Below, in pieces: positions 1-64,000 of a DNA stretch of 64,000 nt. The position numbers and the translations under genes are program-made. Under the pieces are notes generated by a model that ran no database searches, was not told the DNA's origin, and worked only from the letters and a program-made list of their open reading frames with translations. This DNA comes from Verrucomicrobiia bacterium. Its GTDB lineage: Bacteria > Verrucomicrobiota > Verrucomicrobiia > Palsa-1439. The stretch covers positions 1 through 64,000 of the forward strand of contig JAJVHY010000017.1 in the NCBI GenBank assembly GCA_022072455.1, in the 5' to 3' direction. The number at the start of each line of letters is the position of its first letter. The first letter of the stretch is position 1.

Positions 1-555
1 AGTGATGGCCGCCATGTCTACCACACCGACGCGCTTGGCAGCGTGTGGGCGATGACAGACGATCTGCAAGCCGTTGCCAAGAGTTACACCTACGAAGCGT
101 TCGGCAAGATTCGGGGTGAAGCGGGCACTGGGTTGTTGTTCCCGAATCGCTACACGTACACAGCGCGTGAGAGCATGGGTGATTCAGCAGGGCTTTACTA
201 CTACCGCTGGCGCGTGATGGACCCGAACGTGGGAAGATTTACGAGCGAGGATCCACTTAGCTTCGAAGGTAAAGACATTACGCTGTATCGGTATGCCGAT
301 AACAATCCAATTAAATTTGTGGATCCGTTTGGAGATACATGCAAAGATGAGTGTAAGGATGACCTTAAGAAGTGTATGAAAAAGGCAGCGAAACATGCTG
401 GCGCATGTGCGGCGCTTTGTGGTGCAGCCTGTATCGTAAGCCCACCTGCCTGTGCTCTTTGCTTCGCTGGGTGTGCGGCTCTGTTAACAGTCGAAATAAA
501 TGATTGTGCCGATGATGCCAAAGATTGTATTGCGAAGTGCAAAACCTGTCCATAA
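1..555 (+). CDS. RHS core cassette 1 with Cys-rich tip (5' end outside window)
   Basis: The frame is open from base 1, so this is the 3' part of a longer gene. It encodes the end of an RHS core: the RHS-associated region runs from YHTDALGS to GLYYYRWRVMDP, GRFTSEDP and the DPFG boundary. After DPFG comes a 73-residue tip with 13 cysteines, lysine-rich at both ends and hydrophobic in the middle. RHS proteins (known family) carry a constant shell-forming core and a variable C-terminal toxin. This tip matches no toxin family I recognise. Whether the off-window part is a full-length RHS gene or another truncated cassette cannot be seen. Confidence 0.85.
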   Translation, partial: SDGRHVYHTDALGSVWAMTDDLQAVAKSYTYEAFGKIRGEAGTGLLFPNRYTYTARESMGDSAGLYYYRWRVMDPNVGRFTSEDPLSFEGKDITLYRYADNNPIKFVDPFGDTCKDECKDDLKKCMKKAAKHAGACAALCGAACIVSPPACALCFAGCAALLTVEINDCADDAKDCIAKCKTCP

Positions 556-678
556 GCGCGTCTGTCAGAATAAATGCCATTCGCTTGCCAGTCATTTAGC
601 ATCCTGGCGGAATTCGCAAGGTGTCAGACAGAATGCCTATCGGTAGTCACCTCGACTGAAAAGTTACTGAGAATAGCT

Positions 679-1050
679 ATGGAGAACGAGAAGAATATAC
701 CGAGTACCACAAGCGCAGCGATAGAAGCCGAGGCAACGTTGGCCCTCAGTGAACTAAATCGACGTGCACGTCTCTTGGCGGTCGTACGCGGTAAATCACT
801 GTGGAGATTGTATGTGGCTGCAGCTATTTGGCTCATTCTTCTCGTGTACTTGTTCAATACGGAGATCCCAAACTCCAAGGTGGCCCTCGTCAGCTTGGTC
901 TCTCTCGCATTTCTGATCATAGGTTCTTACGTGGACTCTTCGCGGAGGATGAATGCACTCATTGAACTGATCGGAGAGGAAAATCTGAAGGGTGGGAAAG
1001 TCATTGGTCGAGGGGGTCAGCGATTGACAATTGACAAAACATCAAAATGA
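679..1050 (+). CDS. small two-segment membrane protein, candidate immunity protein for tip 1
   Basis: This 123-residue protein is not from a family I recognise. It has a charged N-terminal region (about residues 1-42), two hydrophobic segments (about 48-62 and 68-83) and a basic C-terminal tail. I chose the ATG at 679 because the longer frame upstream looks non-coding. It directly follows the RHS tip, the position where RHS immunity genes normally lie. That position and the membrane topology make it a candidate immunity protein; this is inference. Its last codons lie in a GGGGTCA junction motif, so its native C-terminus may have been altered. Confidence 0.55.
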   Translation: MENEKNIPSTTSAAIEAEATLALSELNRRARLLAVVRGKSLWRLYVAAAIWLILLVYLFNTEIPNSKVALVSLVSLAFLIIGSYVDSSRRMNALIELIGEENLKGGKVIGRGGQRLTIDKTSK

Positions 1051-1114
1051 GAGACTCAAAACTGTCAATAAACACTGCTGGAATTGAATGCTGTCAAATG
1101 TCAATCGTTGACCC
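1014..1114. repeat. 23-bp inverted repeat pair, REPIN-like
   Basis: Bases 1014-1036 read GGGTCAGCGATTGACA and continue to TTGACA. The reverse complement of 1092-1114 is the same 23-mer with two differences. The arms flank 55 bp, giving a 101-bp unit. The GGGTCAACGATT part recurs at the RHS cassette junctions near 2495 and 3961. The arrangement resembles a REP doublet (REPIN) or a small non-autonomous element; that naming is inference. Confidence 0.6.
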
Positions 1115-1259
1115 TCTTTTCACAGACTTTGTGGCGAGCGTAGTCGGTGGGCTTTTTCCTGCAACGGGCGGGTCAACCAGCTATGTCTACTATATTTCAG
1201 GTGCTGTTGGTTGCTTGAAACTCTGCAAATCTGGGATTTGCGTCTCCCCCGGGGGCTGA
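1047..1259 (+). CDS. small ORF, possible remnant of an RHS tip
   Basis: This 70-residue frame overlaps the previous gene by ATGA. Its first 20 or so codons lie inside the inverted-repeat element, so the coupling may be accidental. The rest contains an IVDP motif and a glycine-rich hydrophobic stretch, and ends in a run with three cysteines. That recalls the Cys-rich tips of the neighbouring cassettes, so it may be a tip whose RHS core was lost. It could equally be non-coding. Confidence 0.25.
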   Translation: MRDSKLSINTAGIECCQMSIVDPLFTDFVASVVGGLFPATGGSTSYVYYISGAVGCLKLCKSGICVSPGG

Positions 1260-1279
1260 CGGTGGGAGTTGTTCGCCTC

Positions 1280-2539
1280 ATGAAGATCTTCTACAGACAC
1301 AAGCTTCGCTCCGCATTGGTTCTGGTAATTTTGGCCACCGTGCTTGTGCTCAATCTTATCGGCTATCGGTCTGAAGTCATTTTGGTGCTCTGTCAGCGTC
1401 TAATTGCGTCAGCGCAGATCGCGCGAAATCTCGATAGCAAAGATAACTTCCTAATTCACTCAAGCTTGGACGTTCTCGGTAGGCGACAGAGCAAGCTAGG
1501 TGAGTCGAAGGCACGCCAGCTTCTTCATAAACCCGGTAGCTGGAAAGTGGCTGCGATTTATTTAGGGCGTTTAGGACACCAGACAGCTGTGCCATATCTA
1601 ATTAAGGCGTTGGGCTCTCAACATATGACGGGTCTCCGCGAAGTGCAGGCAAACCTTTTACAAGATCTTACCGGTCAGAGTTATGGGGTCGATTTCCCGC
1701 GATGGCGGGAGTGGTGGATGCTGAATCACCCTTGCAGTACTTTTGATTTCGAATCCCATCTCAACGTCCTACCGCTCCAGTTCGACCCGCTAGCTACCGA
1801 GAAACTGGAGGAAATGAGTTACACTGATTTGTTAGCGCTCGGAAATACGGAGCGATTTCAGGGCCGGTTGGATAGAGCGCTTATCATCCTAGACCGAGCG
1901 GTCGACATTGCCCCTCAGGTTCCTGATGCTTACACACTGCGCGGGTTCGTCTACATGGAGACCAGCAACTACCATAAGGCTCACGCGAGTTTCAGGGTCG
2001 CCACCGACCTTGCGCCGAGTAACGCAATTTACAGGAATAACCTAGCAAACGCACTCGATAAACTCGGCAGGGGCAATGAGGCAGCCGGTCAATACGACGA
2101 GGCAATTCGATTGAATGGTGGAGATATTACACTTCTCCTTGATCGCGGACGATTCAAGCTGATGAGGGGGGACATCAATGAGGCAATCGAGGATTTCACA
2201 CGAGCCACGACGATCCGCCCTTCATACAGAGTGCTTCGTCTCGTTGAAGCATGGGAAGTCAGCGAACCTTCGCTCGCGTATAAGTTGCTCGGGGATGCTA
2301 AGAAACGCCAAGGCGACTTCTCCGGCGCCGAAGCAGCCTATAGCAAAGGGATCGCACTATCGCCTGTTTTTCCATCCGCGCTGGAGGAGCGAGCCACGGT
2401 AAGAGAGCTAAGCGGGAATTTGGGCGGGGCTGAACAAGACCGGAAAACTGCAGTGGAAATTAGAGAGCGGGAGAGGCGCGGAAAGGGCGTCAAAGGGGTC
2501 AACGATTCATCATCGAGGGGGTCAACTCCGCACTCTTGA
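1280..2539 (+). CDS. membrane-anchored HEAT/TPR repeat protein with chimeric C-terminus
   Basis: This is a 419-residue protein. I chose ATG 1280, preceded by GGTGGGAG, because residues 1-23 then form a basic stretch followed by one membrane segment. Residues about 80-150 contain a HEAT-like repeat and a TGQ..G.D...W..WW motif. From about residue 180 several TPR units follow. TPR domains bind other proteins; no enzymatic function is visible. The last 18 residues (KGVKGVNDSSSRGSTPHS) are encoded by the RHS junction repeat and occur almost unchanged at the end of the unrelated gene at 3724, so the native 3' end was replaced by rearrangement. Confidence 0.7.
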   Translation: MKIFYRHKLRSALVLVILATVLVLNLIGYRSEVILVLCQRLIASAQIARNLDSKDNFLIHSSLDVLGRRQSKLGESKARQLLHKPGSWKVAAIYLGRLGHQTAVPYLIKALGSQHMTGLREVQANLLQDLTGQSYGVDFPRWREWWMLNHPCSTFDFESHLNVLPLQFDPLATEKLEEMSYTDLLALGNTERFQGRLDRALIILDRAVDIAPQVPDAYTLRGFVYMETSNYHKAHASFRVATDLAPSNAIYRNNLANALDKLGRGNEAAGQYDEAIRLNGGDITLLLDRGRFKLMRGDINEAIEDFTRATTIRPSYRVLRLVEAWEVSEPSLAYKLLGDAKKRQGDFSGAEAAYSKGIALSPVFPSALEERATVRELSGNLGGAEQDRKTAVEIRERERRGKGVKGVNDSSSRGSTPHS

Positions 2540-2543
2540 CGAA
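2495..2543. repeat. RHS cassette junction repeat, copy A
   Basis: Two GGGGTCAAC motifs (2495-2503 and 2518-2526) precede CTCCGCACTCTTGACGAA and the RHS ATG. The 49-bp block recurs nearly base for base at 3961-4009, and in shorter form at 5279-5313. From CTCTTGACG onward it reads in frame as RHS sequence (TLDEMN), so the fusion point lies in the GGGGTCAACTCCG part. Confidence 0.75.
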
Positions 2544-3722
2544 ATGAATCGCAACCGAACCAACATCACGACGCTCGAAGGCGTGAATAGTTATAGTTAC
2601 AACAGCAACAACTGGCTGGTGGCAGTCACGTACCCCGACAGTCGGACGCAAGACTTCACCTACGACCCGGTCGGGAATCGGGTGCAGTTGGCCGATAGTG
2701 GGATAGGCGTCTCGCCCGTATTGTATTCCTTTGATGCCGCCAACCGCATGCAGTCAGACATTGCCGGCACAACCACAAACGCCTACTCGTTCGACGGAGC
2801 CGGTCGCTTAACCAACCAAACGGTGAATCTGCAACAGCGAAGCTATGCCTACGACTTCCGTTCGCAGATGACCAATCTCACGGACACGAATAGCGCGACC
2901 GGCGCATACGCGTTTGATTCCGACGGCAACCGCATTGTAGAGGCCGCTGTCTCTGGCGGCTCATTCCGGTACGTCTATGACGGCCCGAATGTCGTTCTCG
3001 AATTGACGAACAGCCTCGTGCAAGCCGTCTATATTCACGGACTCGGCATTGACCAACCCATCGAACGCATCCAGTTCATCAGCGGCGTCAGCGATGGCCG
3101 ACACGTCTATCACACCGACGCGCTCGGCTCCGTGTGGGCGATGACCGATGATCTTCAAGCTGTCGCGAAGAGTTACAGCTACGAGGCGTTTGGGAAGATT
3201 CGCAGCGAAAGCGGAACCGGTTTGCTGTTCCCCAACCGCTATACCTACACCGCGCGCGAGAGCATCGGTGATTCAGCAGGGCTTTACTACTACCGCTGGC
3301 GCGTGATGAGTCCGAACGTGGGAAGATTTACGAGCGAGGATCCACTGGGGTTTGTGGATGGGCCGAACCGTTATCTCTATGCCAAAGGAATGCCGGTCAT
3401 TTTCTTTGATTCAAATGGGTTGAAAGTTACATGGTTATGCACAATCAATGATAGTGATGTTCCTGCATGTCAAAAAGAGGTTTTTAATAATTGCATCAAT
3501 AGTAATGCGGGTTGGCCAAATATTGGCGGATGGTGGGGTGGTCTCTCGAGCGGCATTACGGCGGGACTTGTATGCTCGTGGGCCGGACTCGCTGCGGTGC
3601 CGTGTGGGCTTATTGGTGGAGGAATAAGCCTAGTAGGCAGTTACTTAGGGCAGTGCCAAACGGCTCAAATCATCGACAACCATTGTAAAAGCGAGGCTGC
3701 AGCAAATAGCTGCTGCAACTAG
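2544..3722 (+). CDS. truncated RHS core cassette 2 with Cys-rich, Gly-rich hydrophobic tip
   Basis: This 392-residue RHS fragment has YD-type repeats (FTYDPVGNRV, YSFDAANRM, YAYDFRSQ, YAFDSDGNRI) in residues 1-140, then the RHS-associated core up to about residue 293. After FFDSNGL comes a 99-residue tip with 9 cysteines and a long glycine-rich hydrophobic stretch. The N-terminal portion of a normal RHS protein is missing and no ribosome-binding site precedes the ATG. It is therefore probably a silent orphan cassette expressed only after recombination with a complete rhs gene; this is inferred from known orphan rhs modules. The tip is AT-richer than the core. Confidence 0.75.
   Translation: MNRNRTNITTLEGVNSYSYNSNNWLVAVTYPDSRTQDFTYDPVGNRVQLADSGIGVSPVLYSFDAANRMQSDIAGTTTNAYSFDGAGRLTNQTVNLQQRSYAYDFRSQMTNLTDTNSATGAYAFDSDGNRIVEAAVSGGSFRYVYDGPNVVLELTNSLVQAVYIHGLGIDQPIERIQFISGVSDGRHVYHTDALGSVWAMTDDLQAVAKSYSYEAFGKIRSESGTGLLFPNRYTYTARESIGDSAGLYYYRWRVMSPNVGRFTSEDPLGFVDGPNRYLYAKGMPVIFFDSNGLKVTWLCTINDSDVPACQKEVFNNCINSNAGWPNIGGWWGGLSSGITAGLVCSWAGLAAVPCGLIGGGISLVGSYLGQCQTAQIIDNHCKSEAAANSCCN
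2583..3277. repeat. 695-bp direct repeat of RHS core (partner at 5353-6047)
   Basis: Reading both stretches side by side at a fixed offset of 2770 bases, I found no difference across 695 bp. Sequence diverges on both sides. Cassette 3 between them is clearly more divergent. This points to recent duplication or gene conversion between cassettes 2 and 4. Confidence 0.85.
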
Positions 3723-3723
3723 G

Positions 3724-4005
3724 ATGAGACACGTTAAAATTGGAATGAGGGTTGATGCCGAACTCTTCCTTGACATTGCCTTTTTCGGATGTCTGGGCTT
3801 AACGGCTGGGTCATTGGGTATGCTCGTATTGCAACTTGGACTTGGGCGGCAACAGTTCGATTCTCGCCATCTGCAAGTTCTGGTAGGTGCATTTATTGGC
3901 TTTTGGGGATATGTCGTGTCTAGTGCTTGGAAGATTTCCAACCTGCAAAACAAAGTCAAAGGGGTCAACGATTCATCATCGAGGGGGTCAACTCCGCACT
4001 CTTGA
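3724..4005 (+). CDS. small two-segment membrane protein, candidate immunity protein for tip 2
   Basis: This 93-residue protein starts one base after the stop of RHS cassette 2. It has two hydrophobic segments (about residues 13-40 and 49-67) and belongs to no family I recognise. The last 17 residues are encoded by the cassette junction repeat and match the end of the TPR protein at 1280-2539, so the native C-terminus is lost or replaced. Position behind a variable RHS tip suggests an immunity role (inference). The overlapping frame at 3887 is only an upstream extension of the next RHS cassette. Confidence 0.5.
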   Translation: MRHVKIGMRVDAELFLDIAFFGCLGLTAGSLGMLVLQLGLGRQQFDSRHLQVLVGAFIGFWGYVVSSAWKISNLQNKVKGVNDSSSRGSTPHS

Positions 4006-4009
4006 CGAT
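3961..4009. repeat. RHS cassette junction repeat, copy B
   Basis: The GGGGTCAAC motifs lie at 3961-3969 and 3984-3992. The block matches copy A except for the base before the RHS ATG region (GATATG versus GAAATG). It forms the 3' end of the upstream small gene and the 5' border of cassette 3. Confidence 0.75.
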
Positions 4010-5092
4010 ATGAATCGCAACCGAACCAACATCACGACGCTCGAAGGCGTGAATAGTTATAGTTACAACAGCAACAACTGGCTGGTGGCAGTCACGTATC
4101 CCGACAGCCGGACGCAAGAGTTCACCTACGACCCGGTCGGGAACCGGGTGCAGTTGGCCGATAGTGGGATAGGCGTCTCGCTTGTCACCTATTCTTACGA
4201 CGCCGCGAACCGCATGCAAACCGACATCGCCGGCACGACCACCAACGCGTACACCTTCGACGGAGCCGGCCGTCTGACAAACCAAGTGGTCAGTGGTAGC
4301 AGTCGCGCGTATGCCTACGACTTCCGCTCCCAAACGACGGCGCTCACCGACACGAATGCTGCAACGGGCGCATACGCGTTTGATTCCGACGGCAACCGGA
4401 TCGTAGAGACCGCCATCCTTGGCGGCTCCTTCCGGTACGTCTACGACGGCCCCAATGTGGTGCTCGAATTAACGAACAGCCTCGTCCAAGCTGTGTACGT
4501 TCATAGTCTCGGCATTGACCAGCCCATTGAGCGCATCCAATTCATCAGTGGTGTGAGCGATGGCCGGCATGTTTATCATACCGACATACTTGGTAGCGTG
4601 TGGGCGATGACCGATGACCTCCAAGCCGTTGCCAAGAGTTACACCTACGAGGCGTTTGGGAAGATTCGTAGTGAAAGCGGGACCGGTTTGCTGTTCCCCA
4701 ACCGCTACACCTATACCGCGCGTGAGAGCATGGGTGATTCAGCAGGGCTTTACTACTACCGCTGGCGTGTGATGGATCCGAGTGTGGGGAGGTTTACGAG
4801 TGAGGATCCCTTGGGAAACTTGGACGGGTTAAGTTTGTATATTTACGTTCGAAACGGTGCGACGGCTTATGTCGATCCGGATGGAAGGGTCCCGGTTTTC
4901 CCTTGCCTAGTTTGTGGGGCTTGCGGAGCAGCCGCATTTCTTGACTGTGCAGGGATTTGCGGGTGTAGTTTTTGGAGCGACCCAGATGAAACGTTTCCTC
5001 AATGTATGAAGGCGTGTATTGAGGCTGCCGCCGATGCGGGCTGGATAACAATTGGCTGTGCTGCCGCTTGCGTAGCCTGCCCATTTTTCTGA
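4010..5092 (+). CDS. truncated RHS core cassette 3 with Cys-rich tip
   Basis: This 360-residue RHS fragment has the same layout as cassette 2: YD repeats, RHS-associated core with GLYYYRWRVMDP, and the YVDPDGR boundary near residue 293. The tip is 67 residues long with 11 cysteines, many in C-x2-C or C-x3-C spacing, and is mainly Ala/Gly/Cys and hydrophobic. I place the start at ATG 4010 by analogy with cassettes 2 and 4. The frame is open upstream to 3887 but encodes nothing RHS-like there. The core differs from cassettes 2 and 4 at many silent and some coding positions. Confidence 0.75.
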   Translation: MNRNRTNITTLEGVNSYSYNSNNWLVAVTYPDSRTQEFTYDPVGNRVQLADSGIGVSLVTYSYDAANRMQTDIAGTTTNAYTFDGAGRLTNQVVSGSSRAYAYDFRSQTTALTDTNAATGAYAFDSDGNRIVETAILGGSFRYVYDGPNVVLELTNSLVQAVYVHSLGIDQPIERIQFISGVSDGRHVYHTDILGSVWAMTDDLQAVAKSYTYEAFGKIRSESGTGLLFPNRYTYTARESMGDSAGLYYYRWRVMDPSVGRFTSEDPLGNLDGLSLYIYVRNGATAYVDPDGRVPVFPCLVCGACGAAAFLDCAGICGCSFWSDPDETFPQCMKACIEAAADAGWITIGCAAACVACPFF

Positions 5093-5123
5093 TCTAACGA
5101 CTAACGTAGAAAGGTCTTAACAG

Positions 5124-5309
5124 ATGTTAGATAAAGTGTTGGCGTTCAGCATCGGACTTGGGATGGGACTGATGATTGCCTTGCGCCTACCTAATGAGTT
5201 CTGCCTAATGGGCGGATTGGGGCTTGTTTTTACCGGTTCTGTAACAAAGGCTTTTGTGAACTATAGGTCGAAGTCGAGGGGGTCGACGGGGTCAACTCCG
5301 CACTCTTGA
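5124..5309 (+). CDS. very small membrane protein, candidate immunity protein for tip 3
   Basis: This 61-residue protein has two hydrophobic segments (about residues 5-21 and 26-42) and an AAAGG stretch about nine bases before its ATG. No family is recognised. It lies 31 bases after RHS cassette 3, as expected for a cognate immunity gene (inference). The last dozen codons (SRGSTGSTPHS) come from the junction motif of the next cassette, so this is the third gene in the array with a junction-derived C-terminus. Confidence 0.5.
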   Translation: MLDKVLAFSIGLGMGLMIALRLPNEFCLMGGLGLVFTGSVTKAFVNYRSKSRGSTGSTPHS

Positions 5310-5313
5310 CGAA
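5279..5313. repeat. RHS cassette junction repeat, copy C (shortened)
   Basis: GGGGTCGAC (5279-5287) abuts GGGGTCAAC (5288-5296), followed by TCCGCACTCTTGACGAA and the ATG of cassette 4. Compared with copies A and B the 14-base spacer between the motifs is gone. Confidence 0.65.
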
Positions 5314-6330
5314 ATGAACCGTCATCGCACGAACATGACGACACTCGAAGGCATGAATAGTTATAGTTACAACAGCAACAACTGGCTGGTGGCAGTCACG
5401 TACCCCGACAGTCGGACGCAAGACTTCACCTACGACCCGGTCGGGAATCGGGTGCAGTTGGCCGATAGTGGGATAGGCGTCTCGCCCGTATTGTATTCCT
5501 TTGATGCCGCCAACCGCATGCAGTCAGACATTGCCGGCACAACCACAAACGCCTACTCGTTCGACGGAGCCGGTCGCTTAACCAACCAAACGGTGAATCT
5601 GCAACAGCGAAGCTATGCCTACGACTTCCGTTCGCAGATGACCAATCTCACGGACACGAATAGCGCGACCGGCGCATACGCGTTTGATTCCGACGGCAAC
5701 CGCATTGTAGAGGCCGCTGTCTCTGGCGGCTCATTCCGGTACGTCTATGACGGCCCGAATGTCGTTCTCGAATTGACGAACAGCCTCGTGCAAGCCGTCT
5801 ATATTCACGGACTCGGCATTGACCAACCCATCGAACGCATCCAGTTCATCAGCGGCGTCAGCGATGGCCGACACGTCTATCACACCGACGCGCTCGGCTC
5901 CGTGTGGGCGATGACCGATGATCTTCAAGCTGTCGCGAAGAGTTACAGCTACGAGGCGTTTGGGAAGATTCGCAGCGAAAGCGGAACCGGTTTGCTGTTC
6001 CCCAACCGCTATACCTACACCGCGCGCGAGAGCATCGGTGATTCAGCGCGACTCTACTTCTACCGCTGGCGCGTGATGGATCCGAGTACCGGGAGGTTCA
6101 CAAGCGAGGATCCACTGGGGTTGATTGATGGATCGAATGTATATATTTATGTTCGCAATCGGCTAGGTATGGCAATTGATCCTATGGGCACATGCAGCTG
6201 GTCTGACTGTGACGCAATGGTGGCTTGTGTATATCTCGGCATGGTTCCAGGAGGGCATTGCGCTTGGAGTTGGATCGTATATGGTCAATGCGCAGGTAGG
6301 AGACAATGTCAGTGTGAATTAAATTGGTAG
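5314..6330 (+). CDS. truncated RHS core cassette 4 with short Cys/Trp-rich tip
   Basis: This is a 338-residue RHS fragment. After about 13 divergent codons its core is identical in DNA to cassette 2 up to the GDSA codons, then differs (RLYFYRWRVMDPSTGRF). After AIDPMGT the tip is only 45 residues long, with 7 cysteines and 3 tryptophans. The DNA of the tip is AT-richer than the core. Like the other cassettes it lacks an RHS N-terminal part and a visible ribosome-binding site, so it is probably a silent donor cassette (inference). Confidence 0.75.
   Translation: MNRHRTNMTTLEGMNSYSYNSNNWLVAVTYPDSRTQDFTYDPVGNRVQLADSGIGVSPVLYSFDAANRMQSDIAGTTTNAYSFDGAGRLTNQTVNLQQRSYAYDFRSQMTNLTDTNSATGAYAFDSDGNRIVEAAVSGGSFRYVYDGPNVVLELTNSLVQAVYIHGLGIDQPIERIQFISGVSDGRHVYHTDALGSVWAMTDDLQAVAKSYSYEAFGKIRSESGTGLLFPNRYTYTARESIGDSARLYFYRWRVMDPSTGRFTSEDPLGLIDGSNVYIYVRNRLGMAIDPMGTCSWSDCDAMVACVYLGMVPGGHCAWSWIVYGQCAGRRQCQCELNW
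5353..6047. repeat. 695-bp direct repeat of RHS core (partner at 2583-3277)
   Basis: This is the second copy of the repeat shared with cassette 2. Identity begins at the codons for MNSYSY and ends in the GDSA codons, just before the variable tip region. Confidence 0.85.
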
Positions 6331-6345
6331 ATTGGTAATGATCAC

Positions 6346-6804
6346 ATGAGTATGCCAGAATTTGAGATATGCCTAATGGGCTCGGTAAGTTCTCTTAAGA
6401 TCTACGTAGTGTCTGCTGACCATGGGTTGCGTTTGTTGTGTCCAATGGTTCATCCAGACAATATTCTTACAGTATCTAGATACTTCCTTGATGGAAAAGG
6501 ATTCATTACAACATATCCGGATCGTCAGGGACGCTTGATTGGAAAAGCAGGGGTAGCGTTTTCTTCGGATTCCCACATCTTAACTAATCAGGCAATGCCA
6601 AGTTTAGACGAAGTTCAGGTGTTTAGTTGCCAATTGGAGGAAGTCGACTGTGTTCTTATCAAACGATTGTGGTATGCTGTTTTTCTCTGTGTTTTCTGTA
6701 GATTACTGGGGTTACGACAAGCTCAGGTCGATCTCGAAACATGGTTACAGCCATATTGGAATAGTACTGGTTTGGCTATCGTTTGTGAAAGGGGTCACCC
6801 ATAA
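6346..6804 (+). CDS. hypothetical protein behind RHS tip 4, candidate immunity protein
   Basis: This 152-residue frame starts 15 bases after cassette 4 and belongs to no family I recognise. It is mostly soluble in appearance, with one hydrophobic stretch near residues 108-121 (LWYAVFLCVFCRLLGL). Its last codons read through a GGGGTCACC motif, so its end is probably junction-derived like those of the other small genes. A competing frame (6650-6907) reads the same motif as KGVTHK, the register seen in genes at 1280 and 3724. A frameshift or a different reading frame in the last third is therefore possible. Confidence 0.4.
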   Translation: MSMPEFEICLMGSVSSLKIYVVSADHGLRLLCPMVHPDNILTVSRYFLDGKGFITTYPDRQGRLIGKAGVAFSSDSHILTNQAMPSLDEVQVFSCQLEEVDCVLIKRLWYAVFLCVFCRLLGLRQAQVDLETWLQPYWNSTGLAIVCERGHP

Positions 6805-7205
6805 AGTGCGCCAAGGAAGTTTGGTGGGATTGGTGAGGGGCAAGTCCTCACGCGGTAAGGTGGAGCCGATCAAGTGGAGCGCATCGCCAAAGCCCGCCGG
6901 TAATTGAGGTGGACGGTTTTTCCGCCGGGAGTATGATGCCCGGCCGACAGTCCATGCACTTCGCTCACAACCACGCAATTTCTGCCCTCATCTTCGATAT
7001 GGACGACTTGCTCGTCCGGTCGGCGGCCATTTGGCTTGCCGCTGAAAATACACTCCTGCGCGCGTTCGGCCAAACATGGACTCCCGAACTCGCGGCCCAG
7101 TACAAAGGGATGAACTCCCTCGATGTCGCCCGTGTCATTCACGAAACTTACCGGCCGGTTTGGCCTCTCACTGAGAGCCAGCGTCTCCTTCGCGACTCTC
7201 TCATT
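6791..7205. repeat. 415-bp imperfect duplication, copy 1
   Basis: This stretch begins at GGGGTCACC and matches 7293-7707 at a constant offset of 502 bases with scattered substitutions. It contains the 5' region of the HAD phosphatase gene, including a short palindrome (GTGAGG...CCTCAC near 6834) and the first third of the coding sequence. Confidence 0.85.
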
Positions 7206-7241
7206 CGATGGGGTCAACTCACCACACGTGACAGAGTCTGA
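6936..7241 (+). pseudogene. 5' fragment of HAD-family phosphatase gene (duplicate)
   Basis: Codons from the start to RLLRDSLI match the intact gene at 7438-8103, including the DMDDLLVRS nucleophile motif. At 7205 homology stops and the frame runs into a GGGGTCAACTCACC repeat, ending after a few unrelated codons. The cap domain remainder and the HAD motifs II-IV are missing, so the product cannot be an active phosphatase. It arose by partial duplication of its neighbour. Confidence 0.85.
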
Positions 7242-7280
7242 AGATTTTCGATGGGGTCAACTCACCACGCGTGACAGAGT
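7206..7280. repeat. two tandem 32-bp repeats with GGGGTCAAC motif
   Basis: Copies start at 7206 and 7249. Each runs from CGATGGGGTCAAC through ACTCACCAC and CGTGACAGAGT, and they differ at one base. A third CGATGGGGTCA at 7289 begins the second copy of the 415-bp duplication. The motif is related to the RHS junction repeats. Confidence 0.8.
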
Positions 7281-7292
7281 GACGAAGTCGAT

Positions 7293-7707
7293 GGGGTCAC
7301 CCATAAAGTGCGCCAAGGAAACTTGGCGGGATTGGTGAGGGGCAAGTCCTCACGCGGTAAGGTGGAGCCGATTAAGTGAAGCACATCACCAAAGCCGGTC
7401 GGTAATTCAGGTGGAAGGTTTTTCCGCCGGGAGTATGATGCCCGGCCGACAGTCCATGCACTTCGCTCACAACCACGCAGTTTCTGCCCTCATCTTCGAT
7501 ATGGACGACTTGCTCGTCCGGTCGGCGGCCATTTGGCTTGCCGCTGAAAATTCACTGTTGCGCGCCCTCGGCCAAACGTGGACTCCCGAACTCGCGGCCC
7601 AGTACAAAGGGATGAACTCCCTCGATGTCGCCCGCGTCATTCACGAAACTTACCGGCCAGCTTGGCCTCTCACCGAGAGCCAGCGGCTCCTTCGCGACAC
7701 GCTCATT
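7293..7707. repeat. 415-bp imperfect duplication, copy 2
   Basis: Matches 6791-7205. This copy continues into the intact HAD phosphatase gene and is therefore the probable original. Confidence 0.85.
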
Positions 7708-8103
7708 GCCGGCTTCAACGGCCAAGTCGAACCGATGCCGGGCGCGGTTGAAATGGTCCAACGCGTTGCCGGGCGTGTGCCGATGGCGGTGGCTTCCGGG
7801 TCGCCGCTCACGGCAATTGAGTATTGCCTCAACACTCTCGGCCTCCGGCAACACTTCGCCCAAGTCATCAGCAGCGAAGTCGTCCCGCTCGGGAAACCGC
7901 ACCCGGATGTTTTTCTGGCGGTCGCCACGGCGCTGAATGTTCCTGCCGGGAAGTGTTTGGTTTTTGAGGACAGTCTCATCGGCGTGCGCGCTGCTGCCGC
8001 CGCCGGCATGCGTTGCTTCAGCGTGCCGAGCGGTCCCCATACCGAGGCCAACCGATATTTTCCGTCATTAGCCGCAATCAAACTGGAGGACATCTTCCCA
8101 TGA
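7438..8103 (+). CDS. HAD-superfamily phosphatase / beta-phosphoglucomutase-like
   Basis: This 221-residue protein has the HAD motifs in order: [10 protein letters not shown] with the nucleophile and acid aspartates (D21, D23), a cap-domain region, VASGSP (motif II), GKPHPDVF (motif III lysine) and [16 protein letters not shown] (motif IV). Members of this subgroup hydrolyse or isomerise sugar phosphates; the substrate cannot be read from sequence. I use the second of two adjacent ATGs because GGGAG then lies four bases upstream; GTG 7411 and ATG 7435 are alternatives. Its stop overlaps the next start (ATGA), so it is cotranscribed with yjbQ. Confidence 0.85.
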
Positions 8104-8516
8104 AACACTACCGAAAAGAACTGTGGTTCAATCTCCCCGCCCGGCGCGCGTTTGTGAATATCACGCCGGAAGTCGAAACGTGTTTGCGCGAGAGCGGCAT
8201 CCAGGAAGGCTTGCTCCTGTGCAACGCGATGCACATCAGCGCCAGCGTGTTCATCAACGATGACGAAGGCGGCTTGCATCAGGACTTCGAGAAATGGCTG
8301 GAGAAACTCGCGCCGGAAAAACCACACTCGCAGTACGCCCACAATACCGGCGAGGATAATGCCGACGCGCATCTGAAACGCACGATCATGGGCCGGGAAG
8401 TTGTCGTCGCCATCACTGCCGGCAAGCTCGACTTTGGTCCGTGGGAACAGATTTTCTACGGCGAATTCGACGGGCACCGCCGCAAGCGGGTGCTCGTGAA
8501 AATCATCGGCAGTTGA
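8100..8516 (+). CDS. yjbQ: YjbQ family protein (UPF0047)
   Basis: This 138-residue protein matches the YjbQ family along its whole length: N-terminal strand region, the [16 protein letters not shown] motif near residue 50, the conserved [23 protein letters not shown] segment (shown here only as a landmark, about residues 74-97), and a C-terminal [11 protein letters not shown]. Some family members have been reported to have weak thiamin-phosphate synthase activity; the physiological role is unsettled. It is translationally coupled to the HAD gene, and its last 14 bases overlap the converging alpha-galactosidase gene. Confidence 0.9.
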
Positions 8517-10578
8517 TTTCAAACAGTCGCGCGGTGTTGAACTGCGGCAGTGTGACCGTGAGTGTTTGGCCGGCCAGATTCCAGTCGCAATCGCCACCGG
8601 CCGGGTAGAGCAACGTCACTTTCATCGGCGCCATCGGCAAGGGCAGGGCGCAGGTCGGTGAACTGTCCGCCAGTCGCCAGACCGCCAAGTAAGACTTTGC
8701 GGCGCTGCGCAACCCCAACGCCAGCCACGGGTCGGAAAACCGCGGCAAGCCCAATGGCCAAAAGGGCAGACTGACGGGGGTGTCGGCACGGATGCGTTTG
8801 TAGCAGTCGAGCGCTTCCTTGACCAACGCACGCCGGTCCGGGGTGAGTTCCGCGAGATGGCCGCTTTGATGGATGCGCAGCAAGAGGGCGTTGACCATGT
8901 TGAAAATCACTTCTTCCCGGTCGCCAACTTTCAAGGGGTACGACCAGACGGCGCATTGTTCGGGCGTCACGGCGGTCGGACACGCGGCAGCGATGACGGC
9001 GTTCTTCCGGTAATCCATCTGGTCGCTGCTCGATTGGATGCTGTGCCGGCTCAACAACGCGTAATCCATCCGCATGCCGCCGCTGCCGCAATTCTCGATC
9101 ACCAAATCCGGATACCGCGCAAACGTCGAATCGAGCCAAGCGAGATACGCCCGGTTGTGCTGCAACAATCCATCGCCGAGGCTGTCCGCTTGCCGGTCGG
9201 TGCCGGGGCCGGCGTCGATATTGTAATCCATCTTGATGTAGCCGACGCCGTACTCGCGCACGAGCCGGTCAATCACGCCGTCCGCGTACGCGCGCACTTC
9301 GGGATTCCGGTAATCCAGTTGAAACCGGCCATGATCAATCACCCGTTGCCCGCGGTGCAGGAAGAACCACGCGTCCGGCACTTTTTTGGCCAGCGGACAA
9401 TGGATGCCCATGACTTCGAGTTCGAGCCACAAGCCGGGGATCATGCCGTGCTGCCGGATCAAATCCAACGGCTCCTTGATTCCGCCGGGAAAACGCTGCT
9501 GGGACGGCAACCATTCGCCGACGCCGGACCACCATTCGCCGTCGGCATACCAACCGGCATCAATGCAAAAGTATTCCGCGCCGACTTCCGCCGCCGCAGT
9601 GATGAGTGGCCGGAGTTTTGCGGTGGTCGGTTCGGCCATCAGGCAGTTCATGTAATCGTTGAAGATCACCGGCAACGTTTTGTTGTCGCGATTCGGCCGA
9701 CGAATCGCCCGGCGATACCGGGTCAAGGCGCCGATGGCCGTTTCCAATCCGCCGGCCACACAGCCGATGGCGACTGGCACGGTGGTGAACGACTCGCCGG
9801 GCGGGAGCGATTTCCACCAATGGTTTTCGTTGAACGTCGGCCCGCTGAGTTGGAGGTAGAGATGCGTGGCGATGTCGCTCAGTTCCCAATGCCACGAACC
9901 GTTATTCTCGATCTGCCAGACCATGGTCGCGCCGGTCGCGGTGTTTTCGTAACAACCCATCGGCAGGTGTCCCACCGCCGACCAAGTGCCAGTGTTCGAG
10001 TACGCTAATCGTTTCAGGGAAAAGGTCGTGACCGGATTCAAGCCCAATTCCGGCAACCGATAGGCCTGCCATTGGGCTTCACCGTGCCAGGTGTTGTGCG
10101 GGACGTGCAGCCGGGACTTGGTTTCCCACCGGCCGGGGCCATCTTTGGCCAGTCCGGTCAGGCAAAAACTGGAAAGATATTCGAGCCCAATGGGCCGCGT
10201 CGAATCATTGCGCGCTTCTGTCCAGGCCCGGATGACCGGGAGGCCGTCGTAAAATTGCCAGTGACACACCACGGTCAGTCCGGCGTGCTGCAGGGTGATG
10301 GCCAGTTTTCGACCAACCGGATTTCGTGTGTCGGCATGCTGGACATACCGGAGATTTTTACCGGGAAGCGTCCCGGTATGTTTCTCGCCGTGATGATCAT
10401 CGCGGTCGGCGCCGGTAGTCTGCAATTCGACGAGACGAAACGCCGCGCGCGCGTCCTGGTGAATCGTGGCTGGGTCAAATGGCGTCGCGCCAAAGTGCAG
10501 CAAATGGACGTCGCCGGCCGCCGTCCAGTCCAGCACGGCGTGGAGGCCGTTTTCGGAGATCGTCAGAGTGGAGGACAT
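8503..10578 (-). CDS. GH36-type alpha-galactosidase
   Basis: This is a 691-residue protein with an N-terminal beta-sandwich (about 1-300) and a catalytic TIM barrel from about 305. The barrel carries the GH36 nucleophile motif YIKMDYN (D451) and the [12 protein letters not shown]...SSSDQMDY block with the likely acid/base D519. GH36 enzymes release alpha-linked galactose from oligosaccharides. No signal peptide is visible, so it is probably cytoplasmic. I chose the ATG at 10578; a TTG four codons upstream is an alternative. A 73-85 bp gap separates it from the divergent cupin gene, which may share its control region. Confidence 0.88.
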
Positions 10579-10663
10579 GTGTGCCGGCAACCTTATCAGT
10601 CACGTCAAGACAGCGCTGGTTTTCGGTAGCTTTTTTGGTGGAGTGTCCTGTAAGTATTGATCC

Positions 10664-11014
10664 GTGAAAATCACCAACGTCAACGATGTCCCCGCCGAGA
10701 AAGTCGAGATGGAAGGCGTGAAAAATTGCACTTACCGGGTCGCGTTGTCGGCACGCGACGGCGAGATGAGCATGGCGATGCGATTCTTCGAGGTGGCGCC
10801 GGGCGGCCACACGCCACTGCATCAACACGGGTACGAACACGAGATTCTGATCATGGAAGGGGCCGGCACGGTCTGGCGTGCCGGCCAGGAACTCCCACTC
10901 CAAGCCGGCGATGTGCTCTATATTCCAGCGGATGAGAAACACCAATTCAAGAATGCCGGCCAGCAGGCGTTCAAGTTCATGTGTTTGATTCCCGCGAAGT
11001 TTCAGAAATGCTGA
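10664..11014 (+). CDS. cupin-domain protein
   Basis: This 116-residue single-domain cupin starts with GTG. Motif 1 (PGGHTPLHQHGYEHE, with H53, H55 and E60) and motif 2 (AGDVLYIPADEKHQF, with H93) give a complete metal-binding set. Small cupins of this type are often sugar-metabolism or regulatory proteins; the ligand cannot be told. Its stop lies seven bases inside the next gene, so it is probably cotranscribed with the cobalamin adenosyltransferase. Confidence 0.85.
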   Translation: MKITNVNDVPAEKVEMEGVKNCTYRVALSARDGEMSMAMRFFEVAPGGHTPLHQHGYEHEILIMEGAGTVWRAGQELPLQAGDVLYIPADEKHQFKNAGQQAFKFMCLIPAKFQKC

Positions 11015-11559
11015 GGCTCACGAAAATATATACGCGGACCGGCGACAAGGGGGAGACCGGGCTGGTGACCGGCGAACGGGTCAGCAAGGATTCGGCCCGG
11101 CTTTGGGCGTTTGGGACGGTGGATGAGTTGAACTCGGCGATTGGTGTGGCCCGGTCGTTGCGGCCTGACAAGAACACGGACGCAGCCTTGGCCGGTATTC
11201 AGAATGACTTGTTTGATCTCGGCGCGGAACTGGCCGGCTCGCCCCCGCTGGTCCGGCAAGAGCAGATTGACGCGCTGGAAAAGTTGATGGATCGGTGCAA
11301 CGCCAAACTGGGGCCGCTCCGGGAGTTCATCTTGCCGGGGGGGACGCCGGTGGCGGCGCAGTTGCATGTGGCGCGGACGATTTGCCGGCGGGCAGAACGG
11401 TATTGTGTGCGGTTGAAACCGGCGGGGTTGGTGGTGCCGTATCTCAACCGGCTGGGCGATGCGCTGTTTGTGCTGGCGCGCTGGATGAATTACACAGCCG
11501 GGAAAGCGGATGTGTTTTGGGTCAAGCCCCAACGAGCGTCTCGCCGAAACGCGCGCTAA
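11008..11559 (+). CDS. PduO-type cob(I)alamin adenosyltransferase
   Basis: This 184-residue protein transfers the adenosyl group of ATP to cob(I)alamin, making coenzyme B12. The N-terminal KIYTRTGDKGETGL motif binds ATP. The FGTVDELNSAIG segment, the LHVARTICRRAER arginine motif and the C-terminal YLNRLGDALFVLARW helix are all typical of the family, and the length is normal. ATG 11008 overlaps the end of the cupin gene. Its last 38 bases overlap the converging kinase-like gene. No B12-dependent enzyme lies in the window. Confidence 0.92.
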   Translation: MLRLTKIYTRTGDKGETGLVTGERVSKDSARLWAFGTVDELNSAIGVARSLRPDKNTDAALAGIQNDLFDLGAELAGSPPLVRQEQIDALEKLMDRCNAKLGPLREFILPGGTPVAAQLHVARTICRRAERYCVRLKPAGLVVPYLNRLGDALFVLARWMNYTAGKADVFWVKPQRASRRNAR

Positions 11560-12262
11560 GCGCCGTGAAAATAATCTCGGCAATCTGCGCGAGGTTGAAG
11601 CGGGAGTTGTCGATGACCAGATCGTGATGGAAGGGGTGTGACGGGTCTTCGGCGAAGAAGGTCTTCAGGTAATGCCGGCGTTCGTGTTCGCCGCGGTCAA
11701 TGTACTGTTCGGCTTGCTCGATGGTCAGCCCGCGATCAGCGGCTGCTTGATGGACGCGCCACGCGCGGGGGGCGACCAAACGCACATGGAGGCCGTTGCG
11801 CAGGTCCTGGGTGATCAGGTAGCTGCTGCGGCCGACGATGATCGTATGGCCGTGAATGGCCAGGGACCGGATGATTTCGGCGAGCTTGCGCATCACAACG
11901 GCGTCTTCGACTTTTTTGTTGAGAATCGAGTCAAAGATTTCGCTCATCTCGTTGCGGCGGCGGCCATCGAGCGCTTCGACGACGCCGCGCGAAAGGTGGA
12001 GTTCGCTGGCGACTTTGTCGAGGAGTTCGTGATCGTAGGCGACCCATGTGAAGAAGGGGCGGCAACGTTCATTGAGGATTTCCTGCAACCGGTAGGCGAG
12101 GGGGGCACATTCGCAGCCAAATTCACGCGAAATGGTGACGAACGGATAGGTCTCAGCGGCGAGGGGTTGCCCCCGGTCTTTGGCTGACTCCCATGCATGG
12201 ACGTGTGCGCTGATTCGGGCCTCAAGGCTCGCCATCGCCCAACCGTGGGAGTGCGTGCTCAT
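11522..12262 (-). CDS. cytidylate-kinase-like family protein at the end of the atp operon
   Basis: This 246-residue protein resembles the cytidylate kinase-like family (Cytidylate_kin2). It has TISREFGCE at about residues 43-51 in place of the Gly-rich nucleotide loop, a GRSSYLI strand near 144, an arginine-rich lid region (RVHQAAADRGLTIEQAEQYI) and a C-terminal helical part. The loop has C-E-C instead of the usual glycine-rich sequence, so phosphate binding may be altered. Its ATG overlaps the atpC stop (ATGA), so it is translated from the ATP synthase transcript. The role of the family is not established. Confidence 0.75.
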   Translation of the reverse strand: MSTHSHGWAMASLEARISAHVHAWESAKDRGQPLAAETYPFVTISREFGCECAPLAYRLQEILNERCRPFFTWVAYDHELLDKVASELHLSRGVVEALDGRRRNEMSEIFDSILNKKVEDAVVMRKLAEIIRSLAIHGHTIIVGRSSYLITQDLRNGLHVRLVAPRAWRVHQAAADRGLTIEQAEQYIDRGEHERRHYLKTFFAEDPSHPFHHDLVIDNSRFNLAQIAEIIFTALSARFGETLVGA

Positions 12263-12671
12263 TCCACCGGACGATACTCAACAACCTTCAATCTTGCAAG
12301 TGCGCGGGCTAAGGCGGCTTGTGCCCGCGCAACGTCAATGACACCGGTCTTGTTTGCGAGGCGCTCTTCGGCACGTTGCTTGGCGCGTTCAGCGCGCGCT
12401 TTGTCAATTTCGTGTGGTTGTTCGGCGCTGCGTGTGAGAACTGTTGTCCGATCTTTCTGGACGCAAAGAAAACCCGTCCCGACAGCGACATACCGGTCTT
12501 TTCCGTCTGGTAGCCGCAGACGCAACGGACCGGGTTTGAGGGCAAACACGTATGGCGCGTGGTTGGCGAGGATCTCGAATTGCCCTTCCTGGCCGGGGGC
12601 AATCACAAAGCTGACTTCCTCGCGGAGGAAGGCTTTTTGCAGGGTCAGAATTTCGAAGACGAACGAGGACA

Positions 12672-12672
<1 letters not shown>
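12259..12672 (-). CDS. atpC: F1Fo ATP synthase epsilon subunit
   Basis: This 137-residue epsilon subunit belongs to the central stalk, where it couples rotation and can inhibit ATP hydrolysis. It has an N-terminal beta-sandwich (FEILTLQKAFLREEV, GQFEILANHAPYVFALKPG) and a C-terminal helical hairpin rich in Ala/Arg (RAERAKQRAEERL). ATG 12672 shares its first base with the atpD stop (TAATG), so the longer upstream frame is not used. It is coupled at its other end to the kinase-like gene. Confidence 0.95.
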
Positions 12673-14087
<1,415 letters not shown>

Positions 14088-14140
14088 TTATTTCCTCTGA
14101 AGCGGGGGTTTATGCCACCGCCGACTGCAATTACGGCTCT

Positions 14141-14159
14141 CGGTGCTCATGGAGCGCCG
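14141..14159. repeat. REP-like palindrome between atpG and atpD
   Basis: CGGTGCTC and GAGCGCCG form an 8-bp stem (one G-U pair) around ATG, followed by CTAC. The same CGCCGCTAC ending occurs at the hairpin at 51251-51262, so both belong to one family of intergenic palindromes. It lies in the only sizeable gap of the atp operon and could also act on the mRNA as a hairpin. Confidence 0.55.
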
Positions 14160-14172
14160 CTACGATTAAATG

Positions 14173-15039
14173 CTATTCCTTTTTCGCCAGCGCGTCGGCG
14201 CCGGATACGACTTCCAACAATTGGTTCGTGATGCTTGCCTGCCGGGCGTTGTTGTATTTGCGCGTCAAGCCAGTGATCATGTCGGACGCGCTGTCGGTGG
14301 CCGCTTTCATCGCGACCATGCGCGCAGCTTGTTCGCTCGCGAGCGACTCGACAATCGACCGGTAAATCAACACCTCGACATACTGCGGCAGGAGCGTGTT
14401 CAATAACTCTTCGGCATTCGGCTCAAATTCATACGCCGCTTTGGCCAGCTTGCCGGCGTCGGCGGGTTTGACGAAGGGCAGCAACTGCACGACGGTCGGT
14501 TGCGATTTCAACACGCTGACAAACTTCGCGTAGGCTAAAAATACCTGGTCGTACTTCGCGGCGCCGTACTCGCCGATGACGAGCTTGCTCACGCCGCCGA
14601 CTTCTTCCAGACGGACATCGCGGGACGGCTGGGTGAAATGTTGGGCGATGGTGTAATCGAGCCGTTGGAAATGATCGCGCGCCTTGCGGCCAACTGTGAT
14701 CAACTCGACCGGCACGGTCTGTTCCCGGAGGAAACGCTGCGCTTCGCGGATGATGCCGGCATTGAATGCGCCGCACAGACCGCGGTCCGCGGTGATGATC
14801 ACCAGCGCGATCTTCCTCACGTCGCGCTTCGCCATCAACGGATGCCGGGCCGCACCGCCGCTCGATGCCATCACATCCTGCAAAATCTCCGCGAGCCGGT
14901 CGGCGTACGGTCGGGCCGACTCCGCCTTTTGCTGGGCGCGACGCAACCGGGCCGCGGCGATCATGTTCATCGCCTTGGTGACTTGCCGGATGTTTTTGAC
15001 GCCTTTGATGCGCCGGCGGATGTCGCGGAGACTGGCCAT
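14173..15039 (-). CDS. atpG: F1Fo ATP synthase gamma subunit
   Basis: This 288-residue protein forms the rotor shaft of the F1 head. It shows the conserved N-terminal helix (MASLRDIRRRIKGVKNIRQVTKAMNM region, residues 1-26), the IITADRGLCGAFN motif near residue 80, and the C-terminal helix containing ESLASEQAARMVAMKAATDSA and KYNNARQASIT. Length is typical. It follows atpA after three bases. Confidence 0.97.
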   Translation of the reverse strand: MASLRDIRRRIKGVKNIRQVTKAMNMIAAARLRRAQQKAESARPYADRLAEILQDVMASSGGAARHPLMAKRDVRKIALVIITADRGLCGAFNAGIIREAQRFLREQTVPVELITVGRKARDHFQRLDYTIAQHFTQPSRDVRLEEVGGVSKLVIGEYGAAKYDQVFLAYAKFVSVLKSQPTVVQLLPFVKPADAGKLAKAAYEFEPNAEELLNTLLPQYVEVLIYRSIVESLASEQAARMVAMKAATDSASDMITGLTRKYNNARQASITNQLLEVVSGADALAKKE

Positions 15040-15042
15040 GAC

Positions 15043-16593
<1,551 letters not shown>

Positions 16594-16602
16594 GATTAAC
16601 CT

Positions 16603-17139
16603 CTACTGCGCTAACTTGTCTTTCAGCTGATCGAGCTTGCGACGCAGGCTGCCATCAATGATTTGTTCGCCGACGGTGATGATCGCGCCGCCGAGGATGG
16701 CCGGGTCGATTTTCTGGAGAAGTTTGACGTTCTTGCCGGTGATGCGGCTGAGTTCGGTGGCCATGCGGCCGAGCGTGGCGTCGTCGAGCGAAAACGCCAC
16801 GGTCACTTCGCCGGTCACGGTCTCGCGCGCGGCGCCGGCAATGCTGCTGAAATCTTCGATGACATGCAACACACGGCCAGCCCGGTCTTGATCGCTGAGC
16901 GAAATGAGCGTCGAGAGCACGAGCGGGTGAACACGGCCTTGAAAGAGATCGCCGAGTGCCTGGCGTTTGCCTTCGGGTTTGACGTTCGGGTCTTTGAGGA
17001 ACTGGAGGAGTTCCGGGTTGGCTTTGAGGAGTTCCCGGAGACGGAAGAGTTCCTCTTCGACGCGGGCGACGACGCCTTCGGCCTGCGCCATCTCGAAGAG
17101 GGCGCGGGCGTAGCCGGTATTGATCTGGTCGTGAGCCAT
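16603..17139 (-). CDS. atpH: F1Fo ATP synthase delta subunit
   Basis: This 178-residue peripheral-stalk protein joins the F1 head to subunit b. The N-terminal helical domain starts YARALFEMAQAEG. The C-terminal part has the family motif DPAILGGAIITVGEQIIDGSLRRKLDQL. It starts two bases after the atpF stop. Confidence 0.96.
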   Translation of the reverse strand: MAHDQINTGYARALFEMAQAEGVVARVEEELFRLRELLKANPELLQFLKDPNVKPEGKRQALGDLFQGRVHPLVLSTLISLSDQDRAGRVLHVIEDFSSIAGAARETVTGEVTVAFSLDDATLGRMATELSRITGKNVKLLQKIDPAILGGAIITVGEQIIDGSLRRKLDQLKDKLAQ

Positions 17140-17141
17140 GC

Positions 17142-17711
17142 TTACTTCCGAACTTTGGCGAGGTCTTTGATCAGGTTTTCAACGAGCACTTTGTGGGTGG
17201 CTTCGTTGACCTCTTTCTCGATGACTTTGCCGGCGATCTGAACCGCGAGCGAGGCAACGGTATCCTTCATTTCTTGGATGCCTTTCTCCTTCTGGCGGAC
17301 GATTTCCTCTTGAGCGCGGGAGACGACGGCGGAAGCTTCGGCGTTGGCTTTATCCACGACATCCTTGCGGACTTTCTCGCCGAGTTGCCGGGCTTCTTCG
17401 ATGACTTTGGCCGCTTCGGCGCGGGCCTCGGCGATTTGCTTCTGGTAATCCTCCATCAGCTTCTTCGCTTCGGCGCGGGATTTTTCGGCTTCGTCGAGCT
17501 GCGTCTTGATGGTTGCGCCGCGGCGTTCGAGGGCTTCTCCGATCGGCTTGAACGCGAACTTGCCCAACAAGATGATCATCACGGCAAAAGTCGCGATGGA
17601 CCAGATGATCAACCCGATGTTGTTGGGGGTGACGTTGACGCCACCTTCCGCAGCCATGGCCGCGAACGGAGTGAGTCCCAGCAGGGAACTGTACAGGACA
17701 GCTTTTTTCAC
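17142..17711 (-). CDS. atpF: F1Fo ATP synthase b subunit
   Basis: This 189-residue peripheral-stalk subunit has a signal-like N-terminus (VKKAVLYSSLLGLTPFAAMA), one membrane helix (about residues 31-50, IGLIIWSIATFAVMIILLG) and a long charged coiled coil to the end. I chose GTG 17711, which gives a signal-like start and has GAAGGG about 11 bases upstream. The open frame upstream overlaps atpE and is not used. An extra N-terminal hydrophobic leader on subunit b is seen in several non-proteobacterial lineages. Confidence 0.93.
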   Translation of the reverse strand: MKKAVLYSSLLGLTPFAAMAAEGGVNVTPNNIGLIIWSIATFAVMIILLGKFAFKPIGEALERRGATIKTQLDEAEKSRAEAKKLMEDYQKQIAEARAEAAKVIEEARQLGEKVRKDVVDKANAEASAVVSRAQEEIVRQKEKGIQEMKDTVASLAVQIAGKVIEKEVNEATHKVLVENLIKDLAKVRK

Positions 17712-17733
17712 AGTGAGTCTACCCTTCAGTTGG

Positions 17734-18746
<1,013 letters not shown>

Positions 18747-18752
18747 ATCGGT

Positions 18753-19031
18753 TTACTTTTTCTTCGCCAAAATCCGTTTCAAACGCACGACAAACACCAA
18801 TGAAAATCCCAACGCTGTGCCACCAACCAACCAAACCTTATCAGCACTCGTCAATCGAAGTGCCGCGAGCAGCGCTCCCATCAAAAACACCATCCGGAAT
18901 GCCGCTCGTGCCAAACTTCCTATCGTCGGCGGGGCCCCCGGACCGCCGCGCATATCCCATGCTTGCCAGAGGCCATAAATCACGCCAATCGCCAGCCCCA
19001 ACAACAAGCCGAGCCACGCTGAACCATCCAT
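18753..19031 (-). CDS. AtpI-like small membrane protein
   Basis: This 92-residue protein has three hydrophobic segments (about residues 5-25, 43-60 and 66-84) and a lysine-rich C-terminus. It lies between atpZ and atpB, the usual place of the ATP synthase I chain. That protein is thought to help c-ring assembly or ion uptake. Sequence similarity is too weak to be sure; position and topology are the main evidence. Confidence 0.65.
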   Translation of the reverse strand: MDGSAWLGLLLGLAIGVIYGLWQAWDMRGGPGAPPTIGSLARAAFRMVFLMGALLAALRLTSADKVWLVGGTALGFSLVFVVRLKRILAKKK

Positions 19032-19037
19032 AAATAT

Positions 19038-19259
19038 TTAGTGTCGCTTCGACTCGTTCCCATCATTCAGCGACCGCCAAACAACCGCGATCCCGCCGAA
19101 CGCCCCGATGAAAAAAAACAGAATCAAGAACAACGGTTCCCGACCAGTTTTTTTATCGAGCCACCATCCGATGGCGGCGATGACCGCAGTCACCACGACC
19201 ATCTGAATGCCCACCGCCATGTAACGCCCCAAGCTGGGAAAGTTAGGTCCTGATTTCAT
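19038..19259 (-). CDS. AtpZ-like F1Fo ATPase accessory membrane protein
   Basis: This 73-residue protein has two membrane segments and the family pattern: YMAVGIQMV, GWWLDKKTGREPLFLILFFFIGAFGGIAVVWRSL. Proteins of the AtpZ family open many bacterial atp operons and have been linked to assembly or ion transport. ATG 19259 is the first gene of the operon; a longer frame upstream has no membrane or family features. Confidence 0.8.
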   Translation of the reverse strand: MKSGPNFPSLGRYMAVGIQMVVVTAVIAAIGWWLDKKTGREPLFLILFFFIGAFGGIAVVWRSLNDGNESKRH

Positions 19260-19322
19260 TCTCGGGAGCAAACCACACAACTTGGAACAACACACCGGCC
19301 GTGGACGGTGCAAAGTTCGTGA

Positions 19323-19350
19323 AAACTATCACAAGCTCTCCGGCTGGCAA
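19323..19350 (-). promoter_or_regulatory. possible promoter of the atp operon
   Basis: On the minus strand TTGCCA (19350-19345) is followed after 16 bases by TAGTTT (19328-19323), about 64 bases before the atpZ ATG. The -10 element is poor, so this is only the best sigma-70-like match in the gap. Confidence 0.3.
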
Positions 19351-19393
19351 GACTTTTTTTGCGCGGTTTCAATCTTATCGGTGGCCCGAAATC

Positions 19394-22300
19394 TTACTGC
19401 TTCACCACCACATCCGTGAAGACATCGGCACCCAAAGTCCGGTCCGGTTTCTGACCACCGCAGCCTTTGTCTTTGATCTTGGGGTTGACGGGGTCGATGC
19501 CACCGGTTGGCGCGGCGTGCGGACACGTATTATCGTTGGCGTCCGCGTCGGTCAGCCCGGTCACTGTCGCGACATACCGGTAATCCCAATGCACTGCGGT
19601 CTTGGTGGAAGCGAGCGGATCGTTGGCACAGTCAAACGTGACGGCAAAGACCACGGTCGCCTTGCCTTTTGGCGCGAGTATGACCGGCGTGGTCGGAGTC
19701 AGAATGGTCGCGGTTCGGTTGGGGCACGCGCCGAGCGAAACGACCTGCAACTGGATCATCGAGTTGGAGATGATTTCCGGCTGTGAACAGTGGTTTTGGA
19801 CACTGATTGTCACGGTTTTCGTGACCGGGTTGCCGCCGAGGGTGATCTTCTTCGGGACTTTCATCTTCATCACGCCGAGGTCGCGCGGAATTGGCGGGGC
19901 GGCTTGGACGGTAACGGTAAACACACAGGAGTTCGAGTTGCCGGCTGTGTCCATGGCGGTACAGACGACCGGATTGGTGCCGAGTGGGAAAGTTGTCCCG
20001 GACGCCGGTAGGCTGCTCATGCCGGCGATCCCACAGTTGTCGCTGGCTACCGGCTCGGGAAAGTTGACAACTGCGCTGGTCACTCCGGCGGCGACTTGGG
20101 TGACGATGTTGCCGGGACAGGAAATGACCGGTGGAGTTTGATCAAGCACTGTCACCGTCGCGCCGCAAGAATCACTGGCACCATCGTCGTCGGTCACCGT
20201 CAACATGACGCCGGTGACGCCCTGGGGATACGGACCGGGGGGCGTGAGGACCCGGCTGACAATGGTCCCGTCGTCGAATGAGCCGTTGTCTACCGCGCTG
20301 GCCGGGACGCTGGCGTGACAAGTGGCGTCGGTGGCCGTGGTGACGTTGCGGCAGCGGGCGGTCGGCGGAGTGGAATCCACACCGGCTTGCCGGACGGTCA
20401 AGATTTGTTCGCCGACGGTGATCGTGCCGGTGCGAAACCCACTTCCGGGATTGGCGTCGGCAGAAAAAACAACCAAGCCGTTGCCGGCGCCGCTGCTGGC
20501 GGTGTGCAGCCACGCGACGGTGGCGCTGGCCGTCCACGCGCAATCCCCGGCTGCCGTCACGGTGACGGTGGCATTGGTGGCCGCCACCCCGAGGGTCACG
20601 TCGGCCGGGGTGAGAGCCGTCGGACAGACACCACCGGTAAAGTAGCGACCGACGAACTGCGACTGCTTGTCGCCGGCCAACTCGAAATAGCCGCCGGCAT
20701 ATAGATTGGTGCCGCTCAGGGCGAGGGTGGTGACCCAGCCATCCATGCCGCTGCCCAGTGGACTCCAAGTGGCGCCATTCCAGACGGCGATGTAACGGGC
20801 AGTGTTGGTGAAAATGCCGCCACCATACACGCGGTTACCGGTTGCGGCGACGCTGAAGACCAGATTATCGAGGCCGCTGCCCAGTGCCGACCAACTGGTG
20901 CCGTTCCACTTGGCAATGCGCTGGCCGGGCGTGGTGAACGAGCCGGCCACATACAAGTCGGTGCCGTTGACCGCGAGGCCATAGACGTAACCGTTGAGAC
21001 CGGTGCCGAGCGCCGACCATTGCATGCCGTCCCATTTGGCGATGCCGATGGCGGGGGTACCGCCGGCCATCGAGAAGATGCCCCCGGCATACAGGTCGGG
21101 GCCGATGACTGCCAGCGCTTTGACTTGACCATTCAATCCGGTGCCCAGCGCCGACCAACTGGTGCCGTTCCATTTGGCAATGTAATTGCCGGGCGCAGTG
21201 AACTGGCCGCCGGCATACACATCGTTGCCGGCAATGGCGAGGGCGAGCACCTGACTGTTCACACCGCTCCCGAGTGCTGTCCAACTGCTGCCGGTCCATT
21301 TGGCGACGCGATTGCCGGGGATGGTGAAATCGCCGCCGGCATAAACCATCATGCCGGTCGCCGCCACGGCGGTGACCAACCCATTCAGCCCGCTGCCGAG
21401 CGCTGCCCAAGTTTCGCCGTCCCACCGGGCGATGCGATTGGCGGGGACGCCGCCGGCAGACGTGAACCGACCGGCAATGAATTGATTGGTGCCGCTGACG
21501 GTGGCGGCCAACACGGCGTCATTCAATCCGTTCCCGAGCGCGAGCCACCGGTGGCCGTTCCATCGGGCGAGATTGAGCGCCGCCACACCGCCGGCAACAG
21601 TGAAATGGCCGCCGAGATAAACATCGTCACCGACGGCGGCGAGCGCGCCGACTCCGCCATCTTCCATGCCGGTCCCGAGTGCCGTCCAACTCGTGCCATT
21701 CCAGCAGGCGATTTTGTTGGCGCCGACGCCGCCGGCAGAGGTGAACAGTCCGGCGGCATACAAATTGTTGCCGCTAACCGCCAGTTCCCAGCATTGGTTG
21801 TTCAGGCCGTTGCCGAGCGCGGACCAACTGGCGCCGTCCCACCGGGCAATGTAATTGACAACCAATTTGCCCGCCTTGGTGAATTGGCCGCCGACATAGA
21901 CGTGGCCATCGTGGAGAGCGATGGCATTGACGGACGCGTCCACGCCGGTGCCCAAGGCCACCCAACTGGTGCCGGTCCATTTGACGATGTTGTTTACCTC
22001 TTCATCGTTGGCATCCTGAAAAAAACCGCCGACATAGACTTCGTTGCCGGCAGCGGCGAGCACGTTGACGCCCTGACTCAGCGCGCCCGGTAGCGCGGAC
22101 CAACTGGTGCCGTTCCATTTGGCGATGTAATCAGCCGGTGATCCGTCGGCCACAGTGAAGCTGCCGCCCACGTACACCTCCCCGGCCGCCGTGACGGCAA
22201 TCGCGCGGACTTCGCCCGGGATGCCGGCGCCGAGCGCCGACCACGTGGCGCCATTCCATTTCGCGACGTGGAGAGCGGGGATGTTGCCGGCCATGGTGAA

Positions 22301-22621
22301 CTCGCCGGCCACATAGACGTCCGCCCCGCGGACGGCAACGGCATGGACGAAGCCATTGACGCCGCTGCCCAGCGCCGCCCACTGCCGGCCATTCCAGACG
22401 GCGATGTTGTTGACACCCAGGCCGCCGACTGTCGAAAGGGCACCACCGACGTAGAGGTTGGTGCCGCTGGGCGTGGCGGCGAGAACGGTGTTGTCAATTC
22501 CGACGGGCCCGAATTGGTCATCCCAGTTTTCATCGCCGGGCGCAGCGGCGTGGATCGGAGGCAGTGCCATATGGAACAGTCCAGTGGTGACGAGGTAGGT
22601 GGTGGCCAATAATAATTTCAT
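19394..22621 (-). CDS. secreted 13-repeat propeller-like protein with BACON-like and HYR domains
   Basis: This 1075-residue protein has a signal peptide (about residues 1-25) and a strong GGAGG six bases before ATG 22621. Thirteen repeats of 40-50 residues follow (to about residue 650), each with an [I/V]A.W[N/D/T]G..W.ALG.G motif and a D[V/L]Y.GG.F strand, which suggests a beta-propeller. Next come a BACON-like domain (from CPTALTPADVTLG to ILTVRQAG), a hyalin-repeat (HYR) domain (TPPVISCPGNIV to CVFTVTVQ) and an unassigned C-terminal region. It is probably extracellular or cell-surface and may bind carbohydrate or protein. No catalytic site is seen. Confidence 0.8.
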   Translation of the reverse strand: MKLLLATTYLVTTGLFHMALPPIHAAAPGDENWDDQFGPVGIDNTVLAATPSGTNLYVGGALSTVGGLGVNNIAVWNGRQWAALGSGVNGFVHAVAVRGADVYVAGEFTMAGNIPALHVAKWNGATWSALGAGIPGEVRAIAVTAAGEVYVGGSFTVADGSPADYIAKWNGTSWSALPGALSQGVNVLAAAGNEVYVGGFFQDANDEEVNNIVKWTGTSWVALGTGVDASVNAIALHDGHVYVGGQFTKAGKLVVNYIARWDGASWSALGNGLNNQCWELAVSGNNLYAAGLFTSAGGVGANKIACWNGTSWTALGTGMEDGGVGALAAVGDDVYLGGHFTVAGGVAALNLARWNGHRWLALGNGLNDAVLAATVSGTNQFIAGRFTSAGGVPANRIARWDGETWAALGSGLNGLVTAVAATGMMVYAGGDFTIPGNRVAKWTGSSWTALGSGVNSQVLALAIAGNDVYAGGQFTAPGNYIAKWNGTSWSALGTGLNGQVKALAVIGPDLYAGGIFSMAGGTPAIGIAKWDGMQWSALGTGLNGYVYGLAVNGTDLYVAGSFTTPGQRIAKWNGTSWSALGSGLDNLVFSVAATGNRVYGGGIFTNTARYIAVWNGATWSPLGSGMDGWVTTLALSGTNLYAGGYFELAGDKQSQFVGRYFTGGVCPTALTPADVTLGVAATNATVTVTAAGDCAWTASATVAWLHTASSGAGNGLVVFSADANPGSGFRTGTITVGEQILTVRQAGVDSTPPTARCRNVTTATDATCHASVPASAVDNGSFDDGTIVSRVLTPPGPYPQGVTGVMLTVTDDDGASDSCGATVTVLDQTPPVISCPGNIVTQVAAGVTSAVVNFPEPVASDNCGIAGMSSLPASGTTFPLGTNPVVCTAMDTAGNSNSCVFTVTVQAAPPIPRDLGVMKMKVPKKITLGGNPVTKTVTISVQNHCSQPEIISNSMIQLQVVSLGACPNRTATILTPTTPVILAPKGKATVVFAVTFDCANDPLASTKTAVHWDYRYVATVTGLTDADANDNTCPHAAPTGGIDPVNPKIKDKGCGGQKPDRTLGADVFTDVVVKQ

Positions 22622-22776
22622 ATCATGCCTCCTGCGCCTGCGTTGCGCATTGGCCACCTGCCAATCTATACGCCCAAATGCCACCTGGAGCAATCCACTT
22701 GATGAGGCCGGTGTCGCCGGTCACCGTTGCGCCCTGGCGGACGGGGTGGAAACCAAACTCGGCGTTTGTTGGTTGG

Positions 22777-23493
22777 CTAGAACTTGAAGTTCCACTCGGT
22801 CGCGGAATACTGTCGCCGCGCCAGGTCGGCAATCCGTTCCGCCGGTATGTCGCGAAGGATTTCGTCGGCCCGCCATGTTTGCCGGAGAGCGGCATGGATT
22901 TTCTGGGCAGCCAGGTCGAGATTGATGAGAAAATCTTTATGCGGGCGATGCTGCCGGTAGTCGGGTTGTCGCGAGGGCATCGGGAGCAGGCGTTCGATGC
23001 GATCCACGTCGAGGCCCAATAAGAAACTGCCGTGGAACAGCAGATGCCGGCGGCGGCGGCGCTGGGCGTTGCCGGAGAACTTGAGATCCCCCACGGTGAG
23101 GTCGCTGTGGCCGCGCACCGCCACAGCTCCGAGCAGGGGTGCTAGGGCGGCCCGGTGTTTTTCCATGATGAAGGTGTTCGTGTCGCTGATGTGTGCCAGC
23201 GGTCCGTCTGGCGGGATGCGCAGGATCAGCGAGTAGTTGAAGCTGCCCGGTCCCTGCAGGACGGCGCCACCGCCGGTGCAGCGGCGCAAGACCGGGATGG
23301 CGTCTTGCCGGGCTTGGTCGAGGTTGGCCTCGGTGCGGGCTTTGTTGGAGTAGCCGAGGACGAGAAAATGTTCCAGCGGTTGCCAGATGCGGAGGGTTTC
23401 ACCCAGCTGACCGGCTTCGGCGAGGTCGAGCAACACTTCGTCGCAAGCCAGGTTTTCCTGCGGCGTCGGCAATGTGAGATCGAGGAACTGCAT
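22777..23493 (-). CDS. lplA: lipoate-protein ligase A family protein
   Basis: This 238-residue protein attaches lipoate to lipoyl domains such as that of pyruvate dehydrogenase E2. It has the family motifs RRCTGGGAV (residues 70-78), GSFNYSLIL and DLKFSGNAQRR with the conserved lysine K138. It lacks the C-terminal accessory domain of E. coli LplA (337 residues), as many bacterial ligases do. ATG 23493 fits the family N-terminus. It is divergent from aceE across a gap of about 40 bases, consistent with shared control. Confidence 0.88.
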   Translation of the reverse strand: MQFLDLTLPTPQENLACDEVLLDLAEAGQLGETLRIWQPLEHFLVLGYSNKARTEANLDQARQDAIPVLRRCTGGGAVLQGPGSFNYSLILRIPPDGPLAHISDTNTFIMEKHRAALAPLLGAVAVRGHSDLTVGDLKFSGNAQRRRRRHLLFHGSFLLGLDVDRIERLLPMPSRQPDYRQHRPHKDFLINLDLAAQKIHAALRQTWRADEILRDIPAERIADLARRQYSATEWNFKF

Positions 23494-23511
23494 CAGCCGG
23501 AAAGTAGCCAA

Positions 23512-23539
23512 TTGTGTTTTGCGAGGGAAGTGTGATAAT
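23512..23539 (+). promoter_or_regulatory. possible aceE promoter
   Basis: TTGTGT (23512-23517) and GATAAT (23534-23539) are spaced by 16 bases in the short gap between lplA and aceE. If this promoter is used, translation of aceE must begin downstream, at GTG 23550 or 23556, with little or no leader. Confidence 0.35.
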
Positions 23540-26099
23540 TGACCACTCTGTGAACGTGAAAACACGCGAGCCGTTGGGGCGTGGTCGGGGCGGGGAGCTT
23601 GATTCTCCACCGTCGCGCAATACGCCATACATCAATACAATTCCCGCTGCAGCGGTGCCGCCGTATCCCGGCGACCGCGACTTGGAACGGCGCATCAAGA
23701 GCCTCATTCGCTGGAATGCGATGGCCATGGTCGTCAACGCGAATGCGGACGGCAGTGGACGCGGGGGGCATATTTCCACTTATGCCTCGGCGGCGACGTT
23801 ATATGAGGTGGCGTTCAATCACATTTTCCGCGGTCACGATCTTGTCTATTTTCAAGGGCACGCTTCGCCGGGAATCTATGCGCGGGCGTTTCTGGAAGGC
23901 CGGTTGAACGAGTCGCACTTGCAGAATTTCCGCCGCGAAGTTGCCGGTGGCGGCTTGTCGTCGTATCCCCACCCGTATCTGATGCCGGATTTCTGGCAGT
24001 TTCCGACCGTCTCGATGGGTCTCGGTCCGATCATGTCCATTTATCAGGCGCGCTTTAACCGGTACCTCAAAGCGCGTGGTTTTCTGACCGGTGACGAGCC
24101 GCGCGTTTACACGTTTGTCGGCGATGGCGAGATTGATGAGCCGGAAACGCTCGGTGCGATCACGTTGGCGTCGCGTGAGAATCTCGACAACCTTTGCTGG
24201 GTCGTGAACTGCAATCTCCAGCGGCTCGACGGCCCCGTTCGCGGCAACGGCAAGATCATTCAGGAGTTGGAAGCTGCCTTTACCGGCGCGGGTTGGAACG
24301 TCATCAAGGTGATTTGGGGCTCCGATTGGGATCCGCTGTTGGCAAAGGATCACGACGGCCTGCTGGTGCAACGCATGGAAGAAGCCGTGGACGGTGATTA
24401 TCAGAAGTATTCCGTCGAACCCGGCAGCTACACCCGCCGGCATTTCTTTGGCAAATACCCGGAGCTTTACGAGATGGTCAACCATCTCACCGACGACCAG
24501 ATCCGCCGGTTGGGGCGGGGCGGCCACGATCCGCGCAAGGTTTACGCTGCTTACAAGGCGGCCCTCGAACACAAAGGCCAGCCGACTGTGATTCTCGCCA
24601 AGACCGTCAAAGGCTACGGCCTCGGCGAAGCCGGTGAAGGTCGCAACATCACGCACCAGCAGAAAAAGCTCAACGAAAAGGAACTCCGGGAATTCCGCGA
24701 ACGCTTCAAAGTTCCGATCAGCGACGACGTAATTGCCGACACCCCGTTTTACCGGCCCGCGCCGGACTCCCCGGAAGTGAAGTACATGCTCGACCGGCGC
24801 GAGAGGCTCGGCGGCTTCCTGCCGAAACGCGAAAATCGCGCGCCGAAACTCGCGACGCCGAGCCTCGATTACTTTGGCGAATTGCTGAAAGGCTCCGGGC
24901 AGTTGGAGATGTCCACCACGATGGCCTTTGTTCGGTTGCTCTCCGGGATGCTGCGCCACAAAGAACTCGGCCGGCAGGTTGTCCCGATCATCCCCGATGA
25001 GGCGCGCACCTTTGGGATGGATGCCTTGTTCCGGGACGTCGGCATCTACTCGCACAAGGGGCAGCTCTACGAGCCGGTCGACCGCGCGTCGCTGCTCTAT
25101 TACCGCGAAGACAAGCAAGGCCAGATCCTCGAAGAAGGCATCACCGAAGCTGGCGCGATGTCCTCGTGGCTGGCCGCTGCCACGGCCTACGCGACGCATG
25201 GTCTGCCGATGATTCCCTTCTACATCTATTACTCGATGTTCGGTTTCCAACGCGTCGGCGATCAGATGTGGCTGGCTGGCGACATCAAGGCGAAGGGTTT
25301 CCTGCTCGGCGCGACGTACGGCCGCACGACGCTCAACGGCGAAGGTTTGCAACATCAAGACGGCCACAGTCTCCTGCTGGCCAGCACCATCCCGACCTTG
25401 CTCGCGTACGAGCCGGCCTTTGGCTATGAGATTGCCGTCATCATTGCCGATGGTTTGCGGCGGATGTACCAAGAGGGCGAGGAGATTTTCTATTTCCTCG
25501 GCATTCACAACGAGAACTTCGCCATGCCGGCAATGCCCGCGGGTTGTGAGACCGGGATCCTCAAGGGCATGTACAAATTCCGGCCCGGCGTTGCCGGTAA
25601 AAAACACAAGGCGCAGATCTTTGGCAGCGGCACGATTCTCCGCGAAGCCTTACGCGCCCAGGAAATCCTCGCCGACCGGTATGACGTATCGGCGGATGTC
25701 TGGAGCGTGACGAATTACAAACAACTCCGCACGGAAGCCTTGAACTGCGCCCGCTGGAACATGCTGCATCCGCTGGAGCCGGCGCGCAAGTCGTACCTCG
25801 AAACAACCGTGGCTGGCGAAACGGGGCCATTCGTTGCTGTCAGCGACAACATGAAGATCGTGGCCGACCAGATTGCGCCGTGGATTCCCGGCGGACTCAC
25901 GACGCTCGGCACTGACGGTTTTGGGCGGAGTGACACACGCAAGACTCTGCGGCGGTTCTTCGAGGTGGATGCCGAATGCACCGTCATCGCGACGCTTTAT
26001 TCGCTTGCGCAGCGCGGGCAGATTGACCGGCAAGTGGTCGCGACCGCGCTTGGCGAGCTGGGCGTGAACCCGGATAAGTTATTTCCGCAGATTGTGTGA
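23532..26099 (+). CDS. aceE: pyruvate dehydrogenase E1 component, homodimeric type
   Basis: This protein of about 855 residues decarboxylates pyruvate with thiamin diphosphate and passes the acetyl group to lipoylated E2. The conserved part starts at YINTIP and ELERRI-like DLERRIKSLIRWNAM. The thiamin-diphosphate motif GDGEIDEPE...N.N.QRLDG, the FGKYPEL segment and the TSFGMDALFRDVGIY region are as in AceE. The usual N-terminal 50 or so residues before YINTIP are mostly absent. The start is uncertain: GTG at 23514, 23532, 23550 or 23556; GAGGGA precedes 23532. E2 and E3 are encoded at 44.1-46.7 kb. Confidence 0.92.
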   Translation: MIIDHSVNVKTREPLGRGRGGELDSPPSRNTPYINTIPAAAVPPYPGDRDLERRIKSLIRWNAMAMVVNANADGSGRGGHISTYASAATLYEVAFNHIFRGHDLVYFQGHASPGIYARAFLEGRLNESHLQNFRREVAGGGLSSYPHPYLMPDFWQFPTVSMGLGPIMSIYQARFNRYLKARGFLTGDEPRVYTFVGDGEIDEPETLGAITLASRENLDNLCWVVNCNLQRLDGPVRGNGKIIQELEAAFTGAGWNVIKVIWGSDWDPLLAKDHDGLLVQRMEEAVDGDYQKYSVEPGSYTRRHFFGKYPELYEMVNHLTDDQIRRLGRGGHDPRKVYAAYKAALEHKGQPTVILAKTVKGYGLGEAGEGRNITHQQKKLNEKELREFRERFKVPISDDVIADTPFYRPAPDSPEVKYMLDRRERLGGFLPKRENRAPKLATPSLDYFGELLKGSGQLEMSTTMAFVRLLSGMLRHKELGRQVVPIIPDEARTFGMDALFRDVGIYSHKGQLYEPVDRASLLYYREDKQGQILEEGITEAGAMSSWLAAATAYATHGLPMIPFYIYYSMFGFQRVGDQMWLAGDIKAKGFLLGATYGRTTLNGEGLQHQDGHSLLLASTIPTLLAYEPAFGYEIAVIIADGLRRMYQEGEEIFYFLGIHNENFAMPAMPAGCETGILKGMYKFRPGVAGKKHKAQIFGSGTILREALRAQEILADRYDVSADVWSVTNYKQLRTEALNCARWNMLHPLEPARKSYLETTVAGETGPFVAVSDNMKIVADQIAPWIPGGLTTLGTDGFGRSDTRKTLRRFFEVDAECTVIATLYSLAQRGQIDRQVVATALGELGVNPDKLFPQIV

Positions 26100-26939
26100 C
26101 GGGTTCTGGCCGGTGTACCGTTTGAAGACGGTCGCGAAGTATTGTGACGTCGGAAACCCGAGGGCAAATGCTGTTTCCGTCACGGTCGCGTGCTGGCGCG
26201 CCAGTCGGCGCTTGGCTTCCTTGATCTTGGTGCGCAGGACGTATTCGCCGGGGGGAATTTCCACCTGCTCCTTGAATTGGATTTTGAAACTGGAAACCGG
26301 CATGCCAGCGCAAGTCGCCAAGTCCGCAACGCTCAAGCGTTCCTCCAGGTGGCCGTCAACGTAACGGATCGTCCGTTGGATCGACGGAGAAAGTTTCGTG
26401 GGCACGTGCGCTTGGCCACACGCAAGGACTTCGTAGAACAGTTTCGTGATTTGCGTGGGGAACCACGCGTCGAGCAACACGGACTGTGGTTGATGGCGCT
26501 TTTCGTGAATTTCGTTGAGGAGCCGGCGGATCGCAGGCGAGCCACGGAAGAGACGCGGGCGCATCTGGAGGAGTTGCTGACACAGCTGCCGGTTGGCTTC
26601 GGGGTACAGGCCAAAGGGTGGCTCATCCGCCGATGGGATGCGCACATGGATCCAATAGAAGAGACATTTTTCCTGCGGCGAGTTGCCGGTGCTGACGATT
26701 TCGTTTGGGAAAGTCAGAAACACATCCCCACCCCGCAGACAGTATTCTTGTTCGTCGACCCGGATCGTTTGTTGACCTTTGATGAGAAAGGTGAGGCTCA
26801 TCGCCCCCGGCGCGAGTGTCGTGGGTGACATCGGATGCCCGGCACGCATTCGGTCGTGGCGGCTCATCAGAATGATGTTCGGAGCCCCGAAAGCGTAGAT
26901 TTCCCGGCCAGAAATCGAGAGATCGTGGACGTAGTCCAT
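26079..26939 (-). CDS. AraC-family transcriptional regulator
   Basis: This protein of 286 residues has an N-terminal cupin-like sensing half (MSLTFLIKGQQTIRVDEQEYCLRGGDVFLTFP, cited as landmarks around residue 50-80) and two C-terminal helix-turn-helix motifs, the second ending AFALGFPTSQYFATVFKRYTGQNP. I start at ATG 26939; twelve further codons upstream (MKPLLV...) lie partly in the terminal repeat of the adjacent IS element and are not native. Its 3' end overlaps aceE by 21 bases. A decayed homologue lies at 40756-41090. The controlled genes are not evident. Confidence 0.85.
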   Translation of the reverse strand: MDYVHDLSISGREIYAFGAPNIILMSRHDRMRAGHPMSPTTLAPGAMSLTFLIKGQQTIRVDEQEYCLRGGDVFLTFPNEIVSTGNSPQEKCLFYWIHVRIPSADEPPFGLYPEANRQLCQQLLQMRPRLFRGSPAIRRLLNEIHEKRHQPQSVLLDAWFPTQITKLFYEVLACGQAHVPTKLSPSIQRTIRYVDGHLEERLSVADLATCAGMPVSSFKIQFKEQVEIPPGEYVLRTKIKEAKRRLARQHATVTETAFALGFPTSQYFATVFKRYTGQNPSHNLRK

Positions 26940-26960
26940 GTTTGAAATCGTATAAAATAC

Positions 26961-26978
26961 TAGAAGCGGTTTCATAAG
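26961..26978 (+). repeat. left terminal inverted repeat of the IS
   Basis: TAGAAGCGGTTTCATAAG, pairing with 27781-27798 at 16 of 18 positions. The transposase stop codon falls within it. Confidence 0.8.
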
Positions 26979-27720
26979 TGTCTCAGAGTGATGAGCAGGC
27001 AGGCGACATGGAAAAACGCCGAATACATTTGGATCTGTCGTTCATAGCGCACTACCAACCGGCGGTAGTGGCCCAGCCACGCCAAGGTCCGCTCGATTTT
27101 CCACCGTTTGCGATACCGCCGCAGGGAGCGCCCGTCTTGCCAAGCGGGCCGCCGCCGATTCTTCCGATGCGGGCAGATCAACTCGGTGCCGCGCCGCTGC
27201 AGGTCCCGCCGCAACCGACTCTTGGGCCGCCCGCGCCCACGGCGGGGCACACGCACCGCCGCCAACGTGCGGGGTAGCAATTTCACTTCCGCCGGGGAGG
27301 CTGAGTCCAGGTGCTTTCCCAGAGGAACGCCTTGGCCGTCGACCACCACCATCCACTTCGTGCCCTTGCCCCGTTTGGTTTTGCTGACGCACGCGCCCCT
27401 TTTTTGGCAGGAGCAAAACTCCCGTCCACAAAACTCTCACTCCAGTCCAGTTGCCCACGGGCGTCCAACTCGGCGAAGAACTGACGCCAGATCTTGAGCC
27501 AAATCCCGCGCGCTTCCCAGACCTGCAACCGCCGCCAGCAGGTACTGGCGCTGGGATATTCCGCCGGCAAATCCCGCCAGCGCGCGCCGGTTTTGAGCAC
27601 CCAGAGAATCCCCTCGAGGACGCGGCGATTCGCGGCCCACGGCCGCCCCTGACTGATGGGGTTGGGCAGCAACGGTTCGATCTTCTTCCACTGTTCGTCG
27701 GACAAGAATGGCTTTGGCAT
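26972..27720 (-). CDS. IS5-family transposase, two frames joined by frameshift
   Basis: The first frame starts at MPKPFLSDEQWKKIEPLLP (ATG 27720) and holds the N-terminal DNA-binding part and the first catalytic aspartate (SFVDGSF). The second frame, continuing from KGACVSKTKRGKGTKW to the stop at 26972, holds the second aspartate (VVVDGQGVPLG) and the glutamate (KIERTLAWLGHYRRL). The frames join by a -1 shift at a run of six A followed by G (27405-27400 on the minus strand), the kind of slippery site many IS5-group elements use. The complete DDE set suggests it may still be active. Confidence 0.85.
27399..27406 (-). other. A6G slippery site for -1 frameshift in the transposase
   Basis: On the minus strand GCC AAA AAA GGG is read in the first frame. 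Slipping back by one base on AAAAAAG gives the frame that encodes the conserved second half. Upstream and downstream frames both match the family, so the shift is functional or a mutation at the same site. Confidence 0.6.
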
Positions 27721-27780
27721 CCCGAGCTTTTCACATATTTGCTCTAAAGGTGCCAGAGGAAAATACTTACAGCAATTCAG

Positions 27781-27798
27781 CTTATGAAACCACTTCTC
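27781..27798 (-). repeat. right terminal inverted repeat of the IS
   Basis: The minus strand reads GAGAAGTGGTTTCATAAG. On the plus strand it contains ATGAAACC, which serves as the start of the frame in the next gene. Confidence 0.8.
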
Positions 27799-28413
27799 GT
27801 GATCCTCGGCGCCGGGGTTCACTTGGTCCGTAACTTATGGCCGGTGGCTGATAAATTTGACCCGACAACTGCCTTGGCTATTGGGCAAATATTGGCAGAA
27901 GAAACGACCGCAGCCATTCAGAACAAAGGCCGGGTGGTCGCCGTCATCTCCGAACTGCATCAAGCGCCGACCGGCGCGGCCCACGTCGAATGGAAAATGT
28001 TTCGCGAGGAGCTGAAAAAGCACCCGGCCATCGAACTGGTCGCGACGGAGATCCCCGAGAATACCGACGGCATCCCTGAATGTTCGAGCGGTCCGTTCAA
28101 GGAAATCCTGGAACGGCATGCGCAGGTGGATGCGATTGTGTTTCTCCTGCCGTTACCGCCTTGGTCGTGGTTGGAAACGCGCGGGGCAATTCCTGCCTCA
28201 CCGGCTGCTCAGGTCATTGCCCTTGGCGGGGCGCCGTTTTCCGCCAAGCAACATTTTACCGGTTACTTCACCCACCGGGTCCTTTCGGTGCTGTTATGTC
28301 AGCGGCGCGAACGCGGTTCCGACCAAATCGTCAATCCCCAAACACCGCGGGAACACTTGCACAACGAGTACCAGATTTTCACTCCGCAGAATTACGAAAT
28401 GTTGCCGGAGTAA
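27784..28413 (+). CDS. hypothetical protein with IS-derived start; paralogue of the protein at 40092
   Basis: This 209-residue frame aligns with the protein at 40092-40724 along its length (DKFDPT, GAAH.EW, KHP, IVFL.PL, YQIFTP). The ungapped match begins at base 27799, exactly where the IS ends. The first five codons (ATG AAA CCA CTT CTC) come from the IS repeat and replace about 12 native codons of the N-terminal membrane anchor. The product still has a weak hydrophobic start. No family or function is recognised. It may be a damaged gene or one re-started by the IS. Confidence 0.6.
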   Translation: MKPLLVILGAGVHLVRNLWPVADKFDPTTALAIGQILAEETTAAIQNKGRVVAVISELHQAPTGAAHVEWKMFREELKKHPAIELVATEIPENTDGIPECSSGPFKEILERHAQVDAIVFLLPLPPWSWLETRGAIPASPAAQVIALGGAPFSAKQHFTGYFTHRVLSVLLCQRRERGSDQIVNPQTPREHLHNEYQIFTPQNYEMLPE

Positions 28414-28416
28414 ATC

Positions 28417-29292
28417 TCACTCGCTGGACTGCTTCAACAACATCCGCCGGTACTCCTGCGGTGCGAGACCTTCGAGCTGCTTGAACAGGCGTGAAAAATG
28501 AAACTCTGACGAAAACCCCAGCCGGCTGGCCGTTTCTTTGACCGATAAATCGTCCTGTAACAAAAGTTGTTTCGCCGCTTCAAGTTTGAGGCGTTGAATC
28601 GTGTGATAGGGTGACTCCCCAGTCAAGACGTGATAGGCGCGCCTCAATGCCGACGCGCTCAACCCAACATGCCGGGCCAAATCGGCGATATGTAGGCGGG
28701 TTGTCAGATTCGCACGGATGAATTTCTCAATGCGGCCCGGCAAATCGCGCCGTTCTGACATCGGCAACCGCACGATGTGGTGGTCGGCGCCGGCCCGTTG
28801 TGCCGTGGCCAACCAACCCAGTAGTTCGAGAAATGCGCCGTGGGCGCGCAGTTCAAACTCGGGTCGCTGTTGCATCCATTCGTCGCCGATCCGCCGCAGT
28901 CGGTCAGCGATCACTCCGTCAGGATCGCGGATTTGACACCAATCCGCCGGGTTGGTGAGGCGTCGCAATAATGCCGCCACCCGACCGCGGGCGGCAAAAA
29001 TGATCCAAGAAGACTCCGCCGTCTTGCCCCGTTGCTGTTGCTGTTGATATTCGCAGTGGGGCGCATACAACACCGCCACGCCGCTGTGACGCGCGAACTC
29101 CACACCGCACCCCACGCGCTGCCGGAGCCAGCCTTGATTGCTGTAATCGAGCGCCCAGCAGCGGTACTGTGAACGCGACCAACCGGTCGTGACGTACGTC
29201 TGTGTTCCCCGGTAGGCACGAATCAAACTTGCCGCGCTCGGCGGCCGTCTGCGGGCTGTTTTTTTTGATATGACAACGGTCGTTTTCGACAT
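28417..29292 (-). CDS. AraC-family transcriptional regulator
   Basis: This 291-residue protein has a non-cupin-like N-terminal half of unclear fold (residues 1-180) and a C-terminal AraC DNA-binding domain (about 185-285). The domain contains LHIADLARHVGLSASALRRAY and SVKETASRLGFSSEFHFSRLFKQLEG. The arginine-rich first 25 residues may be upstream of the true start. It is divergent from the PIG-L/glycosidase pair and is the likeliest regulator of those genes (inference from position). Confidence 0.85.
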   Translation of the reverse strand: MSKTTVVISKKTARRRPPSAASLIRAYRGTQTYVTTGWSRSQYRCWALDYSNQGWLRQRVGCGVEFARHSGVAVLYAPHCEYQQQQQRGKTAESSWIIFAARGRVAALLRRLTNPADWCQIRDPDGVIADRLRRIGDEWMQQRPEFELRAHGAFLELLGWLATAQRAGADHHIVRLPMSERRDLPGRIEKFIRANLTTRLHIADLARHVGLSASALRRAYHVLTGESPYHTIQRLKLEAAKQLLLQDDLSVKETASRLGFSSEFHFSRLFKQLEGLAPQEYRRMLLKQSSE

Positions 29293-29550
29293 TCCTCGCC
29301 ACTCAGGTCGCCCGTAAAGTACGCCGCTGTCAGCTCAAATTACAAGTTTGGAAGCTCACGTTGAACGATCAACCAGAAAACTTTAATCCTCCAATTCAAA
29401 CTATGAACATCTTTTTATCGCCGCCCATTCTGACGACAATGAAGTATTGGCCGGCAGCCATCTTCCGACCTGGCCGCGTTCTCTGGAACGAAACCTTTTG
29501 CCCTAAGGCCGGATGAACCGAATTGCCGATCAACTACAAAGGAATCAACT
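29293..29550. promoter_or_regulatory. 258-bp divergent intergenic region
   Basis: This gap separates the AraC gene from the deacetylase gene and is AT-richer than its surroundings, as expected for two opposing promoters. AAAGGA seven bases before ATG 29551 is a good ribosome-binding site. I see no repeat that could be named as an operator. Confidence 0.4.
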
Positions 29551-30348
29551 ATGGATCGCATTTTAGCTTTTGGCGTACACCCCGACGACGTTGAATATGC
29601 CGCCGGTGGAACACTGGCGTTGCTTCGCGACAAAGGATTCGAGATCCACGTCGCGTCGCTGGCCGGCGGTGAGGTCGGGCATCCGACCCTGCCGGCGCAA
29701 CAGATTCGCGAACGCCGGCTCGCGGAAAATCAACGCGCCGCCGCGCTTGTCGGCGGCACGTTTCATTTCGGCGGCTGTCACGATCTCGAGGTGCAGTACG
29801 ACTGCGAGCATCGCCGGCGCGCCGTGCGCATCATGCGCGAAGTGGATCCCTTGATCGTGCTGACGTTGCCGCCGATGGATTACTTGCTCGACCACGAAGA
29901 AGGCTCAAAACTCGTGCGCAACGCCGCCTACATCGCGTCGGTGCCGAATTACGATTGCGGTGTGCCGACCAAACCCACTGGGCGTTTCCCCTACTTGTAC
30001 TACTGGAACGCGTCGCGCTGCCGCGACATCTTCGGGCGACCGTTGCCGTTGCACATGGCGGTGAACGTCACCTCGGTCATTGAGCTCAAACGGAAAATGA
30101 TCGAGTGCCACGAGTCCCAATTCGAATGGCTGAAACATCACAACAAGTGGGAGGACTTTGGCGCGGTCACGCTGCAGGACTCCCGCGAACAGGGGAAACT
30201 CATCGGCGCGGACTACGCCGAAGGTTTCATCCAGCATCTCGGCAACGGTCATCCCACGGACAACATCCTCAAGACGCTGCTCGGCGACCTCTGCGTCGAG
30301 TTCCCCGACCGGCCCGTCATCCCGGAGAATCGCCGCAAATTCGTGTAA
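29551..30348 (+). CDS. PIG-L/LmbE-family deacetylase
   Basis: This 265-residue zinc-dependent amidase-type protein probably removes an acetyl group from an N-acetylated sugar. The metal-binding motif HPDD lies at residues 10-13 and the family segment GGEVGHP follows near residue 43. TLPPMDYLLDHEEGSKLVRNAAYIA (about 109-133; landmark) matches the D.H..H-like second site with HE. A strong AAAGGA site supports the start. The next gene, a six-hairpin glycosidase-like protein, follows 13 bases on, so the two probably act on the same sugar. Confidence 0.88.
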   Translation: MDRILAFGVHPDDVEYAAGGTLALLRDKGFEIHVASLAGGEVGHPTLPAQQIRERRLAENQRAAALVGGTFHFGGCHDLEVQYDCEHRRRAVRIMREVDPLIVLTLPPMDYLLDHEEGSKLVRNAAYIASVPNYDCGVPTKPTGRFPYLYYWNASRCRDIFGRPLPLHMAVNVTSVIELKRKMIECHESQFEWLKHHNKWEDFGAVTLQDSREQGKLIGADYAEGFIQHLGNGHPTDNILKTLLGDLCVEFPDRPVIPENRRKFV

Positions 30349-30361
30349 GCCGGCTTGACCC

Positions 30362-32968
30362 ATGAAATGCTCCAAGAGAATCACGATTGAATGGAAACAG
30401 GGACGTCCCCACGGCCGGGTCGAAGTCCAACACGGACGCGTGACTGGCTTGAAGATCGTTCGGGGACGCGGCAAGACGAAAGCGGACGCATTTGAATTTC
30501 ACGATGCCGCCGGTCGGCTTGAAATCACATTCGCGGCCGACGGGCTCCAGCCGACCGGCCCCGCCACCATCGTCACCATTCGCGCCGTCGAGCCGTTCAG
30601 CTTTTTCCTTCGCGATGTCAATGCCGCCACGCCGATCCTCATCCCGGGCCTTGGTGTGGCTGTCACGACGGCGGACGACTTGCGTTCCTACGCGGAGTTG
30701 GAGTCGGCGATTGCCGCGCGTGGCTTGCAGACGGTTCTCCAACGCATCGCCGCCACCCCGGAAACCAGTTACGCCGAAGCCGCCGCCCATACCCGCGCGG
30801 TGAGCGATCTGACGTGGTTGGGTGTCGGCCGCGATCTGCGGATTTTCTCGTGCGGATTTCATGACTTTGGCCGGGCGTGCGAAGTGATCATGCCGCGCTT
30901 TTGCGATAACATCATCAAGACCCCGGAGAGCGGTGGACAGAATTTGTGGTACGGCTACTCGCTCGGACGCGGCATCGGCTGCACCCAGCCGGTCACCCGC
31001 CGGTTGGAGGACGGCGCGTTACCGATTCTGCACGCGACGCGAACGGATGATGACGTGGAGTATCACGCCATCTTGTTCGCCACGGTGGAATCCGGTCGCC
31101 TGAAGGATTTGCGCGGCACCGACTATCTCGTGGCCGATGGAAATGGGATGGGCCACATGTTCACGCCCGAGCAACAGACGGAATACGACCGGCGCGTCAC
31201 GACTGAACTTGAGCAGGACGAAACGATTCTCTGCATCCAAGCCACCGCCGTCAATACGGCGGCGGTCCCGCGGTACGCCTTCGTGCAAGCGCCCGGCCCC
31301 GGCTGGCAAAGCGCGCTGAAGATGCCGGTCGACGCGCAGGGCCTGGCCACGTTTGAATCGGGTCGCGTCGGCGGCGTGTACCGGCTCAATGGCGCGCCGC
31401 TCGCCCAACGTGAAGTCGCCATCCTGCTCCAACCGGGCGCGAGCGCGGTCTTCGAGTTCTACGTTCCGCACCGCCCCATCTCGAGGCAGCGCGCATTGAA
31501 ATTGACGAAGTTTGATTTCGCCGCCAAACACACCGAATGCCGGCAGTACTGGCAGGCGAAACTTGCGCACGCCGGCCAGATGCAATTACCGGAACCGCGC
31601 ATCAACGAAATGGTGCGCGCCGGCACCCTCCATCTCGACCTCATCACCTACGGACGCGAACCGCGCGGCACCCTCTGTCCCGCCATCGGCGTCTACACCG
31701 CCATCGGTTCCGAGAGCGCCCCGATCATCCAGTTCTACGACTCAATGGGCTGGCATGACGAAGCCGCCCGGTCACTCCAGTTCTTCCTCGATAAACAGCA
31801 TCCCAACGGCTTCATCCAAAACTTTGGCGGCTACATGCTCGAGACCGGCCCGTTCCTCTGGAGCATGGGCGAACACTGGCGTTACACGCGCGACGAAGCG
31901 TGGCTCAAGAAAGTCGCGCCACAGGTCTTGAAGTCGTGCGAATACATCCGGCAATGGCGCGCGCGCAATCAACGCGAGGAATTGCGCGGACGCGGGTATG
32001 GTTTGATGGAAGGCAAGGTCGGCGATCCCGAAGATCATTTCCGGCAATTCATGCTCAACGGCTACGCCTACCTCGGCCTGAAACGCGTCGCCGAAATGCT
32101 GGCCAAATTCCTACCAAAGGAATCGCGCCGGCTCGCGAAAGAAGCTGCCGCGTTGCGCGCTGACATTCTCACCGCGTTCCGCGACCGGCTCGCCGCCTCG
32201 CCCGTCGTGCCGCTCGGTGATGGCACGTGGTGTCCGACGTGTCCCCCGTGGGCGGAAGCCATCGCGCCCTTGATGCTGCAAGCGACGCCGGGCAGCGTCT
32301 TCACGCATGGTGCTGTCACGTGTCGCGACTCGCTCGTCGGCCCATTGTATCTGGTCTTCAGCGAAGTGCTCGACCCGCACGACCGCGCCGCCGACTGGCT
32401 GTTAAACTCGCACACCGAACTCATGACCACGCGCAACGTCGGTTTCACCCAGCCCTACTACAGCCGGCACGACTGGGTCCACCTGCAACGCGGCGAAGTG
32501 AAAGCCTTTCTCCAGACGTACTACAACGGTTTCACCGCGCTGGCTGACCGCGAGACGTACACCTTCTGGGAACACCACTTCGGCGGCGGACCACACAAGA
32601 CGCACGAGGAAGCCTGGTTCCTCATGCAAACCCGCTGGATGCTCTGGCTCGAAGCCGGTAACACGCTCCGGCTCCTCCCCGGCATCCCCCGCGCGTGGCT
32701 GGAATCCGGCAAGTCCATCGCTCTCGAAAATGTTGCCAGCTACTTCGGTCCGGTCACGCTCCACGTCGAATCCCGACTCGACCACGGCATCATCGAAGCC
32801 GCCATCGAATGCCGCTCAAACCGGCCACCTGCTGTTATCGAATTGCGTCTTCCGCATCCACAAAGTCGAAAAGCCCGGCAAGTGCGCGGGGGCGTGTACG
32901 ACACAACCAGAGAAACTGTGCGGATCGCGAAATTCAAGCACGCCGCGAAAGTGACACTGACTTTTTAG
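30362..32968 (+). CDS. six-hairpin glycosidase-like protein
   Basis: This 868-residue protein has an N-terminal beta-sandwich part (1-370), a helical region typical of (alpha/alpha)6 glycosidases (about 400-760; landmarks FYDSMGWHDEAARSL, HPNGFIQNFGGYM, GEHWRYTRDEAWLKK) and a short C-terminal beta domain (about 780-868). Exact GH family and catalytic acids cannot be assigned by eye. No signal peptide is visible. It follows the PIG-L deacetylase by 13 bases and its stop overlaps the converging AraC gene by four bases. Confidence 0.7.
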   Translation: MKCSKRITIEWKQGRPHGRVEVQHGRVTGLKIVRGRGKTKADAFEFHDAAGRLEITFAADGLQPTGPATIVTIRAVEPFSFFLRDVNAATPILIPGLGVAVTTADDLRSYAELESAIAARGLQTVLQRIAATPETSYAEAAAHTRAVSDLTWLGVGRDLRIFSCGFHDFGRACEVIMPRFCDNIIKTPESGGQNLWYGYSLGRGIGCTQPVTRRLEDGALPILHATRTDDDVEYHAILFATVESGRLKDLRGTDYLVADGNGMGHMFTPEQQTEYDRRVTTELEQDETILCIQATAVNTAAVPRYAFVQAPGPGWQSALKMPVDAQGLATFESGRVGGVYRLNGAPLAQREVAILLQPGASAVFEFYVPHRPISRQRALKLTKFDFAAKHTECRQYWQAKLAHAGQMQLPEPRINEMVRAGTLHLDLITYGREPRGTLCPAIGVYTAIGSESAPIIQFYDSMGWHDEAARSLQFFLDKQHPNGFIQNFGGYMLETGPFLWSMGEHWRYTRDEAWLKKVAPQVLKSCEYIRQWRARNQREELRGRGYGLMEGKVGDPEDHFRQFMLNGYAYLGLKRVAEMLAKFLPKESRRLAKEAAALRADILTAFRDRLAASPVVPLGDGTWCPTCPPWAEAIAPLMLQATPGSVFTHGAVTCRDSLVGPLYLVFSEVLDPHDRAADWLLNSHTELMTTRNVGFTQPYYSRHDWVHLQRGEVKAFLQTYYNGFTALADRETYTFWEHHFGGGPHKTHEEAWFLMQTRWMLWLEAGNTLRLLPGIPRAWLESGKSIALENVASYFGPVTLHVESRLDHGIIEAAIECRSNRPPAVIELRLPHPQSRKARQVRGGVYDTTRETVRIAKFKHAAKVTLTF

Positions 32969-33804
32969 CCCAAGGTGCGGTGATTTTCGCGATAGAGGCG
33001 GGGGGTGGTTTTGTGGTGGGCGGCAAAGAGCCAGTAGAAGTGGCTGAGGTTCTGGAAGCCGCATTCCTCGCAAATATCCACAATTTTCTTCTCGGTCGTG
33101 ACCAACTCTTGGGCGGCGTATTCCATCCGGGCCAGATTCACGACGTTGGTGGCGGTCTGGCCGTAGAATTGATGCAAGACCTGATTGACGCGTTGCGGAG
33201 TGCGGCCGGCCAAACGCGCCAAGGCAGGCGTGCCGCCGCGGAAGTGTTGGGGTTGGCGCAATGCCACCAGCGCTTGTTGCAACCAAGTCGGCGCGGGCGG
33301 AGTCGCTGACTTTTCATTTACCAGAAGCCGGCTGAAGAGTTCCAACAAGAACCGGTCCAGTAAAAGTCGGTCGGCCGGCTTCCAAAGCAACCGGTCCCAT
33401 GTCGTCAACCATTCAAAATTATTTCCCTGAAAACGGGTCGCGAACGGCCGGCGGTCTGTCGTCCAGAAAAACGTGGTGCTCTTCGGGAAATAATTCCGCC
33501 GGAAGAAGTCCACGGTTTCGCTGCGGAGCATGAGCGTGAACACCCGCAGCCGCTTTGCGCCGCGTGGGACAGTAAAACAGTGACAATCCGTGAAGGGGCG
33601 GATCAGCACCAGCGACCCGGGCTGTAACTCTTGCCGCAGGCCGTTGATCAAGTGTGTACCCCGGCCGTGCTCGACCCAGAAAATTTCCGCGAAATCGTGT
33701 GTGTGAAAATTGAGCGACGTGTGCGATGTGACGTGGATCAGATCCTGCCACCACAGCGCGTTATTGCGGAAGAAATATGCGGTCGTAAAGCATTTTGGCT
33801 TCAC
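32965..33804 (-). CDS. AraC-family transcriptional regulator with cupin sensor
   Basis: This 279-residue protein starts with GTG. The N-terminal half is a cupin-type ligand-binding domain (FHTHDFAEIFWVEHGRGTH, LQPGSLVLIRP). The C-terminal part carries two helix-turn-helix motifs, the second in KKIVDICEECGFQNLSHFYWLF. It is divergent from the PEP-CTERM/pseudopilin operon and convergent with the glycosidase gene. It could control either; a sugar ligand is likely for this subfamily. Confidence 0.85.
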   Translation of the reverse strand: MKPKCFTTAYFFRNNALWWQDLIHVTSHTSLNFHTHDFAEIFWVEHGRGTHLINGLRQELQPGSLVLIRPFTDCHCFTVPRGAKRLRVFTLMLRSETVDFFRRNYFPKSTTFFWTTDRRPFATRFQGNNFEWLTTWDRLLWKPADRLLLDRFLLELFSRLLVNEKSATPPAPTWLQQALVALRQPQHFRGGTPALARLAGRTPQRVNQVLHQFYGQTATNVVNLARMEYAAQELVTTEKKIVDICEECGFQNLSHFYWLFAAHHKTTPRLYRENHRTLG

Positions 33805-33931
33805 AAATTTTCGTATAACATAGTTTATTTACGCTTTACCAGAAGATTTCCCCCTCTGGAGTGTGTATGGTTGGCGCGTGAGAAAGACGCAGCATACTGC
33901 TGGCGAATGGACGCAATGGTGCGGGGACAAT
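33805..33931. promoter_or_regulatory. AT-rich divergent control region
   Basis: The part next to the AraC gene (33805-33850) is clearly AT-rich against a GC-rich background and contains TATAAC near 33813. GGGGA lies five bases before the GTG start at 33932. No palindromic operator could be identified. Confidence 0.35.
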
Positions 33932-36900
33932 GTGAGCATCATCAGAGTTTGCCGTTTAAGAAATGTGGTTTGGCTGACGGTTGTCGGTTTGGGATTACTT
34001 CTCGGCGGAGTCGAAACGGCGCGGGCGGCGACCGGGACTTGGACCAACTATTTGTCCGGCGGCTCGCTTTCCGATTATTGGACGAACAACGCGAGCTGGA
34101 CCGGGGTGTCCCATCCCGGCGTCAGCTCTGACAGCGCGTATCTGACCAACCAAGTCGCGCTCGCCTACACCAACATTCTCAACGCCAAGATCAACAACGC
34201 GATTGTCAACCTAGCGATCTCGAACGCACTCGGCGAGGCTTGGCTGGTGGTGACGAATACGGCGCTGACCAATTCCACGAGCTTCGCCCTCGGTACCGGT
34301 GGGCGGGTGCGGATTGATAACGGCGGCACCTTGCGGGTCAACAGCACGTTCACGTGGCTCGGCACCAACGCAGTGATCCACCTCAACAGCGGCGGCAACT
34401 TGGTTTCGGCCGGGTTGACGTACGGGGCCGCCGGCGGGGTGACCGGGTTGGTGACCAGCACCAGCGGTGCCGGCAACGGCGGCGTGTGGAATCTCGGCGG
34501 CGTGTTGAACGTTGGCACCGGCGCGACGGGCCGGGACAACAATCTGCGGGTCGGGGACGGCGCGATCTTGTCCAACGTCACCGGCCTGACAGTGGGCAAC
34601 AACGTCGGCGCAACCTCCAACACCCTGATCATCGCCGAGGGCAGCCAATTCTTCATGAATACGGCGGCGTCCGTTTTCATCGGCTCCGCGGGTATTGCCG
34701 GTGTCGGCGGCAATGGGAACAGCGTTACGATTTCCAATGGGCAGATTCGGTTCACGGCGGCGGCTCTGGCGTTGGTGGTGGGATTCGGCTCTTCGAACAA
34801 CACGTTTACGCTGCTCGGCGACACGTGGGTGGACATGAACGGCGGTAATATCAATCTGTCGAGTTTCCCGGTGAACACCGGCGGCACGACCATCTCCCGC
34901 GCGTACAACAACCAGATCCTCATCGACGGAGCCATTCTCACCAATGTGGGGCACGTCTCGGTCGGCTACATGGACAGCGGCGGCGGCTCCAGTAGCATTG
35001 CGATCAGCAACAAGCTCGAAGTCATCAACGGCGGCATTCTCAGTAACGTCACCCGGTTACAGATCGGCGGCGGGACGGTGCCTGTGGCCGGCTCTGGCTA
35101 CAACAGTCTCATCGTGACCGGCGGAGGGCGGCTCGTCATGTCGCCGGCCGGGACACACATCATCATCGGCGGCGCGGGCGCGGGCGACAACACAGTGATT
35201 CTTTCCAACAGCGTGCTCGCGGCAAATACGCCGGTCAACATCGGTGTGGGTTCGTCGAACAACCTGCTGCGGTTACTGGACAGCACGTGGAACAATCGCG
35301 GGGCGGCGCTCACCATCGGGAGCGGTCTGTCCACCGGCAACGTGGTGCGCGTCAGCCAAACGTTGCTCACGAATTTTGGCGCGGTGATCGTCGGAAACAG
35401 CGCGGGGTCATCCGGTAATCAATTCCTATTGGAGACCGGCAGCGTCCTGAGCAACGTCACCGCGTTGCGGGTGGGGATTGCCGCCGGCGCGAACAGCAAC
35501 CGGGTGGTGATCAGTGAATTGTTCATGCCGGCCAACATCCTGCCGTTGACGGTGGGCGCGCCGAACAGCGGCGGCGTCGGCGGCAGCGATAATTCGGTGA
35601 TCCTCTCCAACGCCTTCATCCGCATGGCCAACTCGACCAGCGCGATCGTGGTGGGCGGCGGCTCGACTAACAATTCCTTGCGGCTCGTGGGCAATTCACT
35701 GGTGGACGTGGGCGGCAGCGGTATCAATGTCGCCGGCTACCCGATCGCCTCGGGCGCCAGCCCGATTCTCCATGCCTACAACAATACGATGCTGGTGGAA
35801 GGCGCGCTGATTACGAATGTCGGCACCATCACGATTGGTTGGATGAACAGCGCGACCGGCACCATCTTGTCGCGGAGCAACCGGCTCGATGTTGTCGGCG
35901 GCAGCGTGTTGAGCAACGTCACGCATATCCAGGTGGGCGGCGGGAACACCACGTTCATGCAGGGGTCGAGTTACAATAGTTTGATCGTGACCGGCGGCGC
36001 GAGCCTGCACATGAACGAGACCGGCACCGGGTTCGTGGTGGGCGGCACCGGGGCGGGCGATAATACCGTGATCCTCCACAATAGCCGTCTGTCAGTGAAC
36101 TCCTCCCTCATCGGCTCCGGGTCCTCCAACAACACGGTGGAATTGGAAAACTCGATCTGGAACAATCGGGGGGCCGGGTTGAATGTCGGCAATGGCTTCG
36201 CCACCGGCAACATATTGCGCGTCAGCGGCTCCGTCCTCACCAATTTCGGAGTGATCAACATCGGCGCCGTCGCCGGCTCCTCCGGCAACCAGTTGTTCCT
36301 CGAAAACGGCAGCGTCCTCAGCAACACGCTCTTGGTGCGCATCGGCGGGACTACCGGCGCGAACAGCAACCGCGCCTTCATTGCCGACAGCACGTTGACC
36401 ATCACCGGCTTGGTCGTCGCCGGCAACATCAACGCTGCCGGCGGATTCAACAACACCGCCACCATCACCAACAGCGCCGTCCGCTTCACCGGCATCAACA
36501 ATCCACTCACCGTCGGCTGGGGCAGTACGAACAGCTCCCTGACCCTGCTCGCCGGCACGCGTCTGGATTTGAACACCAACGGCATCAATGTCGCCGGCAA
36601 CCTCATCAACTTCGGCGGCATCTTCAATCCGCGGACTTACGACAACTTCCTGCTGGTCAACGGCGGTGTGGTGAGCAACGTCGGCATCGTCAACCTCGCT
36701 TACTTGTTTGCCGCCGGTGGTTCCATCATCGCCGTCAGCAATCGGATTGAAGTCGTCAACGGCGGAGTCCTCAGCAACGTCACGCAACTGCTCATCGGCG
36801 GTGGTGTCAGTCCGCAAGGTTCCGGCTACAACAGCCTCATCGTTACCGGCGGCGGCCGACTATTCATGGAAGCCAATGCCACCACGATTCGCGTCGGCGA

Positions 36901-38470
36901 AAGCGGTGCCACCCATAACCAACTTCTCGTGTCGAACAGCAGTCTCGTCGGCAATTCCACGGTCATCGGCAACGGTGCCGCCAGCAACAACGCCACGTTG
37001 TTCAACTCCGTCTGGAACAATCGCGGCGGTGCCTTCACCATTGGCAACGGCGGCATCAGCAACGCGCTCGTGCTCGACAACAACAGTCTCCTCACCAACA
37101 TCAGCACTTTCCTCGTCGGCTCCCTCGCCGGCGCCAACAGCAACGCCGCCCACATCGCGAACGGCAGCCTGCTGGTCGCCAGCACCGCCCAAGCCGGCAG
37201 TTCCGCCAATAACAACAGCATCCTCGTCACCGACGGCGGCATCCTCCAAGCCAACTCGCTGGTCATCGGCGCCGGCACCACCGGCAACACGATCAGCAAC
37301 CGCAACGCCACCTATCAATTCACCAACGCCCCAGTCGCCATCACATCGCTCACGCCCGGCGACATCGCGCTCACCGACGGCACCATCAGTTTCCGCGCGA
37401 CCGGCGCGGCCAACGTCGCGACGAACGCCAGCAATCTGATCCGCACCATCCGCTATGCCGGCGCGAACACGTTCACGCTCAACAACGCCTCCAACACCGC
37501 GGCCGCAGTCAGCCAGACCTACACCTTCGACGCCCTCGCCGGCAACCCGTCGAACTTCGTCAATCTCGTCATGGTCAACGGCACAACCGCCTACCAGAAT
37601 GCCAACGGCGCGAATCTCACCATCGGCACGGCCGGTTCATTGCTGATTTCCAACACCACCGCGATCATCAGTGGCGGGCTGACCAATCACGGCGTCGCGG
37701 ACGTCGTGGGGGCGCGGGCGCAGTTCCAGAATGCGGTCGTCAATCACGGGACACTGACCTTCTTTCATGGGGTGGGAACGTTCAACAGCGCGGTCGTCAA
37801 TCACAGCGCGTGGATCACCGATCCGAGCACGAATGTCTTCCTCAGCAGTCATACCGTGACCACGAATGGCTATCTCAGCGCCAGCACGGGCGATGTGTTC
37901 CGGTTCCACAATGGGCTGACGAACCAGAGCACGAACAATCTGACGTGGCAGACCCTCAACGTGACGCCCGGCACAAACACGATCGGGGGCGGGACGTTGT
38001 TTGAATTCGCCGGCACGAGCTTGACGCACACGCAGGAGTTTACGCATCCCGGCTTGCTGCTGACCGGCGGGTTCGACGGCACCCCCACGCCACTCTCGAA
38101 CGGCGTGCAAGGCGTGACGAGTTTTGGGGATGTGACCGGCTTCCAAGCCAATTTCGCGTTGGCGCAGTTGTGGGTGACGAACACGACGTTGGTGTTGACG
38201 CAGGCAGTGGCCGGCGCGGGCGCGTTGTTTGTGAACGACTTATTCCTCTTGGACACCAGCAACACGCACTTGGTGATTGCGGACAACATGCGCTTGTACT
38301 TCGTGAACTCGAACGGCTGGGACATGACGAGCATCACGTTGTTGGGCAACGCGGAGATCCACCAACTGTTTCTGGAAAATATGGTGGTTATTCCCGAACC
38401 CAATGTGTTGTTACTGTGCGTGGCCGGCCTCCTGACGCTTTGGCTAGCGCGCCGGAGGCAGCACGCGTGA
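33932..38470 (+). CDS. PEP-CTERM-anchored repeat protein, autotransporter-like passenger
   Basis: This secreted protein of about 1512 residues has a signal peptide at about 5-33 (VVWLTVVGLGLLLGGVETARA) and a very N/G/S/T-rich beta-helix-like body. It ends in PEPNVLLLCVAGLLTLWLARRRQ, the PEP-CTERM sorting tail recognised by exosortase. Within the body three units of 285-291 residues repeat; YNSLIVTGG marks them at 35099, 35972 and 36827. GTG 33932 has GGGGA upstream; a GTG at 33878 is an alternative. No enzyme domain is visible, so it is likely a surface or matrix protein. Its stop overlaps the next start (TGATG). Confidence 0.82.
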   Translation: MSIIRVCRLRNVVWLTVVGLGLLLGGVETARAATGTWTNYLSGGSLSDYWTNNASWTGVSHPGVSSDSAYLTNQVALAYTNILNAKINNAIVNLAISNALGEAWLVVTNTALTNSTSFALGTGGRVRIDNGGTLRVNSTFTWLGTNAVIHLNSGGNLVSAGLTYGAAGGVTGLVTSTSGAGNGGVWNLGGVLNVGTGATGRDNNLRVGDGAILSNVTGLTVGNNVGATSNTLIIAEGSQFFMNTAASVFIGSAGIAGVGGNGNSVTISNGQIRFTAAALALVVGFGSSNNTFTLLGDTWVDMNGGNINLSSFPVNTGGTTISRAYNNQILIDGAILTNVGHVSVGYMDSGGGSSSIAISNKLEVINGGILSNVTRLQIGGGTVPVAGSGYNSLIVTGGGRLVMSPAGTHIIIGGAGAGDNTVILSNSVLAANTPVNIGVGSSNNLLRLLDSTWNNRGAALTIGSGLSTGNVVRVSQTLLTNFGAVIVGNSAGSSGNQFLLETGSVLSNVTALRVGIAAGANSNRVVISELFMPANILPLTVGAPNSGGVGGSDNSVILSNAFIRMANSTSAIVVGGGSTNNSLRLVGNSLVDVGGSGINVAGYPIASGASPILHAYNNTMLVEGALITNVGTITIGWMNSATGTILSRSNRLDVVGGSVLSNVTHIQVGGGNTTFMQGSSYNSLIVTGGASLHMNETGTGFVVGGTGAGDNTVILHNSRLSVNSSLIGSGSSNNTVELENSIWNNRGAGLNVGNGFATGNILRVSGSVLTNFGVINIGAVAGSSGNQLFLENGSVLSNTLLVRIGGTTGANSNRAFIADSTLTITGLVVAGNINAAGGFNNTATITNSAVRFTGINNPLTVGWGSTNSSLTLLAGTRLDLNTNGINVAGNLINFGGIFNPRTYDNFLLVNGGVVSNVGIVNLAYLFAAGGSIIAVSNRIEVVNGGVLSNVTQLLIGGGVSPQGSGYNSLIVTGGGRLFMEANATTIRVGESGATHNQLLVSNSSLVGNSTVIGNGAASNNATLFNSVWNNRGGAFTIGNGGISNALVLDNNSLLTNISTFLVGSLAGANSNAAHIANGSLLVASTAQAGSSANNNSILVTDGGILQANSLVIGAGTTGNTISNRNATYQFTNAPVAITSLTPGDIALTDGTISFRATGAANVATNASNLIRTIRYAGANTFTLNNASNTAAAVSQTYTFDALAGNPSNFVNLVMVNGTTAYQNANGANLTIGTAGSLLISNTTAIISGGLTNHGVADVVGARAQFQNAVVNHGTLTFFHGVGTFNSAVVNHSAWITDPSTNVFLSSHTVTTNGYLSASTGDVFRFHNGLTNQSTNNLTWQTLNVTPGTNTIGGGTLFEFAGTSLTHTQEFTHPGLLLTGGFDGTPTPLSNGVQGVTSFGDVTGFQANFALAQLWVTNTTLVLTQAVAGAGALFVNDLFLLDTSNTHLVIADNMRLYFVNSNGWDMTSITLLGNAEIHQLFLENMVVIPEPNVLLLCVAGLLTLWLARRRQHA

Positions 38471-39090
38471 TGAGCGGAATCCCAGCCAAACGCGCGTTCA
38501 CGTTGATCGAGCTGATGGCGGTGGTGGTGGTGATTTTGGCCTTGGCAGCCATCGGAATGGGCGTGGCCGGCTATGTGCAGAAGAAAGTCAACATTGCGAC
38601 GACCAAATCGCAAATTGCCGCCATCGAAGCCGCGTTGGAGGCGTACCGGAGTGATTGGGGATATTATCCGCTCACGTTCGAGAAGCGCCTCTCCACCGAC
38701 GGGAGCGTGGAGTTGACGAACAATGCGACATTGTATCGCGCGTTGTTCACTCGCGGGAAGCGGTACCTGGTGTTTCCGGCGACGCAGGTGCGGACGGATT
38801 TGATGAGCACTTATGTGATGACCGGCGCGCCGACGTATATTTTTGACATCTTTGGCAAGCCGTTCAATTACTACAATTCGCCGGCAACCCCTTTCTCAGT
38901 GGGGGTAAATCTGACTTCCGGCGGCGGGTCAATTGTCCGTACCAATCCATGTACTCTGGGTGGGCAGATGAACCGGACACATTTTGATCTCTTTTCGTAT
39001 GGCCCGGACAAATATACGTACAGCCGGACGAACCTTCTGTGGGCCAATCCCGCCCACGCCATAGATGATCTCCGTAATTGGGAGCCGTGA
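38470..39090 (+). CDS. type II secretion pseudopilin-like protein (GspG-like)
   Basis: This 206-residue protein has the prepilin leader and cleavage motif KRAFTLIELMAVVVVILALAAIG, with the G/A-F-T-L-I-E-L hallmark. A GspG-like domain follows (ATTKSQIAAIEAALEAYRSDWGYYP). The C-terminal part (DIFGKPFNYY, DLFSYGPDKYT) matches major-pseudopilin-type proteins. Start and stop overlap both neighbours by one base (TGATG), so translation is coupled with the PEP-CTERM gene and the next pseudopilin. Confidence 0.88.
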   Translation: MSGIPAKRAFTLIELMAVVVVILALAAIGMGVAGYVQKKVNIATTKSQIAAIEAALEAYRSDWGYYPLTFEKRLSTDGSVELTNNATLYRALFTRGKRYLVFPATQVRTDLMSTYVMTGAPTYIFDIFGKPFNYYNSPATPFSVGVNLTSGGGSIVRTNPCTLGGQMNRTHFDLFSYGPDKYTYSRTNLLWANPAHAIDDLRNWEP

Positions 39091-40085
39091 TGCGACGCAA
39101 CAGCAGCTTCACTCTGATCGAGTTGCTGATGGTCGTGGCCGTGATCGCGGTGTTGGCGGCGTTACTCATGCCGGCGCTTAAATCCTCCCGCGACCGCGCC
39201 AAGACCGTCGAGTGCGCCAGCAATGAACGGCAGATCGGCGTGGCGTTCGCGGCGTTTCTGGTCGATCGCAACGGGTTTTATCCGTACAGTGGTCCGCCCA
39301 GAATGATGGAGTACAACGGGACTAATTGGACACCGGGCTTCAACAGCAGTCGCGGATGGGTTCGGCAAATTGCCGTGTATCTCTCGCCCGAGGACGTTAG
39401 TGCCGTGTCTCTCCCGCCCGAGACTCCCTACATCTCGACCAGCAGTGCGACGTTGCGGCGGCTCATGCAGTGTCGGGCGAATCCGTGGCCGTTTCCGAAA
39501 AATTCGACCGCGTCGTGGTGGATCCCAGCAGGCGAAACGCCGCGTTCCTACCAAATGAATAACACGATGTTTCCCGTGCACATGTTTATTCAGGGCGGCA
39601 ATTACCCGACGATGTATGTGCCCGACAACTGGCTGTCCCGTGTCCAAGTGAACAGCATTCGCAGTCCCGCGCGGTTGGCGTTGCTTGGGGAAATTCCGTG
39701 GACGGAATCGGCGAACAATGCGTTTGGCCATCGGTTGCCGGGCCCGCCGCATGACACGTACTCGCATTGGACGGGTTTTACTCGGTGGACTTGGACGACA
39801 CTGGCGGTGACCGGCGCGAACGTCTATGCCACCTGGAAACGCCCGGATTGTGGCAACTTCGGTTCGGTGTTCCACAATTTGGGGGCGAATATTCTGTTTG
39901 TGGATGGTCATGTCGAGTGGCATTCCAAAAAAACGTTGATCACCTACGGCGACCAATACGAAACGAGCCGGTTTAATCCGGCCGGCTTACCGGGGAACGT
40001 GTTTTGGACCGATAACCAATTGGTCGTGGATTCTGTGCCTGCGATCCGGCAGTTTCCAGCGGCCCCGTGGCCGTGGGATCCGTAA
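39090..40085 (+). CDS. prepilin-type protein with H-X9-DG domain
   Basis: This 331-residue protein starts with the prepilin motif SSFTLIELLMVVAVIAVLAALL and later has HNLGANILFVDG, an exact H-X9-DG motif found in a large family of Verrucomicrobia, Planctomycetes and Lentisphaerae proteins. These proteins are processed by prepilin peptidase; their role is unknown. ATG 39090 overlaps the upstream stop (TGATG). Confidence 0.88.
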   Translation: MRRNSSFTLIELLMVVAVIAVLAALLMPALKSSRDRAKTVECASNERQIGVAFAAFLVDRNGFYPYSGPPRMMEYNGTNWTPGFNSSRGWVRQIAVYLSPEDVSAVSLPPETPYISTSSATLRRLMQCRANPWPFPKNSTASWWIPAGETPRSYQMNNTMFPVHMFIQGGNYPTMYVPDNWLSRVQVNSIRSPARLALLGEIPWTESANNAFGHRLPGPPHDTYSHWTGFTRWTWTTLAVTGANVYATWKRPDCGNFGSVFHNLGANILFVDGHVEWHSKKTLITYGDQYETSRFNPAGLPGNVFWTDNQLVVDSVPAIRQFPAAPWPWDP

Positions 40086-40091
40086 GCGCAC

Positions 40092-40724
40092 TTGAAACCC
40101 GCTCTCATCGCCAGCTTGGCCGGCCTCGTCATCGTAATTGCCGGGGTTTCGGTCTGGCGAACGTTGCGGCCCATCTCCGACAAATTCGATCCGACCCACT
40201 CACTGGCGAGCGGCCAACTCTTGGCCCAAGAAACCGCCAAGGCCATTCAGGGCCAGGGATGGGTTGTGCCAGTCATTTCACCCGACCACCAGCAAACCGG
40301 CGGGGCCGCCCATGCGGAGTGGCAGGCGTTTCAAGCGGTACTGCGAAAGCATCCAGGCATCCAACTCACCGCGCCAGAGATTCTGACCAAACTGGAAGAC
40401 TTGCCGGGCTGCTCGGGCGCCACTTTCACGGACATCCTCGCGCGGCATTCGCAAGCCGGTGCCATCGTGTTTCTGACGCCGCTTCAATCGTGGCTGCAAA
40501 TGAAAGAGTCTCCTCCGGCGCCGCCCACCGCGCGGATCATTGTCCAAAGTTTGCCGGTGTACTCCGCGAAAAATGCATTCGCCGGTTATTTCGAGCAGAA
40601 GTTTATTTCCGTGCTTCTCTACCGCGGCCTGGCAGGCGGTTCTGCCGACTACCAGATCTTCACGCCGGACAATTTCCATGACCTGCCGGGCAACCCAGCT
40701 CTCCCTGAAGCCTCAGATCGCTGA
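40092..40724 (+). CDS. hypothetical membrane-anchored protein, intact paralogue of 27784
   Basis: This 210-residue protein has a TTG start, an N-terminal membrane segment (residues 4-22, ALIASLAGLVIVIAGVSVW) and a soluble domain with DKFDPTHSLASGQ, GGAAHAEW, AIVFLTPLQSWL and YQIFTPDNF. No family is recognised. It lies six bases after the H-X9-DG gene and so probably belongs to the PEP-CTERM operon. Its relative at 27784 has lost the anchor to an IS. Both are next to a gene or remnant of the same AraC type. Confidence 0.7.
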   Translation: MKPALIASLAGLVIVIAGVSVWRTLRPISDKFDPTHSLASGQLLAQETAKAIQGQGWVVPVISPDHQQTGGAAHAEWQAFQAVLRKHPGIQLTAPEILTKLEDLPGCSGATFTDILARHSQAGAIVFLTPLQSWLQMKESPPAPPTARIIVQSLPVYSAKNAFAGYFEQKFISVLLYRGLAGGSADYQIFTPDNFHDLPGNPALPEASDR

Positions 40725-40755
40725 CTCACTTCGCCAGACCGCAGTAAATCTCAAC

Positions 40756-41090
40756 GCGATCGGGCGAGCGTGCTGGGGCGTTGGCCGGTGTAGCGTTTGA
40801 AAACGGTGGCAAAATACTGCGACGTCCGGAAGCCCAGCGCAAAAGCGGTCGCAGTGACGGATGCACCACATTTGTCCAAACGGCGTTTGGCTTCATTGAT
40901 CTTCGCCGGCGAATGACGTTGGCCACACTCTTGGACTTCGTAGAACAGTTTCGTGATTTGATTGGGGAATCACGCATCGAACAAGATCGACTGCGGTAGA
41001 TGGCGCTTTTCGTGAATTTCGTTGACGAGTCGGCGGATGGCGGGCGGGCCGCGGGCAATCGGGCGCTGGACGTACTCGCGAATGACTGGG
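40756..41090 (-). pseudogene. decayed AraC-family regulator gene
   Basis: On the minus strand this region resembles the AraC gene at 26079-26939. The C-terminal helix-turn-helix part (around 40790-40900) and the middle part (around 40925-41070, with the LNEIHEKRH region) are recognisable. About 170 bases between them, encoding the first DNA-binding helix pair, are deleted, and no frame spans the region. The N-terminal sensor half is absent. Confidence 0.75.
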
Positions 41091-41107
41091 TTGTGTTGCG
41101 TATGAGG

Positions 41108-42304
41108 CTAACGGGCCGGGAAAGAGAGGCGGAGTGACACTTTCTCCTGATCGCGATCATTCCGGCCACTGAAGCTCACGGCAATAGTGGCGCCGCGATC
41201 TTCGACGGTTACGAGGCCGTATAACCCTTCGCCTTTGCCGGGGACGTAGATGCCGTGGCTGAACGGGCCGCCTTTGACGTTGCCGGGGCGGTCGAGCGGT
41301 GAGGAGAGAAACTGCGGCAAGGGCGCGCCGCCGCCATCCGCGTAATCCCCGTTGCTGCCATCATCGGCGGAAGTCATGTGAGCATCGCCGCTGAGAATGA
41401 CCACGCCGGCAATCTTCTGTTCCTTGATGAAGTTGGCGAGTTCGGCGCGCTCGGTCGCAAAGGCCGCCCAATGATCGGCTTTGCCGGGTTTGCCGATCCA
41501 GTTGACGGAGCTGACCCAGAAAATCAGCGGATACCGGCCGTTCGCGGCGAGAAGCTCTTGTTTGAACCACGCTTTTTGTTTTTCGCCAAGCATGGACTTC
41601 TGCGCGTCGTCGGGCGCGTCATTGGGAGTCCGTTCGGAACGGTTGTCGGTCACGATGAATTTCACGCGGCCGACTTCAAACGTCTGATAAATCGCGCCGG
41701 CATCGGGCAGCGAATAGTGGGGGATGTATTCCCGGTAAACTTGCCGGGAGGCGTCGCGGCTGGGAGAGTTTTTGTTGCAGTCATTCGGGCCGAAGTCGTG
41801 ATCATCCCAGACGTAGACAAACGGTGTGGTGGCGAAGAGTTGGGCGTACCGGCGCCCACTGAAGATCCGGTCGTAGGCCGCGCGGAACAGGGCGGCTTCA
41901 TTCGAGGCGATGTCGCTGTAGTGCAGATCGCCGAGGTTCAGGTAGAAAAGTGAATGCTGGTTTGCGATGGTTTCATAGACTGGCACATCGTTGCTCTTAC
42001 CGCAGGAACCGAAAGCGAATTGAAAGGACGACGGCCCGGTGGGGAAGGTGCGGAATTTTCCCGTCCGCTCGCCGACCCGGTAGCCGTATTCGTGATCAGG
42101 TTGGAGGCCGGTGAGAGTGAAAGTGGTGATTGCGCCGGCGCGTGTTCCCGTGATTTCCCGGTCGCCGAGTTTCAGCCGGTCCACGGTGCCTTTGATTTTG
42201 ACGACCGCCGAAGTGGGGGTGACAGCGCCAGACCACGGACCGATTTCTATGCTGGCCGCGTTGGCCAGGGTGACAAAAACGAGGAGACTCCAGAGCTGTT
42301 TCAT
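41108..42304 (-). CDS. PhoD-like secreted phosphatase/phosphodiesterase
   Basis: This 398-residue protein has a signal peptide (1-16), a fibronectin-like PhoD N-domain (17-90) and a metallophosphatase core. Landmarks are FGSCGKS, YLNLGDLHYSDI, VWDDHDFGPND, FIVTDNRSER and LSGDAHMTSADDGSNGD, which supply the metal-binding Asp, His and Asn residues. Such enzymes release phosphate from phosphodiesters and some monoesters outside the cytoplasm. I found no full Pho box upstream, although a phosphate regulon lies about 10 kb away. Confidence 0.85.
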   Translation of the reverse strand: MKQLWSLLVFVTLANAASIEIGPWSGAVTPTSAVVKIKGTVDRLKLGDREITGTRAGAITTFTLTGLQPDHEYGYRVGERTGKFRTFPTGPSSFQFAFGSCGKSNDVPVYETIANQHSLFYLNLGDLHYSDIASNEAALFRAAYDRIFSGRRYAQLFATTPFVYVWDDHDFGPNDCNKNSPSRDASRQVYREYIPHYSLPDAGAIYQTFEVGRVKFIVTDNRSERTPNDAPDDAQKSMLGEKQKAWFKQELLAANGRYPLIFWVSSVNWIGKPGKADHWAAFATERAELANFIKEQKIAGVVILSGDAHMTSADDGSNGDYADGGGAPLPQFLSSPLDRPGNVKGGPFSHGIYVPGKGEGLYGLVTVEDRGATIAVSFSGRNDRDQEKVSLRLSFPAR

Positions 42305-42381
42305 GCCGGTACACTAGCCGGGAATGTCGCGACTGTCAGCTTGGAATACTGCGCCCGGTGCGACATACTCGCGGGTGTGTA

Positions 42382-42945
42382 ATGGCTGCCGCGGCCCCAA
42401 CCCAATTACAGATGATCTGGCCCCAGCAACGACTGCGGGCCCGGTTGGTCGCGAAGGTGCCGCGCGGGTATGAATTACGAACGTACCGGCCGGGTGATGA
42501 GTCGGGTTTTTTCCGGGTGATGAAGCTGGCCGGGTTTGGCGATTGGACGATGGAGACTCTCAAGCCCGAATTGCAGAAGATTCTGCCGGCCGGTTGGTTC
42601 ATGGTTGTCCACCGCGCGACCGGCCTGATAGTGGCCACCACGATGGCGACGCATGATCCGACGCCGCATTTTCCGTTTGGCGGTCAACTGGGGTGGGTGG
42701 CCGGCGATCCCGTGCATGCCGGCAAGGGGTTGGGGTTGGCGACCTGCACCGCGGTGACAGCGCGCTTTTTGCAGATGCGGTACCAGAATATCTACCTCAA
42801 GACCGACGACTTTCGCTTGCCGGCGCTCAAGACGTATTTGAAACTCGGTTACGTACCGTTTTTCGGCATCGGTTCCGATCACCCCGGCCGGTGGCGGGTT
42901 GTTTGTGAAAAACTCAACTGGCCTTTCCCCGGAGCCAAATTATGA
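42382..42945 (+). CDS. GNAT-family N-acetyltransferase
   Basis: This 187-residue protein has the GNAT fold landmarks: LRTYRPGDESGFFRVM at the start of the domain, a central strand LGWVAGDPVHAGKGLGLATC with the acetyl-CoA loop (GKGLGLA), and the C-terminal LPALKTYLKLGYVPFF. The acceptor is unknown. ATG 42382 is used; eight codons upstream are also open. It overlaps the following C45 hydrolase by ATGA. Confidence 0.85.
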   Translation: MAAAAPTQLQMIWPQQRLRARLVAKVPRGYELRTYRPGDESGFFRVMKLAGFGDWTMETLKPELQKILPAGWFMVVHRATGLIVATTMATHDPTPHFPFGGQLGWVAGDPVHAGKGLGLATCTAVTARFLQMRYQNIYLKTDDFRLPALKTYLKLGYVPFFGIGSDHPGRWRVVCEKLNWPFPGAKL

Positions 42946-44036
42946 ATCAAAATCCACCGCTCCCGTATCCACAGGTCCGAGTTGCCGGCAGCGCCAACGA
43001 ACGGGGGCGCGCCTACGGTGCCTGGCTCGGCGACCGGCTCAGCCGTTTTCTCGAAGTCGAGCTTTTCCAATGGATGAAGACCGAACACGGGCTGGAACGC
43101 GAGGAGATGAATCGTTTTGCTGAAACGTGCATCCCGTACATCCAAAGTCAGACGCCGTGCACCTGGCAGTTTTTGGAGGGCCTCAGCGCGGTCAGTGGAA
43201 TGAGTCTGCTCGACCTCGGCGTGATCCTGACTCACGAGGAGTATTACCACGGCAAACCGCTCAGTCATCATTGCACCGGGTTCGCGGTTGGTCCGCGCGA
43301 AACCACCGATGGTCAGACGTACATCGGTCAGACGTGGGATTGGATGTACTGCATGATCCCCCACCGGCACCTGCTGCATCAAACCACGACCGACGGCCTG
43401 CGGATTTTCACGTATGCGTTCCCCGGTCTCTGGGCGAGCGCCGGGATGAATTCGCAGGGCGTGGCGTTGGTTTGGACCGGGGCCGCCTACGAACTCTCGC
43501 TCAAACAAGGCGCCAAACCGCGCGCGGGCGTTCCGAGTTATGCGTTGATTGCCGAGATTCTTGAACAAACTTCGTTTGCGGCCGCAGTCGATTGCGCGAT
43601 GCGGACGCACCATGCCGGCTGGTTTCTCTTCCTGCTCGCCGGCAAGAACGGCGAGCTCGCCCGCATTGATGGTTCCCCGGTCGCCAAAGGTTGCCGCCGG
43701 CCGCCGTCCATCGTCGCGTCGCATTGGATTTACACCGATCCCGAAGTCCGCCGGCTGGCGCACGGCGAACCGGTCGGCACCGAATTGCCGGCCAATCCCC
43801 GGTATGACCGGATGTGCAAATTGTTGCTGAGTCAGTCTGGCGAATTGACCCGCGCCAAGCTGTTCGCGTTACAAGCCGACCACGCGCACGGCGAAGCGCC
43901 GGCGGCGATTTGTTGTCACTCGCCGGGGGCGGACGCCGGCACGATGGAAGCGTTCCTGTTCAGTCCGTCGTTGAACCAAGCTTGGTTCACGCCGGGGCCG
44001 CCGTGTCAGAACCAACCGCAACAGTTCATCGTCTAG
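42942..44036 (+). CDS. C45-family Ntn-hydrolase (acyl-CoA:6-APA acyltransferase-like)
   Basis: This 364-residue protein resembles the C45 peptidase / penicillin acyltransferase family. The probable nucleophile is C111 in SHHCTGFAV, which would become N-terminal after self-cleavage between H110 and C111. The following strand (GQTYIGQTWDW) and the GLWASAGMNSQGVAL segment are typical of Ntn-hydrolases. Substrates of the family vary (amides, acyl amino acids). Translational coupling to a GNAT suggests that the pair adds and removes an acyl group on one metabolite (inference). Confidence 0.82.
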   Translation: MNQNPPLPYPQVRVAGSANERGRAYGAWLGDRLSRFLEVELFQWMKTEHGLEREEMNRFAETCIPYIQSQTPCTWQFLEGLSAVSGMSLLDLGVILTHEEYYHGKPLSHHCTGFAVGPRETTDGQTYIGQTWDWMYCMIPHRHLLHQTTTDGLRIFTYAFPGLWASAGMNSQGVALVWTGAAYELSLKQGAKPRAGVPSYALIAEILEQTSFAAAVDCAMRTHHAGWFLFLLAGKNGELARIDGSPVAKGCRRPPSIVASHWIYTDPEVRRLAHGEPVGTELPANPRYDRMCKLLLSQSGELTRAKLFALQADHAHGEAPAAICCHSPGADAGTMEAFLFSPSLNQAWFTPGPPCQNQPQQFIV

Positions 44037-44091
44037 CTTGGGAGAAATCCGCCTTGCGCGGCGCGGAAAGTTGGCTTATCACCAACGCGGC

Positions 44092-45321
44092 ATGGATATC
44101 CGATTACCCAGTCTGGGCGAGGGCGCTGACAGCGGCGTGGTGGTCAACATTCTCGTCAAAGAAGGCGACACAATCGCCAAAGACCAAACGATCATCGAGT
44201 TGGAAACCGACAAGGCGGTCGGCTCAATTCCTTCGTCGGCGGCCGGCGTCGTCCAGAAGATCAAGGTCAACGTCGGCGATAAGATTTCGGCCGGGGCGGT
44301 GATTCTCTCGATGGCGGAGAGCGGGGCCGGTGTCGCAGCCGCCGTTCCAGCGGCTCCGCCGGCAGCACAAGCGCCACGACCCGCCGCCGGAACGGCGGCC
44401 ACGACACGAGTGCCCGGCATTCCGGCCGCGGCGGCGCCGTCGGTGCGGAAGATGGCGGCGCAACTTGGTATTGATCTCGCGCTTGTTCCCGGCAGCGGGC
44501 ACGGCGGGCGGATCGCGCTCGAAGATTTGCGGGCGTACATTCAAAATTTGATCGCAGCCCAGCCCGGCGCGGCTGTGGAAAAGAAAACGGCCCCGGCGCG
44601 GGTGGATTTCGCGCAGTACGGGCCGGTCCTGAAGAAGCCGCTCTCGTCCCTGCGCAAGACCATCGCGAAACGCATGAGCGAATCGTGGTCGGCGGTGCCG
44701 CGCGTGACGCAATTTGACGAAGCGGACATTACCGGGTTGAATGATTTGCGGAAGAAGTATGCGCCGGCCTATGAGAAACAGGGCGCGAAATTGACACTGA
44801 CGGTGTTCGCGATCAAGGCGGTGGTCGCGGCGTTAAAGAAGCACCCAATTTTCAATTCGAGCCTCGACGAAGTGGCCGAGGAAATTGTTCTCAAGGAGTA
44901 TTTTCACATCGGCATTGCTGTGGACACCGAGCACGGGTTGATGGTGCCGGTGATACGGGATGCCGACAAGAAGTCGCTGCTGCAGATCGCAAAAGAACTC
45001 GAGGATCTCGCCGGCAAGACGCGCGACCGGAAACTGACCGGCGATCAGATGAAAGGCGGCTCGTTCACTATTTCCAACCAAGGCGGGATCGGGAGCGGGG
45101 CATTCACGCCGATCGTGAACGTGCCGGAAGTCGCGATTCTTGGCTTGGGCCGTGGCGCCGTGAAGCCGGCCGTCGTAGCCGGCAAGATTGAGGCGCGGTT
45201 GCTGATGCCGGTGGCGATTTCCTACGATCACCGGGTGATTGATGGCGGCAGCGCGGCGCGGTTCACGGTGGATCTGGTTGCGGCGTTTCAGAATTTTGAT
45301 GAGAAGGACGTTAAGATTTAA
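44092..45321 (+). CDS. aceF: pyruvate dehydrogenase E2, dihydrolipoamide acetyltransferase
   Basis: This 409-residue protein has one lipoyl domain (1-75, lipoyl lysine K41 in ETDKAVG), an Ala/Pro linker, a peripheral-subunit-binding domain (about 110-145, PSVRKMAAQLGIDLALVPG) and the catalytic domain with SYDHRVIDGG (H380). It transfers acetyl from lipoate to CoA. ATG 44092 gives the normal N-terminus. lpdA follows after three bases. Its partner E1 is the AceE at 23.5 kb, which also belongs to the homodimeric class. Confidence 0.93.
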   Translation: MDIRLPSLGEGADSGVVVNILVKEGDTIAKDQTIIELETDKAVGSIPSSAAGVVQKIKVNVGDKISAGAVILSMAESGAGVAAAVPAAPPAAQAPRPAAGTAATTRVPGIPAAAAPSVRKMAAQLGIDLALVPGSGHGGRIALEDLRAYIQNLIAAQPGAAVEKKTAPARVDFAQYGPVLKKPLSSLRKTIAKRMSESWSAVPRVTQFDEADITGLNDLRKKYAPAYEKQGAKLTLTVFAIKAVVAALKKHPIFNSSLDEVAEEIVLKEYFHIGIAVDTEHGLMVPVIRDADKKSLLQIAKELEDLAGKTRDRKLTGDQMKGGSFTISNQGGIGSGAFTPIVNVPEVAILGLGRGAVKPAVVAGKIEARLLMPVAISYDHRVIDGGSAARFTVDLVAAFQNFDEKDVKI

Positions 45322-45324
45322 GCC

Positions 45325-46731
45325 ATGGAATCTATCAAGGCAGATGTCGTCGTATTAGGGGCGGGGCCGGGCGGCTACGCGGCGGCGTTTTATGCGGCGG
45401 ACAAAGGGCGGAAGGTGTTGCTCATCGAGCAGGACAACCGGCTCGGTGGCGTATGCTTGAATCGCGGGTGCATCCCGTCGAAAGCGTTGTTGCACGCGAC
45501 GAAGTTGATCGGCGAAGCGCGGGAATCGGCGCACCGCGGCATCACGTTCGGCGCGCCGCAGATTGATTTGACGAAGTTGCGGACGTGGAAGAGCGGGATT
45601 CTCGAAAAGCTGGCGACCGGCGTGGCGACCGTGGCCAAGATGCGCGGCGTCGAGGTTTTGCACGGGCGCGGTTATTTTGAGAATTCGACGACGCTCCGGG
45701 TGGAGACAGCCGCCGGGCAACAGCACATCACCTTTGCGAAGGCGATTGTGGCGGTCGGCTCGAAGCCGGCCATGCCGAAGGCGTTTGATCTCGGCAACCC
45801 GCGGATCATGACTTCGACCGAAGCCCTGGAGATTGAAGACATACCGGCGGAGTTGTTGGTCGTGGGCGGCGGGTACATCGGCATGGAACTCGGGACCGTG
45901 TACGCCGCGCTCGGCAGCCGGGTGACGGTGGTGGAAGCGTTGCCGGCGATATTGGCGGGGGCGGATCCGGATTTGGTGCGGCCCGTCGCCCGGTATGCGG
46001 AGAAGGCTTTCAAGGAAATCCGCTTGAACACGAAGGTCACGAAGATGGCCACCGCCGGCAAGCAGATCAAGGTGGTGTTCGACAAAAAAGAGGAATTGTA
46101 CGACCGCGTGCTCGTCTCCGTCGGCCGGTCCCCGAATTGCCACGATCTCGGGTTGTCGAACACGCAGGTGGCGCTGGATGACCGGGGTTTCATCAAGGTG
46201 AACGCCCAGCAGCAGACGAGCGACCCGGATATTTTCGCGATTGGCGATTGCGCCGGCGGGTTGCTGCTCGCGCACAAGGCGAGCAAGGAAGCGCGGATTG
46301 CGGTGGATGTGATTGCCGGCGAGGGCGGATCTTCGCAGGACATCATCATTCCGGCGGTTGTGTTCACGGAGCCGGAAGTCGCGTGGGCCGGGTTGACCGA
46401 GGCCGAGGCGAAGGAGAAGAATATTCCGGTGCAGGTCGCAAAATTCCCGTGGAGCGCGTCGGGCCGCGCGCAGACTTTTGGTGCCGCGGATGGTTTGACC
46501 AAGTTGATCATTCATCCCGAAACCGAGCGCATTCTGGGGGTCGGCATCGTGGGCCATGGTGCCGGTGAGTTGATCAGCGAAGGCGTGCTCGCGATTGAGA
46601 TGGGCGCGACGGCGCTGGATCTCGCGGAAGCAGTCCATCCGCATCCGACCATGAGCGAGACGATGATGGAAGCGGCGGAAGTTTTCTACGGCCACTCGAC
46701 CCACCTCTTTGCGCGGAAGCGGCCGGAGTAG
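45325..46731 (+). CDS. lpdA: dihydrolipoyl dehydrogenase (E3)
   Basis: This 468-residue flavoprotein reoxidises dihydrolipoamide with NAD. It has the FAD motif GAGPGG (12-17), the redox disulfide C44/C49 in GGVCLNRGCIPSK, the NAD motif VGGGYIGMELG, the second FAD motif FAIGDCAG and the C-terminal HPHPTMSE catalytic histidine. Length is typical. It is transcribed with aceF. Confidence 0.95.
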   Translation: MESIKADVVVLGAGPGGYAAAFYAADKGRKVLLIEQDNRLGGVCLNRGCIPSKALLHATKLIGEARESAHRGITFGAPQIDLTKLRTWKSGILEKLATGVATVAKMRGVEVLHGRGYFENSTTLRVETAAGQQHITFAKAIVAVGSKPAMPKAFDLGNPRIMTSTEALEIEDIPAELLVVGGGYIGMELGTVYAALGSRVTVVEALPAILAGADPDLVRPVARYAEKAFKEIRLNTKVTKMATAGKQIKVVFDKKEELYDRVLVSVGRSPNCHDLGLSNTQVALDDRGFIKVNAQQQTSDPDIFAIGDCAGGLLLAHKASKEARIAVDVIAGEGGSSQDIIIPAVVFTEPEVAWAGLTEAEAKEKNIPVQVAKFPWSASGRAQTFGAADGLTKLIIHPETERILGVGIVGHGAGELISEGVLAIEMGATALDLAEAVHPHPTMSETMMEAAEVFYGHSTHLFARKRPE

Positions 46732-46821
46732 TTTCTCCGGTTGACCGGTCGGGCTTCCTCCGCCAGTGTGGGGCTGGTAACGGTTGAGTGGTGGGCTTGA
46801 CCGGGCGGATGAGGAGATTGG

Positions 46822-48777
46822 ATGACAATATATCGAATGTCATGGATTGCCGGGTTGTTGGTGGCGAGTGTCAGTCTCGCCCAAACCAATCCCGCGCCGG
46901 TTTTGCCGGTGGATGTCTCACCGGCGGTCACGAAAGGGATCAATTATCTTCGCGCAGTCGTGGCCACGAATGACGGGGAGTGGGTCTTCGCGACGTTGAG
47001 CAACAAAGTCATCGGCTGGAAAACCAACGCCGTCCATTTCAAAGAGGTCGAGATCACCATTCCCGGTTACAAGTACGAGAATTATGAGGTGATGGTTGGC
47101 GGAAGCAGTCCGACGGATCCGTTGCGGCGCATTACCCGGCGGCGGATTGTCGGTCGCGATCCCAGCAAGGATAAGAAAGAGACCCGGGTCGTGCAGGATC
47201 GGAATGGGCCGATCGTGCGGCAAATTCCGCATCCGATTTACGAGAAAGAGTCCGCTGCCCAATGGCCGTACGGCGCGTTGGGCAATAACGGCATGGCCTT
47301 GCTGGCGTTGCGCCGCTGTGGGGTGGCCGGCGATGATCCGCTGGTGACGCAGCCGGCCAACAATCTCCTCCAACTGTTGACGAACTTCGGGTTGCCGGAT
47401 CACACGGCGGATTTGGCTTGGCTTACCGCCGGGCTGGCGGTGATGCCGGGGGACGATTTCAAACAGTGGACGGAGCGGTGTGCCACCAAGCTGCTGGACG
47501 CGCAAATCACCAGCGGTCCCGCGACCGGGCTGTGGGGGCCGGTCGCGATCAATCCGGCCATGGTCTCGGCGTTTGTCCGGGTGATGAGCCGGTGGGGTGA
47601 CGAGAAAAAGACCCAGCAGGCGGAATTGACGCTGGAACAAAAGAGAAATCCGAAAGGCAAACCAACCGTCAAAGCCAACCGCCTCCGAGAAGAGGTTGAA
47701 AAACTCGAGCTGCAAATGGCCGCGTTGCAGGAGCAACTTCCCTTCATCACCCAACAAGGCTTGCTGATGTTTGATGTGTTCGGCATTCATAATCAGGGTC
47801 GACTCCGCCTCAAGTTCCAAGGCAATCAGATCACAGTGGAAAGCCTGCCGTACCTCATCCAAAACCAGCTCAGCGCTGACTTGGAATCCACCGCGCTCGT
47901 GCTCATGGCTTTGCGTGTGGCCTTCGAGAACGACCGCCTGCCATTGAAGACGTGGCGCCCGGAATTCCCCAAATCAACCAGCCCGGCGGGGGTGACGCCG
48001 TTGGTCGGTGAATTTCCGGCAGCGCGCGGCGCGCGGGAAATTCTCGATCTCGCCACGCGGGCGGTTACCGGCGCGCGGACGGCGGGGGGGCAATGGCCGG
48101 AGTTGAACATTGTCCAGCCGGTCACCAGTTTTGCGTGGCTCAAAAGCATCCCGCAGATCAGTCCGGAGCTGTTTCCCAAGCTCCCGCAACCCATCACGCT
48201 GGCCAGCATCTGCCGCGGTGCCTCCAGCTTGGCCAACATCCAAACTCTGCTGACCGGCCAGGCGCGGTTCACCGCGTTGGAGACGGATTCCTGTCGGCCG
48301 TTGATCCGCGATTTGGTTAGCGGAAAGTCCAGTTTGCTGGCATCCAATGATCTCCGCAGTCCCTATGAAATCCTGCCCCATCTGGCTGCGCCGCGGCTGC
48401 GCGCCAAAGTCGGGCGCACGGATTTCAAGGTGTGGAACGAACTGGCCGACTGGATTGCCGGCCGACAAAGCGCCAAGGACGGGAATTGGGGGCGGGAGAA
48501 AGGCCGGGTGATCATGCCGCCCAGTAGCCTGCTCGCGATGCAAAAAGTCATCCCGGAGATTGTTTACGAACCCGCCCCGCCCGAGGCCAATCGCATGAGC
48601 AAGAACTACGACAAACCGCATCTCAGTCCCGGTTATTTCATGAAGTCAAACTTCACCTACCGGCACACTGCGGTGGAAGCCACGTACTTCACGACGTTGG
48701 CGCTGTTGTTCCTCGCGGATGGTTTGCCGGAAGGCTGGACCCCGCCGGCGGTGGTCGCGGAAGCCGCACCGGAATAA
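46822..48777 (+). CDS. secreted squalene-cyclase-like repeat protein
   Basis: This 651-residue protein has a signal peptide (about 1-21) and a clear GAGGAG six bases before the ATG. The mature part looks like an alpha-toroid built of prenyltransferase/squalene-cyclase-type repeats (GINYL, WPYGALGNNGMALLALRRCG, WLTAGLAVMPG). A charged segment (around 255-300) may be a coiled coil. I see no DxDD-type cyclase motif, so cyclase activity is unlikely. Proteins of this kind are common and uncharacterised in Planctomycetes and Verrucomicrobia. It converges on phoR with a 10-base gap. Confidence 0.65.
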   Translation: MTIYRMSWIAGLLVASVSLAQTNPAPVLPVDVSPAVTKGINYLRAVVATNDGEWVFATLSNKVIGWKTNAVHFKEVEITIPGYKYENYEVMVGGSSPTDPLRRITRRRIVGRDPSKDKKETRVVQDRNGPIVRQIPHPIYEKESAAQWPYGALGNNGMALLALRRCGVAGDDPLVTQPANNLLQLLTNFGLPDHTADLAWLTAGLAVMPGDDFKQWTERCATKLLDAQITSGPATGLWGPVAINPAMVSAFVRVMSRWGDEKKTQQAELTLEQKRNPKGKPTVKANRLREEVEKLELQMAALQEQLPFITQQGLLMFDVFGIHNQGRLRLKFQGNQITVESLPYLIQNQLSADLESTALVLMALRVAFENDRLPLKTWRPEFPKSTSPAGVTPLVGEFPAARGAREILDLATRAVTGARTAGGQWPELNIVQPVTSFAWLKSIPQISPELFPKLPQPITLASICRGASSLANIQTLLTGQARFTALETDSCRPLIRDLVSGKSSLLASNDLRSPYEILPHLAAPRLRAKVGRTDFKVWNELADWIAGRQSAKDGNWGREKGRVIMPPSSLLAMQKVIPEIVYEPAPPEANRMSKNYDKPHLSPGYFMKSNFTYRHTAVEATYFTTLALLFLADGLPEGWTPPAVVAEAAPE

Positions 48778-48787
48778 CGGCCAGCCA

Positions 48788-50512
48788 TCACGCCGTGGGG
48801 AGGGTGACGTAGAAGCGGCTGCCTTTGCCCATTTCGCTCTCGACCCAGACTTTGCCGGCGTGGGCTTGGATGATGTGTTTCACGATCGCCAGGCCGAGGC
48901 CGGTGCCGCCGAGTTCGCGGCTGCGGGCTTTGTCGACACGGTAGAACCGTTCGAAGACGCGCGGCAGGTGTTCGGGGGCGATCCCGGGGCCGTTGTCGGC
49001 AATGCAGATTTCAATGAAGCCGTTTTTTGGCGCGGCGCTGACGCGGACCTGACTGCCGGCAGGGGTGTATTTGATGGCGTTGTCAATGAGGTTGACGAGG
49101 ACTTGGTGGAGGCGCTGAACGTCGGCGCGGACGGGCGGGAGGTCGGCGGGGATGTCGAGGGTGAGCGTGGTCTGTTTTTCGGCGGCGCGGTGGGCAAGTT
49201 CTTCGATGACGCCGGTCGCGGTGGAGCGGACGGCGGCGGGGGCGAATTCAAGCCGGGCTTCCTGGGATTCGAGCGCCGAGATGCTGAGGAGGTCGTCAAT
49301 GAGGGTTTCGAGCCGGCGGGAGTGGCGTTGGATGGTTTCGAGGAATTGGCGGCTGGTGGTGGCGTCGGGTGGCTCGGGATCGAGGAGGGTTTCGATGTAG
49401 CCCTTGATGATGGAGAGGGGGGTGCGGAGTTCGTGGCTGACGTTGGCGACGAAATCCTTGCGGACGTTTTCCAGTTGCTTGAGGCGCGTGATGTCGTGGA
49501 AGACAACAACGACACCACTGCCGCCGGTCAAGTTGCCGGCTTGGACGGTAAAAGTGCGGTCGGTGGGGTGGAGGAACGTCAACTCGCGGGCGCCGGGCGT
49601 GGCGAGCAGTTCGTCGAGGCCGGCATGGCGGAAGACTTCGAGGCCGGTTTTGCCGAGGGCGTCGTCGGTGAGTTGAAACGCTTGCCGGAGGGCGTGGTTC
49701 ATGAGGCGGACTTTGCCGGCCGCGTCCACGACGAGCACGCCTTCGGTCATGCCGGTGAGGATGCCGGCGAGGTGGGCTTTCTCACTAGTGAGTTCGGCGA
49801 CGCGGGTTTCGAGTTGTTGGGACATGGAGTTGAGCGCGCCGGCGAGGGCGCCGATTTCGCCACCGGCGTGCTCGGGGGCGCGGTCGGTGAAATGGCCGGC
49901 GGCGACACGGGCGGCCATGTGGCGCATGGCGGTAATCGGGGCGGTGGTGCGGCGGGCCACCCAGTAGGCGAGGGGGAGGACGAGGATGGTCACAAGGAGG
50001 CTGGCGCCGGCAACGGTGCGGCGGATTTGCCGGGTGGTGGCGGCGATTTCGTGGAGGGGTTGGGCGACGCGGATGATGCGGCCAGCATCGGCGAGGGCGA
50101 CGTAGAGGAGGTCAACATTGACGGTGTCGCTGGGGCGGGTGGCGACGCCGAGACCGGTCTTGAGGGCGGCTTGGACTTCGGGGCGGTTGCGGTGGTTTTC
50201 GACGTGGGGCAGTTGATCGGCGGCTTTGCCGGATTCGCCAAGGACGCTGCCGTCGCGGGCGATGATGGTGAAGCGGAGGCCGGTGCGTTCTGCCCAGTGG
50301 TGGGTGGCGGCGTTCAGTTCGGTGGCGGGGGTGCGCCGGACGAGTTCAGCGGTGAGGCGGGCGTGACGTTCGAGGTCGGCTTGGATTTTTTGGCGCAAAT
50401 AGGCCGGTAGGGTGAGGTCGAGGCTGAGGTTGATGGCGAGGAGGAAAAGGATGAGGAGGAACGCGATGGCGCCGAACCATTTCCAGTGAAGCGAGAGGCG
50501 GGTGGTATTCAC
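48788..50512 (-). CDS. phoR: phosphate regulon sensor histidine kinase
   Basis: This 574-residue protein has membrane segment 1 (about 14-34), a periplasmic domain (35-165), membrane segment 2 (166-186), HAMP (187-240), PAS (245-345), the dimerisation/phosphoacceptor helix with H360 (NVSHELRTPLS), and the ATPase domain with the N, G1 (ADNGPGIAPEHL) and G2 (LGGTGLGLAIVKH) boxes. Its start overlaps the phoB stop (ATGA). A PhoR role rests on the phoB, phoU and pstB neighbours and the PhoR-like architecture. Confidence 0.9.
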   Translation of the reverse strand: MNTTRLSLHWKWFGAIAFLLILFLLAINLSLDLTLPAYLRQKIQADLERHARLTAELVRRTPATELNAATHHWAERTGLRFTIIARDGSVLGESGKAADQLPHVENHRNRPEVQAALKTGLGVATRPSDTVNVDLLYVALADAGRIIRVAQPLHEIAATTRQIRRTVAGASLLVTILVLPLAYWVARRTTAPITAMRHMAARVAAGHFTDRAPEHAGGEIGALAGALNSMSQQLETRVAELTSEKAHLAGILTGMTEGVLVVDAAGKVRLMNHALRQAFQLTDDALGKTGLEVFRHAGLDELLATPGARELTFLHPTDRTFTVQAGNLTGGSGVVVVFHDITRLKQLENVRKDFVANVSHELRTPLSIIKGYIETLLDPEPPDATTSRQFLETIQRHSRRLETLIDDLLSISALESQEARLEFAPAAVRSTATGVIEELAHRAAEKQTTLTLDIPADLPPVRADVQRLHQVLVNLIDNAIKYTPAGSQVRVSAAPKNGFIEICIADNGPGIAPEHLPRVFERFYRVDKARSRELGGTGLGLAIVKHIIQAHAGKVWVESEMGKGSRFYVTLPTA

Positions 50513-51189
50513 TCGATGAAGCGATACCCGACGCCGCGAACGGTTTCAATCCAATCCCCGGCTTTGCCAAGTTTTTCACGGAGTCGGCGGACATGGGTGT
50601 CCACGGTCCGGGTGTCCACGTCGCCTTCGTAGCCCCAGACATCCTGAAGGAGCATGTCGCGGGTTTGGACGCGGCCGCGGCGTTCGAGGAGGGTCGCGAG
50701 GAGTTTGAATTCGGTGGCGGTGAGGTCGAGGGACTTGCCTTTGAACGTCACGTCATGCTTGGCGCGGTCGACGAGGAGGTCGCCATGCTTGAGGGTTTCG
50801 CTGGGCATGGAGGTGCCGGCTGCGCGGCGGAGGATGGTTTTGACGCGCAGAGTGAGTTCGCGGGGACTGAAGGGTTTGGTGATGTAGTCATCGGCACCGA
50901 GTTCGAGGCCGACGATGCGATCGACTTCCTCGGCTTTCGCGGTGAGCATGATGACCGGGATGTGGGCGGTCTTGGGGTCGGCGCGGAGTTGCCGGCAGAT
51001 GTCGGTGCCTTCGATGCCGGGGAGCATGAGGTCGAGGACGACGAGGGCCGGAAGTTCGTCGCGGATCTTCTGGAGCGCGGTGCGACCCTCGCGGGCGGTG
51101 GAGGTTTTGTAGCCGGCTTTTTGGAGGTTGAAGACCAAGAGGTCCACAACATCCGGCTCGTCGTCCACGATGAGAATGGTGTCAGGCAT
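50509..51189 (-). CDS. phoB: phosphate regulon response regulator
   Basis: This 226-residue OmpR/PhoB-type regulator has a receiver domain with acidic residues D9-D10, phosphoacceptor D53 (VLDLMLPG) and K in MLTAKAEE. A winged-helix DNA-binding domain follows from about residue 130 (LTATEFKLLATLLERRGRVQTRDMLLQDVWGYEGDVDTRTVDTHV as region landmark). ATG 51189 matches the family start. It probably binds the Pho box at 52882-52899. Confidence 0.93.
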   Translation of the reverse strand: MPDTILIVDDEPDVVDLLVFNLQKAGYKTSTAREGRTALQKIRDELPALVVLDLMLPGIEGTDICRQLRADPKTAHIPVIMLTAKAEEVDRIVGLELGADDYITKPFSPRELTLRVKTILRRAAGTSMPSETLKHGDLLVDRAKHDVTFKGKSLDLTATEFKLLATLLERRGRVQTRDMLLQDVWGYEGDVDTRTVDTHVRRLREKLGKAGDWIETVRGVGYRFIE

Positions 51190-51197
51190 GGCTGTCG

Positions 51198-51259
51198 CGG
51201 CGCTCGGTGAGCGCCGTTGGGAACGGTTGGTGATTCGTGCGGCGGTCATAGACCGCCGC
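51198..51259. repeat. pair of REP-like palindromes between phoU and phoB
   Basis: CGGCGCTC-GGT-GAGCGCCG (51198-51216) forms a perfect 8-bp hairpin. GCGGCGGTC-ATA-GACCGCCGC (51239-51259) forms a perfect 9-bp hairpin followed by TACAG. The second shares its CGCCGCTAC ending with the palindrome at 14141-14162. They may also act as an mRNA processing or attenuation site inside the operon. Confidence 0.65.
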
Positions 51260-51273
51260 TACAGTACTGAATT

Positions 51274-51936
51274 TCATGGCGTGGTCGGTTGGTGGCGGAT
51301 GTCGCGGCCTTCGCAGATGTAGATGACTTCTTCGGCGATGTTGGTGGCGTGGTCGGCGATGCGTTCGAGGTTGTGGGCGACGCTCATCAGGCTGAGGCAG
51401 CGGGTGATGGTGTGCGGGTCTTCGATCATGAAACTGGTCAACTCACGATGGAGTTGCCGGTTGATGTTGTCCACATCGTTGTCGCGGTTGATGACGGCGC
51501 GGGCCCGGTCGGGTTGATTGTAGACAAAGGCGTCGAGCGCTTCGCGGATCATGCCGCGGGCGGTTTCGGCCATGCGCGGGATATCAATCAGGGGTTTGAG
51601 AAGTGGTTCCTTGTTCAGTTCGAGGGCGCGGTGGGCGATGTTGACGGCTTGGTCGGCGATGCGTTCGAGTTCGCCGGAAATGGTCATCGCCATGGTGATG
51701 AAGCGCAGGTCGGAGGCGGTGGGTTGCCGGAGGGCGAGGAGTTTGATAGCGCGGTCGTCAATTTCGACGTCGAGTTTGTCAATCACGTCGTCGCCGACAT
51801 GGACTTGCTCGGCGAGGGCGTTGTCGCGTTGGACGAGGGCTTTGAGGGCGTTGGCGACGGCGGCGTCGGCGAGGCTGGCCATGCGCAGCAGTTCTTCCTT
51901 GAGCTTGGCGAGTTCCTGGTCGAAATGGCGTTCCAT
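51274..51936 (-). CDS. phoU: phosphate signalling complex protein PhoU
   Basis: This 220-residue all-helical protein has two PhoU repeats. Landmarks are HFDQELAKLKEELLRMASLADAAV, the metal-binding-type ERIADQAVNIAHRA in repeat 1 and NLERIADHATNIAEEVIY in repeat 2. PhoU links the Pst transporter to PhoR and dampens the response. It starts two bases after the pstB stop. Confidence 0.95.
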   Translation of the reverse strand: MERHFDQELAKLKEELLRMASLADAAVANALKALVQRDNALAEQVHVGDDVIDKLDVEIDDRAIKLLALRQPTASDLRFITMAMTISGELERIADQAVNIAHRALELNKEPLLKPLIDIPRMAETARGMIREALDAFVYNQPDRARAVINRDNDVDNINRQLHRELTSFMIEDPHTITRCLSLMSVAHNLERIADHATNIAEEVIYICEGRDIRHQPTTP

Positions 51937-51938
51937 GA

Positions 51939-52808
51939 TCAGCCGAACCTTCCTGTGACGTAGTCTTCGGTTTGTTTCTTGCCGGGGTTGGTGAAAATTT
52001 TGTCGGTGGCGTCGTATTCGATGAGTTGGCCGAGGTAGAAGAAGGCGGTGTAGTCGCTGACGCGGGCGGCTTGTTGCATGTTGTGGGTGACGATGATGAC
52101 GCTGTAGAGGCCGCGGAGTTGGTAGATGAGTTCTTCGACTTTGCCGGTGGCGATGGGGTCGAGGGCGCTGCAGGGTTCGTCCATGAGGAGGACTTCCGGT
52201 TCGGCAGCGATGGCGCGGGCGATGCAGAGGCGTTGTTGTTGGCCGCCGGACATCTGGAGTGCGGATTCGTTGAGCCGGTCTTTGACTTCGTCCCAGAGGG
52301 CGGCGCGTTGGAGGCTGCGTTCGACGGTTTCGTCGAGGATGCTCTTGCGGTTTTCGCCGTCAATGCGGAGCGAGTAGATGACGTTCTCGTAGATGCTCAT
52401 CGGGAACGGGTTGGTTTTCTGGAAGACCATGCCGGTGCGTTTGCGGAGTTCGATGACATCCACGGTCTTGCCGAAGATGGACGCGCCGTTGAGAAGCATG
52501 TCGCCGCTGTAGCGGACGCTGTCAATGAGGTCGTTGAGGCGGTTGATGCTGCGGATGAGGGTGGACTTGCCGCAGCCGCTGGGGCCGATCAAGGCGGTGA
52601 CTTTGCCTTTGGGAAATTTCAGGCTGAGATCGAACAAGGCCTGTTTCGCGCCGTACCAGAGGCAGAAATCCCGGACTTCCAGCACCATCTCTTCATCGGC
52701 CAACGAGGGTGGCACCGGCGGCGCAGTTTCCGTTGTTTGTGCGTCCAACGGTGGGGCGGCGTGCGTCGGTGTGGCAGTCTTCATAGGGCGTTCCAACAAT
52801 GCGGTCAT
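51939..52808 (-). CDS. pstB: phosphate ABC transporter ATP-binding protein
   Basis: This 289-residue ATPase has Walker [10 protein letters not shown] (75-83), the Q-loop in VFQKTNPFP, the signature MSGGQQQR and Walker [15 protein letters not shown]. It carries a 40-residue low-complexity N-terminal extension before the usual start. GGAGG six bases upstream supports ATG 52808. It would power phosphate import, but the pstS, pstC and pstA genes are not next to it in this window. Confidence 0.94.
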
Positions 52809-52881
52809 CTTATCCTCCAGCCGGCGCCATCACAAATGCTAACTGGCGCGGGTTGATTCGGGGGCAAAGTGCCGGAGGAAT

Positions 52882-52899
52882 GTGACGAACGTGTGACAG
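52882..52899 (-). promoter_or_regulatory. Pho-box-like direct repeat upstream of pstB
   Basis: The minus strand reads CTGTCAC-ACGT-TCGTCAC, two seven-base half-sites starting 11 bases apart. The known PhoB box has CTGTCAT half-sites with 11-base spacing. It lies about 75-90 bases before the pstB ATG, so PhoB very likely autoregulates this operon. Confidence 0.7.
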
Positions 52900-52928
52900 G
52901 CTTGTTACGTCATCGCAAAGCCGGCCGG

Positions 52929-54014
52929 TCAGCGCTGATAGATCGGCATGAAGTGGTGGCGGACGGAGAGGCTCAGGATGGCCAAGGCTGTGCAATAGAC
53001 CGGTGAGGCTTCCGTCCCGCCACCGGTCCAGGTGCCGTTTTCTTTTTGCGCGGCCAGCAGGAGGGATTCGACAAACTGTTTGGACTCCGTGGCGACGGTG
53101 CCGCCACGTTGATACATGCCTTGGGAGAAATAATAAGTGCCGTAGTAGAAGTGACCGGCGCCGCCGACGGTCTTGGGGCGGCTGAGGCGCAACCACTCGG
53201 TCGCGCCGTTGAGTTCCGGGGCGTCATATTCGCCACAGACTTGCAGCGCCAGCAACCCCGCGGCGGCGGCGGCATAGCCGGGGCCGCCGCCGGGCATATA
53301 GGAAAAACCGCTCTTGAGATTGATAATCTTACCGTCTTTATCGCGGGGGGATGAGTAACTCCGTTTGATGTATTCCACCGCAGCATCAATGGTTTCTTTC
53401 GGGACAGTGAGCCCGGCGTTTTTCGCGGCCCGCAACGCCATGACTTGCCAGACGGTCACCGACAGATCGGCGTCGCTCGACAGGGGGGTGTAGCGCCAGC
53501 CGCCGGTGAAGTTGGGTGTTTTTTTGACTTTCTGCGAACGCACGATCAGGTCAATGGCGGCCTGGCAACGCGTGCGGATCAACGCGTCCTGCCGCGCGTC
53601 CACGCCCATGCCGACCATTTCAGCCAGAAAGAGCGTGACAATGCCGTGTCCGTACATTCGCGAGCCGTCCATCCCGCCAAAATATCCGGGCGGCAGATTG
53701 GGGCCGGACTGGAGGCGTTTTTCATCGAGAAGATATTCGAGCGCTTTGCGTAGGGCTTGCCCGGCCGGCGATTCATCGGCGGGGCGGTGACCAACGGCCA
53801 CGAGCGCCAGACTGGCGAGGCCGGTCATGGCGTGCGGATACGATAAACTCGGGGGGGTGCCGTCGGCGATGGCCCCGGTGGAATGCTGTTTGGAAATCAG
53901 GAACGCGATGCCGCGCTCGACGGCCTTGTCCACGGCAGCTTGGTCATGTTTCTCGGCCGGCCAAGCGGTGGGGTTGCCGGCCAACAGGAGGCCGATGATT
54001 AAGAATGCTCTCAT
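52929..54014 (-). CDS. secreted squalene-cyclase-like repeat protein
   Basis: This 361-residue protein has a signal peptide (1-20) and a body of prenyltransferase/squalene-oxidase-type repeats: VERGIAFLISKQ, YGHGIVTLFLAEMVGMG, VWQVMALRAAKNAGL, AAAAGLLALQVCGEY. It has no recognisable catalytic aspartate motif. Its ATG overlaps the stop of the giant upstream gene (ATGA), so it belongs to the vWA/DUF4175 operon. ATG 54014 is preferred to longer frames that overlap the giant gene. Confidence 0.72.
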   Translation of the reverse strand: MRAFLIIGLLLAGNPTAWPAEKHDQAAVDKAVERGIAFLISKQHSTGAIADGTPPSLSYPHAMTGLASLALVAVGHRPADESPAGQALRKALEYLLDEKRLQSGPNLPPGYFGGMDGSRMYGHGIVTLFLAEMVGMGVDARQDALIRTRCQAAIDLIVRSQKVKKTPNFTGGWRYTPLSSDADLSVTVWQVMALRAAKNAGLTVPKETIDAAVEYIKRSYSSPRDKDGKIINLKSGFSYMPGGGPGYAAAAAGLLALQVCGEYDAPELNGATEWLRLSRPKTVGGAGHFYYGTYYFSQGMYQRGGTVATESKQFVESLLLAAQKENGTWTGGGTEASPVYCTALAILSLSVRHHFMPIYQR

Positions 54015-57000
54015 GGTTTTGTCTCCCGGGCTTTGTCGGCGATGGCGCGGAAATACATTTCCACCATTTCCCGGTATTCGCCACCGACGCCTTCGCGTTG
54101 TGAGTCGAGCAGGTCGCGCGCGAGTTTGGGAGGTAGTTTGCCCCAATTTCCGCCGGCCGGGCGCACGTCTGGCAAGTCGCCAGTTGCCGGGCCGCCACCA
54201 CCATCGCCGGTCCCGCTGACTTGACCGGCACTTTGGGCGACGGGTTGTTCGCCGGGCGCGAGTCCACTGTTGCGGGCCGCCAGCATGGTGGCGGACTGAG
54301 CTTGGGCGGCCGATTGTGCGGCGAACGCGGCGGGATTGGGCGCGGCGGAGGGGGGCACGGGGGTGCCGGGGGGATTGAGGTTGGCGTCGAGGCTGTCCAA
54401 AGTTCTCGCCAACCATTTCGCGGTTTCAGGCGCTGTGGCGGCGAGTTGGCTCGGAGCGGCAGTCGAACCGGGTGGGGTGCCGGGTGAAGACGAAAGTTGG
54501 GAACGGGCGGCGTTGACGTTCTGCGCCGCCGCCTGAATGGCGGTTTGAGCGGCTTGGGCGACGGGGGTGAGTTGCGTCGGGGAGCTGGCGTGCGCCATGG
54601 CGGTGGCCGCTTGGGCGACTTGATCGCCGGTCTTGGATTCGATTGTTTGACCAAGTTGCTGCAATTGCTGGCCTTGATCGTCTTGACCGAGCCGCGTTTC
54701 GTGGCGGCCGGCGCGTTCGATGTCGTTGCCGGCGGTGCGAACGGTTTGTTCGATGGCCGGTTGTTGGGCGACGGCTTGGAGCAGCGGTTTCGCCTGATTC
54801 ATTGCGGCGGCCAATTGCGCGGCTTGTTGGGCGAGTTGACCGGCGGTTTGCGCGGCTTGCTGGGCTTGCTGGTTGGCGGCCTGCGCTTGTTGCGCGGCGG
54901 CTTGCGCCTGTTGGTGTGCGGTCGCGGCTTGTTGTTGGACGGCGGGGGGAGCGTTGTTGGCTTGGGCTTGCTGGGCTTGCTGGCCGGCGGCACTGGCACG
55001 TTGTTGGGCGGCTTGCGCGGCGGTAGCCTGTTTTGCGGCGGCAGCTTCCAAATCGGCGGCGGCTTGTTGGAGCGGCGCGACTTGGTTTTGCATCTGTTGG
55101 AGGATTTGGTCGGCGGGGCGCGAGAAATCTTGCGGGATGCTGTTCGCAGCGTTGGCAAGTTTCTGGGTGGCGCGGCCCAGTTCGGGACGAGCGGTGGCAT
55201 CGGCCTGTGGGACGAGCGCCGGCAGGTCTTGCTGGGCGAGTTTCTGTGCGGCGGCAGCAAGTTGTTTCGCCTGTTCGCCGGTCGGGACCGGGGTGGGGTT
55301 GAGTGACTTCGCCAGTTCCTCGGCCTGCGTGGCGAGTTGTGCGGCTTGTGCGCTGGCTTGCCGGGCTTGCGGGGCGAGGGCGGGATCAAGTTTGGCAGCA
55401 GCGGCCTGTAAATCCGCAGCGGCTTGTTGGAGCGGCGCAACTTGATGCTGCACTTGTTTGGCGAGTTGCGCCGCTGGTTGGGTGGTGTCGGTCGGGAGAT
55501 TTTTCGCGGTGGCGGTCAGCTTTTCGCCGGCGGTGCCGAGTTCCGGTGGGGCGGTGTCACCGGCTTTGGCGGCGAGGCTGGGGACGCTTTGCTCGGCGAG
55601 TTTTTTGACGGCTTCGGCGAGTTGTTTGGCTTGGGCGGCCGGTTGGTTTTGATTTAGTTCGGTGGCCAACTGGCCGGCTTGTTGGGCGAGACGTTCGGCT
55701 TGTTGGCTGGCTTGCCGGGCTTGCTGTTGGGCTGCGTGAGCTTGTTGGGCGGAGGTTCTGGCTTGTTGTTGCGCGGCTTGAGCTTGCCGGGCGGCCTCAG
55801 CATTGGTCGGTTCGGCTTTGGCTTTTTCGGTCGCGGCGTCGGCTTGCTTTTGGAGTTCTTGCGCGGCTTGGGTTGTTTTGGTGCCGGCAGTCTTGAGGTC
55901 GGCGGCGGCTTGTTGGAGCGGCGCAACTTGGTTCTGTAAGGCTTTGGCCAACTGGGCCGGGGATTGCGCGGCGGCGTCGGGGAGCCGGGTGGCGACATTT
56001 TCCAGGTTCTGACCGGCGCGTTGGAGTTCGGGTTGGGCGGTTGGGCCGGCTTTTTCGGCGATAGCCGGGACGTCTTGGTCGGCGAGTTTTTTGGCCGCGG
56101 CGGCGATCTGCTGGGCCTGTTGCTGGGGGGGCGCGGGATTCAACGCGTTGGCGACTTGGGCCGCTTGGTCGGCAAGTTGGGTGGCTTGTTCGCTGGCTTG
56201 CCGTGTTTGGGCGGCAACGGCAGGGGCGGTTGGTTCGAGTTTTTGGGCGGCGGCCTCCAAGTCGGCGGCGGCTTGCTGCAACGGCGCGACTTGGTTTTGC
56301 ATTTGTTGTGCGGTTTGTTCCGGTGGTTTCGAGGTATCCTGCGGAGTGGCGGCGGCGACGACGGCCAAGCGCTGCGCCGCGGCGGCGAGTTCGGGTTTGG
56401 CGACTTCGCCGGCTTGTTGGGTGAGGGCGGGTAAGTCTTGCCGGGCGAGTTTTTGGGCGGCGGCGGCGATTTGCCGGGCCTGTTCGATGGCGGCGAGTTG
56501 GCCGATTTGTTGTTCGCGCTCGGCGGATTTTTCGAGATTGGTTGCGGCGGATTGGAGGGTGGTCTGGGCGATTTCGCTCAAGGCTTGCCGGAGGGGTTGG
56601 TTGTCTTCGAGGGCGTGTTCGAGTTCGGCCAACTGTTGTTCCGGGGGAAGGGTCGCGAGGTTTTGCAGGGCGGCGATTTTGGCGTATTCGGTATCGAGCG
56701 CGGTTTTGAGGCCGAGTTCTTTTTCGGTTTCGCGCAAGGCGGCGCGGGTCAGCTCGGGCTGGCCGGCTTCGGTGTTTTTGTAGTGGGCCGCGAGCTGCTT
56801 GAGGTCGTCGGCAAGTTTGGCTTGTTGTTGGGCGGCGTCTTTCAGGTCCCGTTGTTGTTGGTCGGGTTGCGCGGTGGTCGCGGCGTGTTGGAGTAATTCC
56901 GCGGCGGTGGGGACGGGTTTCTGGCGGAGAATGGCGACGGCGTTGTCGGCGTCGCGGGCGCGGGCGCGGCTTTCGTCGGTCGTGAGGTCTTGCGCGTTGG

Positions 57001-60000
57001 CGTCGCGGCGCAGGGCGTCTTTGACGTTTTCGATGCGGTTTTCGAGATGTTGTTGGGCGGTGGCGAGATTTTGGATTTCGGCGGGATCGGGTTGCCGGGT
57101 TTGGGCGGTGGTGTCGGTGTTGAGTTTTTCGGCGGTGCGAGCGAGACCGGCGAGTCGGTCGCTGAGGGCGGGGGCGAGTTTGTCAATTTCCGCGCGGGCT
57201 TGTTCGAGGGCGGGGGCGAGTTTTTGTTTTACGTCGTCAAGGCCGCCGGCAACCTGCGTCAACGGCTCGGAAAGATTGGCGGCGTTGGCCGGGTTGGCGC
57301 GGCGTTGATTGAGTTCGTTGGTGATTTGGTTGGCGGTTGGATTTTTGGTGGCGGCTTCGAGGGCGCGTTTGATTTCGACCGGGGCTTGGATGCGGTCGAG
57401 TTGTTGTTGCGACCATTTCCAGTCGTTGACGCGGTCGGTGATGGCGGCGGGTGTGATGGGTTTTTCCCAGCGTTCCTGGGCGGCGAGGTGCCGGAGGGCG
57501 GTGGCTTGTTCGGTGACGGTCTGGCCGGTTTGGAGTTGGCGGAGGGCTTGTTCGATGGCGCGGAGGTTGGGGACGGCGTTGGTGGCGGGTTGGTCGCCGC
57601 CGGTGGTGTCGTGCAAGGCTTCGAGGGCTTCGGCGGTGCGACCGAGTGCGTGAGTAAATTGGGGGTCGGCTTGGGGGCGACGTTCTTCGAGGTCGACGCG
57701 GTCGTGGAGCTGGGCGACGGCGGCTTGCCAAGCTTCGTCGGTCGATTGGGGGGCATCGCGGCGAAGGAGTTGGTTGGTGAGTTTCGCAGTGGTGTCGGCG
57801 GCGGTGCCGGTTTGGTCTTGGAGTGCTTTGCGGGCGGTTTCGGCGCGTTGGCCGACTTCGGGTTCGAAGTTGCGGGCGGCGTTGGCGGCGTTGGCGAGAC
57901 TTTGTTGGAGGGCGTTGGCCGGGGCCTGGAGTTTGGCGGCGGTCGGCGCGTTGGTGAGAGCGCGTTCGACGTTTTCGCGGTGGCGGGCGAGGTCTTGGGC
58001 GAGATTGCGGGCGGTGTGGCCGGGGCCCGCGCCGGCATGGGCGGCGAAAGTGCGGAGTTGGTCTTCGAGAGCTTTGGCTTGGTCGGCGGCGACGGTGAGC
58101 CGGTGCGTGGCGCGTTCGGGGTGGGTGGCAAGCTGGTCGGCGAGGCTGCGTTGTTCGGTGGCAAGTTGTTGGAGGTCGCGCAAGGCGAGATTGGCTTCGG
58201 TGACGGCGAGGAGTTGTTTGTCGGTTTCGGCGGCGGTGCGGGCGAGGGCGCTGGCGGCGAGGGGTTCGGCGATTTTTTCGAGCGCGGCTTGGGCGGCGGG
58301 AGTGGTGCCGGTTTTGACTTGTTCGGTGGCGCGTTCGAGGGCGGTTTTGGTGGCTTGGATGCCTTCGTGGTGGGCGCGGCTGATGGCGCTGCCGACCAGA
58401 GCGAGGTCGGCGGCAGCGCGGGCGGATTCGGTGCGGGGGAGGGTGTCTTTGATTTGGCGGAGGACGGCGGCGGCTTTGCGGTCGGTCGCGTCGGCAGCGG
58501 TGGTGGCGGTGAGTAGGGCTTGCTGTTTTTGGATCGCATCGGCGGCCGGATTGAAGACGACGGCGCGCGCTTCGCGGGTTTTGACGTGCAGTTGTTCGGA
58601 TAACTCGCTGAGTTCGAGGATGGATTGGTTGAGGGCTTGGCGGTCTTGGAGATTTTTCAGGCGGTCGGGTTCAAAGCCGGGGCTGGCAATCAAGATCCGC
58701 AAGGGCGCGGACTCGCCGCGCTGGCCTTTGAGGTCGGTGGCGACCAGTTTGGTGAGGATGTGATCGCCGGGATGGACCCCGAGTTCAAACAGATCCCACG
58801 CGCGGGCGACGGTGACATCGCCGGTGAGAATCGCCGCGAGCGGAACAGTTTGCCATTCCCCGCGATTGACTTGGATGGCATGGACGATGTTCGCGAGGCC
58901 CAGATCATCCTTGGCGCTGCCGGTGAGGTTGATGATGGAATCGGGGGGGAGGACTTGGTCACGCTCCGGTCGGTCAATCTTGACAAAGGGGAGGAGGTCG
59001 GGGCGGACGCGAATTTCGTATTGCGGGCTGTATTTGTTTTCAAAACCGGTTTGCGCGGCTACGAGGCGGATTTGGAAAGTCCCGGCAGCAGTCAACGGCA
59101 CCCGCGCGAGCAGCCGGACATTGGGGTCGCGGGCGAGGGGAATTTCTTGTTTGGTGGTCGCGCCCGTGCCGGTTTCGAGTTGGAGCGCGGCTTCCCGGAT
59201 GGGTTGGTCAACTTCGAGGTTCAATTCGACGGTTGTGCCTTCGAGCGCGTCGAGGTCGCCGTTCTCCTCTGTGACGGTCATGGCCGGCAAGCGGGTGTAG
59301 CTCGGGTATTGGTACGTCTTGTGAAAGCGAACGATGTGCGGGCGCGGGCGGGGTGTGAGTGTGTACAACCGCGTGATCGCATCTCGCGCGCGGACGCGGA
59401 ACTGGACCGGGGTCTGATTCAGTTGGACCGTGGCGGTGAACTGATTGGCTGCGCTGAGCATCATGAGGGTGCGTTCGGCGGGGCGCAGGGTTTCGAGGAT
59501 GACTTCCTTCACCGCCGGGCCGGTCACTTCAACCGTGACCGGCACACTGTCCCCTTCGGGGGCGATCTGGTCGGGCGGGGTGGGGGCGAGCACTGTGATT
59601 TGCACGTTTGAATACCGGGCCAGATTCGCGCCCGGCAAGACGGCGCGCGCGAACGATTGCGGGAACCGCAGTCCCGGTGCGAGCAGCAACACCAGCAAGA
59701 CCGCCCCCGCCGCGCCCGCCGCGTACAGCCAGCCGGCAATCAGTTTGCCAGTCAACAGCCGGTTAATCTGCAAATCACCGACATCGTGCGCGGTGGCTGC
59801 CTGCAACGCGGCGCGAAATTCCGTGGAATCCCAGCGCGCGTCGGTCTCGGCGAGTTCGATGGCGGAGAGCAATTCCTCGCGCAACTGCGGCGCCGCCAAT
59901 TCCATCAGCCGTGCCAGTTCCCGCGCATCCAAACGCCGCACCAGATACCGGCCGCACTCGATCCAAAACATCACACCCGTGGCGACATAGCCGGTAATAC

Positions 60001-60184
60001 TCAGTCCCATCCGCAACGCATCCGGCAACACAACCAACCGGTCCACCAACGCCAAGACGATCATCGCCCCCAACCAAACCGCGAGCGTGCTGCACAGACC
60101 GCGCACCCAAATCAACCGCTGCCGTTGCCGGCGGAAGCGCTGGAGTTTCTCCAAAACGATGGGATGAATCGTCGCGGTTGTCAT
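54011..60184 (-). CDS. giant DUF4175-type membrane protein, Ala/Gln-rich
   Basis: This 2057-residue protein has three membrane segments near the N-terminus (about 30-53, 60-80, 150-172), an extracytoplasmic beta-rich region (about 190-510), and then some 1300 residues of Ala/Gln/Glu-rich helical, probably coiled-coil sequence. At least four internal units start with NQVAPLQQAAADL or a close variant. The C-terminal PPKLARDLLDSQREGVGGEYREMVEMYF (landmark) is typical of this uncharacterised family. ATG 60184 overlaps the upstream vWA gene. It is longer than most relatives because of the repeats; a scaffold or envelope role is a guess. Confidence 0.75.
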   Translation of the reverse strand: MTTATIHPIVLEKLQRFRRQRQRLIWVRGLCSTLAVWLGAMIVLALVDRLVVLPDALRMGLSITGYVATGVMFWIECGRYLVRRLDARELARLMELAAPQLREELLSAIELAETDARWDSTEFRAALQAATAHDVGDLQINRLLTGKLIAGWLYAAGAAGAVLLVLLLAPGLRFPQSFARAVLPGANLARYSNVQITVLAPTPPDQIAPEGDSVPVTVEVTGPAVKEVILETLRPAERTLMMLSAANQFTATVQLNQTPVQFRVRARDAITRLYTLTPRPRPHIVRFHKTYQYPSYTRLPAMTVTEENGDLDALEGTTVELNLEVDQPIREAALQLETGTGATTKQEIPLARDPNVRLLARVPLTAAGTFQIRLVAAQTGFENKYSPQYEIRVRPDLLPFVKIDRPERDQVLPPDSIINLTGSAKDDLGLANIVHAIQVNRGEWQTVPLAAILTGDVTVARAWDLFELGVHPGDHILTKLVATDLKGQRGESAPLRILIASPGFEPDRLKNLQDRQALNQSILELSELSEQLHVKTREARAVVFNPAADAIQKQQALLTATTAADATDRKAAAVLRQIKDTLPRTESARAAADLALVGSAISRAHHEGIQATKTALERATEQVKTGTTPAAQAALEKIAEPLAASALARTAAETDKQLLAVTEANLALRDLQQLATEQRSLADQLATHPERATHRLTVAADQAKALEDQLRTFAAHAGAGPGHTARNLAQDLARHRENVERALTNAPTAAKLQAPANALQQSLANAANAARNFEPEVGQRAETARKALQDQTGTAADTTAKLTNQLLRRDAPQSTDEAWQAAVAQLHDRVDLEERRPQADPQFTHALGRTAEALEALHDTTGGDQPATNAVPNLRAIEQALRQLQTGQTVTEQATALRHLAAQERWEKPITPAAITDRVNDWKWSQQQLDRIQAPVEIKRALEAATKNPTANQITNELNQRRANPANAANLSEPLTQVAGGLDDVKQKLAPALEQARAEIDKLAPALSDRLAGLARTAEKLNTDTTAQTRQPDPAEIQNLATAQQHLENRIENVKDALRRDANAQDLTTDESRARARDADNAVAILRQKPVPTAAELLQHAATTAQPDQQQRDLKDAAQQQAKLADDLKQLAAHYKNTEAGQPELTRAALRETEKELGLKTALDTEYAKIAALQNLATLPPEQQLAELEHALEDNQPLRQALSEIAQTTLQSAATNLEKSAEREQQIGQLAAIEQARQIAAAAQKLARQDLPALTQQAGEVAKPELAAAAQRLAVVAAATPQDTSKPPEQTAQQMQNQVAPLQQAAADLEAAAQKLEPTAPAVAAQTRQASEQATQLADQAAQVANALNPAPPQQQAQQIAAAAKKLADQDVPAIAEKAGPTAQPELQRAGQNLENVATRLPDAAAQSPAQLAKALQNQVAPLQQAAADLKTAGTKTTQAAQELQKQADAATEKAKAEPTNAEAARQAQAAQQQARTSAQQAHAAQQQARQASQQAERLAQQAGQLATELNQNQPAAQAKQLAEAVKKLAEQSVPSLAAKAGDTAPPELGTAGEKLTATAKNLPTDTTQPAAQLAKQVQHQVAPLQQAAADLQAAAAKLDPALAPQARQASAQAAQLATQAEELAKSLNPTPVPTGEQAKQLAAAAQKLAQQDLPALVPQADATARPELGRATQKLANAANSIPQDFSRPADQILQQMQNQVAPLQQAAADLEAAAAKQATAAQAAQQRASAAGQQAQQAQANNAPPAVQQQAATAHQQAQAAAQQAQAANQQAQQAAQTAGQLAQQAAQLAAAMNQAKPLLQAVAQQPAIEQTVRTAGNDIERAGRHETRLGQDDQGQQLQQLGQTIESKTGDQVAQAATAMAHASSPTQLTPVAQAAQTAIQAAAQNVNAARSQLSSSPGTPPGSTAAPSQLAATAPETAKWLARTLDSLDANLNPPGTPVPPSAAPNPAAFAAQSAAQAQSATMLAARNSGLAPGEQPVAQSAGQVSGTGDGGGGPATGDLPDVRPAGGNWGKLPPKLARDLLDSQREGVGGEYREMVEMYFRAIADKARETKP
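55049..56297 (-). repeat. four internal repeats in the giant DUF4175-type gene
   Basis: The segment encoding QVAPLQQAAADL occurs near 55049-55090, 55408-55446, 55897-55933 and 56260-56297, i.e. at spacings of about 359, 489 and 363 bases (roughly 120, 163 and 121 codons). Surrounding Ala/Gln-rich sequence is also similar, indicating expansion by tandem duplication. Confidence 0.7.
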
Positions 60185-62613
60185 ATCAGTCCCTTCCGTT
60201 TCCGCAATATCCACTCGGTGGTCAGCAACGCAATGACCGGGATGAACCAGTACCAGCTTTGCCAGAGGACGGTTTCGGATTCTTCAATCCGGCCTTGGCT
60301 CAACGGGTCGAGTTGCGTCAACAGCTTGTCCGCCTCTTCCTCGCGGAAAAATTCACCGCTGCCACTCGCGTGCGCCAGTTGTTTGAGCAACTCCTCCTGG
60401 CAGGTCAGCTCCGCGAGTTCGCTCGATGCATCGCCGCCGCGGCGCTGCACATGAAAGGTGACCGGCAGATCGGCGGTCGCGGGCACGAGGCGGCCGGCAT
60501 CCACGCGGACTTCATAATCGCCCGGCAACAACGCGCCGGTCTTGCCGCGAAACACCCCGCCCTCGGTGGCCGACAATGGCAGACTCGCGAGTTTCTTGCC
60601 GTCGCGCGACAGGGTCACCGTCGGCTGACCGGCGGTGATCGACCGGCCGTGTTCGTCGCGGAGTCGGACGCGGAGTTCGACGGCATCGCCCATTTCGTAA
60701 TTGGTGGCGCCGGCATCGAGGGCGATGTGTTTGTTTTGCGCCGCATACGCCGGCTCCATGATGGCGTTGGCGATCTGCTGCCAGAACGCGTCCTGATATT
60801 TATCGGCCACGTCGTACCGCCAGCGCCACGTTTCATCGAGGCCCAGATACAATACCTTGCCGGCCCCGAATTGACGGAGCACGATCGCCGGGAATTTCTG
60901 GGCGCCGGTCGGCGCTTCCACGAGCGTCTCCGTGCCCGGCAAGGCTTTCGTGCCGGCAATCCAGTGCGGGGGTTGCAGCCGTTTCCAGAGCGCGACGTTT
61001 TCCGTGCTGCTGGCGGCCAACCGGAGCGCGCCGAATTCCGCGCCGCGATCCGTCAACTGCAACCGGCTCGGCAATTCCGCCGGTGCCTTGTCGAGCCATT
61101 CGACGGGGAACAACGGCCCGAGCGGACCTTTCGCGTACCCCGGCAACACGGCGCGTTGGCCATCAATAAAAAACAAGCCGCCGCCCCGGTCGCCGACGAA
61201 TTCCTTGATCCACTCCAGCTCCTCCGCGCGGAGCAGCTCGGCCGGGACTTCGCCAAAACCGATCAAGTCATACGCGAACAACGCCTCGCGCGAGGTCGGG
61301 AACTGGCCGGATTTTTCACCGCGTTCCCATTGGTCAGTCACCTCCGTGCCGGCGACGAGGGCGTTGACTTGCCACTGCGGATTCCGGTCGAACATGTTGC
61401 GCAGGTACCGGAATTCCCAGCGGGGCCGGCCATCGAGCAGGAGCAGCTTGCGTTTTTGCGTGACGGCGCGCGAGCGGAAGACGGTCACGTTGTTCGTCGA
61501 ATCTTTTTCGCCGGTCAACGGCGTGATGCTGGCCTTGAGTTCGAGGGGGAAGCTGGTGTACTCGGCGTCTTGCGTCAGCAGCCGTTTGGCTTCGACCAGT
61601 TCTTTGACTGGAAAATCGTACTCCACGGTCCGGCGATTGGATCGTTCGGTGGTCAGCGACTTTTCCCAGAGCGTTCGGTCGCCGTCGGTGATCTTCAAGG
61701 TAAACGCCTGCCCCGCCGGCATGTCGTCCTTGAACATGATTTCACCGCGAACGCGATCTTCAAAAAAGACCGACTGGGGCGCGGTGACGCGGAGGACGGC
61801 CAGGTCTGGCGGGCGGTCGACGGTGCCGACGCCGACGCTGAAAATCGGGACGTTGCGCGCGCTGGCGACCTTGGCCATCTCCAACGGTGAGCCGCCTTGA
61901 TTGTGTTGCCCGTCCGACACGAGAACGATGGCGGTGCGTTCGTCGCGCCGCTGGCCGAGGCGCGCGGCGATGGCGGTGCTGAGATCGGTGCGGTCGGTTT
62001 CGGGTTTGGCGGCGAACGTTTTCGGCAATTCGAGTCGTTGTTCGCCGATCCAGACCGGCGTGGCTTCGTCGCCGCGGAGCAGCCAGAATTCGACGTTGTG
62101 CTTTTTGGTCAACTTCGGCACGAGGCCGTCCCGGTCATCGAGTAACAATTGTTCCACGCGCTTCCAACGGGCCGTGGAGTCGAACCGTTCAACGGCGGCC
62201 GTGACGGCATTGCTGATTTTCTCGGGGTTCGGCGCGAGGCCGAGGATGTTGGTCTTCAAGACGCTGTCATCGAACCAACCATGCCGGTGGGCGACGAGCA
62301 GTTTGCGCGACGCGTTCATCGCTTCATCCGTCAGCGCCATGCTTTGCGATGCGTCCACAAACACGAGGACCCGCGCCAGTTCGCCGATGGTGCGCCGGTG
62401 TTGCAACACCGGCCCCGCCAACATTAACACCAACAAAAACACCACCACCGCGCGCAACGCCGGCAACAGCCAGCGTTGGGGGTTGGCCTGCCGGCGTGTC
62501 TCGCGCCAATACAATGCCGCCGCCGCGCCGGCCAGCAACACCGCGAGCAGCAGCGTCAGCCAGAGCGCCCAATCGCCGAGGAAACGCAAATCGGTGACGG
62601 TTTGCGTTGTCAT
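60181..62613 (-). CDS. von Willebrand factor A domain membrane protein
   Basis: This 810-residue protein has two membrane segments at the N-terminus (about 15-34 and 50-67) and a vWA domain whose MIDAS motif VDASQSM lies near residue 86-92. SDGQHNQGG follows later in that domain. Next is a domain resembling class I glutamine amidotransferases (about 415-640, without visible catalytic cysteine), a beta-rich part and a C-terminal membrane helix. It overlaps both neighbours by ATGA, forming a BatA-like operon. MoxR-type ATPases usually accompany such genes; none is visible here, perhaps beyond the right edge. Confidence 0.78.
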   Translation of the reverse strand: MTTQTVTDLRFLGDWALWLTLLLAVLLAGAAAALYWRETRRQANPQRWLLPALRAVVVFLLVLMLAGPVLQHRRTIGELARVLVFVDASQSMALTDEAMNASRKLLVAHRHGWFDDSVLKTNILGLAPNPEKISNAVTAAVERFDSTARWKRVEQLLLDDRDGLVPKLTKKHNVEFWLLRGDEATPVWIGEQRLELPKTFAAKPETDRTDLSTAIAARLGQRRDERTAIVLVSDGQHNQGGSPLEMAKVASARNVPIFSVGVGTVDRPPDLAVLRVTAPQSVFFEDRVRGEIMFKDDMPAGQAFTLKITDGDRTLWEKSLTTERSNRRTVEYDFPVKELVEAKRLLTQDAEYTSFPLELKASITPLTGEKDSTNNVTVFRSRAVTQKRKLLLLDGRPRWEFRYLRNMFDRNPQWQVNALVAGTEVTDQWERGEKSGQFPTSREALFAYDLIGFGEVPAELLRAEELEWIKEFVGDRGGGLFFIDGQRAVLPGYAKGPLGPLFPVEWLDKAPAELPSRLQLTDRGAEFGALRLAASSTENVALWKRLQPPHWIAGTKALPGTETLVEAPTGAQKFPAIVLRQFGAGKVLYLGLDETWRWRYDVADKYQDAFWQQIANAIMEPAYAAQNKHIALDAGATNYEMGDAVELRVRLRDEHGRSITAGQPTVTLSRDGKKLASLPLSATEGGVFRGKTGALLPGDYEVRVDAGRLVPATADLPVTFHVQRRGGDASSELAELTCQEELLKQLAHASGSGEFFREEEADKLLTQLDPLSQGRIEESETVLWQSWYWFIPVIALLTTEWILRKRKGLI

Positions 62614-64000
62614 TGTTTCACGCCTCCGACGCGTTGGGCAAGGGCGAGTTCGGCAAAGATCAACCCGAGCAACACCCAGAGCAATGGCCGCCAGATTTCG
62701 CGACCGAAACGCCGCCGCTGTTCGAGCTCGTGATATTCATCCCACGACTTGACGATCTTCGCGTCCCACGGTTTGGCGACGGTCTTGAGTTCTTCCGCCG
62801 TCAACTGGGTGAGATCGGATTCGGCGCGCGTGGTGTTGACGACGAAATGCACCGGCCCATTCGTCGGCGCGTCGAGCGCGTAAAGTCCCGGCAGGCGGGT
62901 GTCGGCGAAATGGACGAGCGCGCGCCCGGCGGCATTGGTGGCGGTCAATTTATGTTTTTGGCCGAGTGGGTCGGTCAGTTCCAGTGACTTGCCGGTCAAC
63001 TCCGCCGGTAGGACGGCGATGAGTGGCCGGCCGATGTCCACATTGCGCGGTGGGTCGAACTTCGCGGCCAAGTATGTGACCAGTTGTTGCATCAACGGCA
63101 GGTAGAAGGGCCGCATCGGGAGGTTCGACCACTCGGCGGAACAGGGGACGCTCGAGGCGATGATGCTGCCGTCGCCGAATTTCTTTTCCACGAGGAACGG
63201 ATCGCCGTTGTTGAGCCGGGCAAGGACGAACGGCGCGTCGTTGGTTGTCGTGCCGGCTTTCTCGGCGAGTTTGTACCAGAGACGGATGGTGGCGGTGGCG
63301 AGGTTGCCTTGCCGGGGATCATTGAAGACGGTCAGGGCGGGATGGTCGTAGTGCTGGACGAGAATCGCGCTGTGCGGCGTGCTGTCGTCGAGGCTGCCTT
63401 CGAGCGCGGTCAGGCGACCGGGGAACAAACCCTTGCCGTCTCCGGCAAATTTGGCGTTGTACCAGTCGGTCTTGATGCGGCTGCCGGGGAAGATCAGCAG
63501 CCCGCCGCCGCCCCGGACAAAATCCTCGAGCGCGGTGACTTGTTTGGCGTTGAGTTGCGGGACGTTGGCGAGGACGACGACGCGTTGGTCTTTGAGCTGT
63601 TTGGCGTCGAGTTGGTTGGGGGTGATGACGGTGGTGGTGATGAGGTCGGCGAGCGTGGTTTTGACGGCGCTGTAGGGGCGGAGTGCGATCTCTAGGAAAT
63701 CGGTCTCGCCGTCGAGTTGGCCACCGCCGGGATTGCCGTTGACGAGGAGGACCGGCAGGCGGTCCCAGACCGGGACGCTGGCGAAGAATGAGTTGTCGGC
63801 TTTCAAAACATCCGGCACGTCGGCTTCGACGGCGATGACATGTGAGCCGGCTGTCTCGAACGTGTGCGTGAACAGCACCTGACCGTCTTCGCCCGGTTCG
63901 AGGGAAACCTGCGACGCCGAGCGTTCCTGGCCGTCCACGCGGAAATACACGCGGAGGTTCGGATACGCTGTCGCGCCGTGGTTTTTCAAATTGGCGCGCA
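62610..64000 (-). CDS. BatA/vWA-type operon membrane protein (5' end outside window)
   Basis: The frame is open to the right edge, so the N-terminal part (in this family usually a BatA membrane region and vWA domain) is missing. The visible 460 or so residues include a CARDB-like beta domain (LKNHGATAYPNLRVYF), a glutamine-amidotransferase-like domain (FVRGGGGLLIFPG, SGVPC-like SSVPCSAEWSNLP) and a C-terminal membrane helix (WRPLLWVLLGLIFAELALA). It ends with an ATGA overlap into the next vWA gene. Function is unknown. Confidence 0.72.
   Translation of the reverse strand, partial: RANLKNHGATAYPNLRVYFRVDGQERSASQVSLEPGEDGQVLFTHTFETAGSHVIAVEADVPDVLKADNSFFASVPVWDRLPVLLVNGNPGGGQLDGETDFLEIALRPYSAVKTTLADLITTTVITPNQLDAKQLKDQRVVVLANVPQLNAKQVTALEDFVRGGGGLLIFPGSRIKTDWYNAKFAGDGKGLFPGRLTALEGSLDDSTPHSAILVQHYDHPALTVFNDPRQGNLATATIRLWYKLAEKAGTTTNDAPFVLARLNNGDPFLVEKKFGDGSIIASSVPCSAEWSNLPMRPFYLPLMQQLVTYLAAKFDPPRNVDIGRPLIAVLPAELTGKSLELTDPLGQKHKLTATNAAGRALVHFADTRLPGLYALDAPTNGPVHFVVNTTRAESDLTQLTAEELKTVAKPWDAKIVKSWDEYHELEQRRRFGREIWRPLLWVLLGLIFAELALAQRVGGVKQ

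Follow-up and report, generated by a model that had tools for sequence, protein, structure and literature searches.

Orphan rhs-CT/rhsI modules are known from Enterobacteriaceae (PMC3967940; see also, in part, PMC3150448). In Salmonella LT2 each consists of a displaced 3' fragment of rhs, which bears a new CT, and a linked immunity gene; they lie downstream of a long rhs gene, and exchange with the main rhs gene was demonstrated (PMC3967940). Polymorphic toxins have been listed for Verrucomicrobia, and loci with solo toxin cassettes have been described (Zhang et al., 2012, PMC3482391). TIRYT/TIRtron elements (TnpA-Y1 subclass 2.1) carry GGGGWSAS-type TIRs that flank Y1 transposases in inverted orientation (PMC3733652, PMC6006769).

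The locus analyzed here resembles the Salmonella LT2 modules in its rhs 3' fragments with new tips and candidate immunity genes, and the TIRYT/TIRtron elements in its TIRs (here GGGGTCA); solo and dimeric TIRs are common to these elements and to this genome. It occupies positions 1-6804 of the window, a stretch of 64,000 nucleotides at the start of contig C8, and contained four rhs core ends that differ in their tips and in the genes downstream. We consider it likely that the locus represents an array of orphan rhs-CT/immunity modules, with an origin at TIRs and recombination through the core; its host is an uncultured bacterium from the same class as the Verrucomicrobiia MAG SKYG124. Each module would start with a TIR, followed by ∼270 rhs core codons, a cysteine-rich tip that varies between modules and, probably, a gene for a small membrane immunity protein. 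The 3' rhs fragments would first have been duplicated at TIRs that TIRYT elements had left behind, either by recombination between the short TIR repeats or by an aberrant activity of TIRYT. Tips would then move from cassette to cassette, and also into a long rhs gene with Sec export, through homologous recombination in the core; the latter move would change the displayed toxin. Rows of headless spare tips for a contact-type toxin are already known, and the start of each complete spare at a mobile-element end hints at how this row arose.

Layout of the array and its tips

The 3' end of the core (core A) was present at 1-257, 3090-3346, 4556-4812 and 5860-6116, always in direct orientation. TIGR03696 (Rhs_assc_core) matched all four copies far beyond chance (E 3e-18 to 3e-13), and cassette 2 had Rhs proteins as its best matches among solved structures. 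The three complete cores (Table 1) had ∼269 codons and 90-97% amino acid identity. Like orphan modules, cassettes 2-4 were rhs core fragments without the N terminus: the N-terminal two thirds of rhs were absent from these three cassettes with a complete 5' end, and with them the N-terminal signal and most YD repeats. The original prediction of four tandem RHS core fragments was confirmed, and the predicted lack of the N-terminal part holds for cassettes 2-4; cassette 1 is cut by the assembly, as contig C8 ends at window base 1, so an N-terminal truncation is unproven for it. Four is a lower limit, because C30 carried at least two further cassettes on core A, one of them decayed, with an internal deletion and no tip. 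Misassembly was rejected as the main explanation of the array, since tips and junctions were distinct and branching was confined to contig ends.

The tips followed a DPxG motif with a DPLG-x19-DPxG-like spacing (DSNG in cassette 2) and were mutually unrelated, in agreement with the different C-terminal tips that had been predicted. Cysteine made up 7-13% of six tips (four from the window and one each from C30 and C11) and 0 of 268 core residues. The partner ORFs carried hydrophobic windows. The downstream genes differed from one another as expected, but not all of them were small: tip 1 was followed by a small membrane ORF and then by a TPR gene, which interrupts the module pattern. The weakly membrane-like ORF after tip 4 also speaks against the module reading. 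The window tips and small ORFs matched no family in Pfam or NCBIfam, and the tips had no homologues from which an alignment could be made. Candidate immunity protein 1 belonged to no Pfam family and had one weak match in 384 genomes of the class (G050); a link of this gene to rhs elsewhere was rejected, as the ORFs of the 2.6-kb G050 locus contained no rhs core. Membranes are the probable target of the tips, and the small membrane proteins probably neutralize the tips, which would make the pairs toxins and immunity proteins. With their cysteine richness and hydrophobicity, the tips may form a class of Rhs tip that has not been described before.

Table 1. Coordinates of the array features and adjoining elements in the window.
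Feature	Position	Strand	Details
rhs core A, 3' part of cassette 1	1..257	+	cut by contig end; TIGR03696 E 3e-18; shares 127 bp exactly with the ends of contigs C11(-) and C30(-)
Tip 1	258..555	+	98 aa, 13.3% Cys, one hydrophobic window
Candidate immunity protein 1	679..1050	+	two predicted TM windows; final residues MITE-encoded
MITE, TIRYT-type	1013..1115		103 bp; inward-facing TIRs (1013-1036, 1092-1115)
TPR-repeat protein	1280..2539	+	∼420 aa; C-terminal tail TIR-encoded
Two tandem TIRs, cassette 2 left end	2495..2541	+	GGGGTCAACG... at 2495, GGGGTCAACTC... at 2518
rhs core A, cassette 2	2544..3350	+	
Tip 2	3351..3722	+	124 aa, 7.3% Cys
Candidate immunity protein 2	3724..4005	+	hydrophobic; TIR-encoded tail
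Two tandem TIRs, cassette 3 left end	3961..4007	+	
rhs core A, cassette 3	4010..4816	+	
Tip 3	4817..5092	+	92 aa, 12.0% Cys
Candidate immunity protein 3	5124..5309	+	short membrane protein; TIR-encoded tail
Tandem TIRs, cassette 4 left end	5279..5311	+	GGGGTCG at 5279, GGGGTCAACTC at 5288
rhs core A, cassette 4	5314..6120	+	694 bp identical with cassette 2
Tip 4	6121..6330	+	70 aa, 10.0% Cys
ORF after tip 4, possible immunity protein	6346..6804	+	152 aa, one TM window, weakly membrane-like
Truncated HAD-hydrolase gene, 5' duplicate	6791..7205	+	415 bp, 94% to 7293-7707; adjoins array

Long rhs genes and recombination through the core

Among 850 compared positions, cassettes 2 and 4 showed 30 differences, which were confined to the two ends and left 694 identical bp between them; when 30 differences were placed at random, the longest identical run was at most 348 in 100,000 trials (p<1e-5). 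Cassette 3 and the first C30 cassette were 98% alike in the last block and 76-86% alike upstream. The BLAST blocks between cassettes started inside TIRs and stopped near the tip start, and dN/dS for cassettes 2 and 3 was 0.074/0.666 (∼0.11). The 694-bp tract, the block similarities and the dN/dS therefore identify the core as a recombination substrate that has been under constraint. The modules recombine with one another via the core, as the conversion tract shows; the proposed array of orphan cassettes is supported too. The same data weigh on the reading that tandem duplication left decaying, non-functional rhs ends with no donor role. The missing signal peptides, the promoter-like sites that were no commoner than in shuffles and the internally deleted, tipless C30 cassette all agree with debris of this kind. 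However, the four ORFs are intact, the dN/dS is ∼0.11, the conversion tract is recent and duplication alone cannot yield different tips, which makes this reading very improbable.

Two long rhs genes were present in the genome, an intact one on C11 (1696 aa) and one on C17 that runs to the contig end (at least 1119 aa). Their loci were 76% identical over 4.6 kb, a LuxR-type response regulator lay upstream, and both N termini appeared signal-peptide-like when read from the sequence. The final 269 bp of the C17(-) gene before the contig end were core A (84% nucleotide identity), so the genome holds a long main rhs gene with the core of the orphan modules, as had been anticipated, and at least one of its long genes shares core A; the core of the C11 gene differs. 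The order on C11(-) was the 1696-aa rhs gene, its own cysteine-rich tip, a 140-aa ORF, a TIR and core A up to the contig end. The ORF in the immunity-gene position after the C11 tip (L009:745-1164, C11 minus strand) encodes a T2SSG-domain protein (PF08334).

The C11 cassette, with the same TIR start, overlaps cassette 1 by 127 bp. C11(-) ends, and C30(-) begins, with exactly the 127 bp that open the window, and this overlap common to C11(-), C30(-) and C8 is the mark of an assembly branch. The C11 arrangement fits an array directly downstream of a main gene; the branch leaves the C11-C8 and C17-C8 joins ambiguous. A single expressed gene upstream, as had been expected, found no support in this form: the long genes are two paralogues, and neither is singled out by the assembly graph as the one that leads into the window. 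None of the window tips was found on a long rhs gene, so tip exchange with a long gene was not directly seen; such exchange would follow by analogy with the Salmonella case (PMC3967940). TssK (PF05936) was not found in the 95.6% complete genome, and T6SS delivery and the T6SS Rhs effector class were rejected for this reason.

TIRs at the cassette starts

Each of the genome's five cassettes with a complete start began with GGGGTCAACTCCGCACTCTTGACG. The original prediction had overlooked this transposon TIR as well as the cysteine richness of the tips. In genome-wide pattern searches the 11-mer GGGGTCAACTC occurred in 25 copies, versus 1 in a reversed control, and several of these flanked Y1 transposase genes in inverted orientation. 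When only the sequence past the 11-mer was scored, the cassette start matched the TIR profile, with 11.6 for the start and a mean of 12.1 for TIRs (null p 3e-5). The cassette-leading motif fits the GGGGWSAS-type TIR of TIRYT (IS200-like) elements. A native rhs coding origin of the cassette-leading sequence is unlikely, given that the C17 sequence upstream of NRTN was unrelated and the score TIR-like. The five TIR-led starts may stem from one event.

Other TIRYT-type sequences were found in and around the array. The MITE belongs to a family of ∼105-120 bp with TIRYT-type ends (window 1008-1118, C35:17887-18005, C19:597-702, C30:1837-1947). The HAD duplicate was TIR-bounded at both ends (6791, 7210), and TIR motifs across 6791-7707 lay at 6791, 7210, 7253 and 7293. 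Overlaps of 127 bp were also seen beside TIRs at the left end of C10 and right end of C35, and at the right ends of C3 and C11; because these contig-end overlaps adjoin TIRs, further TIRYT copies have probably collapsed in assembly gaps.

TIRYT (HUH, IS200-like) transposases that actively mobilize TIR-led cassettes could have built the array as a library by transposition. The TIR at every complete cassette start, the five Y1 transposase genes, the MITE inside the array and the TIR-bounded duplication of the unrelated HAD gene directly adjoining it would all be in keeping with mobilization. The cassettes, however, carried TIRs at the left end only. No inverted TIR was found at a cassette right end, and the TIRs between cassettes were all in direct orientation, an arrangement that simple tandem duplication through recombination would also explain. 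Moreover, movement of TIRYT elements was not demonstrated in PMC3733652 and PMC6006769, and we hold mobilization to be decidedly unlikely. That TIRYT transposases or TIRs actively create and multiply the TIR-led cassettes, in a transposon-assisted way of building a toxin-tip library that homologous recombination would then use, is unlikely.

The TIRs also bear on the idea that each cassette is a small toxin in its own right, translated by reinitiation at an ATG just past the TGA of the gene before it. The preceding ORF ended at the same TGA before the cassette ATG in three of three cases (2537/2544, 4003/4010, 5307/5314), but these cases are not independent because the common stop lies within the common TIR. 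With cassettes that have no export signal, this idea is extremely improbable.

Our preferred reading remains an array of orphan modules with a TIR origin and core recombination. The origin of orphan toxin/immunity cassettes is, to our knowledge, not settled; here every complete cassette has a defined mobile-element end as its left breakpoint, so a specific origin becomes testable. If the TIR-based origin is true, the little-studied TIRYT repeats gain a part in toxin diversification.

Arrays in other genomes and comparison with known systems

The core end was present in 62 of the 384 genomes of the class. In G122 a long rhs gene (1551 aa) was followed by cassettes of 480, 304 and 135 aa, and in G149 cassettes occurred with no long rhs gene alongside; arrays of this kind are therefore known and recurrent. 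A genome of the same family and another genus (G007) carried a separate array with 63-codon cores that started at GGGGTCA or a degenerate form of it. Cores of 63, 93 or 140 codons in the arrays of relatives show that the cassettes of the window, described as unusually short and packed, are not special in this respect. The searched genomes of the same genus and family did not share the array, and the identical array in all relatives that would have spoken against the original prediction was thus not found. The other outcome that would have spoken against it, a genome without any long rhs gene, did not occur either.

A scan of contigs showed rhs arrays in other taxa as well. Pirellula-like MAGs (L111, L082) had tandem 140-codon cassettes with a fixed left boundary and common upstream sequence but no TIR. 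Rhs cassettes with a 65% identical core end were also seen on a MAG contig labelled Pseudomonadota (L059, JAKQEE010000325.1), which is possibly mis-binned. The idea that TIRs generally mark rhs arrays was rejected, since none occurred in the arrays of the Pirellula-like MAGs, G122 and G149. TIRs are not required for such arrays, because other arrays of the class lack them, and the TIR lead is a local variant and not a rule.

In comparison with the modules of Enterobacteriaceae, the locus belongs to another phylum and to signal-peptide-type Rhs, in a genome without TssK, and has a TIR at each complete cassette start and cysteine-rich tips; the recombination core is 522 bp in Salmonella LT2 and ∼800 bp here (PMC3967940). 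Unlike the described polymorphic toxin loci (PMC3482391), its tips match no Pfam or NCBIfam toxin family. With TIRtrons it shares the left-end TIR, but here solo TIRs stand at the head of toxin cassettes, and the unit lacks a second, inverted TIR on the right. What sets this array apart as a variant is its TIR lead together with the strong cysteine richness of its tips.

Follow-up and report, generated by a model that had tools for sequence, protein, structure and literature searches.

Features of the locus

The window, by which we mean the whole stretch of 64,000 nucleotides analysed here (G000:C8:1-64000), belongs to a draft genome of 36 contigs and 4.8 Mb. Within it, an insertion sequence (IS) separates a gene for an AraC-type regulator from an open frame of 209 amino acids that begins MKPLL, and a paralogue of this second gene lies intact further along (Table 1).

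Table 1. Positions of the insertion sequence, its ends and the neighbouring genes in the window
Feature	Position	Strand	Remarks
IS5-family, IS427-like insertion sequence	26963-27796	- (transposase strand)	834 bp; terminal repeats at both ends and Pfam transposase matches
Left terminal inverted repeat, GAAGCGGTTTCATAAG	26963-26978	+	Preceded by TA (26961-26962)
Right terminal inverted repeat, GAAGTGGTTTCATAAG	27781-27796	-	Plus strand reads CTTATGAAACCACTTC; start codon within
Junction dinucleotide TC, start of host DNA	27797-27798	.	TA in other copies; CTC codon in common with the paralogue
AAAAAAG run at the orfA/orfB overlap	27399-27405	-	Presumed programmed transposase frameshift site, from sequence and PMC3281130
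AraC-family regulator left of the IS	26079-26939	-	Likely native ATG at 26939; a further in-frame ATG upstream of it, at 26975, comes from the left IS end
Truncated gene with a start most likely derived from the IS (MKPL)	27784-28413	+	Predicted fold like that of type-I periplasmic-binding proteins; the genome has 14 members of this family
Intact paralogue, used as comparison reference	40092-40724	+	TTG start; 27-residue leader
Prepilin-type (H-X9-DG) frame	39078-40085	+	Ends just before the intact paralogue; counterpart missing at 27784

The terminal repeats of the element (GAAGYGGTTTCATAAG) are 16-bp copies of GAAG[C/T]GGTTTCATAAG with one difference between them, and both match exactly at the positions in Table 1. 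The repeat includes CAT, so either end, when read outward, gives ATGAAACC[A/G]CTTC. Two overlapping minus-strand frames match an IS4/5-type DDE transposase in Pfam (PF13340 (DUF4096), E = 2.9e-27; PF01609 (DDE_Tnp_1), E = 1.5e-7), and their overlap holds an AAAAAAG run that is presumed to be a frameshift motif. Elements of the IS427 group of the IS5 family are about 830–865 bp long with imperfect repeats of 13–21 bp (PMC3281130, Table 2), and they usually duplicate 2 bp of the target; their transposase is encoded in two overlapping ORFs with a conserved frameshift motif (PMC3281130). The window element resembles them in transposase type, size, imperfect repeats and two overlapping frames with such a motif, and these traits fit a place in that group. 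A 2-bp duplication, here TA, is seen in the other two-ended elements of this type. The window element differs from the published members in host lineage and sequence, and this copy is without a target duplication, with TA before its left end and TC after its right end. A literature search on this exact IS returned no report.

Contigs C13, C17, C20 and C35 of the same genome end inside copies of this IS or of a near relative, so several further unassembled copies exist. Other genomes of the class contain elements some 120 bp long whose ends are related (TTTCAAAAG) and flanked on both sides by TA (G334:C20:55041-55165; G098:C24:318385-318506; G098:C26:10622-10746); they look like miniatures belonging to this IS group.

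A repeat-borne start codon joined in frame to a gene

The motif ATGAAACCACTTC sits within the right inverted repeat and opens the frame at 27784. As the preliminary description had it, the gene aligns with the paralogue at 40092 in a gapless codon register from the IS border onward, with 59% nucleotide identity over 27797-27869 against 22–23% on the IS side. The border itself had been placed at 27799; since codon 27796-27798 is CTC in both genes, it most likely lies at 27796/27797. The IS then contributes 13 nucleotides (ATGAAACCACTTC) and host DNA begins with TC, so that the IS would encode MKPL and supply one base, the first, of codon five: four residues rather than the five (MKPLL) originally proposed for this in-frame start. 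The same outward ATGAAACC[A/G]CTTC occurs at the copies on C13, C17, C20 and C35, in unrelated surroundings, and in other genomes. At the level of sequence, the fusion of an IS tip in frame to a gene lacking its first codons is thus confirmed.

Is the DNA of the start truly that of the IS? Compared with the sister right ends on C17, C20 and C35, the window right end has two differing bases near its tip and agrees over the rest of the 126 shared bases. The variant T in GAAGTGG is found in five other ends of the element type, and the variant C after CATAAG is found in a 67-bp element described below and in G340. We therefore prefer an IS origin for the start. The right repeat is also complete to its tip, where homology with the paralogue begins, and the earlier proposal of a new start taken from the IS is supported: the IS is the most likely source of both the start codon and the residues that follow it first. 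A right repeat that is partly native, as the two differences from three sister ends within the last 20 bases might suggest, was rejected, both variants being present in other ends.

We also weighed a native MKPLL start. In this case the native codons would have been regained when a deletion joined the IS end to the native start through a short stretch common to both (ATGAAACC), and the IS would supply only the DNA upstream of the ATG. Such a start is not absurd, because several homologues naturally have [M/V][K/R]RPLL or LKPAL where this gene has MKPLL, and we retain it because MKRPLL, VKRPLL, MRRPLI and LKPAL stand at the equivalent place in family members. It would explain at one stroke the T variant, the TC found where TA is usual and the fact that the reading frame is right, and the IS end and the paralogue start match at 11 of 15 bases. 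Against it, both variants are already present in IS ends elsewhere, the native codons would have to have copied the IS tip CTTC by chance, and the leader would be seven codons shorter than in all comparators and without a proper membrane segment. On balance we regard a native start as unlikely and keep to a start derived from the IS.

The missing leader and the probable loss of an upstream partner

We compared the N-terminus with those of eight homologues whose own are short and clear; seven are encoded in the same genome, and the eighth belongs to a family relative. Counted as far as the conserved RP region, the hydrophobic leader has 20 residues here and 27–28 in all eight comparators, and the best 19-residue mean hydropathy is 1.55 against 2.2–2.8. 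Translation from GTG 27799 instead would give a best mean of 0.84. The hydrophobic N-terminus is thus only partly restored, as had been suggested, and the comparison supports the view that the native leader is gone. A prepilin-type H-X9-DG gene ends directly upstream in eight of the 12 other members of this genome that have upstream sequence, the closest included (five were checked by HMM). Upstream of the gene at 27784 lie the IS and then the opposite-strand AraC-type gene, with no prepilin-type gene; this partner, too, is probably gone.

The family is a lineage-specific expansion, with 14 members in this genome (13 besides the gene at 27784) and none in most relatives. Three of them lie within 8 kb at G000:C1:558803-566355, two with prepilin-type genes directly upstream. 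An orthologue of the gene at 27784 free of the IS was found neither in the order (11 genomes) nor in 384 genomes of the class nor in the GTDB contig collection; all that these searches yielded were paralogues or relatives with some 30% identity, and we therefore infer the native start from paralogues at no more than 51% identity.

How the junction may have arisen

TA precedes 22 of 24 ends of this element type; many of these were found with a pattern that includes TA, and seven of the eight own-genome ends found without it agree. Elements for which both ends are available have TA on both sides. The window copy, whose left border has TA but whose right border has TC, is therefore not a simple insertion, and the best fit is an insertion accompanied by a deletion or rearrangement. 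Loss of the target duplication is a known sign of deletion next to the element or of recombination between IS copies, both of them frequent causes (PMC11708052). As in the IS movements with large deletions reported there, the IS would border lost DNA and the target duplication is absent; those events were seen directly in evolving cultures, whereas ours is reconstructed from one genome. A TC junction is not expected from a standard adjacent deletion at a TA target and would need an unusual target or one substitution.

In the explanation that we consider probable as a whole, an IS427-like element of the IS5 family lay or landed beside the gene. The prepilin-type partner, the promoter and the first ~11 codons would then have been lost in a deletion or rearrangement with one endpoint at the IS tip, joining host DNA from 27797 onward to the right terminal repeat. 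The outward start codon of the repeat (ATG AAA CCA CTT C..) is by chance in frame and, as the sequence shows, gives MKPLL-VILGAG..., an open frame with a shortened hydrophobic start before an intact periplasmic-binding-like domain. Of the deletion proposed earlier, the loss of the native leader stands; the deletion as such is one way to that state, and the same picture would result if IS copies had recombined or the assembler had made the join.

An assembly join would mean that the left and right flanks come from two IS copies wrongly connected by the assembler. The endings of C13, C17, C20 and C35 inside the same IS or a near relative would suit this, as would the absence of both a target duplication and a left-hand gene fragment at the window IS and the recovery of more right ends than left ends. 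Yet the right end has two bases that distinguish it from the three unresolved right ends, and a wrongly joined normal copy should keep TA at its right junction. We hold a chimera to be unlikely; in that case, too, the right-hand fusion of IS and gene would stand and only the deletion claim would fall.

The left end and the AraC-type gene

Besides the right end that opens the gene at 27784, the left end is also in frame with its neighbour: MKPLLVFYTISN stands ahead of the AraC-type gene (26940-26975), for a frame of 298 codons. In a homologue on C18, too, TISN precedes the methionine that is likely the start, and conservation may therefore extend upstream of the AraC start. Downstream of the intact paralogue, at 40769-41065, lies a broken AraC-type gene with a stop and a deletion, whose pieces are 73–76% identical to the gene at 26079.

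A second case with both flanks intact

On contig C1 a miniature element of 67 bp, which shares its ends with the window IS and has TA on both sides (G000:C1:412300-412366, within 412298-412368), interrupts a minus-strand ORF of 221 amino acids, and its empty site can be read. The joined flanks give ATGAAGAGCCTAATCTGT..., MKSLICFLILILLCFRLAVSG, an N-terminus that looks like a signal peptide. With the element in place, the native start reaches TAA after MKSLELVS; the outward ATG of the element (C1:412312) is in the same register because 69 bases were added, and it gives MKPLLICFLILILLCFRLAVSG, so that MKSL-ICFLIL becomes MKPLL-ICFLIL. In base composition the ORF resembles coding DNA (GC at the three codon positions 0.60, 0.35 and 0.51); no homologue was found in 379 genomes of the class and no match in Pfam. 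With both flanks intact, this element supports the same principle of start exchange as that suggested for the window IS.

Chance, precedent and a possible role of the repeats

Being in frame is by itself a one-in-three event. As a chance baseline we took the 2,148 TA sites of the window, 13% of which would give an ORF of at least 200 amino acids; three of eight own-genome ends give such frames (p ~0.08). Chance suffices to explain the outward in-frame ORFs at these ends, and an over-representation was rejected as not significant. The idea that the first base of the outward start is kept to ATG, TTG or GTG met one CTG-type match in G478, among ends that had been pre-selected.

A far-reaching reading is that this IS lineage keeps its repeats as tags that put a stop inward and a start outward: with an inward TAA and an outward start whose open MKPLL frame suits signal peptides, 5' insertions in genes for secreted proteins might be tolerated by exchanging the first residues, as with the 67-bp element on C1 and, in damaged form, here. 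We offer this as a long shot.

The principle itself is already known. In Acinetobacter, outward terminal-repeat nucleotides of MITEAba12 supply the start and first residues, MQQS, of a neighbouring gene (PMC6382973). The window IS likewise carries an outward start codon in its terminal repeat, in frame with the neighbouring gene. MITEAba12 is a non-autonomous element of another kind, and no truncation of a hydrophobic leader was proposed for its fusions, whereas the element in the window is a complete member of the IS5 family and its case probably involves a deletion or rearrangement. The window IS thus extends the known principle to a different family of elements.

Use of the start and fate of the gene

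The AlphaFold model of the protein (mean pLDDT 91.9) resembles sugar-binding proteins in Foldseek (E = 5e-7, TM-score ~0.42–0.56 by query length, 9–17% identity), which points to a small, partial type-I periplasmic-binding-protein-like domain; its score for Pfam Peripla_BP_4 was 16.1 bits, below the cut-off of 35.1. Judging from their leaders, the relatives are presumably held at the membrane with the domain outside. The present leader has 13 mostly hydrophobic residues, a histidine among them, and it is doubtful as a membrane anchor.

Whether the new ATG is used is a separate matter, compatible with the preferred account of its origin. We lean slightly towards its not being used, with translation from GTG 27799, another possible start, or from a later codon, or with the gene unexpressed. 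Searches upstream of the gene found no sigma-70-like promoter, and no ribosome-binding site is evident at the usual distance from the ATG; the partner gene and its promoter would also be gone. On the other side, a start at GTG 27799 would nearly lose the hydrophobic segment (0.84 versus 1.55), and the frame is still free of stops, though perhaps only through youth. If translated, the protein would be weakly secreted or mislocalised; the gene may equally be a silent young pseudogene. The likeliest state, judging from these features, is a young remnant that is weakly or not expressed.

Overall, the locus offers a clear sequence-level example of a mobile element ending one gene start and providing another, and it shows why annotators should be wary of taking a start codon close to an IS border for the native one. 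The cleaner 67-bp case, with both flanks and a readable empty site, makes it testable whether these repeats act as portable gene starts or meet open frames by chance.
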